64,000 nucleotides of DNA, taken from NCBI GenBank assembly GCA_026421245.1, contig JAPKDJ010000010.1:1-64000 (forward strand). The letters are read 5' to 3'. Both the position numbers and the translations under genes were made by a program. This DNA comes from Akkermansiaceae bacterium. GTDB taxonomy: Bacteria > Verrucomicrobiota > Verrucomicrobiia > Verrucomicrobiales > Akkermansiaceae. The notes beneath the pieces were generated by a model. The model searched no databases and was not told where the DNA came from. It saw only the letters and a program-made list of their open reading frames with translations. Position 1 is the stretch's first letter; the number at the start of each line of letters is the position of its first letter. Shown piece by piece: positions 1 through 64,000 of the stretch.

Positions 1-141
1 GATCTGCCTCCCTTTGTCCTGTCCATCGCCGTGACAGTCATAACAATGGGAGCCGAGGAAAGGCTCGATTTCCTTTTTAAAGTCACGCGCACCGATTGGC
101 AGTGCGAGAGCAGCCGTCAAGATAAGCGTTAGCGATTTTAT
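1..141 (-). CDS. PSCyt1-type cytochrome-like exported protein, N-terminal part only
   Basis: This is the beginning of a minus-strand gene that runs off the left edge. The visible 47 codons give a Sec signal peptide (KSLTLILTAALALPIGA) followed by a segment with a CYDCH haem-binding motif in the context 'EIEPFLGSHCYDCHGDG', typical of the planctomycete cytochrome C domain (PSCyt1) that opens DUF1549/DUF1553 proteins. The rest of the protein is outside the window, so full architecture is unknown. No ATG, GTG or TTG fits the start of the signal peptide. The codon where Met is expected is ATA at 139-141, overlapping the stop of the upstream gene. The overlap suggests translational coupling with the CxxCH propeller gene upstream. 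Haem family assignment is good; the start codon is uncertain. Confidence 0.7.
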   Translation of the reverse strand, partial: MKSLTLILTAALALPIGARDFKKEIEPFLGSHCYDCHGDGQDKGRQI

Positions 142-3110
142 TTTTTCTCGTCCGGCAGGGCGACCTGCTGCGGGTGCATGAGATACGCGATCAGATCGCG
201 CGTTTGTTCAGCGGAAAGAGTATCCAGCAAACCCGGTGGCATCATGGAGTCAGGCAGGAGGATCGTCTCCGCAATTGCCGACTTCTCCAGCGTCACCTCC
301 TCGGTCAGGGTCCGCAAAGTCACGGTGCGATCAGTGGAAGCCGACACCACTCCGCTCAACACCCGCTTGTTCTTCAGCTTCACAAGCGACATTTGATACT
401 CCACCGGGACCACCGAATTGGGGTCCACGATATTTTCCAAAAGGTATCCCAAATCCGCCCTTCCCGATCCGGTGAGATCCGGTCCCAGCTTCCCTCCCTG
501 ACCGTAGAGTCGATGGCAGGTCGCGCAGAGCGTTTGAAAAAGGACCCGGCCTTGCGCCATATCGCCCTTGGCTCGCACTTCGGACGCGAGCGATTTTTCT
601 AATGTCACGATCCTTGCCTTCACCACTTTATCAGACTGCCGAACCTCTCCCCAGATTTCGTTCAGCTGCGTTTTCAGAGCCTCATCTTTCATCGCGAGAA
701 TCTGACGTGCATGAAACGGCGTCACCGCATTCTGGGGAATGTCGCCCTTCTTCATTGCACCCAAAAGAAACCCCGCCCACCTCGGCCTCGTCACAAGAGC
801 ATCGATAACAGCCGCCTTGTCCTCGACGTGATAAAGCTTGCGGTGGTTCTTCGTCAGGCTCTCGCCAATTAAGGGATCATCAAATCCCACCAGCCCCTTG
901 ACCGCAGTCTCACAAAGACCGTTGGTCCAAAAAAGCTTCTCACAAAGACCACGCAGGCCCTCAACCTTCGCATCGATGAGTGCCTCCAGGGCACGCTTCC
1001 GGACCGGGATCTTTTCCTTATTATTCAAAGCGGTCGCCTTGAGAGAATCCCTCGCCCGCCCATCCCCAAAAAGCGCACTGAGCTCACGAGTCAACTTGGG
1101 ATGACGCTTCGTCAACTCCACCGAATCCGCGCCCCACTCCGCAGGTATCGGAGCCTTCTTCCAACCCTTAAAGCCCTCCATCAACCCCTTCAGAAGAAAT
1201 CCAGACTTCGTCTCATCTTGAGCAGCAAGACGAACAACCTCCCTCACCAACTTCGCATCTCCCACAGCCGACCGCGCGATATACCGCAGCAAATCCGGCC
1301 AGCTCGTCGCCTCCGCCACTTTCAGCTTCTCCTCCCCCAAAGTCATAATCCCAAACCAAACCAACTTCGACAAATTATGATCCTCGGCATCCTCCGCACG
1401 CCCCGCCAAAGCCGAAGCCAAAACCACCCGATCCTCCACCGGCATCCTCTGCAAAGTCGAAGCAAGCGCAAGTCTCACCAACCCAGATCCATCCTCCTTC
1501 GCCATCTCCACAAAACGATCCCGCAACTCAGGAACCGATGGAGCCTTCCGATGAGCCATCGGCCCATAAACCGAATCAATCGGCCACGTATCCGTCAGCA
1601 AACGGATCGCCCACACACAGATGTGCTCGTCATGATCGGCAAGCAACCTGATCAAATCCTTTCGCTTCAATTGATCGGCCGCATTCATGATCCAAAGCTC
1701 TCGCAATCGGAAAAGGGTAGGATCCCCATCGATAGCTCCCAGCGAAACTGAATCCAAATTCTCTCTCCCTGCGATCCACTTACGAGCTTGCCGCCATCCC
1801 CACGGACCTCCGTCATAGACATAATTTCGAAGCTCTAAGTCTTCATCCAGCGGGAGAACCAGCTTACTGATTGAACCCCATGAAAACCGATAAATCCGCC
1901 CGCTCGTCCGATGCACTCCGGTATGATCATGACACTCCCCCGTATCACTCCAATCTAACCCATAAAGCGCCCCATCCGGCCCCTCCCGAATATCCAATCC
2001 CCGGAACCAATCGTCACCCGCCAAAAACTGATCCGGCTCATGCCGCGCCACATACCCACTCCCCTCACGCTCCAACTTCTCCACATTCAATCTCCGCCCA
2101 TGCTGATTCCAAGTCAGCAACTTCCCCTGCCATTCCTTCGGCAAATGATCCCCCTGATAAATGCACATCCCAATATGCGAATGCCCGCCGCCAAAATCAT
2201 TTGCCGCCCCATTTCGCGACTTATTCCAGCTCTCACCCCGATCATAATGCCAATGATCCGCGTGCATCTGAATCGCCTCGTAAACCTTATCATTCACCGA
2301 CCTCCCAAAGGGCCGATCAAAATGCCCGCCCGGAATCATGTGCCACAAATGCCCGTTCACCGTATTGATAAAAAAACCCTCCCCATGCTCATCCCAATCG
2401 TGCCCCCACGGATTTGTCGTCCCATGCACAATCACCTCAAAAAACTTCCGCTTCGGATGGTATCGCCAAATCCCACCTCGCAAAGGCACCCTCTCCACAT
2501 CCGGAGTCCCCGGCGCCCCCACGCTTCCCGGACATGATCCACCGCACCGCCCGTAAAGCCAACCATCCGGCCCCCAACGCAAACCGTTGGCAAAGTTGTG
2601 GTAGTTACTCTTCGCCACCGTAAAACCATCCAACACCACCTCCGGTTCACCATCCGGCACATCATCACCATTAGCATCGGGAATGAATAACAACTGAGGC
2701 GGACACATTGCCCACACCCCACCTGGCTGCACTTCCACACTGGTGAGCATCTGCAAGGTGTCCGAAAACACCGTCCGTTTCTCCGCCTTCCCGTTACGAT
2801 CCGCATCTTCAAAAATCACGACCCGATCCCGCAGGCTAAGATCAAACCGCTTCTCCTTCTCGGCATAGGTATAGTTCTCAGCCACCCACATTCGCCCTTT
2901 ATGATCCCATGCCATCGCAATGGGATTCCGCACCTCCGGTTCCGCCGCAAAAACAGTCACCTCAAAACCCTCGGGCACCTTAAAAGCCTTTGCCGCCTCC
3001 TCAGGAGACATCGGCTCCCCCTTTTGGTTTTTCTCGCTGTTATAAACCTCAGGAAAATCATCAGCAAAGGCGGCTCCAAGGGGCATCAGGATCGCAAAAA
3101 GCATTTTCAT
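138..3110 (-). CDS. PVC-type membrane-bound dehydrogenase-like beta-propeller with HEAT region and C-terminal cytochrome c domain
   Basis: A large exported redox protein. After a signal peptide (MKMLFAILMPLGAAFA) comes a beta-propeller of the Pirellula/Verrucomicrobium 'putative membrane-bound dehydrogenase' family (TIGR02604), recognised by 'KVPEGFEVTVFAAEPEVRNP', 'DHKGRMWVAENY' and calcium-loop-like 'DADRNGKAEKR'. An alpha-helical HEAT-like region follows to about residue 830, then the CxxCH_TIGR02603 haem domain with CATCH at about residues 862-866 and a candidate distal Met in 'SMMPPG'. The family is assumed to oxidise sugars or alcohols and pass electrons to the haem; no substrate is proven. 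The open frame extends to 3191, but the signal peptide only makes sense from the ATG at 3110 (or 3104), so I chose 3110. It overlaps the next cytochrome-like gene by 4 bases and is divergent from the Rrf2 regulator. Confidence 0.85.
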   Translation of the reverse strand: MKMLFAILMPLGAAFADDFPEVYNSEKNQKGEPMSPEEAAKAFKVPEGFEVTVFAAEPEVRNPIAMAWDHKGRMWVAENYTYAEKEKRFDLSLRDRVVIFEDADRNGKAEKRTVFSDTLQMLTSVEVQPGGVWAMCPPQLLFIPDANGDDVPDGEPEVVLDGFTVAKSNYHNFANGLRWGPDGWLYGRCGGSCPGSVGAPGTPDVERVPLRGGIWRYHPKRKFFEVIVHGTTNPWGHDWDEHGEGFFINTVNGHLWHMIPGGHFDRPFGRSVNDKVYEAIQMHADHWHYDRGESWNKSRNGAANDFGGGHSHIGMCIYQGDHLPKEWQGKLLTWNQHGRRLNVEKLEREGSGYVARHEPDQFLAGDDWFRGLDIREGPDGALYGLDWSDTGECHDHTGVHRTSGRIYRFSWGSISKLVLPLDEDLELRNYVYDGGPWGWRQARKWIAGRENLDSVSLGAIDGDPTLFRLRELWIMNAADQLKRKDLIRLLADHDEHICVWAIRLLTDTWPIDSVYGPMAHRKAPSVPELRDRFVEMAKEDGSGLVRLALASTLQRMPVEDRVVLASALAGRAEDAEDHNLSKLVWFGIMTLGEEKLKVAEATSWPDLLRYIARSAVGDAKLVREVVRLAAQDETKSGFLLKGLMEGFKGWKKAPIPAEWGADSVELTKRHPKLTRELSALFGDGRARDSLKATALNNKEKIPVRKRALEALIDAKVEGLRGLCEKLFWTNGLCETAVKGLVGFDDPLIGESLTKNHRKLYHVEDKAAVIDALVTRPRWAGFLLGAMKKGDIPQNAVTPFHARQILAMKDEALKTQLNEIWGEVRQSDKVVKARIVTLEKSLASEVRAKGDMAQGRVLFQTLCATCHRLYGQGGKLGPDLTGSGRADLGYLLENIVDPNSVVPVEYQMSLVKLKNKRVLSGVVSASTDRTVTLRTLTEEVTLEKSAIAETILLPDSMMPPGLLDTLSAEQTRDLIAYLMHPQQVALPDEKK

Positions 3111-3238
3111 CAGTCCCGCTAGCAAAACAAATCCTGCCCAAACTGGCACTTCAAAAGACAAGCGATTCCAAAAGAGGATAAAAGACCCCACTCGCTCATT
3201 TACGACCTCCAGAAAACAAGTAAACTTCTTACCTCTTT

Positions 3239-3679
3239 ATGAAGCTTAACGCGAATACCGACTTCCTCTACCGCGCGCTCATTTATGTTGCGCTGCATCC
3301 GGGGTGCTTGGTGACCTCGCGTGAAATCGCGGAAGCCTACGGGCTTTCGCACAACCACCTCGCCAAAGTCTGCCAGGAACTCATTCGCCATGGTTTCCTC
3401 AAGGCTCAACGCGGTCGTGGTGGCGGAGTGCAACTTGCCCGCGATCCCGCTTCCATCAACCTCGGCGAACTCCTCTCTCTCGGTCAACTAAAACCCAAGG
3501 GTGTCGACTGCAAAACTGGCGTCGGAGGAGTCTCCCGCATCTCCCCCGCCTGTCGGCTCAAAGGAATCTTCGCCCAAGCCCAACAAGCCTTCCTCGACGT
3601 GATGAATTCACACACCCTCGCGGAAGTGGTCGCCCAGCCCAAGCTTCTCTCGCTCTTCGACCCGGTAGATTCAAAGTGA
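3239..3679 (+). CDS. Rrf2 family transcriptional regulator, NsrR-like, with an altered cluster-ligand set
   Basis: A 146-residue Rrf2 regulator. The N-terminal winged helix includes 'SREIAEAYGLSHNHLAKVCQEL' split across the recognition helix and the wing 'GRGGGVQLARDP'. NsrR members bind a [4Fe-4S] cluster with three cysteines plus Asp8 and respond to nitric oxide. Here Asp8, Cys91 and Cys105 (in 'SPACRLK') are present, but the middle cysteine position reads Ser ('SRISPAC'). The protein may therefore bind a different cluster, use serine as a ligand, or have lost sensing. It is divergent from the cytochrome gene at 138-3110, which it could regulate, along with itself. A short AAGT-AA-ACTT inverted repeat lies at 3218-3227 just before the start. 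Its stop overlaps the next gene by 4 bases. No NO-detoxification gene is visible nearby. Confidence 0.85.
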   Translation: MKLNANTDFLYRALIYVALHPGCLVTSREIAEAYGLSHNHLAKVCQELIRHGFLKAQRGRGGGVQLARDPASINLGELLSLGQLKPKGVDCKTGVGGVSRISPACRLKGIFAQAQQAFLDVMNSHTLAEVVAQPKLLSLFDPVDSK

Positions 3680-4332
3680 CCTCCCTTCCCATTCTTTTTC
3701 AAGACGAGTGGCTCGTCGCGATCGACAAACCGGCCGGCTACCTCATCCATCCCGCCGAGGATCCAAGACCAGACGACCTCGTCGCGATGAAGATCCTGCG
3801 TGATCAACTTGAAAAGACCATCCATGTCATCCATCGTCTTGATCAACCCACCTCAGGGGTCGTCCTCTTTGCTCTCGGCAAGTATCCTGCTAAAAAACTC
3901 CGTCAGGCGTTCGAAAAACGTCGCGTTGAGAAGTCCTACCTCGCCGTAGTTCACGGACATCCCATTTGTCCTTCCTGGGAGTGCGCAATCCCTCTTCGTA
4001 AAACCAAGGATGCGCCTGAAAAATCCGCCAAAACCACTTTTCAAGTTCTTGACCGCCTTCCCGGTGAGCTCTCTGTCATCGAGGCCAGACCGCACACCGG
4101 CCGCTTCCACCAGATCCGCCGCCACCTTGTCCATGGAGGTCACCCCATTGTGGGGGACTTTCGATACCTGGAAGAGGATCACTGTCACGCGGTGGGAGAA
4201 AAAATGGGCATTGGCACCCGGATGTTACTGCAAGCCAAGTCACTCAATCTGATTCATCCGATCACCAGAGCCCCTCTGAGCATTGAGGCCGTAACAGACC
4301 CCCTGATTGTGAAGGTTGCGAAAAAAGAATAA
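3676..4332 (+). CDS. truC: RluA-family RNA pseudouridine synthase, TruC-like
   Basis: A 218-residue pseudouridine synthase of the RluA family that isomerises uridine in RNA. The catalytic motif HRLDQPTSG is at residues 53-61, with Asp56 as the expected nucleophile. The substrate-binding segments 'KSYLAVVHG' and 'RPHTGRFHQIRRHL' are intact, and the N-terminus 'ILFQDEWLVAIDKPAGYLIHP' matches TruC, which modifies U65 in tRNA. There is no S4 domain, consistent with TruC and not with RluB/E/F. The start is GTG in a GTGA overlap with the Rrf2 gene, implying translational coupling. A TCCCC-TGAC-GGGGA hairpin at 4338-4351 follows the stop but lacks a T run. The exact target RNA cannot be settled from sequence; the family call is firm. 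Confidence 0.85.
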   Translation: MTSLPILFQDEWLVAIDKPAGYLIHPAEDPRPDDLVAMKILRDQLEKTIHVIHRLDQPTSGVVLFALGKYPAKKLRQAFEKRRVEKSYLAVVHGHPICPSWECAIPLRKTKDAPEKSAKTTFQVLDRLPGELSVIEARPHTGRFHQIRRHLVHGGHPIVGDFRYLEEDHCHAVGEKMGIGTRMLLQAKSLNLIHPITRAPLSIEAVTDPLIVKVAKKE

Positions 4333-4388
4333 CGCGCTCCCCTGACGGGGAACGGGTTAACACACAATAGGAACTAGCGTTCGAAAGT

Positions 4389-4524
4389 TTAGCCAGCAGG
4401 AAGAATGACTGCGTCAATGGCGTGAATCACGTCATTGCTTCCAGCGATGGTAGCTTCTCCTTGTTCTCATCGCGACGGTTCCCTCCGGAAGCTTTTTGAA
4501 GGCATCAGTGAATAAGAAAACCGT
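4389..4524 (-). pseudogene. remnant of a fasciclin (FAS1) domain gene
   Basis: On the minus strand this stretch reads as two pieces of a FAS1 domain in different frames. The upstream piece gives 'TDAFKKLPEGTV', the first FAS1 box. After an internal deletion and frame change the second gives 'ATIAGSNDVIHAIDAVILPAG' minus its last residues, the typical domain end followed by a stop at 4389-4391. The middle of the domain is missing and there is no start codon or signal peptide, so no functional protein can be made. The 319-base stretch 4333-4651 holds only this remnant, the hairpin after truC and a tandem 9-base repeat (CGGACTGCC twice, 4541-4558). Confidence 0.75.
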
Positions 4525-4651
4525 CCGCTCTTTTCTCGCCCGGACTGCCCGGACTGCCGAGCTTGAACGATCGTCAATCACAGGCTGACTTGCTTTTTGT
4601 TGCGATTGAAGATTTACCTACCCGCTTCTTCTGTATTGAGATGGACATCGA

Positions 4652-6091
4652 ATGATGGACCTTAATTATCTAAACCACCTCATCTTGGCTGAATCGAGCA
4701 CAGGTCGACTTATCGGCACGCTCATTGCCGCGATTGCACTCATTCTAATTCTAATTCTCAAACTAAGAGTCCAGGCCTTCATCGCGCTCCTCATCGCCAG
4801 CATCTTCGTCGGACTCGCATCCGGGACGATGTACATGACAGATATCGGGAGCACGATCCAGAATAGCATGGGCTCCAACCTCGGCTTCATCGCCACCATT
4901 ATCGGTGTCGGCGCGATCTTTGGATCGATGATCGAGCACTGCGGCGGAGCCCAAAGTCTCGCCAATGGCATGCTTCGAATCACCGGCGAAAAAAAAGCCA
5001 CTTGGGCCATGCTCTTCACCGGTTTCCTCATCTCCATTCCGGTCTTCCTTGATGTCGCCCTCGTGATCCTAGCTCCTATCATCTACGCGCTTTCTCGACG
5101 CAGCGGAAAGTCTCTCACGGTCTACGGAATGCCTCTTCTCGCCGGCATGATGGTAACCCATTCCTTCGTGCCCCCCACCCCCGGACCGACCTGGGTTGCT
5201 TACACCCTCGGTATTCCGATTGGCACCGTCATTCTTTACAGCGTGCTTGTGGGCTTGCCGACGGCAGTCCTTTCGGGGATTTTCTTTGGAGGTCGCATTG
5301 CCAAAACAGTCCATATCGATCCCCCGGAACTTGTTGATGCCGAGGAGGAAAATCCCCCCTCCTTTGGCATGATTGCCTCCATTCTCTTCCTCCCCATTGT
5401 CCTCATTGTCGCTGGATCTTTTGTCGAGCAATCAGTCGGCAGCTCGCTCCCCAGCGGCCTGAGCAAAGGCGCCCGGGCTGATGCTCTTCGTGACCTTCTG
5501 GGAGCTGCCCCGATATGGCAACAAACCATCTCTTTCCTTGGGCACCCTATCATCGCTCTTCTCCTCACGACCTGCCTAAGCCTTTGGCTCCTCGGCACCA
5601 AGCGTGGAGCATCCCGCGAAATTCTCATGGACGTCGCCACCAAATCGCTTGGCCCGGCTGGCATTATTATTCTCATCACAGGCGCAGGTGGTGTTTTTAA
5701 AGGAATGTTGGGAGCCTCAGGCGTAGGTCAGGCTCTCGCGGACTCCCTGGATGGTCTCGGAATTCCCATCCTCTTCCTTGCCTTCTTCTTCTCCGCCATC
5801 TCTCGAATCGCCCAAGGCTCGGCCACTATGGCCATGGTCATGGCCGCCTCCCTGATGGCTCCTATTCTCTCTGAGCTTGATCTTTCTGACGCCAAACTCT
5901 CTCTCGTCGTCGTCGGCATCGCTTGCGGTGCCGCCGGATTCTCACACGTCAACGACAGCGGTTTCTGGATGGTGAGCCGCTACCTCCGCATGACTGAAAA
6001 AGAAACTTTCAAGACCTGGAGCGTCGTTTCAACAGCGGTGGCCTTCATCGGAATCGCCCTGGCATCGATCGTGTGGATGATTGTCTCGTGA
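4652..6091 (+). CDS. gntP: GntP family gluconate:H+ symporter
   Basis: A 479-residue inner-membrane permease with roughly a dozen hydrophobic segments and no signal peptide. GntP landmarks are present: 'GFIATIIGVGAIFGSMIEHCGGA', 'LISIPVFLDVALVILAPI', 'THSFVPPTPGPTW' and 'ISRIAQGSATMAMV', which form the conserved transport core. The family imports gluconate or related sugar acids with protons. Its stop codon overlaps the start of a gluconokinase gene (GTGA at 6088-6091), so the pair forms a two-gene operon that takes up and phosphorylates gluconate. The start is one of two adjacent ATG codons (4652 or 4655). Gluconate is the likeliest substrate because of the kinase; idonate or another aldonate is possible. 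Confidence 0.9.
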   Translation: MMDLNYLNHLILAESSTGRLIGTLIAAIALILILILKLRVQAFIALLIASIFVGLASGTMYMTDIGSTIQNSMGSNLGFIATIIGVGAIFGSMIEHCGGAQSLANGMLRITGEKKATWAMLFTGFLISIPVFLDVALVILAPIIYALSRRSGKSLTVYGMPLLAGMMVTHSFVPPTPGPTWVAYTLGIPIGTVILYSVLVGLPTAVLSGIFFGGRIAKTVHIDPPELVDAEEENPPSFGMIASILFLPIVLIVAGSFVEQSVGSSLPSGLSKGARADALRDLLGAAPIWQQTISFLGHPIIALLLTTCLSLWLLGTKRGASREILMDVATKSLGPAGIIILITGAGGVFKGMLGASGVGQALADSLDGLGIPILFLAFFFSAISRIAQGSATMAMVMAASLMAPILSELDLSDAKLSLVVVGIACGAAGFSHVNDSGFWMVSRYLRMTEKETFKTWSVVSTAVAFIGIALASIVWMIVS

Positions 6092-6555
6092 AGACCATCG
6101 TCTTGATGGGAGTGAGTGGCTCCGGTAAAACCACCATTGGTCAACTCCTCGCAACCCAAACCGGAGGAACCTTCCTTGACGGAGACGACTTCCACCCGCC
6201 CGAAAACGTCACCAAAATGTCCTCAGAGACACCCTTGACCGACAAAGACCGAAGAGGCTGGCTGGAAACACTCGCAAAGATCATTCGAGAAGCAGATTCC
6301 CTCACCATCATCGCCTGTTCCGCGCTCAAGACAAGCTACCGTCAGATCCTCGCCGGAGCCGAATTTATCTTCCTGTCCGGTTCAACTGACCTCCTCGCCG
6401 CACGGATCGGCCAACGCACGGACCACTACATGCCCCCCGGTCTTCTGCAATCCCAATTGGAAACTCTCGAAATCCCCGAGGGCACTTTGACGCTCGACAT
6501 CAAAAAGACTCCCAGCGAACTCGTCTCCGAAATTCGGGCACACTTCAACATTTAA
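6088..6555 (+). CDS. gntK: gluconokinase
   Basis: A 155-residue cytoplasmic kinase that phosphorylates D-gluconate to 6-phosphogluconate. The Walker A motif GVSGSGKTT lies at residues 8-16. The GntK signatures 'FLDGDDFHPPENVTKMSSETPLTDKDR' (in two contiguous blocks), 'ACSALKTSYR' and 'DHYMPPGLLQSQLETLE' are all present. I chose the GTG at 6088 because it gives VKTIVLMG directly before the P-loop and creates a GTGA overlap with the permease stop; the open frame also allows a start at 6073. Length matches the family. The product would enter the pentose phosphate or Entner-Doudoroff route; no edd/eda genes are in the window. Confidence 0.93.
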   Translation: MKTIVLMGVSGSGKTTIGQLLATQTGGTFLDGDDFHPPENVTKMSSETPLTDKDRRGWLETLAKIIREADSLTIIACSALKTSYRQILAGAEFIFLSGSTDLLAARIGQRTDHYMPPGLLQSQLETLEIPEGTLTLDIKKTPSELVSEIRAHFNI

Positions 6556-6579
6556 CCGGAAGCCTGAAAAAAGACAGTC

Positions 6580-6866
6580 TTGCTAAGAAAACAGCATCTG
6601 GATAGCGTATCTTCTAGACTGGAGGTCGTTCCGATCTCCCAACTGCCCCTCTTGACCGCCACCATTACTCACGCTCAAAGGCGAATCACCTTGGTGATCG
6701 GGAATTCAAATCACGTCACTCAAAACGATCTCAAAAACCGGTCAATCATGCCCGCCTCATGAAGGCCACCTTCGAAAATCTCGGCTTCAAGATTCACGGT
6801 CATGCAGACGCCACCAGCGACCAAATACTCGCCGCAGTGCGAAATCATCACGCACCTTTCCAAGCG
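6580..6866 (+). pseudogene. frameshifted N-terminal remnant of a caspase-like (peptidase C14) exported protein
   Basis: Two overlapping plus-strand frames join into the start of a caspase-like domain. The first gives a hydrophobic leader ending 'TATITHAQ' and then 'RRITLVIGNSNHVTQNDLKN'. The second continues 'PVNHARLMKATFENLGF' and 'KIHGHADATSDQILAAVRNH'. Together they follow the bacterial C14 pattern of an IGN-Y strand, an N-DA-LM helix and a GF strand. The frame change falls in 'AAAAACCGG' near 6731-6740, where one missing C would restore a single frame. Homology stops near 6866, before the catalytic His and Cys, and the next gene follows, so the gene is both frameshifted and truncated. The family assignment comes from pattern recognition only. 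Confidence 0.6.
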
Positions 6867-7006
6867 GGAAGTTGTCCAACGGGAAGAAGGGAGGGGCCAT
6901 CTCGTCGCCAATTGATAAATTGGCCCAAGTTTCTCCTTTCCAATCTACGAAGAAAAAAGAGAAAATTCACTTCTCCTTACTTCGCATCCCTGCAACCGCC
7001 TCCATT

Positions 7007-9706
7007 TTGAAATCTCTCCTCTCGTTTTTCACTTCTTCCATCGTCCTTTTTACCGCCTCCTCTGCGGCGGAACCCACTTCAGGAGAAAAGCTCTTTGCCC
7101 TGAAAGTAAAGCCTCTTTTCACCTCCCGCTGCCTCTCCTGCCATGGCGAAGAAGGGAAAAAAATCAAAGGCGGCTTCGACATGCGCACTCTCGAAGCCGT
7201 CCTCAAGGGCGGTGACGAATTTGAAGAGCAAGTTCTCTTCCCCGGCGATCCTTCAAAAAGCCACCTCTATCTCGTCACAACCCGCACCGTTGAGGACTAC
7301 GAAATGCCGCCCAAAGAAGCGGACAAGCTTTCCAGGGAAGAATCCTGGGTCATCCGCGACTGGATCAAAGCGGGCGCTCCCTGGCCCGATGACCAACGCG
7401 TCGAAGAGATTCAAAAAAACTACGCCGAAGGCGATCGCGTCGCCACCTCCAAAGCTCTTAACGAAGACTGGCAAAACCGCCGTTACGAGTTCGAAAAACT
7501 CTGGGCCTATCGCTCTCTCAAAAAATCATCCATCCCCGAAGGCACCCACCCCATCGACCATTTCATCAACCGCAGCCTCTCTGGAAAAAATCTCCCACCC
7601 GCTCCCGCCGCACACCCACGCGAACTCGCCCGGCGCCTCTCCTTCGGACTCACCGGTCTCCCTCCTTCACCCAAAGATCTAGCGCAATTCGAGATCGATT
7701 TCAAAAAATCAGCCTCCGAGGCCGTCACCCAATTCAGTCAACGCCTCATGGCCAGCCCGCACTACGGCGAACACTTCGCCCGCCATTGGCTCGATGTCTC
7801 CCGCTACGCCGACTCCGCCGGCTTCGCCAATGACTACTACCGACCCCACGCCTGGCGATACCGCGACTACGTCGTGCGCAGTTTCAACCAGGACAAGCCC
7901 TACCCCGACTTCGTCCGCGAGCAACTCGCCGGCGACGAGATGGACGAGCCCACTTCCGCGTCCCTCATCGCCACCGGCTTCCTCCGCATGGGACCATGGG
8001 AACAAACCACGATGTCCGTCTTTAAGGAAACCCGGCAGTTCTGGCTCGATGACGTCACCGACTCCGTCGGCCAAACCTTCCTCGCCCACGCCATGCAGTG
8101 CGCCAAGTGCCACGACCACAAATTCGATCCCATCCCCACCCGCGACTACTACCGCATGATGGCCGTCTTCTCGACCACCCAGTTCGCCGAGCACGACGTC
8201 ACCTTCCTCCCTTCCGAAAATCGAACCCACTTCAAATCCTCCCAAAAACTCCTCTCCGCAAAGATCAACAGCTACAAAAAGCAACAGACACAAATCAGGC
8301 AGAAGATAAAATCCAAGCGCAAAACGGAAACCGGGAAAGCCAAAGTCGGTGACAACGGACTCGATCCCGGCGACGAAGCCTCGAAAGCACGCCTCTCGAA
8401 AAATATGGAACGCCACGCCATCGAGGGCGACCGCACCAAGCCGTTCGCCCACGGCGTCTATACCGGAAAAACCATCCACCGCAACAATCTCAAAGGTCGC
8501 ATTCAACCTGCGGCCAACCCCTGGCATGGTCCCGAACAGATTGAAAAAGACGCCATCCTCACGGGCGGCAATGTTTACGCAATTGGCGATCCCGTCACCC
8601 CCGGAGCCCTTAGCGCCGCTGAATCTCTCGGCGGAATGAAACCCGTTAAATTTCCCGGAAACAAAGGGAAACGACGTCTCGCTCTCGCCAATTGGATTGT
8701 CGACGAAAAGAACCCGCTGACCGCCCGCGTCATCGTCAATCGCGTCTGGTCCTGGCACTTCGGCCAAGGCCTCGCTGGCAACCCTAACAACTTTGGCGGC
8801 ACCGGAGCGATTCCCACCCACCCCGAACTCTTAGACTTCCTCGCTCACTGGTTTATCAAAAACGCTTGGTCCATCAAAAAGCTCAACCAACTCATCACCT
8901 CTTCCGAAACCTACCAACGTAGCTCCCGCCACCCAGATCCCACTCTCTTCAAAAAGACCGACCCAGGCCAAAAACTCTACGCCATATTCATACCCCGACG
9001 CCTCACCGCCGAGGAACTCCGCGACGCCATGCTCGTTGCCAGTGGCGAGCTTAACCCCGAAATCGGAGGTCTCCCGGCCCGGCCCGACATCAATCTCGAG
9101 GTCGCCCGCCAACCTCTCCAGATCATGGGCGGCACCGCCTCCGTCTACGAACCCGACCCACTCCCAAAACAACGTAATCGACGCAGCCTTTACGCCGAAA
9201 AACTTCGCGGCCTTCGCGATCCCTTTTTCGAAACCTTCAACCAACCCGGCTCCACCAATTCCTGCGAAAGTCGCGAAATTTCCACCGTTGCCCCTCAAGC
9301 CCTCACCCTCATCAATGCTCAGGAAATGCAAGACCGGTCCCTCGCCTTTGCCCACCGTCTCATCCAAGAATCCAATAGCGATCCACAAACCATCACCCGC
9401 GCCTTCAACCTCGCCCTTGGCCGACCTCCTTCACCCGACGAGCTCAGCACCTGCCTCACCGCCTGGAAAAACGCCGCCGAAGAAGAATCAAAACTCCAAC
9501 CAAAGCCCTCCACCTTCCCCTCCCTCATCAAACGAACCATCCGCGCCGAAAAAACCGGACAACTCTACACCTTCGAAGAGCACCTCCCCGTCTTCAAAAC
9601 CTACCAACCCGACCTTCAACGGAGCGACACCGACGCCCGTACCCGCGCCCTCTCCCACCTCTGCCTCGTCATCTTCAACCTCAACGAGTTTTCATACTTG
9701 GACTAA
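7007..9706 (+). CDS. PSCyt1-DUF1549-DUF1553 (PSD1) exported cytochrome-like protein
   Basis: About 899 residues, exported by a Sec signal (MKSLLSFFTSSIVLFTASSAA). The PSCyt1 domain has CLSCH at residues 42-46. The DUF1549 (PSCyt2) domain includes 'RLSFGLTGLPPSP', 'HFARHWLDVSRYADS' and a second haem-like motif in 'CAKCHDHKFDP'. The C-terminal DUF1553 (PSD1) domain contains 'NPLTARVIVNRVWSWHFGQGL' (continuous in the protein) and ends near 'NLNEFSYLD'. Function is unproven; these proteins are thought to be periplasmic redox partners in polysaccharide breakdown. The open frame reaches back to a TTG at 6872, but residues before 7007 overlap the caspase remnant, so I chose the TTG that begins a good signal peptide. 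Four bases separate it from a DUF1501 gene, the usual partner. Confidence 0.85.
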   Translation: MKSLLSFFTSSIVLFTASSAAEPTSGEKLFALKVKPLFTSRCLSCHGEEGKKIKGGFDMRTLEAVLKGGDEFEEQVLFPGDPSKSHLYLVTTRTVEDYEMPPKEADKLSREESWVIRDWIKAGAPWPDDQRVEEIQKNYAEGDRVATSKALNEDWQNRRYEFEKLWAYRSLKKSSIPEGTHPIDHFINRSLSGKNLPPAPAAHPRELARRLSFGLTGLPPSPKDLAQFEIDFKKSASEAVTQFSQRLMASPHYGEHFARHWLDVSRYADSAGFANDYYRPHAWRYRDYVVRSFNQDKPYPDFVREQLAGDEMDEPTSASLIATGFLRMGPWEQTTMSVFKETRQFWLDDVTDSVGQTFLAHAMQCAKCHDHKFDPIPTRDYYRMMAVFSTTQFAEHDVTFLPSENRTHFKSSQKLLSAKINSYKKQQTQIRQKIKSKRKTETGKAKVGDNGLDPGDEASKARLSKNMERHAIEGDRTKPFAHGVYTGKTIHRNNLKGRIQPAANPWHGPEQIEKDAILTGGNVYAIGDPVTPGALSAAESLGGMKPVKFPGNKGKRRLALANWIVDEKNPLTARVIVNRVWSWHFGQGLAGNPNNFGGTGAIPTHPELLDFLAHWFIKNAWSIKKLNQLITSSETYQRSSRHPDPTLFKKTDPGQKLYAIFIPRRLTAEELRDAMLVASGELNPEIGGLPARPDINLEVARQPLQIMGGTASVYEPDPLPKQRNRRSLYAEKLRGLRDPFFETFNQPGSTNSCESREISTVAPQALTLINAQEMQDRSLAFAHRLIQESNSDPQTITRAFNLALGRPPSPDELSTCLTAWKNAAEEESKLQPKPSTFPSLIKRTIRAEKTGQLYTFEEHLPVFKTYQPDLQRSDTDARTRALSHLCLVIFNLNEFSYLD

Positions 9707-9710
9707 AACC

Positions 9711-11096
9711 ATGGCTCATCATTTTAATGCAGAACCCACCCGACGCGAAGCCCTCTACGGGCTCGGTGCGGGGCTTGGTTCGGTCGCCTTCTCTTCCCTC
9801 CTACAAGCCGCCGGAGCCAAAACCATTCATCATCCTGCTAAAGCAAAGCGCTGTATTTTCCTCATGATGGAAGGCGGCCCGTCCCACATCGACACCTTCG
9901 ACCCCAAACCTGAACTCACAAAGCGACATCTTCAAAAGTTCTCTCGCAAAGGCGAGATGGAGAGCGCGATGTCATCTGGCGAGCGTTACTTCGTCAAAAG
10001 TCCCTTCGAATTTGAAAAAGCCGGCCAAAGTGGAGCCGACATTTCCTCAGAATGGGTTCATCTCAAAAAGCAGGTCGATGACATTTGCTTCTATCGCGGT
10101 GCCCAAGTCGACTCCGTCAACCACCCCACCGCCTGCTACCAACTCAACACCGGTAACCGCTTCGGAGGCGATCCCGGCGTAGGAGCTTGGGTCACTTACG
10201 GACTCGGCACTGAAAACGAAAACCTCCCGGGCTTCGTCGTCCTTCCCCGGACCGCTTACCCGCAGGGCGGAGCCGGCAATTGGGCAAACGGCTTCCTCCC
10301 CGCCGACTTCCAAGGCACCCCGCTCCGCCCGGAAGGCAGCCCCATCCTTGACCTAAATCCTCCCGCCGGAATCTCCCGTCAAAGACAGCGCCAAAACCTC
10401 GACCTCCTCGCCAAGCTCAACCAAGGGCATCTCACCTCCCACCCCGACCGAAACGAGCTCAGCGCCCGCATGGCCTCTTACGAACTTTCCTATCGCATGC
10501 AGATGGAGGTTCCCGAAATTCTCGACCTCAAGGGCGAAAAAGAATCCACCCTCGAAGCCTATGGCGTAGGCAAAAAAGACACAGATGCCTTCGGACGCAA
10601 ATGCCTCCTCGCTCGACGTCTCGTTGAGAAGGGCGTCCGCTTCGTGCAAGCCTACGCCGGTAACTGGGACAGCCACGACTACATCCAGCGCGCGCACGGC
10701 TCCCTCATTCGCTCCGTCGACAAGCCCATCGCAGCCCTTCTTCAGGACCTCAAGTCACGCGGTATGCTCGACGACACCCTCGTCGTTTGGTGTGGAGAAT
10801 TTGGGCGCACACCCGACAACGGAATGCGCGGCGGAGTTAGCTACGGCCGCGACCACAATGCCAAAGCCATGTCAATGTGGTTCGCTGGAGGCGGAACCAA
10901 AACCGGCCACACCATCGGAGCCACCGACGACATCGGCGCCGAAGCCGTCGACTGCGTCCACCACATCCGTGACGTCCACTGCACCATCCTCCACCTCCTC
11001 GGCCTTGATGACAACAAGCTCACCTACTACCACGCCGGCCGCCACAAACAGCTCTCCCAATTCGGAGGAGAAGTGATCAAGCAACTGATCGGCTAA
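9711..11096 (+). CDS. DUF1501 Tat-exported protein
   Basis: A 461-residue DUF1501 protein, a family with an alkaline-phosphatase/sulfatase-like fold. The N-terminus 'TRREALYGLGAGLGSVAFSSLL' is a twin-arginine signal, so it is exported folded. Family marks are 'CIFLMMEGGPSHIDTFDPKP', 'YELSYRMQMEVPEI', 'ARRLVEKGVRFVQ', 'VVWCGEFGRTPDNG' and the end '[10 protein letters not shown]'. The catalytic role is unknown; it nearly always sits beside a PSD1 gene, as here, where it starts four bases after the PSD1 stop. The same frame is open back to 9036 but that part is antisense-like noise inside the PSD1 gene. It is convergent with the sulfatase at 11167. Confidence 0.87.
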   Translation: MAHHFNAEPTRREALYGLGAGLGSVAFSSLLQAAGAKTIHHPAKAKRCIFLMMEGGPSHIDTFDPKPELTKRHLQKFSRKGEMESAMSSGERYFVKSPFEFEKAGQSGADISSEWVHLKKQVDDICFYRGAQVDSVNHPTACYQLNTGNRFGGDPGVGAWVTYGLGTENENLPGFVVLPRTAYPQGGAGNWANGFLPADFQGTPLRPEGSPILDLNPPAGISRQRQRQNLDLLAKLNQGHLTSHPDRNELSARMASYELSYRMQMEVPEILDLKGEKESTLEAYGVGKKDTDAFGRKCLLARRLVEKGVRFVQAYAGNWDSHDYIQRAHGSLIRSVDKPIAALLQDLKSRGMLDDTLVVWCGEFGRTPDNGMRGGVSYGRDHNAKAMSMWFAGGGTKTGHTIGATDDIGAEAVDCVHHIRDVHCTILHLLGLDDNKLTYYHAGRHKQLSQFGGEVIKQLIG

Positions 11097-11166
11097 CTCC
11101 CAACCCCAACGGGGCGAGCGAGCCCAGGCTCCCTTCGCAAATCAAACTCACCCGCAGGCAACCACC

Positions 11167-12510
11167 TCACTCCGGTTTCCACCAGGCATCCAGCGCCTTG
11201 GTCAACTCGGCCACCTTCTCCAGCTTCGCTTCCGCGAGGTTCGTCTTCTCAAAAGGATCCTCTTTCACGTTGTAGAGTTCCGTCTTCCCTTCGGGATTAT
11301 CCGGGTGCGCAGCTGACTTCCCCCCATAGGGTAATCCATAGTTCTCCTGATCATGAACTAGGAGCTTCCAGTCACCCTTCACCAGAAAGCGGGTCTCCAT
11401 GTTCACGGTGCGATCATTCACATCAAATATGTCGTGATTCCCATCGAAACCAAAAACGATATCCCGTTTGATCAGAGCTTCGGTATCCCGGAGGTCAATT
11501 CCAGTCATCGGCGCAGGCACATCCACTCCCACTGCTTTCAGAATCGTGGGCGCGATATCGATGGAAGAAACCAAGGTGTCCTTGTCCATCTTCGGCACAA
11601 CCTTACCCGGCCACTTGATCATGAGGGGCGTACGAATTCCCATTTCATAAGGAGCCTGCTTTGAAAGCGGAGCATAACGACCCGAGTCGGCCGATTGGAT
11701 CCAACCATTATCCGTCACGTAAATAATGATAGTATTCTCAGCCACTCCTCGCGTCTCCAGTTCCTGAAAAAGCTCACCACAGGTCTGATCGAACCACTCC
11801 ACCATCGCGTAGTATCGGGCCACAAACTTGTTTGGCTCCTTGGCGAGATACTTGTCATAAAGTTCCTGCGGAGGATTGTGCGGAGTATGGGGAAGGAATG
11901 GCGCATGCCAAATGAAGAAGGGCTTCTTGTCCTTCGATGCTTCATCAAGAAACTTCTGGATCGGCTTGATACCAGTCCTCGAAATCTTGAGCCCCACGTC
12001 CCCGTGCCGTCCGCCTTTCGCCGGATCGGCATGAGTCATGGCGTGAGTAAATCCGTGTCGCTGGGGTTTCCCTTCCCACCATTTCCCAGTCTGCAAGGTC
12101 AGGTATCCCGCCTTGGTCAAAAGGCGGGCAAGGCCGTCGTTCTTCTCAAAGCCCGCGTAGATTTGCTCATGCTTTTGAGCTCCTTCGCTATCGGTCCGCC
12201 TCCAGTATTTCTTATTGGCCTCCCCTTTTACTCTCAAATCATTTCCCGTGATTCCGTGAACCGGAGTGTGTAGCCCGCTGAAAATTGACGCCAATGACGG
12301 ACGGCACAAAGGCGAGGTCACATACCCACGGGTATAGGTCAGCGATTCCTTGCTAAACTTGTCGAGAACCGGGGTCTCGATGACCTTGTGACCCATAAAC
12401 GAGTAGTCCGTCCACGACTGATCGTCGGAAAGAATCAGCACAACATTCGGACGATCCTCCGCCATCGCAGGCAGACAGAAAACAGCGAGAAGAGACAAGA
12501 ACCGTTTCAT
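11167..12510 (-). CDS. secreted sulfatase (arylsulfatase superfamily)
   Basis: About 447 residues with a signal peptide (MKRFLSLLAVFCLPAMA). 'RPNVVLILSDDQSWTD' supplies the metal-binding Asp pair. The modification site reads C69-R-P-S-L73 within 'SPLCRPSLASIFSGL', a known S1 sulfatase variant of the usual C-x-P-S-R; Cys69 would become formylglycine. 'LQTGKWWEGKP' gives a catalytic Lys region and 'YVTDNGW' the second Asp-Asn metal pair. The C-terminus 'TELYNVKEDPFEKTNLAE' is standard. It probably removes sulfate from a marine polysaccharide. I chose the ATG at 12510 and not the frame start at 12531 because only it begins the signal peptide. An anaerobic or FGE-type maturase is not in the window. 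Confidence 0.88.
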   Translation of the reverse strand: MKRFLSLLAVFCLPAMAEDRPNVVLILSDDQSWTDYSFMGHKVIETPVLDKFSKESLTYTRGYVTSPLCRPSLASIFSGLHTPVHGITGNDLRVKGEANKKYWRRTDSEGAQKHEQIYAGFEKNDGLARLLTKAGYLTLQTGKWWEGKPQRHGFTHAMTHADPAKGGRHGDVGLKISRTGIKPIQKFLDEASKDKKPFFIWHAPFLPHTPHNPPQELYDKYLAKEPNKFVARYYAMVEWFDQTCGELFQELETRGVAENTIIIYVTDNGWIQSADSGRYAPLSKQAPYEMGIRTPLMIKWPGKVVPKMDKDTLVSSIDIAPTILKAVGVDVPAPMTGIDLRDTEALIKRDIVFGFDGNHDIFDVNDRTVNMETRFLVKGDWKLLVHDQENYGLPYGGKSAAHPDNPEGKTELYNVKEDPFEKTNLAEAKLEKVAELTKALDAWWKPE

Positions 12511-12559
12511 TCTCAGGAAACCTAACCTCAAGATTCACTTTGAAAAGATGAATGTCCGA

Positions 12560-14290
12560 TCAGCTCGTTTTCCCGCGGAGTTTATGGCGGACAAGATCCG
12601 AGGTCAGGTCCCCAAGAAACACGAGACCCGCGCCGAGACCTACCCAGAGCAACATTTCATCGTAGAAAAAGGACACCTTGGCATCGGAAATTAAAAATCC
12701 CAGGGACGACACTCCCAACATTCCGAGCACCGTCGCTTCACGGATACACGACTCCCATCGATAAAAGAGAAACAGGACCAGCCTGTTAAACCCAACCGGC
12801 AGCAGCGCCCCGACAAAAGCGGAGGACCGCGATCCACCCTGCGCCAAGATCACCGAACTCGCCTGACTTGAGGTATTGTCGATCACCTCCGCCCCCAAAC
12901 GCAACAAGATCCCGGCATTGTGAATCGCAAGAGCAAAGATCAACGCCCAGACTGTCGGGCCAAATACTCGCAGCAGCAAAAAGGCGAGAATGTATTCCGG
13001 CATGGCCCGGGCCAACATCGACCCGCCCCGCAGCAGCAGCGCCAGCAATTCCCGATGGCGCGAATTCCCTTCCCGAACGCCCCTTGGCGATGACGACACC
13101 AAGGTGCGGGCCGCAAACCGAACTCCAACCAATGCCACAATGCCCGCTAGGAGAATCGCGGCCGTCCCCAAATGGAACGTCCGCCAAACAGCCTTTGTCC
13201 CACCGTCTGACATTTTCTCCTCAAACCATGGTCCAAACTCTCCCCAATCTCCGTCAGCTTCCCGAACTGGAAATGGCACAATTTCATCAGTGAATCGATC
13301 AAGGTTCCGCATGCGTTGTTCCCAACTCACTCCTGCCCCCCACTTGTCCTCGACCAACCACCCTGCCGTGACTCCAAAGAGAAGAAGAACGACAGACGCC
13401 CTTAAAAACCAGGAGCGTCCCCGGGCTTTCCACAAACTAGCAAGGCTGCAATCTCCTTCCATGACTCTCCGCGCAGCAACGCCATTCATCAACTGAGATC
13501 TCACTTTGGCTCCCCACCATTCAAAAAACACCACAAGAACCAGCAAGGCATAGAGGTAGGTCCAGATCTCACGATAATGACCATCTTCATACGCCGTCTT
13601 GATCTCGTATCCCAAAGTCGGAATCCCCACAAACCCCAACACCGCCGAGGATCGAATGGCACACTCCAATCGATACAGAGCATAGGTTGCCAGGTCAGGA
13701 AGCGCGCTCGTAACCACTCCGGCAAAAAAGGCCGTAAAGCCCCCGCCACCGGAGACCCGGATCACTTCGGCTGCCGAGCTTTCTCCTTCATCAAGAAGCT
13801 CGGAAAATACCTTCGCCAAGGTTCCTCCATACGGAAGTGCCATTGCAAAAACCGCCGCCAGCGGAGACGTTCCTATTGCAGAAAGAAATAGCAGTGCCCA
13901 CATGAGTTCGTGTACCGACCGCACCGCAGTAGCGAGAAGGCGAACCCCGATCCGGAGGACTTGCAAGAATAGGTTGGGCCGGGACCACCAGGCCCTCGAT
14001 CCCAAAACCCCTCCCACGATTCCGATCACGAGCGCCAGGCTCATCGCCACCAAAGCGTATCGAACCGTGAGCCAAAGCGCTTTCCCAAGCTTCTCAAAAA
14101 AGGAAACCTCGCCGCTCTGCATTTCAGGATCTTCAAAATTGACCGCCGGTTGGAAGGCGGCCTTGAAAAAGTCACCTGCCACGGTCCTCCCTCCCTCATT
14201 AGGAACTAGCTCTCCGGGGCGGGCCTCCAGCACCCAAAGGCCCATAAAAAAGAGCAAAACGCCCCCGAGAAAAAACCAGCGCCTCCTCAT
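12560..14290 (-). CDS. double-domain ABC transporter permease, PhnE/PtxC-like
   Basis: A 576-residue inner-membrane permease containing two consecutive copies of the phosphonate-type permease domain. The first copy (about residues 70-270) has 'AVRSVHELMWALLFLSAIG' and 'CAIRSSAVLGFVGIPTLGYEI'; the second (about 360-570) has 'LARAMPEYILAFLLLRVFG' and 'SCIREATVLGMLGVSSLGFLI'. In most PhnE systems two separate chains form the pore, so this fusion would supply both halves. It starts at an ATG inside the stop of the ATPase gene (TGATG), so the two are translationally coupled. Together with the upstream ATPase and lipoprotein it forms an importer for a small oxyanion such as phosphonate, phosphite or selenate. 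Confidence 0.87.
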   Translation of the reverse strand: MRRRWFFLGGVLLFFMGLWVLEARPGELVPNEGGRTVAGDFFKAAFQPAVNFEDPEMQSGEVSFFEKLGKALWLTVRYALVAMSLALVIGIVGGVLGSRAWWSRPNLFLQVLRIGVRLLATAVRSVHELMWALLFLSAIGTSPLAAVFAMALPYGGTLAKVFSELLDEGESSAAEVIRVSGGGGFTAFFAGVVTSALPDLATYALYRLECAIRSSAVLGFVGIPTLGYEIKTAYEDGHYREIWTYLYALLVLVVFFEWWGAKVRSQLMNGVAARRVMEGDCSLASLWKARGRSWFLRASVVLLLFGVTAGWLVEDKWGAGVSWEQRMRNLDRFTDEIVPFPVREADGDWGEFGPWFEEKMSDGGTKAVWRTFHLGTAAILLAGIVALVGVRFAARTLVSSSPRGVREGNSRHRELLALLLRGGSMLARAMPEYILAFLLLRVFGPTVWALIFALAIHNAGILLRLGAEVIDNTSSQASSVILAQGGSRSSAFVGALLPVGFNRLVLFLFYRWESCIREATVLGMLGVSSLGFLISDAKVSFFYDEMLLWVGLGAGLVFLGDLTSDLVRHKLRGKTS

Positions 14291-15021
14291 CAATCCAGGC
14301 GGTAAAGTTCTTCCACTCCTATGTCATCAGGTCGACCATCCAGAACAATCCGGCCTTCCCGCATCCCGATGACCCGATCGAAAAAACGTCGCGCAAGCCC
14401 CACATCGTGCAGGCTCATCACGAGAGTCTTTTTTTCTTCACGCGCGAGATTCGTCAGTAATTCGACCAAACTTTTAGCCCGCTCCGGATCGACCGCACTG
14501 ACTGGCTCATCCGCCAGAATTATCTGCGGATCTTGATACAAAGCCCGGGCGATCGCGACGCGTTGCCGCTGCCCCCCCGAGAGATGATCCACCCGAGTGA
14601 AAATCTTTTCTTTAATCCCCACCCGTTTCAGCAAAGCTGCAATCTCCTCTTTCTCACCTTTCCCCATAACTAGGAGGCTTTTTAGCAACCCCGCCAGCCC
14701 TTTCCGTGCCGCTCGTCCGCAAGCCACATTCTGATTCACGCGAAGGTTCGGAACCAGGCCCAGATCCTGGGGCACCCAGGCAATCGACGATCGAACCTGC
14801 TTTAAGTTTTTCCCGGAAAGCTCGCCGAGATTTTTTCCATCAAGCAACACCGCGCCGCTCGTCGCTGCCAGACGGCCATTCATCAGACCCAGCAAGCTCG
14901 ACTTCCCCGCACCACTCGGGCCGATGAGACAAACTTGCTCCCCCGGCTGAATGGATAGATCAATGGCTTCAAGTGCCTTGATCCCGCCGTAGGCGAGCCC
15001 TGCTGACTGGAATTCTAACAT
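14290..15021 (-). CDS. phnC: ABC transporter ATP-binding protein, PhnC-like
   Basis: A 243-residue cytoplasmic ATPase. Walker A 'GPSGAGKSS', a Q-loop in 'AWVPQDLGLVPNLRV', the signature 'LSGGQRQRVAIARAL', Walker B 'IILADEPVSAVDP' and the H-loop 'LVMSLHDVGLA' are all present. 'LVPNLRVNQNVACGR' matches the PhnC subgroup. The open frame allows a start at 15045, but homology begins at MLEFQSAGLAYG (ATG at 15021). The stop TGA overlaps the permease ATG. It powers import by the double-domain permease downstream and pairs with the binding lipoprotein upstream, from which it is separated by about 63 bases. The substrate cannot be told from this subunit. Confidence 0.9.
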   Translation of the reverse strand: MLEFQSAGLAYGGIKALEAIDLSIQPGEQVCLIGPSGAGKSSLLGLMNGRLAATSGAVLLDGKNLGELSGKNLKQVRSSIAWVPQDLGLVPNLRVNQNVACGRAARKGLAGLLKSLLVMGKGEKEEIAALLKRVGIKEKIFTRVDHLSGGQRQRVAIARALYQDPQIILADEPVSAVDPERAKSLVELLTNLAREEKKTLVMSLHDVGLARRFFDRVIGMREGRIVLDGRPDDIGVEELYRLD

Positions 15022-15084
15022 TAAAAAGAACCGTGGTTTCACCAAAAGAATTCCGCCAATGATTAATGATACGATTGATGCAAC

Positions 15085-16041
15085 CTAGCGCATCAAACCC
15101 ACTTCTTTGGCAACCTCGTAAATGCCCTCGAACTCTTCATTCTTGGCGGAAATGAGATTATCCCGGTTAAAGGCCTTCAAAACATCTTTGTCCGTGCAGC
15201 CCACGAGGACCTTCTGGAGCTTATCAATGAATCCTTCGCCAAACATCTCCTCAAGAGCAGGATGTCCGGTCAGATTGTAATCCGCATAGTAGGGAGTCTC
15301 CCAAATGATGGGGGCGTCCTCGGCCTTGATCTCGCCATCCGCGATCATGGAATCATACTTCTTGTAGCTCAGGGCACCCACTTGCACCGAACCACCAGCA
15401 ACCGCACGCGCAGTCGCATCGTGGCCCCCTGTCGCCTGGAATTGAACCGGATTAGTAAAGAACTCATCTGGTGTCACACTGGTTTCCTGCATGATGAAGT
15501 ATGTCGGCATGAGGCGCCCGGAGGTGGAGCTTTTCGAACCAAAGGTGAAAGTCATGTCCTTGATCGCGGCCGGAAACTCATCGGACTTGGTAAGTCCGGT
15601 GGATTTATGAGCAATAAAGTAACTCTTATACTTCGGGTCGACATCTCCCTGGGCAATCGCGCGGGAACCGGGCACTGCCTTACGAGCCTGAACTCCGGTC
15701 AGACCACCAAACCAAACCAGGTGGACTTCGCCATTTTTAAAGCGCTCAACAGCAGCAGAGTAGTCGGCAGAGATCGAAAATTCAGCATCGATCTCGAGCT
15801 CCGTCTTGAGATATTCCTGCAAAGCTTTGAACTTCTCATCCTGATCAGAAACCTTTTCATCAGGAATCGCCGTAATCACGAGAGACTTCCCTGCCGAACC
15901 TTTGTCGCCTCCGGCATCAGCTTCCTTTTTCTTGTCTCCACAGCTGGAGAGAGTAAATGCCGTAGCGGCAATCGCGACGCTGCCGAGGCAGCCCTTCATC
16001 GTCTGAGAGATCGACCGATCTCCCGATTTCAACAATTTCAT
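15085..16041 (-). CDS. substrate-binding lipoprotein of a phosphonate/phosphite or putative selenate ABC transporter
   Basis: A 318-residue binding protein of the PhnD type. A lipobox LSSC places the lipidated cysteine at residue 34, followed by a charged linker 'GDKKKEADAGG'. The mature part begins 'LVITAIPDE' and contains 'GEVHLVWFGGLTGVQARKA', 'SRAIAQGDVDPKYKSYFIA' and 'GSKSSTSGRLMPTYF'. The WFGGLTGVQAR element is what I recall of the 'putative selenate' clade (TIGR04553) within the PhnD superfamily, so selenate or selenite is a real alternative to phosphonate; no selD or phosphonate-degrading gene is visible. An ATG at 15999 would give a more usual lipoprotein leader. It is first in the operon, upstream of the ATPase and permease. 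Confidence 0.85.
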   Translation of the reverse strand: MKLLKSGDRSISQTMKGCLGSVAIAATAFTLSSCGDKKKEADAGGDKGSAGKSLVITAIPDEKVSDQDEKFKALQEYLKTELEIDAEFSISADYSAAVERFKNGEVHLVWFGGLTGVQARKAVPGSRAIAQGDVDPKYKSYFIAHKSTGLTKSDEFPAAIKDMTFTFGSKSSTSGRLMPTYFIMQETSVTPDEFFTNPVQFQATGGHDATARAVAGGSVQVGALSYKKYDSMIADGEIKAEDAPIIWETPYYADYNLTGHPALEEMFGEGFIDKLQKVLVGCTDKDVLKAFNRDNLISAKNEEFEGIYEVAKEVGLMR

Positions 16042-16154
16042 TGGTAATATAAGTGTCCCGTGGCCGTCTTACTAAGCCCCGACACCAATACCGTTCACTC
16101 ATGTGGATGGTTGTGCAAGCGAGATTTTTAGATCTCCCACCTCACCATCCCCCT

Positions 16155-17140
16155 CTAAGTCACAAGATCTTTCCAAACGTTCCCGTGGACATCGGTGAGG
16201 CGGACGTTCCGCCCGGAATAGAGATAGGTGAGTTTTTCGTGATCGAGCCCGAGTTGATGGAGAACGGTGGCCCCATAAACGGAGCCTCCCTTGAATCCCC
16301 CTCCGGCCAGCCAAATGGAGAACCCGTAAGGATTGTGGTCACGTCCATCGCTTCCCTGCGAGAAAGGAGTGCGGCCAAACTCTCCGCCCCAGATCACGAT
16401 TCTTAAATGGGCCGTTCCGAGCATCGATTCATTACGACCATCCTTGATGCGGGGACTCTCAAGAAGATCCCCTGCAAGATGCTCGATGACGAGGGTGTCG
16501 TAGGAAACGTTCTCGTTCAGCGCGCGGATGAGATAGTCGCGATATCGCCACGCGTTGTTAATGGCAGGATCGCCCTCGCTGCCGTGCGAATCGGCATAGC
16601 GGATCCAGTCCATCCAGTGACGCGCCCAACGCTCACCGAAGCGGGACGAAGCAAGAAATTGATCAACGAGGTGGCCCCAGCGATCAGGGCGGGTGTCTGC
16701 GAGGTAGCGCTCAAGCTCCTCGACCGAAGGAGGATTGTCCCGGGGATCGGGTGCACCCATTGCGATCCATTTCATAAAATCTGCAATCACCTGGCCGTCG
16801 AGTTTCGCTCCATCCTTGGGCATTTCTATGTCTTCTTCCTCATGCCGGAGGACCTTGATCAGGTAGCTCTTTCCTGGATGGTCGAAATCAAAGAGATCGT
16901 CAGAATCGCCTCCCTCTTCCATCGCGGCACGATGGCCGAGAGCAAGACCTCCCTTTTTTTTCCGCCGGTGCGATGACACTCGTAGCAATCCTGGGCGAGG
17001 ACTGGACGAATCCGTTTCTCGAAAAACTCAATCTTCTCGGGGCTTGGTTTTTTAGCCCACGCACACCCCGTGAGAAGCAATAGTAAAGACCATCGAATCA
17101 CAGCGTAATTCAATGTGAATCGGGCGCATTGATCTTTCAT
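16155..17140 (-). pseudogene. collapsed PSD1 + DUF1501 operon fused by a large deletion
   Basis: A minus-strand remnant. It starts with a signal peptide and the PSCyt1 motif CYECH ('[13 protein letters not shown]'). A frameshift then occurs at a run of eight A (T on the plus strand, 16954-16961). The second frame continues through PSCyt1 and DUF1549 ('[20 protein letters not shown]', '[11 protein letters not shown]') to '[11 protein letters not shown]', where it jumps straight into the C-terminal part of a DUF1501 protein ('[20 protein letters not shown]'). The second half of DUF1549, all DUF1553 and most of DUF1501 are gone. A further small deletion joins 'GGSVYGAT' to '[14 protein letters not shown]', losing about 20-25 residues. 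The order PSD1 then DUF1501 matches the intact operon at 7007-11096. Confidence 0.85.
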
Positions 17141-17220
17141 CTAAAGTTTCTTAAATTGGGGAAGAGAAAATTGTTCTCGCAAGTTGGGGCAACGGAAGGT
17201 GGTATCATCTTCCGTTTGCT

Positions 17221-18099
17221 ATGAAACTTCCTTCCGCCCTACTCATGATCACGACCCTTCTTTCTTATGCTGAGCCACTCACTCTTCCGCTTTGGCAGGG
17301 TGAGGTCCCGGGAGAAAAGGATCAGAAAATCGGGGAAGAAAAGGTCGCTGACAAAAACAACGACGGAATCACCCGCACCTCCAATGTCAGTAAGCCTACC
17401 ATCACGATCTATCCGGCTCCCTCCGACAAAACGAACGGAGCCGCAGTCATCGTGGCACCCGGAGGGGGCTATGGAATTCTCGCTTCCAAACATGAAGGAA
17501 CCGATGTTTGTGAATGGCTCAACGACCTGGGAATCACCGCCATTCTTCTCAAATATCGTGTTCCCCGTCGGGCGAACCTCGCAAAGCACCACGCTCCGAT
17601 GCAGGACGCCCAGCGAGCTGTCAGCATGGTGAGATCCATGGCTAGTGAGTGGGAGATTGACCCGCAGCGAATCGGGTTCATGGGATTCTCAGCTGGAGGT
17701 CATCTCACCGCCACCGTCATCACTTCAAATGGTTCAGTCACTTTCCCCAAAGAGGATATCGACAAGCATTCCCCCGTCCCCGATTTCGGACTCCTCATTT
17801 ACCCGGCGTATTTGAAGAGCAAAGAAGATCCCAACAAACTCGTCTCTGAAGTTTCGGTCGACGAGAAAACGCCTCCGTCGTTCGTCGTCATTGCTCACGG
17901 CGATTCACAATTCGTCGAAGGAGCCGCCCTCTACTACCTCGCCATGCAGCGGGCGAAGCGTCAGTGCGAACTCCACATCTATGGCAAAGGCGGGCACGGA
18001 TACGGAATGAAGGATATTCCCGAGCGAGTCGGAGAATGGACCACCCAGGCAGGCGGCTGGATGAAAGAGATGGGGCTGTTGGAGCCCTCTGGGGAATAA
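17221..18099 (+). CDS. secreted alpha/beta hydrolase, carbohydrate-esterase-like
   Basis: A 292-residue exported hydrolase with a short signal peptide (MKLPSALLMITTLLSYAEP). The oxyanion-hole segment 'IVAPGGGYGILASKHEGTDV', the nucleophile elbow GFSAGG, a 'HGDSQFV' acid region and 'GKGGHGYGM' with the catalytic His follow the BD-FAE/acetylxylan-esterase-like pattern. It probably removes acyl groups from polysaccharides. It closely resembles the C-terminal half of the fused protein at 52096-53688 ('LKYRVPRR', 'DAQRAVSMVRS'). It stands alone, with a decayed PSD1-DUF1501 operon on the opposite strand upstream and a sulfatase downstream. The exact substrate is unknown. Confidence 0.85.
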   Translation: MKLPSALLMITTLLSYAEPLTLPLWQGEVPGEKDQKIGEEKVADKNNDGITRTSNVSKPTITIYPAPSDKTNGAAVIVAPGGGYGILASKHEGTDVCEWLNDLGITAILLKYRVPRRANLAKHHAPMQDAQRAVSMVRSMASEWEIDPQRIGFMGFSAGGHLTATVITSNGSVTFPKEDIDKHSPVPDFGLLIYPAYLKSKEDPNKLVSEVSVDEKTPPSFVVIAHGDSQFVEGAALYYLAMQRAKRQCELHIYGKGGHGYGMKDIPERVGEWTTQAGGWMKEMGLLEPSGE

Positions 18100-18193
18100 A
18101 TTGGCCCGTGCCCCTACTCCAAGATCACGCCATTCCTGGCATCATTGCGACAAGCGGGGGACTTCGGTGCAAGCACGCGCGGGATTGGACAAT

Positions 18194-18214
18194 GAAATTT
18201 GAGACACAAATTTC
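18194..18214. repeat. perfect inverted repeat, 8-base arms
   Basis: GAAATTTG and CAAATTTC flank a five-base loop (AGACA) in the 289-base gap between the esterase and the sulfatase at 18389. The AT-rich arms and the lack of a T run argue for a protein-binding operator more than a terminator, but it could also end esterase transcription. A second short hairpin (CACCC-TTG-GGGTG) lies at 18313-18325. Confidence 0.4.
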
Positions 18215-18388
18215 GGCCCCTAAGAGAGCCTAAAACTTCCCCGGATCTCCCCGCTATTGCATGACTTTTTTCGGCTTGCGATTGATGTCGAAAATGCCCC
18301 AATGCTTCTCGGCACCCTTGGGGTGTTAGGGGCGTCTTCGCCTGAAACGGGTTGAAAGGAGACTCTAGCCCAAAGGGTATGGTCTCCG

Positions 18389-19810
18389 GTGAAACTCACT
18401 CTTCTCCTGACTCTTGCGGCCACTACCTTATTGCAAGGAAAGTCCTATGTCCTCATTCTCGTCGATGATCTCGGTTACATGGACATTGGAGCCTACAATC
18501 CAAAATGTTTCTACGAGACACCCAACATTGACCGCCTTGCACAGTCGGGACTGAAATTTACGGACGGATACGCCGCGAATCCGGTCTGCTCCCCCACCCG
18601 TTTTGGAATCCAAACAGGACGCTATCCGACACGCAAGGATGCCACAAATTTCTTCAGCGGAAGACGAGGAGGCAAATTTGCCTGCGCTCCACTACACGAT
18701 CGCTTGGATCACGACGAGACCACGATTGCGGAAGCACTCAAGGAACAAGGTTATGCCACCTTCTTCGCGGGCAAATGGCACCTCGGACCAACCGAAGAAT
18801 TTTGGCCAAAAAAACATGGTTACGATGTCAATGCAGGCGGATTCAAAGCCGGAGGACCTTACGGAGGAAAGAAGTATTTCTCACCCTATGGTAATCCACG
18901 TTTGAGAGATGGCCCGGACGGCGAGCACCTCCCTGACCGTCTTGCGACCGATACCTGCAAATTCATGGAGACAAACAAGGGGAAACCCTTCTTTGCCATG
19001 CTCTCCTTCTACTCGGTTCACACTCCGCTCATTGGGCGCCCTGATCTCGTCACGAAATACAAAAAGAAAGCGGCCAAGATTAACGGCCAAGAATTTGGAG
19101 ACGAGGAACAAATCTTCGGTAAAAAACAACGCAAGGTTCGCATCCTCCAGAAGCACGCCGTTTATGCCGCAATGGTGGAAGCGATGGACCACGCGGTCGG
19201 GAAGGTGATGAAGAAAGTCACCGATCTTGGTCTGGACGATGAAGTCGTCATTTGCTTCACCTCGGACAATGGCGGGCTTTCGACTTCGGAAGGCTCCCCC
19301 ACTTCCAATCTCCCCCTGCGCGGTGGCAAGGGCTGGATTTATGAGGGAGGAATTCGTGAGCCTTTCATTGTCAAGTGGCCTGGGGTGACAAGGGCAGGCT
19401 CGAACAGCGCAGTGCCTGTGATGAGCACCGACTTTTTCACGACCTTTGTGAAGGCTGCCGGAGGAGAAATCAAAGAAACTGTCGATGGTGTCGATCTCCT
19501 ACCCTTCTTGAAAGGAGGCAAGTTGAAGCGAGAGGCCCTTTACTGGCATTACCCGCACTACAGTAACCAGGGCGGTTTCCCCTCCGGCGCGATTCGCATG
19601 GGTGACTGGAAACTGGTCGAGCGTTACGAAGACGGGCGCGTGCATCTCTACAATCTTAAGGAAGACATCGGTGAAAAGAATGACGTCCAAAAAGGCAATG
19701 AAGAACGCGTGCACGCAATGCGCTCAAAGCTTCATGCTTGGTACAAGGAAACGGACGCCAAGTTCCTTCAAAAGAAGAAAGGCCAGAATGAAGAGCCCTG
19801 GCGCCCGTAG
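18389..19810 (+). CDS. secreted sulfatase
   Basis: A 473-residue sulfatase with a signal peptide (MKLTLLLTLAATTLLQGKS) from a GTG start. 'YVLILVDDLGYMDIGAYNPK' binds the metal, and the formylglycine site is canonical, C67-S-P-T-R71 in 'NPVCSPTRFGIQTGRYP'. 'FFAGKWHLGPTEEF' supplies the catalytic Lys and His, and 'FTSDNGGLSTSEG' the second metal pair. The Asn-rich stretch 'TSNLPLRGGKGWIYEGGIR' is typical of S1 family iduronate/choline-type enzymes. The C-terminus 'VHLYNLKEDIGEKNDV' is complete. Unlike the 11167 enzyme it keeps the core Arg of the signature. It ends 11 bases from the convergent phosphoesterase gene. Confidence 0.9.
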   Translation: MKLTLLLTLAATTLLQGKSYVLILVDDLGYMDIGAYNPKCFYETPNIDRLAQSGLKFTDGYAANPVCSPTRFGIQTGRYPTRKDATNFFSGRRGGKFACAPLHDRLDHDETTIAEALKEQGYATFFAGKWHLGPTEEFWPKKHGYDVNAGGFKAGGPYGGKKYFSPYGNPRLRDGPDGEHLPDRLATDTCKFMETNKGKPFFAMLSFYSVHTPLIGRPDLVTKYKKKAAKINGQEFGDEEQIFGKKQRKVRILQKHAVYAAMVEAMDHAVGKVMKKVTDLGLDDEVVICFTSDNGGLSTSEGSPTSNLPLRGGKGWIYEGGIREPFIVKWPGVTRAGSNSAVPVMSTDFFTTFVKAAGGEIKETVDGVDLLPFLKGGKLKREALYWHYPHYSNQGGFPSGAIRMGDWKLVERYEDGRVHLYNLKEDIGEKNDVQKGNEERVHAMRSKLHAWYKETDAKFLQKKKGQNEEPWRP

Positions 19811-19821
19811 CGGGATTCTGT

Positions 19822-20829
19822 TCAGGCTTTGATGACACGCTCCCGAATCTCGGGAGTGACCGAATCGGCGGTTCCGCTCTTGAGCCCTAATTCTTCGGGG
19901 CTCTCCCCCACCCAGCTTGTTTTCCTTTTCTTCACCGAGATCCGTTGGCTCTTCGGATCAAAGGTGAGCGTGGTAAAAAGAGCATCCTGATAAGGGCTGG
20001 TGAACTTGAGGGCGGGATATTTGGCATGGATCTCCGGCGGATAGCTTTCGTGGGCAAACTTTGATCCCAGCCAATGGTAGGACGCTGAGTTGATGTGGAG
20101 GTATTGAATCCCCGCCACCTCGGACAGATGGTCGATGTGAGTATGGCCATTGATCGCGAGAACAATTTGGTCGGCGTGTCTGGAGAGAATTTTTTGAATC
20201 TCTCCGCCATTATCGATCTGATACGGACCCGCCAGGGGTTGATGGGACACCACCAGAATCGGGCCCTCGATTTCAGCGAGAATATTGCCTAGCCAATCAG
20301 CCTGGGTTTTCCCAATGAACTGGGGATAGCCTCCTTTGAGAGCCGGCGAGCCCTTCTCGTTGGCATCAAGAACCACCAGATGGAGACCATTCAACTCATG
20401 ATGATAGTAGGGAGCCTTCATTCCCCAGGAATCGAGACATTGCTGCTTGCTCAATCCACCATCGGTGTCGTGGTTTCCGATGACGTGCAGCGCAGTCCCG
20501 TATGCCTTGTTAAAACGATCAACGATTTTTTGGTTCGCTTTCTTTGCGAAAGCAAAGTCCCCCAACTGAATAATCCCGTCGGGTTTACTCTCCGACATCT
20601 CCTTTAGAAATAAATCAAGACGAGCTTCGGCATCAGGAATGAGATCAACATGGAGATCAGCGATCAACCCAAGGCGGACGGGCATTGAGAGACTGGAAAG
20701 GATCGTGGACGCTCCGGCCGAAAGCGGCAGGCTGGCCCCTCCAAAAGTGATTGTTCTGATGAGATCTCGTCGATTGATTGTCTTGGCTTGATTGGCTTGG
20801 TGAATTTGAAATCCGGTGCAGGAAATCAC
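19822..20829 (-). CDS. Tat-exported calcineurin-like metallophosphoesterase
   Basis: A 335-residue phosphoesterase from a GTG start; no other start codon precedes the leader. The leader 'INRRDLIRTITFGGASLPLS' is a twin-arginine signal. The five metallophosphoesterase motifs are present: 'IADLHVD', 'IIQLGDFAF', 'VIGNHDTDG', 'LVVSHQPLAG' and 'INGHTHIDHL'. The family hydrolyses phosphomonoesters or diesters outside the cytoplasm using two metal ions. No neighbouring gene indicates a substrate. It lies between a convergent sulfatase and, upstream on the same strand, a decayed sulfatase end and two amidohydrolase genes. Confidence 0.85.
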   Translation of the reverse strand: MISCTGFQIHQANQAKTINRRDLIRTITFGGASLPLSAGASTILSSLSMPVRLGLIADLHVDLIPDAEARLDLFLKEMSESKPDGIIQLGDFAFAKKANQKIVDRFNKAYGTALHVIGNHDTDGGLSKQQCLDSWGMKAPYYHHELNGLHLVVLDANEKGSPALKGGYPQFIGKTQADWLGNILAEIEGPILVVSHQPLAGPYQIDNGGEIQKILSRHADQIVLAINGHTHIDHLSEVAGIQYLHINSASYHWLGSKFAHESYPPEIHAKYPALKFTSPYQDALFTTLTFDPKSQRISVKKRKTSWVGESPEELGLKSGTADSVTPEIRERVIKA

Positions 20830-20847
20830 TTCTTCAGAAAGTCGTGT

Positions 20848-21108
20848 TCAGGATTGGCGATCCTTCCCTTTCGCTCCTTTGTCGACAGCTTCAAGTTCCT
20901 CTTTCGAGGCAGGATATTGGCCTTTGTCGTCGGTCTTCTTCTCCCGAATTTTGAGGGTTTTACGATGTCGTTTGAGTTCATTTACGAAGACTGGGTCGTG
21001 GGAAAGATTGATCAACTGGTCGGGATCCTTCCGCATATTGTAAAGCTCTTCCTCCAGACGTTTGGCTTGGGGGTGCCAACAAGTGGAAGGGCGGTTAGCA
21101 TGAAAAGA
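20848..21108 (-). pseudogene. C-terminal stub of a sulfatase
   Basis: A minus-strand open stretch of about 87 codons directly after the amidohydrolase stop at 21116. It reads 'LEEELYNMRKDPDQLINLSHDP', 'VFVNELKRHRKTLKIREKK' and 'DDKGQYPASKEELEAV', the standard last segment of an arylsulfatase. The catalytic N-terminal 350 or so residues are missing, as is any start codon in context. It appears to be what is left after a deletion that placed the amidohydrolase gene next to it. Whether a longer read-through product is made is not visible. Confidence 0.7.
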
Positions 21109-21115
21109 AAGAACT

Positions 21116-22333
21116 TCATTTGGCAGAAGATGAAACGATTTCCCCATCAATGATGACGTGCGTGGTGTGGGTAGTGGTCTCGAGGGGATCGGCGTCGAAA
21201 AGGGCGAGATCGGCATGCTTCCCCTTTTCGAGAGAGCCGATCTTGTCGTCGAGGCCGAGGATCTTGGCGGAATTGATGGTACAAGCGGCGAGAGCGACTT
21301 CCTGAGGGAGGCCGTAGGCTGCGGCGAGAGCAGCTTCGAAATGGACGACACGGGTTTTGGGAACGTAGGTTTCGTAGCCGGACTGGAAGGCGAACGGGAT
21401 GCCTGCTTTGTGAAGCTGGGCGGCGAGGGTGAAGGTCATATTTTCGAGATCGCCATATGGGCGCCCCATGGTGGGATGGATGATGATGGGAACCCCCGCC
21501 GCTTTGATTTCATCAAGGAGAAGGTAGGCCTCGGCGGCACCATCGAGAATGAGGTCGAAGTCGAACTCTTCGCGGAGACGGAGCGCGGAGGCAATGTCCT
21601 GGTGACGTTGCGCGTTGATAAGGAGCGGGGTCTTTTTATTAAGAACATCAACAAGGGTCTGCATCTTAATGTTGGGAGCGGGCGCCTCTATTTCTTCGTC
21701 GTCCTCGGCAGCTTTGATCTTACGGGCATGGGCCTGCCCCTTGAGGAATTCGGCACGGAACATCGCGATGGCTTTGGAGCGAGTTGCGGGGGATTTACTG
21801 AGACCTTTGGCGCCCAGGCTGGCTGCGACGGCAGAGGTCGGGACGAGGGGATCCTTCAGCGAGGTGATGGAGGGAACATTGGTCTTCACTACCATGAGTT
21901 GTCCGGAAATGAGAGTGCCGGGAGCGTGACCGGTATGGACAGTCGTCACGCCGAGATCACGGAGCCATTTCACGAGAGGATCGCGCCCGTTGTAAGCATC
22001 TATAGCGCGGAGTTCGGGCTGGATAGGAGCGGACTGATCGAGTTGTTCCTGGTCGTGCTTGGGTGAGTTAAGAATGCCGGAGAGTCCAACCGTTGAATGG
22101 GCGTCAATGATACCGGGAGTGGCAACTTTGGCGGTGAGAGTTTTGTAACCCTCGGGGATTTTGATTTCGGAAGCAGGGCCGACCGCAACGATTTTCCCAT
22201 CGGGTCCGCAAAGGACGAGGCCATCTTTGATCGGCTTAAGATCGCCAGTCATCGTGAAGAGGAGATCTGCTTTAACGGCGATTTGGGCGTGGGAAATTGC
22301 AGTGAGCGCAAAAAGAAGAAGGAATTTAAACAT
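21116..22333 (-). CDS. amidohydrolase-superfamily protein lacking metal ligands (likely pseudoenzyme partner)
   Basis: A 405-residue exported amidohydrolase-like protein (signal MFKFLLLFALTAISHA). It shares layout with the upstream gene: N-terminal beta domain, 'ATPGIIDAHS', the 'SAPIQPELRAIDAYNGRDPLV' segment, and the end 'GSLEKGKHADLALFDADPLE'. The usual HxH is H79-S-T81. The positions matching 'VVLHHVSEAW' and 'TAFHTDDP' of the paralogue read 'LILDGAAEAY' and 'FAFQSGYETY'. Most metal ligands are therefore gone and hydrolysis is unlikely; a structural or regulatory role with the intact paralogue is my inference. It starts 21 bases after that gene, so they form an operon. Confidence 0.8.
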   Translation of the reverse strand: MFKFLLLFALTAISHAQIAVKADLLFTMTGDLKPIKDGLVLCGPDGKIVAVGPASEIKIPEGYKTLTAKVATPGIIDAHSTVGLSGILNSPKHDQEQLDQSAPIQPELRAIDAYNGRDPLVKWLRDLGVTTVHTGHAPGTLISGQLMVVKTNVPSITSLKDPLVPTSAVAASLGAKGLSKSPATRSKAIAMFRAEFLKGQAHARKIKAAEDDEEIEAPAPNIKMQTLVDVLNKKTPLLINAQRHQDIASALRLREEFDFDLILDGAAEAYLLLDEIKAAGVPIIIHPTMGRPYGDLENMTFTLAAQLHKAGIPFAFQSGYETYVPKTRVVHFEAALAAAYGLPQEVALAACTINSAKILGLDDKIGSLEKGKHADLALFDADPLETTTHTTHVIIDGEIVSSSAK

Positions 22334-22354
22334 GTCAAAAGAAGGTGAGATTTT

Positions 22355-23683
22355 TTAGCGATAGAAGCAGCAGCCCTTGGCCTGGCGATTATGGCCGGCG
22401 CCGTAGCCGCCTTCGGCGAAGAGGCGATCTTGCGGGTCATTGAGGTTGAAGACTTGCTCGCCTTCAATGTGGGTTTCGAGAACACGGGTGTAGATTGAAA
22501 AAGGGTCTCCGGAAAGGATGACGAAATCAGCTTGTTTCCCTGGCTCGAGCGAGCCGACAGATTGATCGAGGTCGAGCATTTTGGCACCAGCAAGAGTGAG
22601 GGCTTCGAGAGCTTTCTCACGGGACATCCCAGCACGAACGCCGATGGCGGCATTGCGGAGGAACCAGCGGGAGTCGTTGATGGGGTCATCGGTGTGGAAG
22701 GCCGTCAGGACGCCCCGTTTCTCGAGCTCGACTCCGTTGCGCCATTCGAAGTCGCGGGCTTCGAGTTTTCCGCCAGGGGAGTCGAGAAAGATAATGGAGC
22801 AAGGAACCTTGGCGGCCGCGATCTCGTCGGCTACTTTCCAAGCTTCGGAGACATGGTGGAGGACGACCTTGAAGCCGAATTCTTCCTTTAAACGAAGAAC
22901 CGTGAGGATGTCATCATGACGGTGAGTGTGGTGATGGACGGTGCGTTTTCCTTCGAGGATGTCGGCGAGGGTTTCAAGAGCGAGGTCGCGCTCGAAGGGG
23001 GGGGCGGGATCGGCTTCGTTGCGCTTCTTGAGGTAAGCTTGGGCATCAAGGAATTTTTGGCGCACCAAAGCGGCAGACTTGCCTCGGGTGCCAGGAAAAG
23101 GACCAGTGTCGCGGATCGAATTGGTCCCATTGGCCATCTTGACTCCGTAGGCGAGTGATCCGTCGGGGAGCTTGATGGAGAGGTCTTCGACGGTGTTTCC
23201 TTTGCGGAGTTTGAGGTAGATGGTTTGGCCAGAGAGGAGGTGGCCGGAGCCGGACATGAGATTGACAGTGGTGATGCCACCGGCGCGGGCTTTGTTAATG
23301 GAGGTGTCGCGGACATCGATAGAGTCGAGAACGCGGACCTCGGGTTGGATGGGCGAAGAAGAATCCGCTCCCGCGACCGATCCAATGTGGGAATGGGTGC
23401 AAACGAGTCCAGGAATGATGGTTTTTCCTGTCACGTCGATTTGTTCGGCGTCCGAGGGGATGGTGACCAGATCAGAAGGCCCCACCGCAAGGATAGTATC
23501 GCCCTGCATCACGAGGGTGGCGTTTTCGATCTTGGGAGAGGAGACCGGATAGATGGTGCCGTTGATATAGGCCCTGATGGCTGCTGGCGAAGTATTCTCA
23601 GGCCTTTCTTGCTCAGCTGAAAATAAGAAGGGCAATACAAGGAGCGGTGCAATAGCGAGAGCTAGGAGCTTACGAGGGCGCAT
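22355..23683 (-). CDS. exported metal-dependent amidohydrolase (imidazolonepropionase/D-aminoacylase-like)
   Basis: A 442-residue exported amidohydrolase with a signal peptide (MRPRKLLALAIAPLLVLPFLFSA, of which the hydrophobic core is clear). Metal-binding motifs are intact: H97-S-H99 in 'VCTHSHIGS', 'VHHHTHRHDDIL', 'VVLHHVSEAW' and 'TAFHTDDP'. The end 'GSLEPGKQADFVILSGDPF' is the usual closing strand. It hydrolyses a C-N bond in an amide or ring compound; the substrate is unknown. The gene is immediately upstream of a degenerate paralogue on the same strand. An unusual C-terminal tail 'QAKGCCFYR' follows the conserved domain. It is divergent from the alcohol dehydrogenase-like gene at 23784. 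Confidence 0.87.
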   Translation of the reverse strand: MRPRKLLALAIAPLLVLPFLFSAEQERPENTSPAAIRAYINGTIYPVSSPKIENATLVMQGDTILAVGPSDLVTIPSDAEQIDVTGKTIIPGLVCTHSHIGSVAGADSSSPIQPEVRVLDSIDVRDTSINKARAGGITTVNLMSGSGHLLSGQTIYLKLRKGNTVEDLSIKLPDGSLAYGVKMANGTNSIRDTGPFPGTRGKSAALVRQKFLDAQAYLKKRNEADPAPPFERDLALETLADILEGKRTVHHHTHRHDDILTVLRLKEEFGFKVVLHHVSEAWKVADEIAAAKVPCSIIFLDSPGGKLEARDFEWRNGVELEKRGVLTAFHTDDPINDSRWFLRNAAIGVRAGMSREKALEALTLAGAKMLDLDQSVGSLEPGKQADFVILSGDPFSIYTRVLETHIEGEQVFNLNDPQDRLFAEGGYGAGHNRQAKGCCFYR

Positions 23684-23783
23684 GATGCCCGGAGGCTAGC
23701 AGGACAGATGGCGGAACAGGAGAAGGATTTTCCCTGACTCGTCGCTGGCGAAAAAAGCCATTGTCCTCCAGTCTTCTTCCAAC

Positions 23784-24794
23784 GTGAAAGCAATCCAATT
23801 TACCCGCAACAGCTGCGATGCCAACTCCGCGATTGAAGTCGAACTCGAAGTCCCCTCCCCCGGAGGATATGACATCCTCGTTAAAGTTGAAGCGATTGCT
23901 CTCAACCCCGTCGATTTCAAGGTCCGGCCCGGAGAAGGGGAGGATCCCAAGACGCTTGGATACGATGCCGCTGGCACAGTCGTCGGCACGGGCGAAGACG
24001 TCACCCTTTTTGAAGAAGGTGACGAAGTCTACTACGCAGGTGACATTACCCGACCCGGCAGCAATGCCGAATACCAGCTTGTCGATTCACGCATCGTTGC
24101 CAAGCGGCCCGCCTCACTCGATGCCGCGACGAGCGCCGCCCTCCCTCTCACGGCACTTACAGCCTGGGAGTCGCTCTTTGACCGGCTTGAAATCGACCCC
24201 GATTCACCAGACGAAAACACAGGCAAGATCCTCCTAATCATTGGTGGGGCGGGTGGCGTCGGTTCTATTGCCATCCAACTCGCCAAACTTGCCGGATTCA
24301 CAGTCATCGCTACCGCTTCGCGCCCGGAAAGCGCCGCGTGGTGTCGAAAGCTTGGAGCAAATCACATCATCAACCACCACGAAGACATGCCATCTCAGCT
24401 TCGTGACCTCGGCATGGCGACAGTCAATCACATCGCAAATTTTAACGACATTGACCGGGTCTGGGAGGCGATGGGCGAGATGATTGCTCCCCAAGGAAGC
24501 ATCGTCCTCATCACCGGACACAACAGCCACCTCGACATGGCCGGTACTTTTAAAAGAAAATCTGCCAGAATCTGCTGGGAGTTTATGTTCACCCGCTCGA
24601 TGTTCCGAACTGAAGACATCATCGAGCAGCACCACATTCTGAAACGGATTGCCGAACTCATTGACAAAGGAAAACTCACAACCACCGCAAATGACTCACT
24701 CTCCCCCATCAGTGCCGAGAATATTCTCGAGGGTCACCGCCGCCTGGAGTCCGGAAAGTCCATCGGCAAGCTGACCATCTCCGGCTGGGAATAA
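23784..24794 (+). CDS. zinc-type alcohol dehydrogenase / quinone oxidoreductase family protein (MDR)
   Basis: A 336-residue cytoplasmic medium-chain reductase. The GroES-like N-terminus 'ALNPVDFKVRPGEGEDPKTLG' and 'GYDAAGTVVGTGEDV' are clear, and the NADPH fold has 'LLIIGGAGGVGSIAIQLAKL'. The structural zinc cysteines of classical ADHs are absent, as in the quinone-oxidoreductase-like subfamily (adh_fam_1, TIGR02817-like), which has 'ALPLTALTAWESLFDRL'. It probably reduces quinones or enones. A 19-base gap separates it from an antibiotic-biosynthesis-monooxygenase-type gene, a frequent neighbour, suggesting joint quinone metabolism. The start codon is GTG in the stretch 'AACGTGAAAGC'. Confidence 0.87.
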   Translation: MKAIQFTRNSCDANSAIEVELEVPSPGGYDILVKVEAIALNPVDFKVRPGEGEDPKTLGYDAAGTVVGTGEDVTLFEEGDEVYYAGDITRPGSNAEYQLVDSRIVAKRPASLDAATSAALPLTALTAWESLFDRLEIDPDSPDENTGKILLIIGGAGGVGSIAIQLAKLAGFTVIATASRPESAAWCRKLGANHIINHHEDMPSQLRDLGMATVNHIANFNDIDRVWEAMGEMIAPQGSIVLITGHNSHLDMAGTFKRKSARICWEFMFTRSMFRTEDIIEQHHILKRIAELIDKGKLTTTANDSLSPISAENILEGHRRLESGKSIGKLTISGWE

Positions 24795-24813
24795 AATTAA
24801 ACCACTCAAATTC

Positions 24814-25140
24814 ATGTCCAAACTCACGATCGTTGCCCCACTCTACGCAAAAAAAGATCAGATCGAATTGCTGAAATCCGAGCTCCATAAACTCATCGAG
24901 ATCACCCGTAATGAAGAGGGCTGTCTCAACTACGACCTCCATCAAGACAATGAGAATCCAGCCCATTTTCTCTTCTTCGAGAACTGGGAATCCCGCGACC
25001 TTTGGCAGAAGCACATGGCACGAATGAGAGGAACCGCATCGTCGTTCTCATGCTCGCACCGTGGCTGGCGAGAAAGAAGTGGCGGGGCAAGATCGGGTGG
25101 CCGCTCAGGCTCACGAAGTCTTACCGGCTCGGCCTCCTGA
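24814..25140 (+). CDS. putative quinol monooxygenase (ABM domain) with aberrant C-terminus
   Basis: The first 70 residues are an ABM domain: 'KLTIVAPLYAKKDQIELLKS', 'ITRNEEGCLNYDLHQDNE' and 'PAHFLFFENWESRDLWQKHM'. A normal protein would continue with about 25 residues forming the last helix and strand. Instead the frame continues as 'ARMRGTASSFSCSHRGWRER', rich in Arg, Ser and Gly and unlike the family, so the tail has been replaced by a deletion or frameshift near 25017. Another plus frame over 25020-25176 reads 'MLAPWLARKKWRGKIGW', possibly part of a lost gene I cannot name. The protein may be non-functional. It follows the quinone oxidoreductase gene in apparent operon. Confidence 0.6.
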   Translation: MSKLTIVAPLYAKKDQIELLKSELHKLIEITRNEEGCLNYDLHQDNENPAHFLFFENWESRDLWQKHMARMRGTASSFSCSHRGWRERSGGARSGGRSGSRSLTGSAS

Positions 25141-25428
25141 ATTGGTTCGCGAAGCCGACGTTCTTCCCCCAATAGCCAGAAGGTTTTCGAGCTGACGCGC
25201 TATGTCCTTGAGATCGACGAATTCAGAACTTCTTCTCTCGCCACGCGACTGGCCGCACCTCAAGACCGAACCACGAACATCTCCACCTCCACTGCGTTTT
25301 TAGATTTCCTCGATCTTCTTGGAGCCAGTGGCATTCCCGCCGAGGATTCCATGAAAAATGAAAACCGACTTTTTCCAGTCGATTGAAAAGGTTGCTAATC
25401 TCCATTCTTAAGTCGATGTTCGGAGGTC

Positions 25429-26331
25429 ATGAATAGGTCCCTCTCACTGATTCTTCTCTTCGCTATTTCCTGCATTCTGACAGCGCCAGGCGAAAAGCCC
25501 TCGCCCCATGTCGTCGGACCAAAAAATGGAACCCTGGTCATCATGGGCGGAGGAGGACGAGATCAGACTTTCCCACAAATATTCAAGGAGTTCGTCAAGT
25601 TGGCCGGAGGAAAACAGGCGAGCATTGTCATTATCCCAACAGCTGCCTCAAGTGATCCAAATCACAACTATCGACGCTCGTGGTCGCTTGAATTGGCAAA
25701 GCAGATAGGCGTCGCCGGAGTCACTATTCTTCATACTCATGACCGGACGGAAGCCGACACCGAAGAGTTCGTGAAACCTCTCACCACCGCGACCGGAGTC
25801 TGGTTTGGCGGCGGGCGACAGTGGCGATTCACAAAAGCCTACGGTGGAACACGCACTGAAAAAGAATTCCACAAAGTGCTCGAAAGGGGGGGAGCAATCG
25901 GAGGATCATCGGCTGGAGCAACCATCCAGGGGTCCTTTCTCGCTCGCGGAGATACCAGTGGAAACACCATCATGGTCGGCGATGTGCAGCGGGGGTTTGG
26001 ATTCATGAAGAACACCGCCATCGACCAGCACGTGGTGGCTCGCGGACGGAACAAGGATCTCCTCAAGGTCCTGGAAGACCCGCAAAAAAAGATGCAGAAG
26101 GAATTCAATCGCGCCGAACTTCTCGGAATCGGGATCGATGAGGACGTCGCGATTGTCGTGAAAGGAGATCAGTTCAAGGTGATCGGCAAGGACAACGGAG
26201 AGGTCCTTGTTTTTAACCCCAAGTCGTGGAAGAAAAACACCCCGGATGAAAAGAAGTGGATCACCTTGACCACGGGGCAAAAATACGACCTCAAAACCCG
26301 CAAAATTTTGGGCAATGATAAGCAGGACTAG
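25429..26331 (+). CDS. cyanophycinase-like exported serine peptidase (family S51)
   Basis: A 300-residue peptidase with a signal peptide (MNRSLSLILLFAISCILTAPG). 'GTLVIMGGGGRD' opens the domain, 'IVIIPTAASSDPNHNYR' follows, and the nucleophile sits in 'GGAIGGSSAGATIQG'. The catalytic His region is in 'NTAIDQHVVARGR', and 'LLGIGIDEDVAIVV' closes the core. Cyanophycinases release beta-Asp-Arg dipeptides from cyanophycin; secreted members may use polymer from other organisms. No cyanophycin synthetase is present. The 288 bases before it (25141-25428) contain no recognisable gene, only short open stretches. The next gene, an unknown Tat protein, starts 76 bases downstream on the same strand. Confidence 0.85.
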   Translation: MNRSLSLILLFAISCILTAPGEKPSPHVVGPKNGTLVIMGGGGRDQTFPQIFKEFVKLAGGKQASIVIIPTAASSDPNHNYRRSWSLELAKQIGVAGVTILHTHDRTEADTEEFVKPLTTATGVWFGGGRQWRFTKAYGGTRTEKEFHKVLERGGAIGGSSAGATIQGSFLARGDTSGNTIMVGDVQRGFGFMKNTAIDQHVVARGRNKDLLKVLEDPQKKMQKEFNRAELLGIGIDEDVAIVVKGDQFKVIGKDNGEVLVFNPKSWKKNTPDEKKWITLTTGQKYDLKTRKILGNDKQD

Positions 26332-26407
26332 TCAACAGGTGTTTCGCTGGCATCGGAACATCACTTTCATGCGCGACTTCGCCTAGCGACCACGCTAGCC
26401 TCCTGAA

Positions 26408-27895
26408 ATGAGCTTTCATCCTTCACGACGTCACCTCCTCCAAACCGGCGCGGCGGCCGGAGCACTGGGGTTTCTCTCAAAGATTCCCTTGATCGGAGCC
26501 GAGGACGTAAAGCTCGATCCGAATCAGGTCCAGTTTCGTCCGGAGATTGAGCCCCTGATCCGGCTGCTGGAGGAAACTCCCCGCGAGCGGCTGCTGGAAG
26601 AGGTTGCCGGACGCATTAAGAAAGGAACGACCTACCGGGAAATTCTCAGTGCACTTCTTCTTGCCGGCGTTCGGAACATCCAACCACGTCCGGTGGGATT
26701 CAAATTCCATGCCGTGCTGGTGGTGAATTCGGCTCACCTTGCCAGTGTGAATTCTCCGGACTCCGACCGGTGGCTCCCGATCTTCTGGGCCCTTGATTAT
26801 TTCAAATCCTCGCAAGCCCGGGATGTCCAGGAGGGAGATTGGACCATGGCTTCGGTCAAAGAATCCGAAGTCCCCTCTTCAGAAAAGGCCCGACAGATGT
26901 TCGCGGAAGGAATGGATCGCTGGGACGAAGAAAAGGTTGATGCCGCGACCGCTGGCTTAGCCCGGGCAGCCGGGGCTCAGGAGGTCTTCGATCTCTTCGC
27001 AAAATACGGAGCGAGGGATTTCCGTGACATCGGCCACAAGGCCATCTACGTCGCCAACAGCTGGAGAACCCTTCAAGCCATTGGCTGGAAGAATTCCGAA
27101 CCCGTCCTCCGCTCGCTTGGATATGCCTTACTAGAACACAATGGAAGCAATCCAGCGAAGAGCAGTCATGAGGCAGACCTCCCGGGGCGCTTGAATGACA
27201 CGCTCCAAAAAGAGATCCGGGGTGACTGGCAGCGCGGCGAAATAAAAAAAGAAGCAACCACCGAGATGCTCACCGTGCTTCGGGGAGGAACATGGGAGGA
27301 CGCGAGCCGGAAAGTTGTCGATCTCCTCAACAAGAAAATCTCCCCACAGTCCATCTGGGACGGTCTTTTCCAACATGCTTCCGAGATGCTCATGCGGAAG
27401 CCGGGAATCATTTCCCTTCATGCCAGCACCACTACCAATGCCCTGCATTACGCGCACCAACACACCTTCAACGACGAGACACGTAAGTTCCTCCTCCTTC
27501 AAAACGCCGCTTTCCTGACGATGTTTCGCGATCGCGGCGGCATCAAAGAAGGCGTCGCGATTGACCAATTCGAGCCCGTTGAGGGAGTTCCCAGCATCGA
27601 AGATATTTTTTCCGAAATCAGCGGCAACAAGATGACAGCAGCCAGAAAGGCACTCGCTTATCTCAAATTAACAAAAGATCCAAAGCCCTTCATGAAGGAA
27701 GCCCAACGCCTGATCTATCTCAAGGGCACCGGCTCCCACGACTACAAATTCAGCTCCGCGGTATTGGAAGACTATCACAATATCTCTCCAAGCATGCGAA
27801 ACCGCTTCCTCGCCGCGAGTGTGTTCTGGCTCCAGGGCTCCGGAAAAAAAGACACCGACCTCGTCTCGCGAACTCGGGCAGCTCTCGGTGCTTGA
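26408..27895 (+). CDS. Tat-exported protein of unknown function
   Basis: A 495-residue protein I cannot assign to a named family. The N-terminus 'SRRHLLQTGAAAGALGFLS' is a twin-arginine signal, so it probably folds around a cofactor before export. The rest looks mostly helical. His and Trp residues cluster in 'GFKFHAVLVVNSAHLASVNS', 'SLHASTTTNALHYAHQHTFN' and 'GTGSHDYKFSSAVLEDYHN'; repeated His in equivalent helices could bind metal or haem. It has no CxxCH motif. It is monocistronic or follows the cyanophycinase gene by 76 bases, and is convergent with the truncated DUF1501. The reading frame is intact and codon use matches neighbours. Confidence 0.75.
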   Translation: MSFHPSRRHLLQTGAAAGALGFLSKIPLIGAEDVKLDPNQVQFRPEIEPLIRLLEETPRERLLEEVAGRIKKGTTYREILSALLLAGVRNIQPRPVGFKFHAVLVVNSAHLASVNSPDSDRWLPIFWALDYFKSSQARDVQEGDWTMASVKESEVPSSEKARQMFAEGMDRWDEEKVDAATAGLARAAGAQEVFDLFAKYGARDFRDIGHKAIYVANSWRTLQAIGWKNSEPVLRSLGYALLEHNGSNPAKSSHEADLPGRLNDTLQKEIRGDWQRGEIKKEATTEMLTVLRGGTWEDASRKVVDLLNKKISPQSIWDGLFQHASEMLMRKPGIISLHASTTTNALHYAHQHTFNDETRKFLLLQNAAFLTMFRDRGGIKEGVAIDQFEPVEGVPSIEDIFSEISGNKMTAARKALAYLKLTKDPKPFMKEAQRLIYLKGTGSHDYKFSSAVLEDYHNISPSMRNRFLAASVFWLQGSGKKDTDLVSRTRAALGA

Positions 27896-27943
27896 TCAAC
27901 CGAAACAGGTCAGCCGAAGGCCGGGACCAACAACCCGATTCTT

Positions 27944-27958
27944 CCTTCGAAAAGAAGG
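27944..27958. terminator. possible bidirectional terminator hairpin
   Basis: CCTTC-GAAAA-GAAGG forms a five-pair stem between the convergent genes ending at 27895 and 27962. There is no clear T run on either side, so the call rests on position and symmetry only. Confidence 0.25.
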
Positions 27959-27961
27959 CCG

Positions 27962-28909
27962 TTAGCCCAGAATTCCCTTCACAACATTCCCGTCGTCAGT
28001 CGGTCCGATGAGACGTTGTTTGAGTCCTTGGTAGGCAAAGTTGAAGCGATGTGGATCGAGTCCGAGAAGATGCAGGATGGTCGCTTGAAGATCACGGATT
28101 CCCACCGGATTTTCGCCAATGTAGTAACCAATATCATCTGTCTGTCCATAGGATCCCGGTTTGATGCCGGCTCCAGCCATCCACATGGTGAAGGCGTGCG
28201 GATGGTGGTCTCGGCCATAAAAGCCGGGCTTTAGAGTCGAGTTCACATTATTCTGCATCATCGGCGTGCGGCCAAATTCTCCGCCCCACACAATGAGAGT
28301 CTCCTCAAAAAGCCCTCGTTGTTTAAGATCCTTGATAAGCCCCGCAATGGCCTTGTCGATTTGCTGACACTTGATGGGCAGAGCCTCATCAAGTGACTCA
28401 CCCGGCGAGGAACCGTGGTGATCCCAACCCCAGTCATAGAGCTGAACAAAACGAACCCCGTTCTCCACAAGGCGCCTTGCAAGCACGCAGTTGTTGGCAA
28501 AGGTTGGATCATCTCCTTTGGAGAGACGACGTGGGTCCGCAGCGGTCTCGACATTGGAAACGTGACCGGGCTTAGCTCCATATAAATCGAGAATGTGTTG
28601 CGGTTCCTTGCCAAGGTCCATGACTTCGGGGACAGACATTTGCATGCGGTAAGCCAACTCGTATTGCGAGATCCGCGTGAGCGTTTCAGGGTCACCGACA
28701 TGTTGGTGTTGGTATTGGTTCAGGTCCTTCAGCGCATCGAGCGTCTTACGGCGGGCCTCTCGATTCATCCCCTTTGGGTCGGAAAGATACAAGATGGGGT
28801 CACCACCATCAGTGCGGCATTGCACGCCTTGGTAAAGAGTCGGAAGGAAGCCAGAGCCCCAAAGGGACTTCGCCGACTCTCTGCGACAAGAAAAAACGAA
28901 TCGCAACAC
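27962..28909 (-). pseudogene. 5'-truncated DUF1501 gene
   Basis: From about 28880 down to the stop this is the C-terminal two thirds of a DUF1501 protein: '[20 protein letters not shown]', '[18 protein letters not shown]', '[20 protein letters not shown]', '[15 protein letters not shown]' and '[18 protein letters not shown]'. Compared with the intact protein at 44852 about 220 residues are missing, including the Tat signal and the first metal-binding segment. The short open lead '[14 protein letters not shown]' is not family sequence. The break falls only about 30 bases after the stop of the azurin-fusion gene at 28911, so a deletion has removed the DUF1501 start and whatever lay between. Translation would need a new start. 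Confidence 0.8.
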
Positions 28910-28910
28910 G

Positions 28911-31900
28911 CTACTTCACCGTCATCACCCCTTTCATGATCGTCCAGTGACCGGGGAAGGTGCAGACAAAAGGATACTTGCCAGGCTTCTTAGGGGCGAC
29001 AAAACGCAAAGTCTCGGTTCGACCCGTTTTCAAAAGCTTCGTCGCATAAAGGACACGTTTATCCTCCGGGATGTATTGCTTCTTTTCCCCCTCAGATGAC
29101 TTGGCCATCTCATTCGCCGCCATCCCGATCTCCTCGACCGAGGCTCCCAGGTCCAAAATAAGCAAGTTGTGTTCCGTGGCATCTTGGTTGCTGAAAACGA
29201 GCTTCACTGGCTTCCCGGCCTTCACCGTGAATTGGTCTTTGGTGTAGAGAAGCCGCTCGGGGATGGTTCCAATTGTCACAGTGTGGAGTCCTTTTTGACG
29301 ATCGAATTTCTTTTCCTCCTTCGTAAGCTTTTTCGCAACCACCGGGGTCTTCTTGCCGAGCCGGGCGAGCTTCTCCGCCGTGCCTGTAATCCAGTCGCGT
29401 TTTAAGCCGTCCGACATGAAGGCGGTTCTGATCGCATAGCCGAGGTGCGTTCCGGCCGCTAGATCGAGGACCGGTGAAATAGCCCTGACGATGGCCTGGC
29501 GGCTCTCCTGGGTAAGATCGATGGCAAGTGGATCGGGATTACTCTGCGAGGAAAGGACATACGAGGCACAGATCACCGCCTCCCGTCGCACATGCTGGGA
29601 AGAATGCTCCGCACCATACCGTAGTAATTCCTCCAGATGGGCAGGTGGGGCTTTTGCAAAACGAAGCGCCCCAAAGGCAGACGCTGCCACTCGGTGATCC
29701 TCGCTCCGAATTGTCCTCTCCAAAAATTCAAGGTTCCCATCTGAAAGTATAGGCCCCGATAATTCTTGCTGGAGCAAGAGAGCCTCAAGCAAATGAACTG
29801 GCTCTTTGAGATTCTCCCTCCACCTCACCAGATGCCTGAGAATCTCCTTCCGATCGCGCGAGCGAAGCTCCAGCTTCGCCCGATAGCGGGTGCGGTAGTG
29901 AGGCGACTTCAAATGCTCCAGGAGATCGTCGACAGTCGCCTCCGAAATCTTCGGAGGCACCGCCAGCTTCGCGCCCTTAGGAACAATCCTCCAAATCCTC
30001 CCGGCCTTGCGATCCCGGCGAGGATCACGAAGGGAATACTGCGCGTGCCCCTTGACGGGATTGTACCAATCACAAACGTAACAAGCACCCTCGGGACCAA
30101 AATTCAGATCAACCGGAATGAACGAGAGGTTCGTCGAAAAAATGAGGTCGGATTGATACTCCTCCGCGAAGTGATCCTCCTTCTCGACCCACTTGTGGAA
30201 CTCAATCCGGTTCGTCGGCTTGTAGCGCGCTTTGATAAAGCCTCCCTGCATCTCCTTCGGCCAAAAGTCATGCGTCACAAAGCCATGCCCGCAAGTGCCC
30301 GAGTAAGCCTGCATTCCGGCCGCCTTCGGGTGCTGTCCGGGTTCCTGAACAAAGCCATTGCCCACCCCGTGCGTCCGGGGATAGATCGGATTGGTGGCAT
30401 GAAAAGTGGAGGCGAAAATTGGATGCGAAGCCACGTGGTTCCCCCACGGATCGAAGGTCACTCCCCAAGGGTTGGTGTTCGGGTAGGAACCAAACGCCAG
30501 GAGTTTCCGGCTCTGGGGATTGTAGAGAAACCAGGAAGAATTCTTGGTCCGAATGGGGCCGTAAGCAGTCTCAACTTGAGTGTGATGAAAGATCGACTCG
30601 CGGAACAAAAGATCCCCTCCCGGAGTCCAAGTGAAATCATGGAGTGAATGGTGTGAATCCTCACACCCAAACCCAGTCAGAACAATCTCACGATGATCCA
30701 TTTTACCATCGCCATCCCGGTCGGTGAGGTGGGTAAGGTGAGGTTGCTCCGAGCAATAAACCCCGCCCGAACCATCAAGCACAAAGGAAAGTGGAATATG
30801 CAAATCATCTGCCCAGGTTGTGCACGTGTCGGCCTTTCCGTCCTGATCAGTATCCTCAAGAATGAGGATTTTATCGCAGGGTTTCTGCCCCGGATAGACA
30901 TGCGGGTAAGTCACCGAGGTCGAAACCCAAAGACGCCCTTTGTTGTCCCAACGCATCGCAATTGGGCAGGCCATCTCGGGGAAATCTTCCTCGGATGCGA
31001 AGCAATTGACCTCGAAACGAGGATCGACTTTGAAGGCCTTCAACTCGTCGCCTGGCGATAGAAACTTGTTGGCGCCCCTTGCCTGTACCACGTCATCAAG
31101 CTTGGGGCGATTGGAGTCATCAGGCTGGATCAACTTGCCAGTGGAAACGGTGGCATGAATCGCCTTGTCACGATTCTCAACCATAAGATCAAAGTTGCGC
31201 ATTGCAGGGAGGAAATCGAGATAGCCATATGATTTGTTACGCCCACCCGTGTAATAAAATGTGTTCAGCGGGCGGTAGCGGTAGAAAAACTGAGTCGCTT
31301 TATCGACGATGAGTTGGCGGAGGGGGGCATTCCCGCCCGGCCCCTTTTTACCAAAAAGAGCCCGGGAAACGACCCTGGAGAAATTGTGGTGCCCGGAAGA
31401 AGTAAGTTGATGCCCGTCTATCGTCATCGTTTCAGAGTAGTTGATCCCGACGATGGACTTATTGAAGGTATCGACAAAGCCGACCTTCTGACTCGAGGCA
31501 ACCTCTTTCATTGCCGCGGAATAGCTCTGCAGTCTGCTGTTGTTGGTATCAGCAGCCATGGCCTCGCTCGCAGTCGGAGAGACCAAAACAACCCGCGGTG
31601 CGACCTTCCCATTGTAGGCCTTTGATTTAAGATTCGTGAGAAACTTGTCCAATCGCTCCTTAAAAGCAGGCACCCCCTCCTCTCCAGCAAAGGATTCATT
31701 GTAACCATACGCCGCAATGATCACGTCCGCCTTGAAGTAAGTCAGATGCTGATCGAGATCGCCAAAGTTATCGGGCCTCGGCATCAAATCGATTTCATCC
31801 GCCGGCCACGCCAAATTTCTCACCGTCAACTCATGCTTCGGATGATGCTGATGAATCAAAGTCTCCAAATGCCCATATCGCCGTTCGCCATCGAGCAAGA

Positions 31901-32153
31901 GATTTCCAATAAAACAAAGACGATCCCCTTTTCCCAACTTTAGTGGCAATGTCGTCTCAATCGGCTCCGCTTTGCCCGCTCGAGGCGACGTCCTTAGATT
32001 GATATAGTAGTCCGCAAGCTTGGGATCTTTTCGCGGCGCCTCTTTCTTCAACTGAACGTTCTTGCCATCCTTAACCTTGGGGGGCTTGCTTTTTTGGCCT
32101 GCAACCGGTGCGAACATCGACAGTAGCAGAGCACAGAAAGTAATGATCTTCAT
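28911..32153 (-). CDS. SGNH-like - propeller dehydrogenase - HEAT - azurin fusion protein
   Basis: A 1,080-residue exported protein (signal [19 protein letters not shown]). Residues about 70-290 are SGNH-like ('[20 protein letters not shown]', 'AAYGYNES', '[11 protein letters not shown]') but the nucleophile Ser of block I is not present. Residues about 370-700 are the propeller ('[20 protein letters not shown]', '[15 protein letters not shown]'). HEAT-like helices follow to about 900. Residues about 940-1080 form a cupredoxin like azurin, with type-1 copper ligands H995 ('TEHNLLIL'), C1064, H1069 and M1073 in '[14 protein letters not shown]'. Copper thus replaces the usual cytochrome c domain. 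It probably oxidises a carbohydrate-like substrate and passes electrons through copper. The downstream DUF1501 is truncated. Confidence 0.87.
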
Positions 32154-32263
32154 AGTGATTGCCGAAGATCATCTTTTGGACTTCCTAAGGCAAGAAGGAA
32201 GACCCCACGAAAAAAGCGACGGAGTTTCGCCCGCCGCTTGATCGATCCGATAATTAGACCTGA

Positions 32264-32942
32264 TTAGTTGGCCGATTCCCCGATACAAATAACGCGAAAA
32301 AAACCGCGCGTCTGGGGAATTCGTGGCGAGTAGATGACCTGTTGTCCGGCATCAAGAATGACGGCCCCTTCATCGATCCCATCCTCGGGATCCAAACGAA
32401 TGGGGATTTGCTCCCACGCACGAGTGGTCAGATTCAACTCCTCCACGATCATCTCCATCGGCCCTTTCTAAGAAAGAGATCCAATTTCACAAACTCCTCA
32501 TCCAGGAAGCTAAAACAACCGAAGTCAGTCACCCGGAAGAGCTCCCCAACGGCATGCTCAAAAGTGATGCTGGACACATGATCATCACTTCCGTTTTCGG
32601 TTCGGTCTCCTGCAGTGGCAAAAAGTTGGATCATGTCGGACGGCACGATCCCGTCGCGCTTCCATTGAGCGTCGTGTAGTTGGGCACCGAGGGAGTCCGC
32701 ACATCAAACATCCCAAAGACGAAGGCATTCGTCGCCGAAACCAGATTGCCAACATTGTCCCTTTTTTGGGCCGAACATGTCGCGGCCGTAATTCCAGGGC
32801 TCATGATCACGTTCAATGGTCCTGGCGCCCAGGATGGCTTGGCTGTCAAAACCGAAGTCGCTGACATGAGGGTGGCCATCGCAAGCCCCGGGGCAGATAT
32901 CCTAAAGAGGGCACGCCTAATATTAGGTTTCTTTCTTTTCAT
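32264..32942 (-). pseudogene. frameshifted gene for an exported protein of unknown family
   Basis: Three minus-strand frames follow each other without gaps. The first (from 32942) starts 'MKRKKPNIRRALFRIS' with a hydrophobic leader and reads to about 32660. The second carries 'SDMIQLFATAGDRTENGSDD' and 'ELFRVTDFGCFSFLDEEFV'. The third, from about 32455, carries 'VEELNLTTRAWEQIPIRLDP' and ends 'PQTRGFFRVICIGESAN'. That ending resembles the W-x-x-I ... FFRV strand pattern found at the C-terminus of many verrucomicrobial surface proteins, as at 63334. I infer one gene broken by two small indels. A different reading is a short real protein at 32631-32942 alone. I do not recognise a function. Confidence 0.45.
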
Positions 32943-33055
32943 CGCTTCAATTTATTTTTTCGGTCAAGAGTGCCACTTCCATGACATTGCTAGCCGCAAT
33001 TTTTCCTAATGAATTCTCATTAAGACCTGTCTTCAGAAGAATTCATCTATCGACC

Positions 33056-33075
33056 ATATAATATTCACATTATAT
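33056..33075. promoter_or_regulatory. AT-rich inverted repeat in a gene-free stretch
   Basis: ATATAAT and ATTATAT flank the six-base spacer ATTCAC in the 390-base gap 32943-33332. The gap between divergent genes is clearly more AT-rich (especially 33150-33235) than its surroundings. It probably holds the promoters for the frameshifted gene at 32942 and the propeller gene at 33333. The repeat may be an operator or simply overlap -10-like elements. I see no gene in the gap. Confidence 0.35.
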
Positions 33076-33332
33076 TGGGGGAGGGTGGGGAAAGACTGAA
33101 CGGACGGTTTTCATGGGGAGTGACGGGGTGGTTACAAAAAAGAGATGCATGTCATCACCTTTATTAAATTCCTCATATTTTTTAATGTTTTTTACATCAA
33201 CTTATTCTATTTCATAACTCTTATGCTTTTAGATCACAGAAGTCTCACCACCGGGAAGTGACATTCCCAATGCCCTTCCTCGGCATACCAAAGAAAACCA
33301 GCTAGCCTCTGATTCTCCTTCGAATTCTCCCT

Positions 33333-34883
33333 ATGAAAACCGCTCTCACTTTCCTTTTCCTCGTCTCCCCCTTTGCCCCAGCAGAGGAAACGAAACCCCT
33401 TCCCCAACTCCCCGATGGCTACTCGCTCGAACTCGTCACAAGCGAATCCTTACTCACCTCTCCTGTCCTCTGCGTCTGGGATGGCAACGGCCGCATGTAT
33501 GTCGCCCAATGGCAGTCAGACCTCAACAATCCCGGCTCAGAAAAAGGCACCAGTTCGGTCATTCGACTTGAGGATACCAACGGTGACGGGCTGATGGATA
33601 AACGCACCGTCTTTGCAAACAACCTTGTTCTCCCCCGCATGATCCTTCCGCTGGATGACCAAATCCTCATCGGAGAATCCAACACCAGCGACATCTTCGC
33701 CTACCGCGACACTGACGATGACGGCATCGCTGATGAGAAAACCCTCTGGCACCAGGGCGGACCAAGGGAAGGGCACATCTTCGAACAATCATCCGGCCTG
33801 ATTTGGGCCATGGATAATTGGATCTACACAACTCGCAACGGCTTCCGGTTTCGTTTCACCAACGGAGAAATCACCAAAGAAAACACCCTTCCCAATCGCG
33901 GCCAGTGGGGACTGACCCAAGACAATTACGGCAAGGTCATTTTCTGCGAAGCCAAGTCAGGCACCGGGCCCATCCATTGGCTCTTCCCACACACATACAC
34001 CGACTGGGCTCCCGACTGGGCCACCGAGGACGGCTTTCGGGAAATCCCACCTTCCGCCTCCTTCACCGCTCCTTGTGGACAAGCCGTTTTCCGCGGTGAC
34101 CGACTCCCTCCCAATCTCCAAGGCAACCTCATCTTCTCCGATTCAACAGCCCGAATCATCCGGCGAGCACACATTGACCACGACACCATGGGACGTCCCA
34201 AAATGCGTAACTTTTATCCCGGGTCCGAGTTCCTCCGCTCCACCGACCCCAACTTCCAACCTGTCAATGCCGCCACCGGACCCGACGGGACCCTTTATCT
34301 CGTCGATCTGCAGGAATCTCGCGCTCCGAATGCCTCAAAAGGCCGCATCTACCGCCTTCGCCACAAGGATTTCCAACCGGGGCCTCGCCCCGATATGCTC
34401 AATGAATCCCCCGCCCAACTCACCAACCACCTTGCTCACCCCAACGGTTGGTGGCGCGATGAAGCCCAAAAACTCCTCATTCTCAAAAACGACCGCTCCG
34501 TCATCCCCTCCCTCAAAAGAATCTTCGTCACTCACAAAAATTCCCTCGCCCGCCTCCACGCCCTTTGGACTCTCGAAGGACTCGAGGCCATCGAGCCAGA
34601 CATCATGAAGGCCGCATTCGACGACACCGATCCTCACATCCGAGCCGCCATGATCCGCATCTTCGAGCCTTACTTTCTTGCCGAGTCCGATGCCCTCCTC
34701 AGCTTAACTGATCTCACCCAGGATCAAGCCCACCAGGTTCAGACGCAACTCCTACTTTCCCTATCCCGCAAGCCCGGAGAAATGAGCCGCTCCTTCGCTA
34801 ACTCCGTCCTGGCCAACAATCCTGACAACACCTTCCTCCGAGAGCTCGATCAGCAACTCACTCAACAGGCTCTTGGAAATTGA
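33333..34883 (+). CDS. propeller dehydrogenase-like protein with HEAT region and no cytochrome domain
   Basis: A 516-residue exported protein (signal MKTALTFLFLVSPFAPA). The propeller opens 'LPDGYSLELVTSESLLTSPV' and has 'WDGNGRMYVAQWQSD' and two Ca-loop-like repeats 'EDTNGDGLMDKR' and 'RDTDDDGIADEK'. It continues to 'KGRIYRLRHKDFQPGP', then a short HEAT-like region with 'HPNGWWRDEAQKLLILKND'. It ends at 'LTQQALGN' without the CxxCH domain. The paralogue at 55179 matches it closely through the same segments ('HPNGWWRDTAQKLIILRKD') and then continues into cytochrome c and discoidin domains. This copy either lost the haem part or uses a separate electron acceptor. A substrate is not known. Confidence 0.85.
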   Translation: MKTALTFLFLVSPFAPAEETKPLPQLPDGYSLELVTSESLLTSPVLCVWDGNGRMYVAQWQSDLNNPGSEKGTSSVIRLEDTNGDGLMDKRTVFANNLVLPRMILPLDDQILIGESNTSDIFAYRDTDDDGIADEKTLWHQGGPREGHIFEQSSGLIWAMDNWIYTTRNGFRFRFTNGEITKENTLPNRGQWGLTQDNYGKVIFCEAKSGTGPIHWLFPHTYTDWAPDWATEDGFREIPPSASFTAPCGQAVFRGDRLPPNLQGNLIFSDSTARIIRRAHIDHDTMGRPKMRNFYPGSEFLRSTDPNFQPVNAATGPDGTLYLVDLQESRAPNASKGRIYRLRHKDFQPGPRPDMLNESPAQLTNHLAHPNGWWRDEAQKLLILKNDRSVIPSLKRIFVTHKNSLARLHALWTLEGLEAIEPDIMKAAFDDTDPHIRAAMIRIFEPYFLAESDALLSLTDLTQDQAHQVQTQLLLSLSRKPGEMSRSFANSVLANNPDNTFLRELDQQLTQQALGN

Positions 34884-34905
34884 TCTGACCGAAATAATGA
34901 CGACC

Positions 34906-35118
34906 TTATAGATCAAAAAACATTTCAAAGATGTATCCGAAAACTCTGGGGAACATTGCGCCGAGAACGGCACCCAGCGCCATGCCTCCGCCAGCCACCA
35001 GAATGATGCCTTTGAACCCATCAATCGGAAACTGATCAAAGGTCAGATAATACCCGATGGGTACGATGATCGCAAATAGCACGGCTCCAAAAATTACAGC
35101 TAAAAATCTCTTGATCAT
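34906..35118 (-). CDS. small two-helix membrane protein
   Basis: A 70-residue protein with two hydrophobic segments, 'FLAVIFGAVLFAIIVPIGYY' and 'GIILVAGGGMALGAVLGAMF', separated by a short polar loop 'TFDQFPIDGFKG'. The second helix has small-residue spacing (GGGMALGAVLGA) that favours helix packing. No catalytic motif is visible and I do not recognise the family. It is convergent with the propeller gene (23 bases away). Codon use and the clean stop and start (ATG at 35118) make it a likely real gene. Confidence 0.65.
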   Translation of the reverse strand: MIKRFLAVIFGAVLFAIIVPIGYYLTFDQFPIDGFKGIILVAGGGMALGAVLGAMFPRVFGYIFEMFFDL

Positions 35119-35375
35119 AATTCTTTAAGATTAGGAATCCCTGTCCCATTCGTCACTAAATCCGCTTGGTATTTCCAGTCAAGTATTACTTCTTTCCGGA
35201 GATCCACTTGTCCTTTCCCTTCGATCTTTCGCCGTGATCACCCCGTCGCCATGGAAGTCATGTGATGGCCTCTCGCTAAAGCATTTAGCCTCTTGAAAAG
35301 GGGGATTCAAAGTCGATCATCGCAGAAGCCCTACTCTTTCAGGGTCTCTACTCTGGATTCTGACAGCAGCTATTG

Positions 35376-35421
35376 AATCCCCAGAAGTTTCGTCATGGCG
35401 CAGCTTCTGAGGATTGCGCCA
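35376..35421 (+). promoter_or_regulatory. nested inverted repeats with pseudoknot topology in a 5' leader region
   Basis: Two stems can be drawn in the 475-base gap 35119-35593. Stem A pairs AATCCCCAGAAG (35376-35387) with CTTCTGAGGATT (35404-35415), 11 of 12 positions. Stem B pairs TGGCGCA (35396-35402), which lies in the loop of A, with TGCGCCA (35415-35421), which lies just after A. This order is that of an H-type pseudoknot, or of two competing hairpins. It lies about 170 bases before the giant gene at 35594 and between divergent genes, so the strand is uncertain. Nothing else is recognisable in the gap. Confidence 0.4.
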
Positions 35422-35593
35422 CACATTCAAAGTGAGGCCCCACAAGAAACATCCAAAACGACGGATCGGATACTATGAGATCGACGGACCGGAGAGCGCC
35501 GGTTGATACTTCATAGAGAAACCCTTAAGCATGCTTTTACTCCGCGACTTTATTAGAGACACGGTCACTTGAGTGAAAACGCGACTCCCGCCC

Positions 35594-38500
35594 ATGACAA
35601 CAAACCACCCAAAAATTTCTTTCTTCCGGCGCCACACTCTTCTCGGAGGAGTGCTTTGCTGCCTCCTTGCCCTCTGGCTCAATCTTCCGGCAGAGGACAC
35701 CCCGACCACTGAACCCCAACTCAAAGCAGGTGCCTACGTTCAGGATGTCACGCCCCCCTTCGAGTCCCTTCTGATCAACGGAGGATTTCTGGAACGTCGA
35801 CTCGGAAAAATGAACCCTGGCGATCTCAAGGCACGCTGTTTTGTTTTGCAAAGAGGCGAGGTGAACATCGCCATCGCAGTGGTGGACAGCTGCATGATTC
35901 CCCGTGATGTATGCGATCAGGCGAAAGCTCTCGCGTTCAAAGCCACCGGCATCCCTCCCGAGCGCATTCTCATCACCGCTACCCACACTCACAGCGCGCC
36001 GAGCACGATGGACTACTGCCTCGGGACGATGGCAGATCCCGCATACACAAAATTTCTTCCCTCAAAAATCGCAGCGGGCATCGCGAAAGCCCACGAGAAA
36101 CTGGAGCCGGCACAAATCGGTTGGGAACAGATCAAGGCACCCGGCTACACCAACTGCCGTCGTTGGATCACCCGGCCTGATGAACTGCTGACCGATCCCT
36201 TTGGAGAGAAATCCGTGCGCGCCATGATGCACCCCGGCTACCAGAATCCAAAATACATCGGACCGTCCGGACCGGTGGATGACGAGCTCTCCCTCCTCTC
36301 CATTCAAGCCCTGGACGGGAGTCCCCTCGCCGTTCTGGCCAACTTTTCCATGCACTACCACGGAGGTGGCGGCCCTGCCGACTACTTCGGTCTCTTCGCA
36401 GACCGCCTGGCACAACGATTGACCGTCGATGGGGAAAGCCCGATTTGTGCCATGACCCAGGGCACAAGCGGCGATCTCTATCGCGTCGACTACAGCAATG
36501 AAAGGAAAGCCGATCACATCTCCCACTACACTGATGGGCTCGCCGAGATCGCAGTCCAAGCCCTCAAAGACACCCAATATCACCAAGCACCTCCCCTTGA
36601 GATGGACCAGCAAGTCTTGACCCTGCAACGCCGCTTGCCAGACGAGAAACGTCTGGCCTGGGCCGACACTCATCTCACGTCCATGAAGGGGCGGCGGCCA
36701 AAAAGCCGACCGGAGGTCTATGCCGAGCAAGCGAGATTCATTCACCAAAATCCCACCGAAAAGGTGGTCCTCCAAACAATGCGCATTGGCGATCTTGCCA
36801 TCACCGCAACCCCCAACGAGGTCTATTCCATCACCGGCCTAAAACTCAAAGCACGAAGCCCGTTTTCATCCACCTTCAACATTGAGTTGGCCAACGGAGC
36901 CGCCGGATACATCCCTCCTCCCGAGCAACACGCGCTCGGAGGTTACACCACCTGGCCCGCACGCACGGCGGGTCTCGAAGTCGAAGCGGAACCGAAAATC
37001 GTCGAAGCGGTTCTCGCCTCTCTGGAGAAGCTCTCAGGAAACCCTCGAAAGCCTATGGTCGTTCACACGGGCACCTACGCCGAAACTATCCTCGCCGACA
37101 CCCCCCTCGCCTACTGGCAGTGCGAGGAGTTCGACGGAGGTGGGCTTACCGATGTTTCCGGCAATGATCGCAACGGACGCATCGAAGGCATGGTGGCCTA
37201 TCATCTGCCCGGCCCCGCAAACGAATCCTTCTCAGGGAAGGCCGTGAACAGCTCCCTGCAACTTGTGGGCGGATCCGTTTCGGCCTCAGTTCCCGGAGCC
37301 CGCAGCATCTCGTTCTGGTTTTGGAATGGCATGAGTGGTTCCGTTCGGGATAACACGGGGGACCTTGTCCAAAACGGCGAGTCTTTACGCCTGAGAATTG
37401 GAGGGAAAGCCGACACCGGTTCGGCCGGAACTTTAATCATTCAGAGCGGAAATGATATTTTCAAAGGCTCCACAAAGCTTGCTCTCCGCACCTGGCATCA
37501 CGTCATGGTTTCGAGCGACGGCAGAACCATCAACCTCTATCTCGATGGTAACCCGAAGGCCGAAGTGGCCGGCCCCTTTTCCGAAAAGCGATCCAACGAG
37601 TGGACTTTCGGTGGTACCCTCCCCTTCGAAGGTCGCATTGATGAAGCCTCATGGTTTAGCGAAACTCTCACCGGCGAAGATGCGAAGCGCCACTACACCG
37701 CCTCCGGCATGATTCCTCCTCCGAGGCCAGCTCCGCCGCGACCAAAATTTAACCGGGGGACGATGAGTCATTATCAGAAAGCCATCATCGCGTCCAAACC
37801 TGCGGCCTACTGGCCCTTGCAAGAATCAGCCAAAGATCAAGGTTCTCGACAACACCATGGCTCTCTCGAAAAAGGAGTTGTTCCAGCCACCGAGATGCCG
37901 CAGGGAAGCACTTTCAATGGGGGACGCATGCGCGCTGATGTCGCGGAGATTGGCGACACCTACAGCGTCGGATTTTGGGTTCGCAACACTCTTCCAGCCC
38001 ACAGCCGACCCGTGACAGCCTATCTCTACTCACGAGGCATCGCCGGACAGCAGGAAGCCGAAGGCGACCATCTCGGAATCGGGGGCACCCACGCGGCAGC
38101 AGGACGTCTCATCATTTACAGTGGGAATCGAAGCGAAACCTTGCTCAAAGGTAAAACCAAGATGGAACCGGAGAGTTGGCATCACGTCGTCATGATTCGC
38201 GAGGGAGGGCGCGTCCGGGTGCATCTCAATGGCAATCACACTCCCGAGATCGACGACAAATTTCCCCGCACTTATCCCGATCAACACCGGCAGTTCTTTT
38301 TCGGAGGCCGCTGCGAAAACTTCGCCAATCTCCAAGGCCGGCTTGACCACGTCGCCCTCTTTGACCGCGTCCTAACTCCAAAGGAAATCAGCTCTCTCTA
38401 TCAAACCGTCAAACTGACGACCGACGAGAAAAAGCAGACCAAAGTTGAACGCGGACCTCTTTCTCCAATTGCCGCGATCAAGACCATTCATGTTCCAGAA

Positions 38501-41224
38501 GGCTACCAGATTCAATTGGTGGCGGCCGAACCTTTGGTGCAGGACCCCGTCGCGATCGACTGGGCACCGGATGGCAAACTCTGGGTCGCGGAAATGGCGG
38601 ACTATCCCTCCGGCATCGATGGCAAACCCGGTGGGCGGGTTCGCTTTCTGGAGGACCTGGATGGCGACGGAGTCTATGACAAGTCCACCCTCTTCCTCGA
38701 AGGAGTCAATTTTCCGGCTGGAATCATGAGCTGGCGAAAAGGGGTCTTGGTCGCTGCTGCTCCTGACATCATTTATGCCGAAGACACTGATGGCGATGGC
38801 CGGGCCGACGTCCGCGAAGTGCTTTTTACTGGCTTCAAACAAGGCAATCAACAGCTCCGCGTCAACGGACTGCACTGGGGGCTCGACAACTGGGTTCACG
38901 GAGCCAACGGAAGTCATCATTCTCGGTATGCCTCAGGCATTAAAATCAGTTCCCCGCAATCCCAAAAAACGGTTGAACTCGGCAGCCTCGACTTTCGAAT
39001 CCAGCCCGACCTAGGTCTGATGGAGCCCCTTTCCGGACCTTCCCAGTTCGGCCGTACTCGAGATGACTGGGGAAATTCGTTTGGGGTCCAAAATAGCTTG
39101 CCTCTCTGGCACTACGTTCTCGAACACCGCTATCTCAGTCGCAATCCCAACTTCGCGGCCCCCGATCCCCGACGTCAGCTCCGGCCTCAAAATCCGCGCG
39201 TCTTTCAAGCCACTTCGCCGCAAAAAAGATTCCACAGCTTTAACAATTCCGGTCGCTTCACAAGTGCTTGTTCGCCCATGATTTACCGCGACGACCTCCT
39301 CTTCGACGACGATCGAATACACGCCTTCACCTGCGAGCCGTTTCACAATCTCGTCCAGCACATGATCCTGACACGAGACGGTTGCAGCTTTACCGCCGAA
39401 CGAGCGGAAGAAGAAAAGGCCCTCGATTTTTTTGCCTCGGAAGATCGCTGGTCGCGGCCCGTCATGGCTCGCACCGGCCCTGATGGTGCACTCTGGGTCG
39501 TCGATATGTATCGCTACATGATCGAACACTCCGACTGGCTTCCCGCGGCAGGGAAAACCGAGATGAAGCCGCACGAAAGAAAAGGTTCCGATCAAGGCCG
39601 TATCTATCGCATCTTTCCGAAAAAGCGGGCCACCCGGCCCATCCCCCGACTCGACACGGAAAACTCTGAACAATTGGTAAGGCAACTCGCCGCTCCCAAC
39701 GGCATCATCCGCGATCTCGCCCACCGGCTCCTGGTGGAGCGAAAGGCAGGTTTTCCCACCGATTCATTGTCCGAGATGGCTCAGGGTCACGATTCCGCCA
39801 AAGCACGCCTCCATGCTCTTTGCGTTCTCGATGGCATCGATCGCCTCAGTCCTAAGCTCATTGAATCCGCTCTCCGCGATTCTCATCCCCAAGTCAGACG
39901 TCACGCCCTTCGCCTCGCCGAATCGCGATGGCAAAACAAGCCGAGCCTTCTCTCAAAGGCCATCAACCTCGCCCGCGATCAAGACGCCGCAGTCCGCCTT
40001 CAGGCCGCATGTTCTCTGGGAACATCTGAGAGTCCTCAAGCGGGACTCGCACTGGCCCAACTCGCTGTCGAGAATCATAACGACCTATTCTTTCAAGCTG
40101 CCGTTTTCAGCTCGGCTCATCTTCACTTCAACCATCTCGCCAAGGCCGCCCTTGAAAAGGGAGTGCTCATCAAGGAGCTCATCAAACTTGGTGGAAAACA
40201 AAGCTCGTTGGATGCCTTGGTCTCCCGCCTAGCCACACCCGACAACGGTCAATTCACCCCCACCCAATTGAGAGGTCTTGCCTCCTGGTTGGACCACAAA
40301 CCCACTGCCTCTACCGGACTCGGCGAAGTCATTCAAAGAGCCCGGAAAATCATCGCAGATGACAATGCTCCCATTGCTCTTCGAACCGCCGCCGCCGGAC
40401 TACTTGGCAGACAGTCAAAGCACTTGGTCACCGATCGTGCTCTGCTAGCAAGATGCCTATCCCCGCAGTCCCCCTCCCAACTCAAACTGGCGGCAATCGC
40501 AGCGCTGGCCCGCGAAAAATCAGACAAACTCCCCAGCATTCTTCTCCAGGGTTGGTCCGGCTACCTCCCGAAGGAACGCACCCGGATTCTCGATACCTTG
40601 CTGCAACGACCGGTCTGGACGAAGGCCTGCCTTGAAGCCCTAGCAAAGGGAAAAATCGCTCCCCGTGATCTCGATGCCTCCCGGAGACAGCTCCTGCTCA
40701 CCCATTCCGATCCCGAAATCCGGAAGACCGCCGGCCTCATTTTAAGAACTGGCGTATCTCCCGAGCGATTGGAGCAAATCAAACCATTCCGGGCGGCTTT
40801 GAAATTGAAAGGGAACAAAGAGAAAGGTGAACAAATTTTTGAAAAACTCTGCGCCGTCTGCCATCTCCCCGCCAAAGGGATCTCCATAAACGGACCGGAC
40901 CTCCGATCCATCACCGACCGAACCCAGGAAGGGCTCTTCAGTTCGATTCTAATTCCCAACCAATCCGTCGATCCATCCTACACCAGCTACACCGTCACGC
41001 TGGGAAACGATACCTCACTCTTTGGCCGCGTCCTCTCGGAAAATGCCAGCCACCTGACCCTCCGCCTTCTCGACGGCACCGACCGGCAACTTTCCCGGAA
41101 ATCCATCAAGACCCTCGTAAGCACCGGGCGCTCACTCATGCCCGACGGTCTCGAAACGGCCATGACCCCGCAAAATCTGGCCGATCTCATTCGCTTCCTC
41201 CAAGGCTTTGGTCAAGCGAACTAG
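35594..41224 (+). CDS. giant exported fusion: neutral-ceramidase-like, two LamG, propeller dehydrogenase, HEAT, cytochrome c
   Basis: About 1,876 residues (1,883 if GTG 35573 is used; numbering here from that start). Leader 'SFFRRHTLLGGVLCCLLALW'. Residues about 50-490 resemble neutral ceramidase, with zinc motifs 'ATHTHSAPS' and 'NFSMHYHGGG' and 'TQGTSGDLYRVDY'. Two LamG/concanavalin-like domains follow (about 505-700 and 735-945), each starting 'P-AYW' and containing 'WHHVM'. The propeller occupies about 970-1345 ('YQIQLVAAEPLVQDPVAIDW', 'DLDGDGVYDKS'). HEAT repeats run to about 1725, and the haem domain has CAVCH at 1760-1764 with a candidate Met in 'SLMPDG'. It would combine amide hydrolysis, carbohydrate binding and oxidation in one secreted molecule. 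The frame is unbroken. Confidence 0.87.
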   Translation: MTTNHPKISFFRRHTLLGGVLCCLLALWLNLPAEDTPTTEPQLKAGAYVQDVTPPFESLLINGGFLERRLGKMNPGDLKARCFVLQRGEVNIAIAVVDSCMIPRDVCDQAKALAFKATGIPPERILITATHTHSAPSTMDYCLGTMADPAYTKFLPSKIAAGIAKAHEKLEPAQIGWEQIKAPGYTNCRRWITRPDELLTDPFGEKSVRAMMHPGYQNPKYIGPSGPVDDELSLLSIQALDGSPLAVLANFSMHYHGGGGPADYFGLFADRLAQRLTVDGESPICAMTQGTSGDLYRVDYSNERKADHISHYTDGLAEIAVQALKDTQYHQAPPLEMDQQVLTLQRRLPDEKRLAWADTHLTSMKGRRPKSRPEVYAEQARFIHQNPTEKVVLQTMRIGDLAITATPNEVYSITGLKLKARSPFSSTFNIELANGAAGYIPPPEQHALGGYTTWPARTAGLEVEAEPKIVEAVLASLEKLSGNPRKPMVVHTGTYAETILADTPLAYWQCEEFDGGGLTDVSGNDRNGRIEGMVAYHLPGPANESFSGKAVNSSLQLVGGSVSASVPGARSISFWFWNGMSGSVRDNTGDLVQNGESLRLRIGGKADTGSAGTLIIQSGNDIFKGSTKLALRTWHHVMVSSDGRTINLYLDGNPKAEVAGPFSEKRSNEWTFGGTLPFEGRIDEASWFSETLTGEDAKRHYTASGMIPPPRPAPPRPKFNRGTMSHYQKAIIASKPAAYWPLQESAKDQGSRQHHGSLEKGVVPATEMPQGSTFNGGRMRADVAEIGDTYSVGFWVRNTLPAHSRPVTAYLYSRGIAGQQEAEGDHLGIGGTHAAAGRLIIYSGNRSETLLKGKTKMEPESWHHVVMIREGGRVRVHLNGNHTPEIDDKFPRTYPDQHRQFFFGGRCENFANLQGRLDHVALFDRVLTPKEISSLYQTVKLTTDEKKQTKVERGPLSPIAAIKTIHVPEGYQIQLVAAEPLVQDPVAIDWAPDGKLWVAEMADYPSGIDGKPGGRVRFLEDLDGDGVYDKSTLFLEGVNFPAGIMSWRKGVLVAAAPDIIYAEDTDGDGRADVREVLFTGFKQGNQQLRVNGLHWGLDNWVHGANGSHHSRYASGIKISSPQSQKTVELGSLDFRIQPDLGLMEPLSGPSQFGRTRDDWGNSFGVQNSLPLWHYVLEHRYLSRNPNFAAPDPRRQLRPQNPRVFQATSPQKRFHSFNNSGRFTSACSPMIYRDDLLFDDDRIHAFTCEPFHNLVQHMILTRDGCSFTAERAEEEKALDFFASEDRWSRPVMARTGPDGALWVVDMYRYMIEHSDWLPAAGKTEMKPHERKGSDQGRIYRIFPKKRATRPIPRLDTENSEQLVRQLAAPNGIIRDLAHRLLVERKAGFPTDSLSEMAQGHDSAKARLHALCVLDGIDRLSPKLIESALRDSHPQVRRHALRLAESRWQNKPSLLSKAINLARDQDAAVRLQAACSLGTSESPQAGLALAQLAVENHNDLFFQAAVFSSAHLHFNHLAKAALEKGVLIKELIKLGGKQSSLDALVSRLATPDNGQFTPTQLRGLASWLDHKPTASTGLGEVIQRARKIIADDNAPIALRTAAAGLLGRQSKHLVTDRALLARCLSPQSPSQLKLAAIAALAREKSDKLPSILLQGWSGYLPKERTRILDTLLQRPVWTKACLEALAKGKIAPRDLDASRRQLLLTHSDPEIRKTAGLILRTGVSPERLEQIKPFRAALKLKGNKEKGEQIFEKLCAVCHLPAKGISINGPDLRSITDRTQEGLFSSILIPNQSVDPSYTSYTVTLGNDTSLFGRVLSENASHLTLRLLDGTDRQLSRKSIKTLVSTGRSLMPDGLETAMTPQNLADLIRFLQGFGQAN

Positions 41225-41579
41225 CGAGTTTATTAATCCCTCCATCAGCGCGATGTTCTGACTCTTGTTTGATGCATCCGTCAAACAGGTCTCGGACATC
41301 CTAGGCTCCTTGAAGTTCACTCGGGTCGAATCCCTCTACAAGAGATACCGAACATGAGAAATTTAGTTTGAATCTCAAATTGCTCTGCGGGAGCTGCCGC
41401 CACGAGATTGGACCATGTCATTCCTGTTAGAAACAGGCTCCTGCGCCCGGCCGCGCGACGCGGAACTCGCAACTGTCGGGCGTCCTGCCAACCTCAAACT
41501 ATTGATAACGGGGCTCAGGGCTCAAGTTTCATAAGAGTTAGAGCTTCCTTTCAGCGTGTGCAATCGCACGCCTAGAAAA
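41225..41579. other. gene-free stretch
   Basis: No protein remnant is recognisable in this 355-base gap between the stops of two convergent genes. It holds a perfect CCTGTT-AGA-AACAGG hairpin at 41423-41437 and the terminator-like stem at 41554-41571. A TCGAATCCC string near 41327 looked like a tRNA T-arm but has no pairing stem. Confidence 0.5.
41554..41571 (-). terminator. possible terminator of the NagB-LmbE-Gfo operon
   Basis: GCGTG and CACGC flank an eight-base loop directly after the stop of the NagB-like gene (minus strand). The position suits a terminator, but there is no strong T run after the stem, so it may be only a 3'-end stabilising hairpin. Confidence 0.35.
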
Positions 41580-42512
41580 CTAGTGCATCTCCACCGCACA
41601 GCTCCCCAGCCCGCCGCGGAAGTAGTTAAACTGCACGTTCGGATGGTCGGCGAGCAGGCTCATGGGCACTGCGGCGTCGGCAATGCCTTTGGAGATCATC
41701 AGGGCAGTGAGGCGTTGGCCGAAGGGATTATCGTGGGTGCCGGCTTGCCAGATCGACACTTTCTCAGCCTGCCAAGTCTCGGATGGACCGACGGTGATGG
41801 CCTGTTGCGGAACCATCGTGATGTTGCCGCCACCGGAGGTGCGGGCGTTCTGCGCCAGCGTGATAGGATGCAGCTCGACGATGCGAGTGCCGAGCTGGCG
41901 ATACTCCTCCGGCGTCGGCGGGGCATCGGCGTGGGTCCCTTCACGACGCAGCGGGTCGTTGAAGGCCCAATGTTTGATGTCGCCCTGCCCCCCCTGCATG
42001 ACCGCGCAGCGGGCACCGCTCCAGGAGGCGACATAGTCCGAGACTTCGGCAGCGGGGAAATGGAGGTTTGATTCGGGAATCTTCAACTTGGCGTCGATGC
42101 GGTCAAATAGCAGTTCCCGGTCGGCACGCTCGAAGGACAGAGGGTGCGTAACGGGCACCGCTTTGCCATCGTCGCCAAGCCATTCGTCCATGCCCCAGAA
42201 GTGTGCGTTCGAGAGGTCGAGCTCCAGCTCGTTGACCAATCGCGCGACCAGCGGCAACTGCTCAGTCGGACCAATCGGACCGCAGATACCAATGGGATTG
42301 TCCGGTGTCGATCGCTTCCAAGCGTCGATGTATTCCAAAGCTTCCGCGAGGTAGAAATCTTCGAGGGTATCGTACATCCGCACGTCGAAGCCGGGGCGCG
42401 CGAGCTGCTCAAGATCGGATTCGCTCAACGCGGCCGCATCGCGGATGATCTCATCGTCGAGCGTGGTGTAGTCCCACCAGTCGGGGGCGATAGTACTGAG
42501 CTTCCGAGGCAT
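41580..42512 (-). CDS. glucosamine-6-phosphate deaminase-like protein (NagB family variant)
   Basis: A 310-residue cytoplasmic protein. The NagB/6-phosphogluconolactonase fold shows in '[19 protein letters not shown]', '[13 protein letters not shown]' (the Asp matches the NagB base in 'LDEY'), '[17 protein letters not shown]', '[13 protein letters not shown]' and '[17 protein letters not shown]'. Compared with the textbook 'GxGNDGHIAFNEP' the catalytic His is kept, but the Asp two before it is Ile and the Glu is Asp. The reaction is probably deamination/isomerisation of an amino-sugar phosphate, possibly with altered specificity. I chose ATG 42512 because the frame before it lacks homology. 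It is last in an operon with an LmbE deacetylase and a Gfo/Idh oxidoreductase. Confidence 0.82.
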
Positions 42513-42583
42513 GGCAAACCGTAGCGGCGAACATGAGCGAGTGCGAGCCCGACGTGAACCCACCCCGCGCCACTTGCCTACAG

Positions 42584-43372
42584 CTACAGGCCGGACTCGT
42601 AATCAGAGTTCACCTGATACCTGGTCCGCAGCGCCTCCCGCAAGGGATCGAACTCCTCGGCGCTCAGACCGAGATGGAGGTGGCGACGCCAGCCCTCGGC
42701 GTGCTCGAAGATGCCGGACATGGCACCGACCTCGCGTGCCATCTCCTCCATGCTGTCGACATGCGAGCCCATGCCCTGCGTGGCATCGAGCCATGTCCCC
42801 TGGCTGGCATGCGCTTCGAGTGCCTGCCGTTTGGTTTCCATCACATCGCTCGTGTCGACGTAAGCACCAGGCACGACCTTGCGCCGCAAGCCATCGCGCA
42901 AGCCGTGCGGCATAGCGTGATAGACGGCAAGCCGGTGCTCCTTGAGAGCCTGGCTCGGGGGCTCGGTGCCGAAATTCGGCATGCCGTGAGTGAACGCGGC
43001 GGTGACGGCAAGGCGCGCGGTCTCGGTGTGGTCGGTCATGTAGTCGTCGGGCGAGTGGGTGAGCACGATCTCCGGGCGCGTCTCACGGATTATCACGGCG
43101 AGGCGCTTGATCAGGTCGACGGAGTAGACGATCTCCAAATCGTCACACAAGGGTCCGTGCCACGTTGCCCCAAGGATGTCAGCAGCTTGCTTGGCCTCAA
43201 AGCGGCGCACCTTGGCGGTCGCTTTGGCGTCCATCGTGAGAGAGCCACAACTGCCGTTGGCGAGACAGAGGTAGTGCAGCGCGTAGCCAACGCGTCCGAG
43301 CTGCAGCAAAGTGCCGGCGAAGAGAAACTCGATGTCGTCCGGGTGGGCGACAATGGCGATAGCAGATTTCAT
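42584..43372 (-). CDS. PIG-L/LmbE family deacetylase
   Basis: A 262-residue cytoplasmic zinc deacetylase. The metal motif AHPDD is at residues 9-13 in '[20 protein letters not shown]', the third ligand is in '[16 protein letters not shown]' (H of 'TDHTE'), and 'AVYHAMPHG' follows. Family members remove acetyl from N-acetylglucosamine-type groups. Placed between a Gfo/Idh gene (28 bases upstream) and a NagB-like gene (71 bases downstream), it fits an amino-sugar pathway: oxidation or epimerisation, deacetylation, then deamination. No signal peptide is present. Phosphorylation is needed before a NagB step and no sugar kinase other than gluconokinase is in the window. Confidence 0.88.
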
Positions 43373-43400
43373 ACATTCTTGGCGACGGAGACGGAAATGT

Positions 43401-44420
43401 CTACGCGCGTATTTTCACGGGGCGTCCCTCTTCAGCAGAGCGATCGGCGGCGAACAAAACTTCGAAGGTTTTATACGATTCCTCGAGCGAGGTGAGCGGC
43501 ATTTCTTCGTCTTTGTCCAAAGCTGCGAAGAAGGCTTCGAACTGGGTCTGGTAGGGGTGATCACTGACGTCACCGGAGTCGAGCATCTTCATCGAGAGGG
43601 CGCTCCATTGATCCTTGTTGGTGGCGAGCTTTGTGGAGTGGAACTTGTCATCCAAAAGACTGCCCTCGCTGCCAACGAGATGCGTGTGGAAGTAGTAGGG
43701 CTGCAGGCAGTCGATGCAGGACGTGGCTTTTCCGATACGGCCGTCGGTGAACTTGAGGATCGTCGTCGTCGTGGTGGGATACTCGTATTGGCCGAACACC
43801 TCGTTCTTCGAACTTGTCGAATAGGATGTCACCTCCTCGACCTCGCCGCCCATGCAGAGCAAGAGCGCGTCGAGCGCATGACAGCCAGCCGAGAGCAGGC
43901 TGCTGCCGCCGTTCTCCTTGCTGGTGTTCCAGCGGTATTGCCCATACCACGGGCCAATGCCGTGGTAGTAATCGACCTCGGCGTAGTGTAGATCGCCGAG
44001 CAAGCCCTGATCAATCACCGCTTTGGTCGCGAGAAACTGGCTGGAGTAGCGGCACTCGAAACACACGCAACAATGGACGCCGGCGGCACGGACGGCCTCG
44101 CGGATCGCGGCGCAATCATCGAGCAAAAGAGCGAGCGGCTTTTCAAGGATGAGGTGCTTGCCAGCCTTCGCCGCAGCGACCGCATGGGTTTTGTGCTGAT
44201 TCGGGTATGAGCAAATCGATACCACCGCGATGTCATCGCGCGCGAGCAAGTCGTCGATTTTCGTGTAGCAGGTGATCGCGCTACCGTGTTTCGCCGACAA
44301 CTCGGTATCGTTTTGCGGGCGCGCAGAACAGATCGCTGCGACCTCAACGCCTTCGATGGCATTGAGCGCGTCGATATGTGCCCCCGCAACCCAGCCGTAG
44401 CCAATAATGCCAATTTTCAT
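43401..44420 (-). CDS. Gfo/Idh/MocA family oxidoreductase
   Basis: A 339-residue cytoplasmic NAD(P)-dependent oxidoreductase. It starts 'MKIGIIGYGWVAGAHIDALN' with the Rossmann GYGWVAG loop, contains 'HLILEKPLALLLDDC' (the EKP motif) and the C-terminal domain 'EVDYYHGIGPWYGQYRWNTS' and 'GGSSLLSAGCHALDALL' with the usual catalytic His. It acts on a sugar or inositol-type substrate. I chose ATG 44420; the frame is open to 44498 without homology. There is no export signal, in contrast to the Tat-exported Gfo/Idh at 50651. It is first in the operon with LmbE and NagB-like genes. Confidence 0.88.
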   Translation of the reverse strand: MKIGIIGYGWVAGAHIDALNAIEGVEVAAICSARPQNDTELSAKHGSAITCYTKIDDLLARDDIAVVSICSYPNQHKTHAVAAAKAGKHLILEKPLALLLDDCAAIREAVRAAGVHCCVCFECRYSSQFLATKAVIDQGLLGDLHYAEVDYYHGIGPWYGQYRWNTSKENGGSSLLSAGCHALDALLLCMGGEVEEVTSYSTSSKNEVFGQYEYPTTTTTILKFTDGRIGKATSCIDCLQPYYFHTHLVGSEGSLLDDKFHSTKLATNKDQWSALSMKMLDSGDVSDHPYQTQFEAFFAALDKDEEMPLTSLEESYKTFEVLFAADRSAEEGRPVKIRA

Positions 44421-44851
44421 GCCCGGAGGGTAGCGGCTCGGGCGAGTGTTGGCGAGGCGATTCCGGTCATGCCCGGGGTGCTTCCACCAGCACCTCATGC
44501 CGAACTACGACAACAGATCCAAGAGTATCGGAATGCCCTCGACGACGACGACCGTCCACCAAGAAGACTGCCAAGCAAGTGGGACGAACCGATGCTCCAC
44601 CCTCCTCCCCCCTTCAACCCCGCCCGACAGGTGACGAGAGACGCCGGGATCGAAAAGGCAATTTCCTAGCAATTGACCACACAATATTTTGGAACTTCTG
44701 CCCAATGTACCGCGCTCATTGAGCGCGTCCCGGTCCTAGCCAAATTGCTCGGGGAAATCTGGGAAAGGCCAAAGGCGACGATGAATACGGCGTAGCAAGG
44801 GCGCGAATTGGCGATTGAAGTTGTCTAGTTTCCACGATCTATTGTCGATGC
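44421..44851. other. stretch between divergent operons, no recognised gene
   Basis: This 431-base gap separates the minus-strand Gfo/Idh operon from the plus-strand DUF1501 gene and should hold both promoters. A plus-strand open stretch from ATG 44469 to 44669 reads 'HAELRQQIQEYRNALDDDDR' and 'PMLHPPPPFNPARQV'. It is low-complexity and unlike any family I know, but it could be a small gene. Confidence 0.4.
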
Positions 44852-46336
44852 ATGGATGATCAGATCCTCGATACCTACAAACACGCCATCACGCGTCGCC
44901 AACTGCTCAGCGCGGGATCAACCGGGATAGGCTCGCTCGCCTTAGGATCGATGCTGGCACCGAAAGCCTTCGCGGCCGACCTCGAGCGGCGCGGGACGAA
45001 CTTCGCGCCGAAAGCCAAACGTATCATCTTCCTGTTCATGAACGGCGCCCCGTCCCAGCAGGACATGTTCGACTTTAAGCCAAAAATTAACGAGCTCCAT
45101 GGCAAGGAGCTGTTTAAAAAATACGATCCAAAATCGAAGACCTGGGGAAAGGACGGATTCATCGAGAAGACCCAGCGGCTCACCGGGATGACTTCCGGGC
45201 AGAGTTCGTTCCCAATCGCGCGTTCGAACTTTAAGTTTGCCCAGCACGGCCAGAGCCAGGCCTGGATCAGCGAACTCCTGCCGCACACGGCGAAGGTCGC
45301 GGACGATCTGTGTTTTGTGAAATCGATGCACACCGAAGCGATTAACCACGATCCCGGCGTGACATTTTTCCAGACCGGCCACCAGCAACCAGGACGCCCG
45401 AGCATGGGATCCTGGATGAGCTACGGGCTCGGCACCGACAACAGCAACCTTCCGACCTTCTGCGTATTGATTTCGAATGGCACCGGCCGGCCCGGTAGCC
45501 AACCAGTCTACACCAAGCTTTGGAGTAGCGGGTTCCTGCCAAGCGTGCATCAAGGGGTGCAGTTCCGCGGCGGCAAGACGCCGGTGCTGTATCTCAACAG
45601 CCAGCCGGGTGAGACCGTCGAGGGCCGTAAAAGAATGATCGGGCGCATCGAAGAGCTCAACCAGATGCAGCTGGAAACCTTCGGCGATCCCGAGATCGCC
45701 ACACGCATCGCTCAATACGAGATGTCGTTCCGCATGCAGATGTCGGTCCCCGAGGCGACCGATATCAGCAACGAGCCGAAGTCGATCCTCGATCTCTACG
45801 GCCCCGAATGCCAGACGCCGGGCAAGTTCGCCGCCAACTGCCTACTCGCCCGCCGCCTCGTCGAACGCGGGGTGCGTTTTGTCCAACTCTACCACCGCGG
45901 CTGGGACCAACACAACGGCCTGATCGGTGCCCTGCCGAAACAGTGCAAGGACACCGACCAGGCCTGCGCCGCGCTGGTCTCTGATTTGAAGCAACGCGGT
46001 ATGCTCGATGACACGCTAGTCGTGTGGGGTGGCGAGTTTGGCCGTACCACCTACTCGCAGGGCGGAGCGGGCAAGGCCGCCAACGGGCGCGACCACCATC
46101 CGAGATGTTTCACCTACTGGATGGCCGGCGGCGGCATCCGGCCAGGATTCAGCTATGGCGAGACCGACGAATTCGGCTACAATATCGCCAAAGACCCAGT
46201 CCACGTACACGACTTTCAAGCGACCGTCATGCACTTAATGGGGATCGACCACGAACGACTGACCTACAAGCACCAAGGGCGCCGTTTTAGACTAACCGAT
46301 GTCCACGGCAAGGTGGTCGAACCAATCCTCGCATGA
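44852..46336 (+). CDS. DUF1501 Tat-exported protein
   Basis: A 494-residue intact DUF1501 protein. The leader 'ITRRQLLSAGSTGIGSLALG' is a twin-arginine signal. Family segments are complete: 'KRIIFLFMNGAPSQQDMFDF', 'WSSGFLPSVHQGVQFRGG', '[18 protein letters not shown]', '[20 protein letters not shown]', '[19 protein letters not shown]', 'GRDHHPRCFTYWMAGGG' and 'ATVMHLMGIDHERLTYKHQG'. Its stop overlaps the ATG of the PSD1 gene (ATGA), so DUF1501 comes first here, opposite to the 7007-11096 pair. The family's activity is unproven; the fold is alkaline-phosphatase-like. Confidence 0.88.
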   Translation: MDDQILDTYKHAITRRQLLSAGSTGIGSLALGSMLAPKAFAADLERRGTNFAPKAKRIIFLFMNGAPSQQDMFDFKPKINELHGKELFKKYDPKSKTWGKDGFIEKTQRLTGMTSGQSSFPIARSNFKFAQHGQSQAWISELLPHTAKVADDLCFVKSMHTEAINHDPGVTFFQTGHQQPGRPSMGSWMSYGLGTDNSNLPTFCVLISNGTGRPGSQPVYTKLWSSGFLPSVHQGVQFRGGKTPVLYLNSQPGETVEGRKRMIGRIEELNQMQLETFGDPEIATRIAQYEMSFRMQMSVPEATDISNEPKSILDLYGPECQTPGKFAANCLLARRLVERGVRFVQLYHRGWDQHNGLIGALPKQCKDTDQACAALVSDLKQRGMLDDTLVVWGGEFGRTTYSQGGAGKAANGRDHHPRCFTYWMAGGGIRPGFSYGETDEFGYNIAKDPVHVHDFQATVMHLMGIDHERLTYKHQGRRFRLTDVHGKVVEPILA

Positions 46337-49300
46337 TGATGAAACATCTGATTTTACTAACATTTGTCTCCTTACTCGTCGCGGCGAGCAGCCACGCGAC
46401 CTCTTTCAATGACGACATTCGCCCAATCTTAGCCGATCGCTGTTTCGCCTGTCACGGACCGGACTCCGCATCACGCGAGGCGGATCTTCGGCTCGACCAG
46501 GAAGAGTTCGCCAAAGCACAACTCGGCGACAGCGGCGTGTTTCCGATTGTCCCCGGCAAGCCGGAGAGCAGCGCAATCCTCCAACGCCTGAAGAGCCACG
46601 ATCCAGACGAGGTGATGCCGCCACCAAAATCGAAGCTCACGGTGTCAAAAAAAGAGATCGCCCTGATCGAACAGTGGATCACCGACGGGGCCAAGTGGCA
46701 GAGGCACTGGGCCTTCATCCCTCCGCAAAAAGCGACACCGCCCGCCCTCAAAAATAGCACTTGGCCGCGCAATCAAATCGACCACTTCATCTTGGCAAAA
46801 CTGAAAACACAAAACCTGAAACCGGCGCCCCCGGCGGACAAAGCGCACCTGTTGCGACGCCTGCATTTTGACCTGACCGGCCTGCCGCCGAGCATCGCAC
46901 AACTGGACGCCTTCCTCGCGGACAAATCTGTAGGCGCGGTCGAGCGAGTGGTCGAGTTCCTGCTCGCTTCACCTGCCTTCGGCGAACGGCTTGCCCTTGA
47001 GTGGTTGGACGTCGCCCGCTACGGAGATACCGACGGGCTTTTCGAGGACCACCCGCGCAGCATCTACCCGTGGCGCGACTGGGTGGTTTCCTCCTTCAAC
47101 CAAAACCTGCCATACAGCGATTTCATCTCATGGCAGCTGGCCGGCGACCTGCTGCCAGAAGCGAACCAGGAACAGAAGATCGCCACCGGCTTCCTTCGCA
47201 ACAACCCGACCTCCAACGAGGGAGGCATCATCGATGAGGACTACCGCGTCAAATACCTCATCGATCGCATCAACACGACCTCGACCGCGTTCCTCGGACT
47301 CACCATGGAATGTTCGCAGTGCCATGATCATAAATTCGACCCGATGACGCAGCGTGAGTACTACCAGATGGGCGGATTCTTCAACAGTCTCGTCGGCAAG
47401 GGCAACACCAAAGGTTCGACCGAGCCAACATTGAAAATGTTGGCTCCGGAGCAGCAAAAGCGCCTGGCGCAAATCGATCCGAGGGTCAAGGCGGTGGAGA
47501 AAACCTTGAGTGAAACTCCCCCATTGCTAAGCAAAGATTTTGAAAAGTGGCTCGCTGATTTAGCCAAGCCGATCGAGTGGGAATCCCCACGGATCGTCTC
47601 GCACAGCGGCCGAGACAAAAAGGAAGCCAAACCGCCCCAGCCAACAAAGCCATCGAAAGTGGCCGGTCGCTTTGTGCGGATCGAACCCGTAAAAGGACAC
47701 AGCGGATTCGTCACGATCTCGGAAGTCGAGATCTTCTCCGCCGGGAAGAACCTCGCGCGCTCCGGGACGGCGAAGCAGTCGAGCGACTACGGCCCTGGCT
47801 CCGCCGCCGGGAAGGCCATCGATGGCACCAAAGATGGCACCTTCGCGTCCTGTTCCTGCACGCTCGAGCAGACGGATCCATGGTTGGAAATCGATCTCGG
47901 CGCAGTAAATCTGATCGATCACATCCTGGTCTACAACCGCAATGATGCCTGCCCCGAGCGGCTCGACAATGTGACGGTAAGCATCCTCGATCAGGATCGT
48001 AAAGTCACAGCCACCCGTATGATTGGCGACGCACCATTCAAGAGCGAACTCGTCCTCAACCCCGATGCCCCAAAACCGCAATCGCAGAACAAACAATACG
48101 AATTGGTAGTCGCGCCCGCGGCGGGTAAGATTGCTTCGCTGAAGTTCGCAAGTATCAGCTCAGCATTTATCGAATCGCTGCGAGTCGAGGTGATCGGAAA
48201 GGATGGTAAGGCGCGCCAACTCAAACTTAAAGCGGCCGCGAAGCTGGAGATCGGGAAAGAACCGACGATTGTCGCGCTGGAAAAAACGGCCGAGCTCGCC
48301 GCAGGTGAAACCTTGAAGCTCACCGTCACCGGCGACCAGTTCGAGTTGGCGCTCACAAAAGACGAGACGGCAGCTCCTCGCGCTGCCCTGCCGAAGGATC
48401 ACAATAAGCGTCTAGTGCAATTCCGCAGCACTTGGCCGGGTTTTGCCGAACAGCGCAAGCAGCTGGAAGAACTAAAGAAAGAGAAGACGGCAATCGAAAG
48501 CCAAGCCGTTATCACCATGATCGCCGCCGAGCAGCCCAATGCGCGCGTGAATCATATTCTAATGCGCGGCGAATACGACAAACCGGGCGAAGCAGTCGAG
48601 ACTTCGGCTCCGACAAGCATCATGGAATACTCCGCCGAACTCCCGAAGAACCGTCTCGGCCTGGCGCGCTGGATCATCGACCCCAACAACCCGCTCACCG
48701 CGCGCGTCGCGGTGAACCGTTACTGGCAGATGATCTTCGGCTCCGGCATCGTGGTGACCTCCGAAGATTTCGGCACGCAAGGAGACCGGCCGAGCCATCA
48801 GGCTCTGCTCGACTACCTCGCAGTCGACTTCGTCGAGTCGGGATGGAGCGTGAAGCACCTGATTCGAATGATGGTCACCTCAGCCAGTTATCGACAGGCG
48901 AGCGTGCAATCGCCACAGATCGCCGAAAGCGACCCCGACAACCGTCTGCTGTCGCACGCCCCGCGCCAGCGCCTCGCAGCGGAATCAGTTCGCGACCACG
49001 TACTCGCGGTGAGCGGACTGTTAGTCGACACGCGCGGCGGCCCCGGCGTTCACCCCTACCAACCAGCGGCCTTGTTCGGCAGAAACGCGATTGGTTCGTC
49101 GAGCGCCTCTTTCAAACAGGGATCGGGGGACGACCTCTATCGGCGCAGCCTCTACACTTACTGGAAGCGCCAGATCCCCGCTGCTAACATGCGGATCTTG
49201 GGGGCAGACGGACGCAACTCCTGCCGCACCCGCCGCGAACTCACCAACACCCCGCTCCAAGCATTAGTGTTGCTCAACGGCCCACAATTTGTCGAAGCCG

Positions 49301-49599
49301 CACGCGCTTTGGGAACGAAGGCGATGAATGAGGGTGGCAAGTCGGTCGAGTCTAGACTCGCTTACGCGTTCCGCCTCTCGACCTCCCGCGCCGCGACCCC
49401 GCCTGAACTGGCCATCCTCGTCACCGAGTTTAATGATCGCCTCGGCGAGTTCGAAAAAGACCTCCCGCGCGCCAAGGCCTACCTCGCTGGTGGTGGTGCC
49501 CTCATAGTGGCCCCAGATTCCGACCCAGCGCAACTCGCCGCCTACGCCGCCGTGGCGTCCCTCATCCTCAACCTGGATGAGTCGATCTCGAAGAGCTGA
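46333..49599 (+). CDS. PSCyt1-DUF1549-(discoidin-like)-DUF1553 exported protein
   Basis: A 1,088-residue exported protein (signal MMMKHLILLTFVSLLVAASSHA, hydrophobic core clear). PSCyt1 has CFACH at residues 37-41. DUF1549 has 'LHFDLTGLPPSIAQLDAFL', 'ERLALEWLDVARYGDTDG' and a second haem-like motif in 'CSQCHDHKFDP'. An F5/8-type-C-like domain is inserted at about 450-570 ('GFVTISEVEIFSAGKNLARS', 'DPWLEIDLGAVNLIDHILVY') and may bind carbohydrate. DUF1553 follows with 'NPLTARVAVNRYWQMIFGSG' and 'CRTRRELTNTPLQALVLLN'. It starts within the stop of the DUF1501 gene. The inserted domain distinguishes it from the shorter PSD1 at 7007. Confidence 0.88.
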   Translation: MMMKHLILLTFVSLLVAASSHATSFNDDIRPILADRCFACHGPDSASREADLRLDQEEFAKAQLGDSGVFPIVPGKPESSAILQRLKSHDPDEVMPPPKSKLTVSKKEIALIEQWITDGAKWQRHWAFIPPQKATPPALKNSTWPRNQIDHFILAKLKTQNLKPAPPADKAHLLRRLHFDLTGLPPSIAQLDAFLADKSVGAVERVVEFLLASPAFGERLALEWLDVARYGDTDGLFEDHPRSIYPWRDWVVSSFNQNLPYSDFISWQLAGDLLPEANQEQKIATGFLRNNPTSNEGGIIDEDYRVKYLIDRINTTSTAFLGLTMECSQCHDHKFDPMTQREYYQMGGFFNSLVGKGNTKGSTEPTLKMLAPEQQKRLAQIDPRVKAVEKTLSETPPLLSKDFEKWLADLAKPIEWESPRIVSHSGRDKKEAKPPQPTKPSKVAGRFVRIEPVKGHSGFVTISEVEIFSAGKNLARSGTAKQSSDYGPGSAAGKAIDGTKDGTFASCSCTLEQTDPWLEIDLGAVNLIDHILVYNRNDACPERLDNVTVSILDQDRKVTATRMIGDAPFKSELVLNPDAPKPQSQNKQYELVVAPAAGKIASLKFASISSAFIESLRVEVIGKDGKARQLKLKAAAKLEIGKEPTIVALEKTAELAAGETLKLTVTGDQFELALTKDETAAPRAALPKDHNKRLVQFRSTWPGFAEQRKQLEELKKEKTAIESQAVITMIAAEQPNARVNHILMRGEYDKPGEAVETSAPTSIMEYSAELPKNRLGLARWIIDPNNPLTARVAVNRYWQMIFGSGIVVTSEDFGTQGDRPSHQALLDYLAVDFVESGWSVKHLIRMMVTSASYRQASVQSPQIAESDPDNRLLSHAPRQRLAAESVRDHVLAVSGLLVDTRGGPGVHPYQPAALFGRNAIGSSSASFKQGSGDDLYRRSLYTYWKRQIPAANMRILGADGRNSCRTRRELTNTPLQALVLLNGPQFVEAARALGTKAMNEGGKSVESRLAYAFRLSTSRAATPPELAILVTEFNDRLGEFEKDLPRAKAYLAGGGALIVAPDSDPAQLAAYAAVASLILNLDESISKS

Positions 49600-49870
49600 T
49601 GTTTTCATGATTACTTGGAATCGAGGTAAGCTGGACTAGGCATCGCTCGGACTGATGAGCGGGTTGGGACTGATTTTTTAAATCTTGCGATCATGCCATG
49701 AAATCTCTGGTGACTTCGGGGTGGTGCTGATTTAGATTTTCTTGGTTTTCCCAACTTGAAGTAGCTTTCTGATGGCTTCGGTCACTCCGAAGATGGAAAC
49801 CTCGCCCGATGCAGCGGGAAGCGAGAAAATGTCACGGTGTTTGGGGACTAGGGAGCAATCCGAAAATACA

Positions 49871-50311
49871 ATGAGTATAAGATGCAAGCAAGTAGTCCGT
49901 TTTCTCACATGGGGTGCGGTGTCAATCGGAGCGATTCTAGCAATTGCATTCGTAGCTACCGTTCAGCCTGGAGGTGATGGCGTTCTGGGTTCTGTTAAGA
50001 CATCAGATGGTTCCGAGTATGTCGTAGAACAGCGGTGCAATTGGAGTTCGGAGCCGTATACTGTGAATTTTTACATGCGCTCTGCCGACGGCAATTGGGG
50101 CTGGTGCTACATTGACCATGAGGCTTCAAGATGGAAAGACGTTGAAGTTTTTTTCGACAAAGCGGCGAACGAGATTGTGGTAACCGAACAGGGCATCCGG
50201 CGCGCCTCGTTAGACCGTACTAAGAACACCTTCTGGATCGACAACGGCTCAATCCGGCGTGATTTGAACGCTCCGCAGGGAGACGGTGCTCCGGCTTTCG
50301 CAGGGCGCTAG
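49871..50311 (+). CDS. small exported or membrane-anchored protein of unknown function
   Basis: A 146-residue protein with an N-terminal hydrophobic segment 'FLTWGAVSIGAILAIAFVAT' that is either an anchor or an uncleaved signal. The rest is a compact beta-rich domain with 'SDGSEYVVEQRCNWSSEPYT', 'VNFYMRSADGNWGWCYIDHE' and 'IVVTEQGIRRASLDRTKNTF'; two Cys could form a disulfide. I do not recognise the family. The open frame extends to 49772, but ATG 49871 places the hydrophobic segment correctly. Base composition is lower in GC than the flanking genes. The 271 bases before it hold no visible gene. Confidence 0.6.
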   Translation: MSIRCKQVVRFLTWGAVSIGAILAIAFVATVQPGGDGVLGSVKTSDGSEYVVEQRCNWSSEPYTVNFYMRSADGNWGWCYIDHEASRWKDVEVFFDKAANEIVVTEQGIRRASLDRTKNTFWIDNGSIRRDLNAPQGDGAPAFAGR

Positions 50312-50390
50312 CTGGCGACCGAATCAGCGAACACGAAGCGGAGCAACCACGCACCGCCGGTGAGACTTTCTACGTGGTGCTCCAGGATTA

Positions 50391-50634
50391 GGCGGCGAGA
50401 AATCACGATGAAGGAGGCGACTTCAAACTGCTCTTCAATGGCATCCGCGTCACGCTCAACGGCACCGTGATCACGGATCTCACGAATCTTGAGCTAGAGA
50501 AAGGTTGCGATGGCGCTACGCACCCCGACCTTCGACGGGCCAGCGGGCACATCGGCTTTTTGGGGCATCTCAATGCGAAGGAAAAGTCGGGCCCAATCTG
50601 GTTCCTCACTATCAGGATCAAGACACTGCTGTGA
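50391..50634 (+). pseudogene. C-terminal remnant of a DUF1080 (3-keto-disaccharide hydrolase-like) gene
   Basis: A plus-strand open stretch without a start codon in context reads 'GDFKLLFNGIRVTLNGTVIT', 'DLRRASGHIGFLGHLNAKEK' and 'SGPIWFLTIRIKTLL' and then stops. The pattern of an 'NG..' strand, 'G-IGF--H' and 'W(F)--IRIK' is the end of the DUF1080 jelly-roll domain. The N-terminal two thirds are missing. DUF1080 proteins are frequent partners of Gfo/Idh genes in this phylum, and an exported Gfo/Idh lies convergent 16 bases away, so this is probably the relic of such a pair. Confidence 0.6.
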
Positions 50635-50650
50635 ACCGGCACCAGCGCCA

Positions 50651-51946
50651 TCACAGCGTCCAACCTTTGCGATACCGATACTCGATAAACGGATTGGCCT
50701 CGGGAGCTCCCGCAGCCCGCAGAGTTTTCGGATTCCATTCCAGCTTCTTGCCGGAACGAAATGCCACGTTGCCCAGAAGTACCGCTTCCGTCAGCGGTCC
50801 GGAATAGTCAAAATTACAGGTGGTCGGCCCGCCGTGTTTACACGCCTCGATCCATTCCAAATGATGACCGATGGAGTCCTTAATGAAGGGTTCCGGGGTG
50901 GTGAATCCGGCGAAATCTTTCTCGGGCAGAAGAACATGCTTTCCGTAGTCGCAGAGCAGCATTCCATTGGAACCGACGAAGAGCACGCCGTTGCCCCACG
51001 CGGGTAACTTTTTCTCTGCGAATTGCGGGGGGCGCCGCCCCCCGTGATACCAGGTAAGGTTCACCGGCGGCTTGTCACCCCGCGCTGGATAGAGGTAGCG
51101 CGCGATCAACCAGTTTGAAGCGCTGTCCGCGTGCACAGGGGGGCCCTCCGCCTCGACGGTGAGAGGATGCCGTAAATTGAGAGCCCAGTGGGGCAGGTCC
51201 ATGTAGTGGCAACCGATATCGGCAAGTGTCCCACCACCGAATGCCCACCAATGCCGCCAGACAAATGGAAGGTATTCCGGATGATAAGGTCTCTCCTCCG
51301 CCGGTCCCAGCCAGAGGTCGTAGTGTAGTCCCTTCGGAACCGGTGGCGTGTCCTTGGGACGTTGCTTGTTGCCTAAGGCTCCATCGACCCACACATGGAC
51401 CTCGGCGACGGTGCCAATCGCCCCACTCTGGACAAGTTCCACCACCCGTCGATAGTTTGTTCCCGCATGAATCTGGGTTCCCATCTGGGTGACGCACCCA
51501 TATTCCCGGGCCAGTTCCTGGATGCGTCGGCATTCGGCCACGGTCCGGGTCAGGGGCTTCTCGCAATAAACGTGCCGGCCGCTTCGAATTGCCGCGGCAG
51601 TTGCCACGGCGTGGGTATGATCTGGGGTAGCCACCACCACCGCTTCCACATCCTTCTGGTCGAGCAGTCGTCGAAAATCGGTATAGGTCCGGGCGGATGG
51701 ATGCTTCTGCGCGGCTCCCGCCAGAGCCCCCTCGTTGACATCGCACAGGGCCACAACATTCTGGCTCGAGACATTGTTCAGGTTGTAGGCCCCCTGGTTG
51801 GAGACACCGATGACTGCCACGTTCAACTTATCATTGGCTGAGAACCGGCGCTTCGTCTGGGCCGGTGAATCCTCCGCCCACCACAGGGCAGCAGCACCCA
51901 CCGAGGATTTTTTCAGAAAGCGGCGACGGTTCCAAGGGGGGTTCAT
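50651..51946 (-). CDS. Tat-exported Gfo/Idh/MocA family oxidoreductase
   Basis: A 431-residue oxidoreductase with a twin-arginine leader ('NRRRFLKKSSVGAAALWWAE'), so it is exported folded, probably with bound NADP as known for glucose-fructose oxidoreductase-like proteins. The Rossmann segment 'LNVAVIGVSNQGAYNLNNV', 'HVYCEKPLTRTVAECRRIQ', 'YDLWLGPAEERPYHPEYLP' and 'GGGTLADIGCHYMDLPHWAL' are family marks, and it ends 'NPFIEYRYRKGWTL'. Since bound cofactor must be recycled, it may transfer hydride between two sugars. I chose ATG 51946 so that the RRRF motif is near the N-terminus. It is divergent from the SGNH fusion gene. Confidence 0.87.
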   Translation of the reverse strand: MNPPWNRRRFLKKSSVGAAALWWAEDSPAQTKRRFSANDKLNVAVIGVSNQGAYNLNNVSSQNVVALCDVNEGALAGAAQKHPSARTYTDFRRLLDQKDVEAVVVATPDHTHAVATAAAIRSGRHVYCEKPLTRTVAECRRIQELAREYGCVTQMGTQIHAGTNYRRVVELVQSGAIGTVAEVHVWVDGALGNKQRPKDTPPVPKGLHYDLWLGPAEERPYHPEYLPFVWRHWWAFGGGTLADIGCHYMDLPHWALNLRHPLTVEAEGPPVHADSASNWLIARYLYPARGDKPPVNLTWYHGGRRPPQFAEKKLPAWGNGVLFVGSNGMLLCDYGKHVLLPEKDFAGFTTPEPFIKDSIGHHLEWIEACKHGGPTTCNFDYSGPLTEAVLLGNVAFRSGKKLEWNPKTLRAAGAPEANPFIEYRYRKGWTL

Positions 51947-52095
51947 GGGTAAATGGATGGGTGACGGCAAATTCCGACCTCTTCTTATTCGCGGTTAGAA
52001 GCGGTCATCTTTCAGTTCCATTCTTATCCGATCCTCCAATACGGAAAGGCGGTTGAGGAGTTGCCGTGTGCGCAGAGGAGACCTAGTCTTCGGTC

Positions 52096-53688
52096 GTGAT
52101 GATGCACTCGACCCTTCGCTCCTTCTTCCTGTTGATGCTTCTCGGTTCGGGGTGGGCTGTCGCGGGCTCCAAGCTGGGCGACACCGATTTCCCCAAGCCT
52201 TCGCCGAGCAGTCGGCATACGAAGAAGATCGCGGCGGTAAAGAACGGCAACTACGATCTGGTCCTCATTGGCGACTCGATTACCCACACCGTGGGCGAAC
52301 TTGGCGGCAAGTACGAACCGATGAAGGAAGTCTGGAAGAAACACTTCGCCTCACGCAATGCCATCAACCTCGGCTACAATGGCTATCGCACTGAACAGAT
52401 TCTCTGGAACCTCCAGAATGGAGAACTCGACTTTGCGAGCTCACCCAAGGTGGCGATGATCCTGATTGGGACCAACAACAGCGACGACCGGCACTTTAAA
52501 AAAGTTCACACTGCGGAGGAGATCTTTGCCGGGACCAAGGCGATTGTGGACCTGGTCAAGGAGCGGCATCCCACCACCAAGATCCTTGTCCTTCGAATTT
52601 TCCCGCGTGGAGGTGATGGCGAAAAGGGAGTGAGTCCACCCGCTTTCAATTCTTCGAAGCAATGTATCGAAACCTGTCGCCGCGCCGGGGAGCTCACCAA
52701 GAAACTGGCCGACGGTAAGCAGGTCTTCTGGCTCGATGTGAACCACGTTTTCCTGCGCAAGGATGGGACCATCAATACGGACTTGATGTGGGACTTACTG
52801 CATCCGAGTCCGGCCGGTGCGGAAGCTTGGGCGCAGGCCGTAGCGCCGACCCTTGAGAAGTTGATGGCTGACAAACCACCCGCGCTAGAGCGAGTGCTCC
52901 TCTGGCAAGACCAAGCGCCGACTGGCGATGGCACGTTCGAGTCAGCCAAGCCTGTCATCACCATTCATCGCCCGGCCAAGGCGAACGGGGCGTCGGCAGT
53001 CATCTGTCCTGGTGGTGGATACGGGGGGCTGGTGACCGGAGCGGAGGGTCACGGAATTGCGAAGTGGCTCAACACGCATGGTGTCACCGGGATCGTGCTC
53101 GAATATCGTCTTCCACGCGGACGTCAGTTTGTTCCCTTGCTCGATGCACAGCGCGCGATTCGTATCGTCCGCTCGAAAGCCGAGGCCTGGGGTTGTGATC
53201 CCAAGCGTATCGGGATCATCGGTTTCTCTGCTGGCGGACATCTGGCCTCCACTGCGGCAACGCATTTCGATGCCGGCAGGGCTGATGCAACGGATCCGAT
53301 TGAGCGTGTCAGTTCTCGCCCTGATTTTGCAGTGCTGGTGTATCCGGTGATCTCGATGGGCGACAAGGGGCATGGCAGATCGAAACGGAATCTCTTGGGG
53401 AACTCTCCCTCGGCAAAGAACGTGGAGTTGTTTTCCAATGAAAAGCAAGTGACAGCGCAATCGTCGCCCACCTATCTTGCCCACGCCTTGGACGATCGGG
53501 TTGTCTCTGCCGAGAACAGCAAGATGTTTCACGAGGCCATGAAAGCGAAGAACGTCGCGACACACTACCTCGAACTCCCGTCCGGAGACCACGGACTGAA
53601 CGGATACAAGGGCCCGATGTGGGATGCCTGGCAAAGCGGTTCCTTGGAATGGCTGGCCTCGCAGAAGATGATCCCGGCGCAGGACTAA
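52096..53688 (+). CDS. SGNH hydrolase fused to an alpha/beta hydrolase
   Basis: A 530-residue exported double esterase (signal MMMHSTLRSFFLLMLLGSGW and following). The N-terminal SGNH domain (about 30-255) has 'YDLVLIGDSITH', 'IGTNNSDDRH' and 'LLHPSPAGAEAWA', giving Ser, Asn and His of the catalytic set; it resembles PAF-acetylhydrolase-like lipases. The C-terminal alpha/beta hydrolase (about 265-525) has 'VICPGGGYGGLVTGAEGHG', 'LEYRLPRGRQFVPLLDAQRA', the nucleophile elbow GFSAGG, and 'PSGDHGLNGYKG' with the His. The second half is a paralogue of the free enzyme at 17221. Two esterases in one chain would attack differently placed acyl groups on one polymer. It is convergent with another SGNH gene. 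Confidence 0.9.
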   Translation: MMMHSTLRSFFLLMLLGSGWAVAGSKLGDTDFPKPSPSSRHTKKIAAVKNGNYDLVLIGDSITHTVGELGGKYEPMKEVWKKHFASRNAINLGYNGYRTEQILWNLQNGELDFASSPKVAMILIGTNNSDDRHFKKVHTAEEIFAGTKAIVDLVKERHPTTKILVLRIFPRGGDGEKGVSPPAFNSSKQCIETCRRAGELTKKLADGKQVFWLDVNHVFLRKDGTINTDLMWDLLHPSPAGAEAWAQAVAPTLEKLMADKPPALERVLLWQDQAPTGDGTFESAKPVITIHRPAKANGASAVICPGGGYGGLVTGAEGHGIAKWLNTHGVTGIVLEYRLPRGRQFVPLLDAQRAIRIVRSKAEAWGCDPKRIGIIGFSAGGHLASTAATHFDAGRADATDPIERVSSRPDFAVLVYPVISMGDKGHGRSKRNLLGNSPSAKNVELFSNEKQVTAQSSPTYLAHALDDRVVSAENSKMFHEAMKAKNVATHYLELPSGDHGLNGYKGPMWDAWQSGSLEWLASQKMIPAQD

Positions 53689-53732
53689 ATCTCGTCCTTG
53701 AAGGGATCGGTGAGGAAAGAGATTTGGTTCCC

Positions 53733-54941
53733 TCAGCGATTCACTTCGAAAAACAAAATCGACGCGGTCGTCCCCTTGCTCTTGGAGTTTTTCTCTTTAG
53801 AGAGGCGCAAGGTCAGCACGTGTTTCCCGGGTTTCAGATCAGTGCCGAAGATGACGCTGCGTGGGTAGTTCAGACCGCCACTGAATCGGTGGAAAAGATC
53901 GTGCGTCTTGAAATCACCGCCATCAATACTGACCTCGACCTTGCCGGTATCGGGTCCCGCGAGGATGAACGCGCCGACCGTGCGGCCTTCGAATTCGAGT
54001 TTCAATTCAGCGCCGGGGAGATCACCGCGTAGCACTTGATAAGATTCATACTGCCGCCGGATGCCGCCAAGCGGCAACAGCTCGCGCCCGACTTTGCCAA
54101 TGCTCCATCCTTTCTCAGAAAGTTTTGCCTGCTTGAGCTCGACAAACCCGGCTTGGTCATAGCTGCCGGCATCCAGCGGGGATTGCAACTGCCGCGGCTT
54201 GCCACCTTCTTTCGCCAAGCCTGCTTCGAGCGCTGCGGTGATCATGTTCGAGGCGACCTGATAGCCAAATTTCCCCGGATGGGTGCCGCCATAGTCTTTC
54301 CAGGTATAGCGCTTCGCTTTCGTGGCATCTGCAATCTCCGCGGCAACGTTGACCGAGATCACGCCGTGATGTTTGGCGACTTCCCCGTGGGCGGCAATCG
54401 AGGTCGGCACCTCGCCTTTCTGAATTTTAGCCAGCATCCCCGGATTGACGAAGTGTACCATCACGACCTCGCACTTCAGGTGGTCGCGGTGCACCTGGCG
54501 GATGATGCCCTCCATCCCACGGAGGCATTCGCGTTTGGGGTGTCTCGCGTCCTGGTCGTCATTGACCGCGAACTCAACGATGAGGAGATCGACTTCGCCC
54601 TTACCAAAGATGTGCGACTCGAGACGGAAGGCGCCACTGGTCGAGCAGGTCGAACCGAGCCCGACCTTGGTCAGGGTGAACTTCACGTCCGGGTATTTCT
54701 GCTTCAGCCACGTCGGCACCATCGCGGTGTGCCCGCCGGTGTTCTCGGTGATCGATCCACCGAGGAAGGCGACGTGGCATTTTTTGTCGACCTCGAGCCG
54801 GTGTTTCAAATTCTCCATCCCCGCCCGGACGTGGAGGTTAGGATTGTCCGGGGCGATGGTCGCGCTCGGTTCTACCGCCGGTGTCATCTTGGTGACCATG
54901 ACGAAGGCGAGAATTGAGGTGGCAAGATATCGGGATTTCAT
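53733..54941 (-). CDS. SGNH/GDSL-type esterase with C-terminal beta domain
   Basis: A 402-residue exported protein (signal MKSRYLATSILAFVMVTKM then TPAVEP). The SGNH block I reads 'VAFLGGSITENTGGHTAMVP', the GGS variant common in carbohydrate esterases. Block III-like 'LLIVEFAVNDDQDARHPKRE' and the His block 'WKDYGGTHPGKFGYQVAS' (Asp and His) complete the set. The C-terminal part, 'VEVSIDGGDFKTHDLFHRFS' and 'LKPGKHVLTLRLSKEK', is a jelly-roll-like accessory domain seen in deacetylating esterases of this phylum. It probably removes acetyl groups from a polysaccharide. It ends 44 bases from the convergent SGNH fusion gene. Confidence 0.87.
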   Translation of the reverse strand: MKSRYLATSILAFVMVTKMTPAVEPSATIAPDNPNLHVRAGMENLKHRLEVDKKCHVAFLGGSITENTGGHTAMVPTWLKQKYPDVKFTLTKVGLGSTCSTSGAFRLESHIFGKGEVDLLIVEFAVNDDQDARHPKRECLRGMEGIIRQVHRDHLKCEVVMVHFVNPGMLAKIQKGEVPTSIAAHGEVAKHHGVISVNVAAEIADATKAKRYTWKDYGGTHPGKFGYQVASNMITAALEAGLAKEGGKPRQLQSPLDAGSYDQAGFVELKQAKLSEKGWSIGKVGRELLPLGGIRRQYESYQVLRGDLPGAELKLEFEGRTVGAFILAGPDTGKVEVSIDGGDFKTHDLFHRFSGGLNYPRSVIFGTDLKPGKHVLTLRLSKEKNSKSKGTTASILFFEVNR

Positions 54942-55178
54942 GAGAGCCTAGAGTTCGCTATTCTGGGATTCGACGCAAGCCATCCTGTTGCTGGAAAATG
55001 CTAATGAGATCTACGTTTCCGCGGTAGTTTCCCGCTGAAGATCTCTCCTGTTTACGGGTTCCTAGCCCTCCGCACCACGTTCACCCCTTTTCCATTTTAC
55101 CTGTGATTGAAATTTGGCGCGCTTTGGCCCGTATCCTCTTCCGTCGTTTACGCGATCAGATCTAAAATAAGGAATCCC

Positions 55179-57767
55179 ATGAAATTAAGAACTATCATCT
55201 TCAGAAGCAGCTTCGCGGTTGCGACGTGTTATGCTGAGCAACCAGGCGAAACCATCTACCAGCAGGGGTTCCTCTCCATCGAGGAGGCACACAAGTCACT
55301 TGAGTTGCCGGAAGGATACTCATTGGAACTCATCCTGAGCGAGCCACACATCGAAGAACCGGTAGCCTGTGCCTGGGATGGCAATGGCGTGCTCTATGTC
55401 GTTGAGATGCGCACCTACATGCAGACTGCCGATGCCACGGGCGAGCAGGAACCCCGGAGCCGGATCTCTCGTCATGAGGACACTGATGGCGATGGAAAAT
55501 ATGACAAGCATAGTATCTTCATCGACAATATCCTCCTACCACGTGCCGTTCTACCTCTCGACGATCGTGTGATGGTTCACATCACCAACACGCTCGATTT
55601 GTGGAACTACCGAGACACCGACGGAGATGGCGTAGCTGACGAGAAGGTCAAGGTTTACGACGGTGGCCACCGCGGTGGCAACATGGAACACCAACCCAGT
55701 GGCCTGATCTGGAATCTCGATAACTGGATCTACATCACTTACGAAAACCGGCGCTACCGCTTCACGGATGACAAGCTTGTGATGGAGCGCATCCCCCGTG
55801 GCGGGGGGCAATGGGGATTGGGTCAGGATGATTGGGGAAGAATCTACTATTCGACCGGGGGCGGTGAGAATCCCGCCTTCTCTTTCCAGCAGCCCCCCGC
55901 TTATGGCTTGCTGGGGTTACCTGGTGAAACGGCGGGAGATTTCCGAGCCGTCTATCCGATTGCAGCGATCCCAGACGTGCAAGGCGGCCGGGGACGTGTC
56001 GGCTCCAACGGCGGTCTGAATCGCTTCACCGGCTGTGCCGGACAGGGCGTATTTCGCGGGGACCGCTTACCCGAGGAGATGCGTGGCGACCTGTTTATTC
56101 CGGAGCCGGTTGGGCGGCTCATCCGGCGGGCCAAGGTTGAGCGCAAGGACGCTAAAACGGTGCTCACCAATGCACATCCAAAGTCAGAGTTTATCCGCAC
56201 ACAGGATGCCAACTTCCGCCCCTTAGGTGCCGAAACCGCTCCGGACGGCACCATGGTGTTCATCGACATGCATCGTGGGATCATCCAGCAGGGGAGCTGG
56301 ACCCGCCCGGGAAGCTACCTCCGCGGCATCATCGACAAGTGGGGGCTCGACAAGAACATCGGCAAGGGGCGTCTCTATCGTCTTGTGCACAAGGATTTCA
56401 AACCGGGTCCACAACCTCGCATGCTTGAGGAATCGACCATCGAACTGGTGACGCATCTCTCCCATCCAAACGGTTGGTGGCGAGACACCGCGCAGAAACT
56501 CATTATCCTTCGCAAGGACCGCGCCTCCGTGGTTCCGGCATTGAAAGAACTCGCTCTCAACGGGAAATACGAACTCGGTCGCGGACACGCGCTCTGGACC
56601 CTAGAAGGAATCGGGGCCATTGATGGCACGACTGTTGCGGCCGCATTGCAGGATTCGTCCGCCTTCGTCAAGGTGCAGGCTTTGCGGGTGGGCGAGGCCC
56701 TGATGGGAACAGGTGACCAGGCGGTGGTCTCTGCTCTCATGCAACTTGGCGAATCGCGCGGGAAACCCGATGCGGAAGTGTCGACCCAATTGATCAACTC
56801 GATCACGATCAGCGGGACCGGCAACGCCGATTTACAAGCTCTGGCCGATGCCACAGCGCAGGCCTTCGCAGACAATGAAGCGGTCAAGGCGGTGGTGCGG
56901 ATGGGTGAGAACTTACGGGCACAGGCTCGTGCTGCGGCCAAGGCTCGCGAGAAGAACGTCCAGCTTGCCCGTTCCATGGAACACGGAAAAACCATTTTCA
57001 GCCAGCTCTGCTACACCTGTCACGGGGCGGATGGCAAGGGCACTCCGGTGCCGGACATACCCGGTCAGACGCTAGCTCCTTCCATGATGGGTGCGTCGCG
57101 AATCATCGGCAACGGAAACACCATGGTCCGCACCATCCTGCATGGCCTGACTGGCCCGCTCGATGGCAAAACTTATCCGGGAGTGATGGCACCCATGAAT
57201 TCACAGGATGATCAGTGGATTGCAGATATTGCCACCTACGTGCGGAATAGTTTCGGCAACAAAGCATCGCCGATTACCAAGGATTTCGTAGCGGCAATAC
57301 GGAAGAATTCGAAGGAGCGGATAACTCCGTGGACCATGCCGGAACTCGAAGCGCTCAATCCCCCGGTTCTGGTGAATCGTAAATCATGGCAGCTGAGCGC
57401 CAGCCATGGTGGAGATGGATGCAAGAACGCGGTCGACGGTGATAGCAAGAGCCGGTGGACAACGAACGGAAATCAAACTCCGAATCAATGGTTCCAGATC
57501 GAGTTACCGAAGGTCTCGAAGGTGAGCGAAATCATTCTCGACAGCCGTGATTCCGGATCCGATTACCCTCGTGGTTTCGAGGTGACAGTCTCGCTGGATG
57601 GCAAGGGGTGGAGCAAGCCACTCGCCAAGGGATCCGGGAATACTGCGCTGACCACGATTGGCCTTCCCCGTGCGGAGGCGAAGTTCATTCGGATCACGCA
57701 GACTGGATCGGCAGACGGCAAATTCTGGTCCATTCATGATCTCCAGATCAAGGGGAAGGAACTCTAA
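55179..57767 (+). CDS. propeller dehydrogenase-like protein with HEAT, cytochrome c and discoidin domains
   Basis: An 862-residue exported protein. The start is fixed by an AAGGA ribosome site eight bases before ATG 55179. The leader 'LRTIIFRSSFAVATCYAEQ' is short. The propeller has 'LPEGYSLELILSEPHIEEPV', 'WDGNGVLYVVEMRTYMQ' and 'EDTDGDGKYDKH'. The HEAT-like region has 'HPNGWWRDTAQKLIILRKD'. Cytochrome c follows with C611-Y-T-C-H615 and a Met-containing segment 'GVMAPMNSQDDQW'. The C-terminal F5/8-type-C domain ('CKNAVDGDSKSRWTTNGNQT', 'FQIELPKVSKVSEIILDSRD') could bind a polysaccharide. It is the full-length relative of the cytochrome-less protein at 33333. Confidence 0.88.
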   Translation: MKLRTIIFRSSFAVATCYAEQPGETIYQQGFLSIEEAHKSLELPEGYSLELILSEPHIEEPVACAWDGNGVLYVVEMRTYMQTADATGEQEPRSRISRHEDTDGDGKYDKHSIFIDNILLPRAVLPLDDRVMVHITNTLDLWNYRDTDGDGVADEKVKVYDGGHRGGNMEHQPSGLIWNLDNWIYITYENRRYRFTDDKLVMERIPRGGGQWGLGQDDWGRIYYSTGGGENPAFSFQQPPAYGLLGLPGETAGDFRAVYPIAAIPDVQGGRGRVGSNGGLNRFTGCAGQGVFRGDRLPEEMRGDLFIPEPVGRLIRRAKVERKDAKTVLTNAHPKSEFIRTQDANFRPLGAETAPDGTMVFIDMHRGIIQQGSWTRPGSYLRGIIDKWGLDKNIGKGRLYRLVHKDFKPGPQPRMLEESTIELVTHLSHPNGWWRDTAQKLIILRKDRASVVPALKELALNGKYELGRGHALWTLEGIGAIDGTTVAAALQDSSAFVKVQALRVGEALMGTGDQAVVSALMQLGESRGKPDAEVSTQLINSITISGTGNADLQALADATAQAFADNEAVKAVVRMGENLRAQARAAAKAREKNVQLARSMEHGKTIFSQLCYTCHGADGKGTPVPDIPGQTLAPSMMGASRIIGNGNTMVRTILHGLTGPLDGKTYPGVMAPMNSQDDQWIADIATYVRNSFGNKASPITKDFVAAIRKNSKERITPWTMPELEALNPPVLVNRKSWQLSASHGGDGCKNAVDGDSKSRWTTNGNQTPNQWFQIELPKVSKVSEIILDSRDSGSDYPRGFEVTVSLDGKGWSKPLAKGSGNTALTTIGLPRAEAKFIRITQTGSADGKFWSIHDLQIKGKEL

Positions 57768-57810
57768 CCGCCTTTCATACCTGCCCCCTTCTTCCAGCCA
57801 CTGATCTCAA

Positions 57811-57900
57811 TCAGATTTCCCATCCCTTGCGATATTCACGACGGAGAAACGCATTGGCTGCAGGATGATTGGGAAAGCTGAATTGGGCGGACCTTGGTGA
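57811..57900 (-). pseudogene. C-terminal remnant of a Gfo/Idh/MocA gene
   Basis: On the minus strand the last 29 codons before the stop at 57811-57813 read 'QFSFPNHPAANAFLRREYRK' followed by GWEI. This is the characteristic end of exported Gfo/Idh proteins; the intact one at 50651 ends 'EANPFIEYRYRKGWTL'. No homology is visible further upstream in the same frame, so only the tail survives. It sits just downstream of, and convergent with, the propeller gene. Confidence 0.6.
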
Positions 57901-58186
57901 GCTCTTCCCGCAACTGGGACCGGAGGACGATGGAAGTCTTCATAGGCTTTGGAATTCGCAGTTTGGGGATCCTCGCATAGAGAAATCTATGAGCGGAAGA
58001 CAACCGAAGCCTTCGGGCCGCAGGCGCGGGAAATGGAGTTGACACAAGTGGTCCTGATTCTAATTTCTTATTCTACGAATGGAAGGTATTCAACAAGTGG
58101 ATCGTGACTGTTCCGCTTCGTGATCTGTCAGGAGAGGTAATCGTGGGCCGTATCCCCAGAGAAACCTTTCCCGCCTGCGCAGACCC

Positions 58187-58426
58187 GCCTTCCGCATCGG
58201 TGACCGACAAGCGGAAGCGCCCGATCAGGTCGTGTTTGAGATCGCCAATCCCATCGATGTCACGGCTGGTGGCAAGTTAGCAATCACCCTAAAACAACGG
58301 CATCCTCCCAAGCATACGAGGATGAGAATGCTACCCCTACTATTTTTAGTGCTGATAGCACCTATGCTTCAAGCGGACGAATACTTCACGACCAAGGGCG
58401 AATCCATCTTAAAGGAACGATGCTGA
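58187..58426 (+). pseudogene. two fused PSD1-type fragments
   Basis: One plus-strand frame carries two unrelated parts of PSD1-type proteins in the wrong order. First comes 'DQVVFEIANPIDVTAGGKLA' and 'ITLKQRHPPKHT', like the strand pair found in the middle of long PSD1 proteins. Then comes a signal peptide 'MLPLLFLVLIAPMLQADEYF' and 'TTKGESILKERC', which stops exactly where the CxxCH motif should continue. The gap 57768-58623 holds only this, the Gfo/Idh tail and an open stretch near 58065-58150 reading 'FYEWKVFNKWIVTVPLRDLS' that I cannot assign. Confidence 0.5.
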
Positions 58427-58623
58427 AACTCAACTACCACCATCATTAAGAACGACCGAATTGATCGAGTCCGGTATCGCTTTCAATACAAAGCAACAAA
58501 TCGTCCGACACCTTAAAATGCTGATCTCTCCCAGGGCCAGACATCGTATCCCTCCCCCACCCGACCAGGTTCACACCAGAATATGACTTGATGCTCCCCC
58601 AGTGTTCCCGATACCTTGGCGGA

Positions 58624-59079
58624 GTGAAAGCACTCGTAGTTTCCCTAGCCACCGCCGTTTTTCTCTCCTCCTGCGCACAGCAGTCGCTCACCAACGACGC
58701 CTACAACAAGGCCGAAGTCGGATTGGCCCTGGCTGTTGAATATGGCAAGGTCACCTCCCTGCGCAATGTCGCCATCGAAGGTGGAACCACTGGTGGAGCC
58801 ATTCTTGGAGGTGTTGCCGGCGGACTCCTCGGCAAAGAGATCGGTCACGGAGCAGGGAGCACCGCAGCAAAAATCGGAGGAGCCCTCCTCGGAACCGCAA
58901 TTGGCTCCCATGTCCAAAAATCAGCAGGCTCCAAGCAAGGCCTTCAGATCGAAGTCCGCCTCGACAGCGGCAAGGCCCTCTCCGTCGTCCAAGAAGCCAA
59001 CCCGCGCGAAGCCTTCAATGTCGGAGACCGCGTCCGCGTTTACTCCGGTAGAGGCAGGCGCACCCGCGTGTCCCACTAA
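58624..59079 (+). CDS. glycine-zipper lipoprotein (SlyB/17 kDa antigen-like)
   Basis: A 151-residue lipoprotein. The leader 'KALVVSLATAVFLSSC' has a lipobox LSSC, with the lipidated Cys at residue 17. The middle contains a glycine zipper ('GGTTGGAILGGVAGGLLGKE' and 'GGALLGTAIGSHVQKSAG') that would form a two-helix membrane hairpin. The end 'LDSGKALSVVQEANPREAFN' and 'VGDRVRVYSG' matches the small beta domain of outer-membrane SlyB/PcP-type proteins. It probably sits in the outer membrane and stabilises it. GTG 58624 is chosen because the upstream part of the frame (to 58588) spoils the leader. It is monocistronic. Confidence 0.82.
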   Translation: MKALVVSLATAVFLSSCAQQSLTNDAYNKAEVGLALAVEYGKVTSLRNVAIEGGTTGGAILGGVAGGLLGKEIGHGAGSTAAKIGGALLGTAIGSHVQKSAGSKQGLQIEVRLDSGKALSVVQEANPREAFNVGDRVRVYSGRGRRTRVSH

Positions 59080-59658
59080 GCGCCAATACCACCTCTAAAC
59101 TTAGAAGACGCGGATCTCGAAGATTCCTGGCCCACCCGAAGAGGGCCAAGCACAACCGCCATGAAGGAAAATCCGCCGATTACCCGTCGGCGAGTGGTTT
59201 CTGGCGGTGCAGAATGCGATCGCCACCGCATCAATCAGCCGCTCTCTCTTCTTCCCCTTCGATCAGGCCAATCGCTCCAGCAGCGTGCGGTCATCGAGCG
59301 AGCAACGAGAGGAGCATCTCGAAATGTGGATGCTCGTCGGCGACCCCGCGACACGGCTGTTCTAGCTGGAATCGCAGAAGCTTAGGGATGTGAAAAAGAG
59401 GCCGATATCGCAGAAGGGGCCCAAACCAGTTCTTGGTATGGCAGGAAGGAGAAACACCTCCCAAGTATCCGGTGCCTTCTTAAGCAACTCCGCCCGGTGC
59501 CAATCCTCATCATTAAAAGGATCGACCTCCTTCTCCTACCCAAAACACACCCCTCTAAAAACACAGGCCTCAAAAAGAATATCCTCTCTCTAACACAAGC
59601 AATGACAACTTGACCACCACCGAACTTGGCCCAAGGTTGCCCTTAATCACTTTCCCTG
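59080..59658. other. gene-poor stretch with one possible fragment
   Basis: No complete gene is visible in these 579 bases. Between about 59190 and 59364 a plus-strand frame reads 'FLAVQNAIATASISRSLFFP' and, before a stop, 'HLEMWMLVGDPATRLF'. The 'W-L-GDPA-RL' ending recalls the end of C25-type peptidase domains, but the match is too short to call. The rest, including the AT-richer run before the chitinase start, holds no feature I can support. Confidence 0.35.
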
Positions 59659-62600
59659 ATGAACCCAATCCACACCCTCCTGCTCTTCGCAGCTTCCACC
59701 TTCTTCCTCTTCGGCCACGGGACCGTGACCAGCCCAATCAGCCGGGTTTATACCATCTACCAGGAAGGCCCGGACTCACCGGAGACCCCTTCCGCGATGG
59801 CTGCAATCGCCCTCGCCGGGACAAATCAATATTACACTTGGAACCAAGTCTCAAAGAACATCGCGAACTACGCCGACCCCGACCTCGCCACCACCTATTC
59901 TTCCGTCATCCCAGATGGAAAATTGGCTTCAGGTGACAGTGGCTCCGGCTTGAATTTTTCCGGCATGGACCTCGTCTCGAATACTTGGGATTGGCCCGCC
60001 ACCCCGGTGAGCGCGGGCGTCCTGCCCATCACCTGGACCGCGACCGCACCTCATGACCCCTCTTATTTCAAAGCTTGGATCACCACTGCCGACTACGATC
60101 ACAAGCAACCAATCTCGTGGGACAAGATGGAATTCCTCGGACAAATCAATTCAGGGATCGGCGGCTTCACCACCTCGGGCAATGAATATCTCTTCAACGT
60201 CACCCTCCCCGAGCGCACGGGCCGTCACGTCCTTTACATCGGTTGGCAACGGATCGATCCCGTCGGCGAATGCTTCTTCTCCACCTCTGACATCCTCTTC
60301 GGAGATTCCATTGATCCAGCCGCCCCCCCGGTGGTGAGCATTACGAGTGGAACCGTCGTAGAGGACGCAGATTCGATTGATCTCACCATCTCTCTAAACC
60401 GTGTTGCGAATCCAGACGAAACAGCCTCTGTGAACTACACCACTTCGAATGGTTCGGCAGGAGTCTCCGACTTCACCTCCTCCTCCGGAACCCTAACCTT
60501 CGCAGCCGGAGAACTGAGCAAAACAATCACCCTCTCCATCATCGATGACGCCGAAGAGGAGACCGCCGAAATCTTCATGGTGACCCTGAGTTCACCCGTC
60601 AATGCCACCCTCGGAGCTGCTACCGCCAATGTCACCATCACCGATGATGACGCCCCACCCCCGCCAGCCGATCCCGGCTCGGTCATCTTTGAAAAAACCG
60701 CAGACTGGGGAAGCGGTTACCAAGGATGGCTGCGCATCACCAACACCGGCACCGAAGCCTGGACCAACCCCACCGTCACTTTTGATCTCAATCAACCCAT
60801 CAGCTTCCTCGGACCCGGAACCGAAATCAGTGACGGCGCAGGAGGCTGGACCGTCACCGGGATTAATCAAACCATCGCCCCCAGTGAGATCTTGAGTCTC
60901 GACTTCGTCATTCAGCCCGTCTTTGCCGCCGATCCCCGGGGCCCTGCGAACGTGAAGATAAACGGAGCTGTCCTTGGCGATACTCCACCAAGCATTTCCA
61001 TCAGTGACACCTCGGTCCCCGAAGGAAACAGCACAGACGCCACCGCCGTCATCGACCTCACCTTGAGCAAAGCCGCGACTGAAGCAATTCACCTCGCTTA
61101 CACCACGGTTGATGGATCGGCAGTCGCTGGAACAGACTACCGAAGCACCTCCGGAACAGTCGTTTTCGCAATTGGCGAGACAACAAAACAAATCTCCGTT
61201 TCTTACGACGGCGACACCATTGCCGAAGCGGACAAGGACTTTCAAATCCTCCTCTCCGGCGTAACCGGCCAGGATCTCCCGACCTTCACCAACACCAGTG
61301 CCAACGTCACTTTCATCGATGATGATCGCCCCGCCGTCATGACTGCAACCAGTGACATCGTTATGGAAGGCGACAACGGAACGACAGATTTGACCTTCAA
61401 CGTCAACCTCAGTCGCGCGCCTTTGCCCGACCAAGTTGTCTCCGTGAGTTACCACGCTCACGGCCACGGTGCGACGCCTGGCATCGACTTTAAAAAGACC
61501 CACGGCACCTTGACCTTTGCACCCGGCGAGTCTTCCAAAACGATCACCGTCCCCGTCATTGGCGACACCGTGGATGAGAAACTTGAGCTCCTCATGCTTC
61601 ACTTTTCCCTTCCGGTTGGACTCATTATGAACACCTCGGAAGTGGTTGGGCAGATCATTGACAACGACATCGGCACCAGTGGCTTCGGCAACCAAAGAGT
61701 CGTCGCATACGTCGATGCCACTAGCGGTGCTCCCGTCTTTCCTCCAGCGGATCGTGTCACTCACATCATGTATGCCTTCGCCAATCTGAATGCCAATGGC
61801 ACGCTCACGATTGCAGGTCCGGGTCTCGCAGGCTTCACCGCATTGAAGACTCAAAACCCCGACCTCAAAATCGGCCTCTCCATCGGAGGATGGACCTGGT
61901 CGGATCACTTCACCGCAGTTGCTGCCAGCCCGACCCTGAGGCAAACCTTCGCCACCGCATGCCGAAACATCATCGAAACAACAGGGATCGATGGCATCGA
62001 TATCGACTGGGAATGGCCCGGCGTCGCCGGTGGCCCGGGAACTACTCCCTCAGCCCGAGACGGCGCAAACTACACCCTCCTCTTGCAAACCTTGCGCAAT
62101 GAATTGGACGACCTCGAAGCCGATGATGGCATCGAAAAACACTACGAGATCACCGCCTTCACCACCGCCAGCCCCGCAGGGATTGCCCAACTTGAATTGT
62201 CGGCCCTGTCCGGGATTTTTGACTTCGTCAATGCCCAGGCCTACGACCTGCATGGTCCTTGGAATCCTGTCACCGGCCACAATGCCGGACTCCATCACAA
62301 CTCCGCCGACCCCACCGACAACCGTCTCAATATCGAGGTCATCCTCGGCCAATACCTCGCCGGCGGATTCACCAAGGACCAACTGCTCATCGGAGCCCCC
62401 TTTTACGCCCGCACTTTTAATGGCACCGCCAACACTGCGAGTGGAGCTTTCCAAACTCACAATGGTAGCGGAGCCACACCCCTCTACCGTGACCTTGGAT
62501 CTCGACTGGCGAACCAAGTCCGCCATTGGGACCCCATCGCCAAAGTTCCTTTTCTCTACAATCAAACGACCGGCGAATGGACCTCCTATGACGATCCTCA

Positions 62601-63099
62601 AGCAATGTCTGAAAAAGCATCCTACAGCATCGAGGAAGGATTCGGCGGCGTGTATTATTGGGAAAGCTCTGGCGACACCGCCGACCGTCAGCTCCTCACC
62701 ACCATCTCCGACACCCTTGCCTATCCCCAGACTGATACCGATGAAGACGGGATCCTCGACAGCTGGGAAAGGACTCACTTTGGTGACCTCACCACCGCCA
62801 ATCAGACCACCGACTGGGATCTCGACAGATCCGCAGACATTGCCGAGTCCCACTTCCTCACCGACCCCAAGGACCACACAATCTTCCCCAACATCCAGTC
62901 CATTCCCATCAACTCAGACGGTCACTTCGGCACCTTCCAAACCGTCACCGGAGTGACCTACCTCATCGCGCGTTCCCTCAGCCTCATCGACTGGGAGCCA
63001 CACGGCAGTGTCTTTGTCGGCGACGGCTCCACCATCATCATCACCTACGAACCCACCCAAGATCACCTCTACTTCCGAATCCAAGCCATCGGGAGATAG
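59659..63099 (+). CDS. secreted AA10-type LPMO - CBM2-like - Calx-beta - GH18 chitinase fusion
   Basis: A 1,146-residue chitinolytic enzyme. The signal peptide ends before His20 (FLFG|HGTVTSP), so the mature N-terminus would be the copper-binding His of an AA10 LPMO; the second His is H132 in 'TATAPHDPSYFKAWIT', and 'GECFFSTSDILFGD' supplies the axial aromatic. Calx-beta repeats lie at about 220-335, 448-555 and 560-670; a CBM2-like domain with 'GYQGWLRITNTGTEAWTNPT' lies at about 340-443. The GH18 barrel (about 678-1010) has 'KIGLSIGGWTWSDHF', the catalytic D778-G-I-D-I-D-W-E785 and 'QAYDLHGPW'. The end has a Ca-loop 'DTDEDGILDSWERTHFGDL' and a C-terminal beta domain. It would oxidise and hydrolyse chitin outside the cell. 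Confidence 0.92.
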   Translation: MNPIHTLLLFAASTFFLFGHGTVTSPISRVYTIYQEGPDSPETPSAMAAIALAGTNQYYTWNQVSKNIANYADPDLATTYSSVIPDGKLASGDSGSGLNFSGMDLVSNTWDWPATPVSAGVLPITWTATAPHDPSYFKAWITTADYDHKQPISWDKMEFLGQINSGIGGFTTSGNEYLFNVTLPERTGRHVLYIGWQRIDPVGECFFSTSDILFGDSIDPAAPPVVSITSGTVVEDADSIDLTISLNRVANPDETASVNYTTSNGSAGVSDFTSSSGTLTFAAGELSKTITLSIIDDAEEETAEIFMVTLSSPVNATLGAATANVTITDDDAPPPPADPGSVIFEKTADWGSGYQGWLRITNTGTEAWTNPTVTFDLNQPISFLGPGTEISDGAGGWTVTGINQTIAPSEILSLDFVIQPVFAADPRGPANVKINGAVLGDTPPSISISDTSVPEGNSTDATAVIDLTLSKAATEAIHLAYTTVDGSAVAGTDYRSTSGTVVFAIGETTKQISVSYDGDTIAEADKDFQILLSGVTGQDLPTFTNTSANVTFIDDDRPAVMTATSDIVMEGDNGTTDLTFNVNLSRAPLPDQVVSVSYHAHGHGATPGIDFKKTHGTLTFAPGESSKTITVPVIGDTVDEKLELLMLHFSLPVGLIMNTSEVVGQIIDNDIGTSGFGNQRVVAYVDATSGAPVFPPADRVTHIMYAFANLNANGTLTIAGPGLAGFTALKTQNPDLKIGLSIGGWTWSDHFTAVAASPTLRQTFATACRNIIETTGIDGIDIDWEWPGVAGGPGTTPSARDGANYTLLLQTLRNELDDLEADDGIEKHYEITAFTTASPAGIAQLELSALSGIFDFVNAQAYDLHGPWNPVTGHNAGLHHNSADPTDNRLNIEVILGQYLAGGFTKDQLLIGAPFYARTFNGTANTASGAFQTHNGSGATPLYRDLGSRLANQVRHWDPIAKVPFLYNQTTGEWTSYDDPQAMSEKASYSIEEGFGGVYYWESSGDTADRQLLTTISDTLAYPQTDTDEDGILDSWERTHFGDLTTANQTTDWDLDRSADIAESHFLTDPKDHTIFPNIQSIPINSDGHFGTFQTVTGVTYLIARSLSLIDWEPHGSVFVGDGSTIIITYEPTQDHLYFRIQAIGR

Positions 63100-63189
63100 C
63101 TTCTCGAGACGTTTTCAAGATACAAAACCCACCAGTCCCCTTTCACCCCCCTCCGCTCCGGTCCAAAGGCGGCTTCAAGGCCATCCCGC

Positions 63190-63242
63190 CAAAAGTAAAT
63201 TCCTAGCAGTTCACCTCTCCGTCAAAAGCAAATTCCTGCAGT
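63190..63242 (+). repeat. short degenerate direct repeat
   Basis: CAAAAGTAAATTCCTAGCAG(T) at 63190-63210 and CAAAAGCAAATTCCTGCAGT at 63223-63242 are near-identical copies spaced 33 bases start to start, in the gap after the chitinase gene. Two copies suggest tandem binding sites or a small local duplication; no function is evident. Confidence 0.4.
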
Positions 63243-63333
63243 AAGAGAAAAGGCCGAATCGCACTGTGCGCTCCGACCTTGGAAAGAAATTATCTACGCC
63301 AGATTCTAAAGAAGACGGCGGCTGAAGAACAGA

Positions 63334-64000
63334 CTATTCACCGGTGGCACGGACTCGATAGAAGAATTTTTCGCTGCCTGCAGCAGCTCCGGGGTCGGTG
63401 TAGGATTGAATCTCGGATTCCGCCAACAGAAAATCTTCGATCTCCAGCCATCCGCCAGGCTCTCCGGTGGGGAGCATCGTTGTGCTGCGCTCAATAAAAT
63501 AGGTTCTTCCGACCTTAGCTTGGAAGCTGAAGGTCACGTCGTTGGATTGTGAATCCACCGAAATTTCCGTGATGACAAGATCACTATTAGCTCCTGCGTC
63601 GATGTCCAGCTTTGCATAGTCCAGACTGCTCCAGCGTGCGTTGCCAGTGCCCTGGCTCTTAACTTCGACATAGTGGTCGAACCCAGGTCCGAGCTCGGCC
63701 ACGCCGCCCAAATCATCAAGAGCAAATTCCCAACTTTGCGCGGCATCTAGATCGTCTTCGGAGTGAGGTTGCATTTCTCCGATTTGTTGTCCATCGACGA
63801 AGAAGGTCAGGTCGTATCCAGAGGTTTCTGCAGCGCCGTTATCATCGAGGTTGTAGAAATCGATGCTGAAAATGAAGTTGTCGTTACGACCAACAGACTC
63901 CGGCAAATTAAAGTGCCATCGCATATTGGGGTCACCGCCGGTCAATGCCCTATCGTAGTAGCGCTCATTGGCTGCCACAATACCGACGGGATCGTAATCA
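63334..64000 (-). CDS. C-terminal part of a large exported surface protein (LamG/PA14-like beta domain)
   Basis: The minus-strand frame is open to the right edge, so the gene begins outside the window (the ATG-like start near 63978 is internal). Visible parts are a beta-rich domain 'DNFIFSIDFYNLDDNGAAET' and 'GYDLTFFVDGQQIGEMQPHS', then 'DHYVEVKSQGTGNARWSSLD', and a final domain 'LVITEISVDSQSNDVTFSFQ' and 'VGRTYFIERSTTMLPTGEPG' ending 'SEKFFYRVRATGE'. That last domain is the common C-terminus of secreted verrucomicrobial proteins that compare measured values, also seen at the end of the chitinase. I do not recognise a catalytic part. It is convergent with the chitinase gene. Confidence 0.7.
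   Translation of the reverse strand, partial: DYDPVGIVAANERYYDRALTGGDPNMRWHFNLPESVGRNDNFIFSIDFYNLDDNGAAETSGYDLTFFVDGQQIGEMQPHSEDDLDAAQSWEFALDDLGGVAELGPGFDHYVEVKSQGTGNARWSSLDYAKLDIDAGANSDLVITEISVDSQSNDVTFSFQAKVGRTYFIERSTTMLPTGEPGGWLEIEDFLLAESEIQSYTDPGAAAGSEKFFYRVRATGE

Follow-up and report, generated by a model that had tools for sequence, protein, structure and literature searches.

The window (the whole stretch of 64,000 nucleotides analyzed here, from contig JAPKDJ010000010.1 of an Akkermansiaceae bacterium) carries near its right end a single complete open reading frame for a protein of 1146 amino acids (Table 1), exactly at the coordinates and on the strand proposed by a previous sequence-only reading. 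Pfam scanning placed its domains in the order signal peptide, AA10, Calx-beta, CBM2-like, Calx-beta, Calx-beta, GH18, a weak TSP3 stretch, and a C-terminal domain. The AA10-to-GH18 part of this order is the same as in the sequence-only reading, while the TSP3-like stretch and the C-terminal domain of about 60 residues were absent from it. Based on these domains, the gene is predicted to encode a secreted chain composed of a putative chitin-cutting copper enzyme (LPMO) and a classical chitinase. The start codon at 59659 is preceded by no clear Shine-Dalgarno sequence, and the n-region of the signal peptide is atypical in having neither Lys nor Arg.

Table 1. Features of the AA10-GH18 gene. Positions are those of the window. 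The boundaries of the Calx-beta and CBM2-like modules were taken from Pfam scans of separate segments.
Feature	Residues	Position	Strand	Evidence
AA10-GH18 bicatalytic secreted protein (predicted), 1146 aa		59659..63099	+	Single complete ORF; co-linear orthologues elsewhere
Signal peptide	1-19	59659..59715	+	Hydrophobic run just ahead of HGTVTSP; predicted cleavage before His20
AA10 LPMO domain	20-212	59716..60294	+	PF03067, E 2.7e-36; model pLDDT 86.5; Z 22.8-24.1
Calx-beta 1	226-331	60334..60651	+	PF03160, 5.2e-17
CBM2-like module	342-437	60682..60969	+	PF00553, 25.8 bits (isolated segment)
Calx-beta 2	446-556	60994..61326	+	PF03160, 1.9e-16
Calx-beta 3 (matched core)	580-654	61396..61620	+	PF03160, 5.5e-11
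GH18 chitinase domain	680-1006	61696..62676	+	PF00704, E 3e-68; Z 38 to 1itx and 6kst
GH18 catalytic motif DGIDIDWE	778-785	61990..62013	+	Translation
TSP3-like Ca-binding stretch, sub-threshold	1026-1042	62734..62784	+	PF18884, 0.038
C-terminal domain of about 60 aa		62911..63096	+	Recurs on dozens of the genome's proteins

The AA10 match, looked for across residues 20-215, covers the whole PF03067 profile (1-183 of 183). The histidine at precursor position 20, previously proposed as the copper-ready N-terminus, directly follows the predicted signal peptide, and the HG terminus of the mature protein is kept in every relative read; the second histidine then proposed, at precursor position 132, lies within a conserved TAPHDPS motif. 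By phmmer against solved structures, with ScLPMO10D (7zjb), 6if7, CbpD (8c5n), and CjLPMO10A (5fjq) as the top matches, both residues (His1 and His113 of the mature protein), which would form the histidine brace, were aligned with the histidines of solved AA10s. His1, His113, Glu185, and Phe187, the last of which we take to be the axial residue of the AA10 copper site, are invariant in all 25 verrucomicrobial sequences aligned. Mature Cys186 (precursor residue 205, about 60271-60273), which adjoins this Phe187, is Val or Ala in all the aligned relatives.

The structure of the protein was modelled. In the full-length model (pLDDT 72, pTM 0.39) the AA10 part was poor (pLDDT about 30-40), and this model was therefore used only for GH18, the AA10 domain being remodelled alone on the alignment of 25 sequences (mean pLDDT as in Table 1, pTM 0.86). 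Residues 1-196 of the latter model align end to end with solved copper AA10s (6if7, 7zjb, 7okr, 8c5n, and 5fjq) at Z 22.8-24.1, the nearest being ScLPMO10D, Tma12, CbpD, AsLPMO10B, and CjLPMO10A.

Both signatures of GH18, SIGG (SxGG) and DGIDIDWE (DxxDxDxE), are intact, and the complete catalytic motif reported earlier was read at the same residues. Its three Asp and one Glu are invariant across six orthologues. The closest solved structures by sequence are ChiW and ChiL, and the TIM-barrel GH18 part of the model aligns with the chitinases 1itx and 6kst.

Between the two catalytic domains, the three Calx-beta segments score 62.4, 60.6, and 43.0 bits against the Pfam cutoff of 27. The score of the CBM_2 match is 21.3 bits in the whole protein (residues 342-436), below the cutoff of 24 that the isolated segment exceeds, and 47.8 bits for the corresponding module of one orthologue (L121). 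CBM2a has three canonical surface binding Trp. Upon alignment with typical CBM2 modules of the same class, only the first of the three (DWG) was found to be kept, the SLW/FW and SWN positions being replaced. The module, aptly called CBM2-like in the sequence-only reading, thus appears to be a diverged CBM2, and its affinity is uncertain because two of the three canonical Trp are lost. The TSP3-like stretch downstream of GH18 is more pronounced in the orthologue L120 (PF18884, 5.7e-9).

The intact layout was found in a total of six genomes including that of the window, which span two families of the order. The co-linear orthologues are L119 (55% identity to the window protein), L118/L004 of the same genus (51%), L003 of the cultured strain Persicirhabdus sediminis (50%), L120 (49%), and L121/L005 (44%). 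The conservation of the same order in six genomes excludes chance. The seventh copy is frameshifted: in G600 (L126, G600:C23:79500-84500) the AA10 frame breaks off while still within the domain, and a 994-aa frame with GH18 follows, which may represent an error or decay.

In the phylogenetic trees, the Calx-beta-type AA10 domains form a clade with 100/100 support, and so do the co-linear GH18 domains, that of G600 included. These two clades fit with one origin of the AA10-GH18 fusion and joint inheritance of its parts. Within the window's genus, the genomes G607, G620, and G721 (loci L006, L007, and L009) carry a short AA10-Calx-CBM2 form that likewise has the C-terminal domain; these three genomes, 81-93% complete, gave no GH18 match at any position. 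Since the short forms nest within the fused clade of the AA10 tree, for which the internal support is moderate, this position suggests that they lost the chitinase. The LPMO can thus be of use even where its chitinase is lacking.

The C-terminal domain shows the pattern Y.I..S.DL..W ... FYRV, and also ends the convergent neighbour (63334-63549, - strand). A total of 51 matches were detected in the window's genome, and 23 of 59 Verrucomicrobiota genomes carry matches. In 26 of the 29 matches read, the domain ends 0-8 residues ahead of the stop codon. No Pfam or NCBIfam family was found for it. It probably serves for surface sorting or as a terminal module, and possibly is a module so far undescribed.

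The single AA10 match and the single GH18 match in the window's genome are both located in this gene, and GH20 matches are also present, with a GH20 domain on another contig. No counterparts of the flanking ORFs were found beside the orthologues, except for one weak shared match of an ORF about 10 kb upstream, and thus there is no operon context. A secreted-type protein with DUF7133, cytochrome c, and F5/8 type C domains is encoded upstream (55107-57767); this cytochrome c/DUF7133 gene was considered as a candidate redox partner and set aside, as it is not adjacent to the LPMO gene.

LPMO-chitinase fusions are known, as previously noted. JdLPMO10A (Jd1381) of Jonesia denitrificans is a characterised AA10-CBM5-GH18 fusion, with a reported intramolecular synergy by which it outperforms every mixture of its separate domains, and just one bicatalytic LPMO had been characterised as of a 2023 review (PMC10154629). 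JdLPMO10A and the window protein share an N-terminal AA10, a C-terminal GH18, and a binding module between them within one secreted chain. However, the AA10 of JdLPMO10A (5aa7, 142 residues) is distant from that of the window (Z 14.3 vs 23-24 for the nearest structures), and JdLPMO10A contains CBM5 and is devoid of Calx-beta, whereas the window protein has three Calx-beta modules, a divergent CBM2, and the C-terminal domain. On account of this distance and the different layout, the window fusion likely arose independently.

The AA10s of ScLPMO10D, Tma12 (6if7), CjLPMO10A, and CbpD are aligned end to end with that of the window at 33-39% identity, but the solved chains in these entries have no GH18 partner, and the cysteines of the solved AA10s (7zjb) are absent at the aligned positions of the window AA10. 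Likewise, ChiW (Paenibacillus, 5gzt/5gzu; a two-GH18 chitinase of the cell surface), ChiL (6kst), and ChiA1 (1itx) share GH18 with the DxxDxDxE motif (31-34% identity, Z 37-38), but their chains include no LPMO.

Within Verrucomicrobiia, six other loci (L109, L112, L188, L190, L193, and L198) also combine an N-terminal AA10 and a hydrolase (GH18, GH9, or GH5) in one chain. Their AA10 domains belong to a clade different from that of the window and their GH18 domains, where tested, fall outside the window's clade; CBM2 replaces the Calx-CBM2-Calx-Calx spacer, although L193, L198, and the L190 group also have Calx-beta. The unusual domain order claimed in the sequence-only reading thus holds for the Calx-beta/CBM2 layout and not for the AA10-GH18 combination as such, which recurs in the class. 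No description of the Calx-CBM2-Calx-Calx spacer or of its protein family was found in the literature searched; the AA10-GH18 fusion is already known, and the layout is new within that literature. On the Pseudoalteromonas plasmids NZ_CP091443.1 and CP076682.1, a single region some 3 kb long matches both AA10 and GH18 in two pieces, annotated on NZ_CP091443.1 as separate GH18 and LPMO genes.

Taken altogether, the gene product is probably a secreted bicatalytic enzyme for tethered oxidative and hydrolytic attack on chitin. Cleavage of the signal peptide would expose the N-terminal His, which with His113 would bind copper; the AA10 domain would then oxidatively cut crystalline chitin, probably at C1, and GH18, tethered through the spacer of Calx-beta modules and divergent CBM2, would hydrolyse chains from the ends newly made by AA10. 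The Calx-beta modules are probably Ca-stiffened spacers. Of this model, the domains, the active-site residues, the folds, and the retention of the layout are observed, and chitin as the substrate, the C1 regioselectivity, the Ca binding, the synergy within the chain, and the localisation are proposed. The assignment to chitin is based on the strong AA10 and GH18 matches with catalytic residues intact, on the structural closeness of the AA10 to the chitin-oxidising CjLPMO10A and CbpD (as known from published work) and of the GH18 model to ChiA1, ChiL, and ChiW, on the finding that no other AA10 or GH18 was detected in the genome, which also has GH20, and on a layout kept at 44-55% identity. The proposal of tethered synergy, which the sequence-only reading also treated as inference, follows the Jonesia precedent. 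The loss of two Trp from the CBM2-like module, the same-genus forms devoid of GH18, and the signal peptide without a basic n-region count against this model.

Both catalytic domains could be active on another main substrate such as cellulose, mixed glycans, or GlcNAc-containing cell wall. CBM2 is common on cellulases, and AA10 of this class is also fused to cellulase-family domains of GH9 or GH5 (see below), but in the window protein AA10 is joined to GH18, of which no other was detected in the genome, and the nearest solved AA10s include two chitin-oxidising enzymes, so that we judge another main substrate unlikely. A role mainly as an adhesin or colonisation protein of the GbpA type, with catalysis being secondary, would agree with the Calx-beta and CBM-like modules, which are typical of surface proteins, and with the presence of the C-terminal domain on many of the genome's proteins; the full conservation of both active sites despite the divergence among orthologues makes it quite improbable. 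The same-genus relatives without the GH18 part could also be explained if the fusion were a neutral linkage of two secreted enzymes with no advantage from tethering, but this is scarcely probable given the AA10-GH18 combinations in separate lineages of the trees and the synergy in the Jonesia case. That two genes were joined by misassembly or misannotation, conceivable for a draft genome in 192 contigs, is refuted by the same intact order in six genomes including the cultured P. sediminis.

For the bicatalytic chitin-degrading enzyme here proposed, the window family provides several naturally occurring AA10-GH18 enzymes whose spacers look rigid, together with same-genus forms without GH18, and comparison of the fused and GH18-less forms would be a direct test of whether LPMO-hydrolase tethering pays on crystalline chitin.

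AA10 is uncommon in the phylum, being detected in 8 of 388 genomes sampled at the phylum level, 19 of 387 at the order level, and 28 of 384 at the class level. When the order and class samples are pooled, 28 of the 49 AA10 ORFs are at least 700 aa long, compared with 3 of 110 in a control of genomes reached via GH18 relatives, which is an unmatched convenience sample mostly of actinomycetes. Another catalytic domain is present in 27 of the 28 long ORFs, and the remaining one is truncated where its contig stops. The reading favoured long ORFs and, in the class sample, drew on AA10 ORFs of at least 490 aa (part of the shorter ones may lie at contig edges), so that these figures give only an approximate fused share for the AA10 proteins of the class as a whole.

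Besides the window family, the partner is GH18 in L109, L186-L189, and L195, and GH18 of another type in L116; GH9 in L110, L111, L117, L190-L192, L194, and L197; and GH5 in L199. Chains with more catalytic domains are AA10-GH5-GH18 (L198, 2031 aa), AA10-CBM2x3-GH18-GH9 (L112 and L200), AA10-PL7-like-GH9 (L196), and AA10-GH9-GH18-GH18 (L193, 2268 aa, in a single-contig genome). Along the AA10 tree the catalytic partner changes at least eight times. As a generalization, to which we give about even weight, AA10 of Verrucomicrobiia would serve largely as the N-terminal part of very large multicatalytic enzymes, some of them uniting three or four catalytic domains in one chain, in which the partners (GH18, GH9, GH5, and PL7-like alginate lyase) have been swapped repeatedly. 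On this view, the window protein would represent one lineage among these multicatalytic AA10 chains. In the literature searched, no description was found of LPMOs that share a chain with two or three further catalytic domains, and these are the more novel part compared with the window fusion; the whole set of AA10 chains, holding between two and four catalytic domains each, offers ready material for the same question of tethering on other polysaccharides. L116 represents a separate fusion in the GH18 tree, and its chain is composed of AA10-Calx-GH18, in which GH18 is of the other type noted above, with Calx-beta and CBM2 modules after it.
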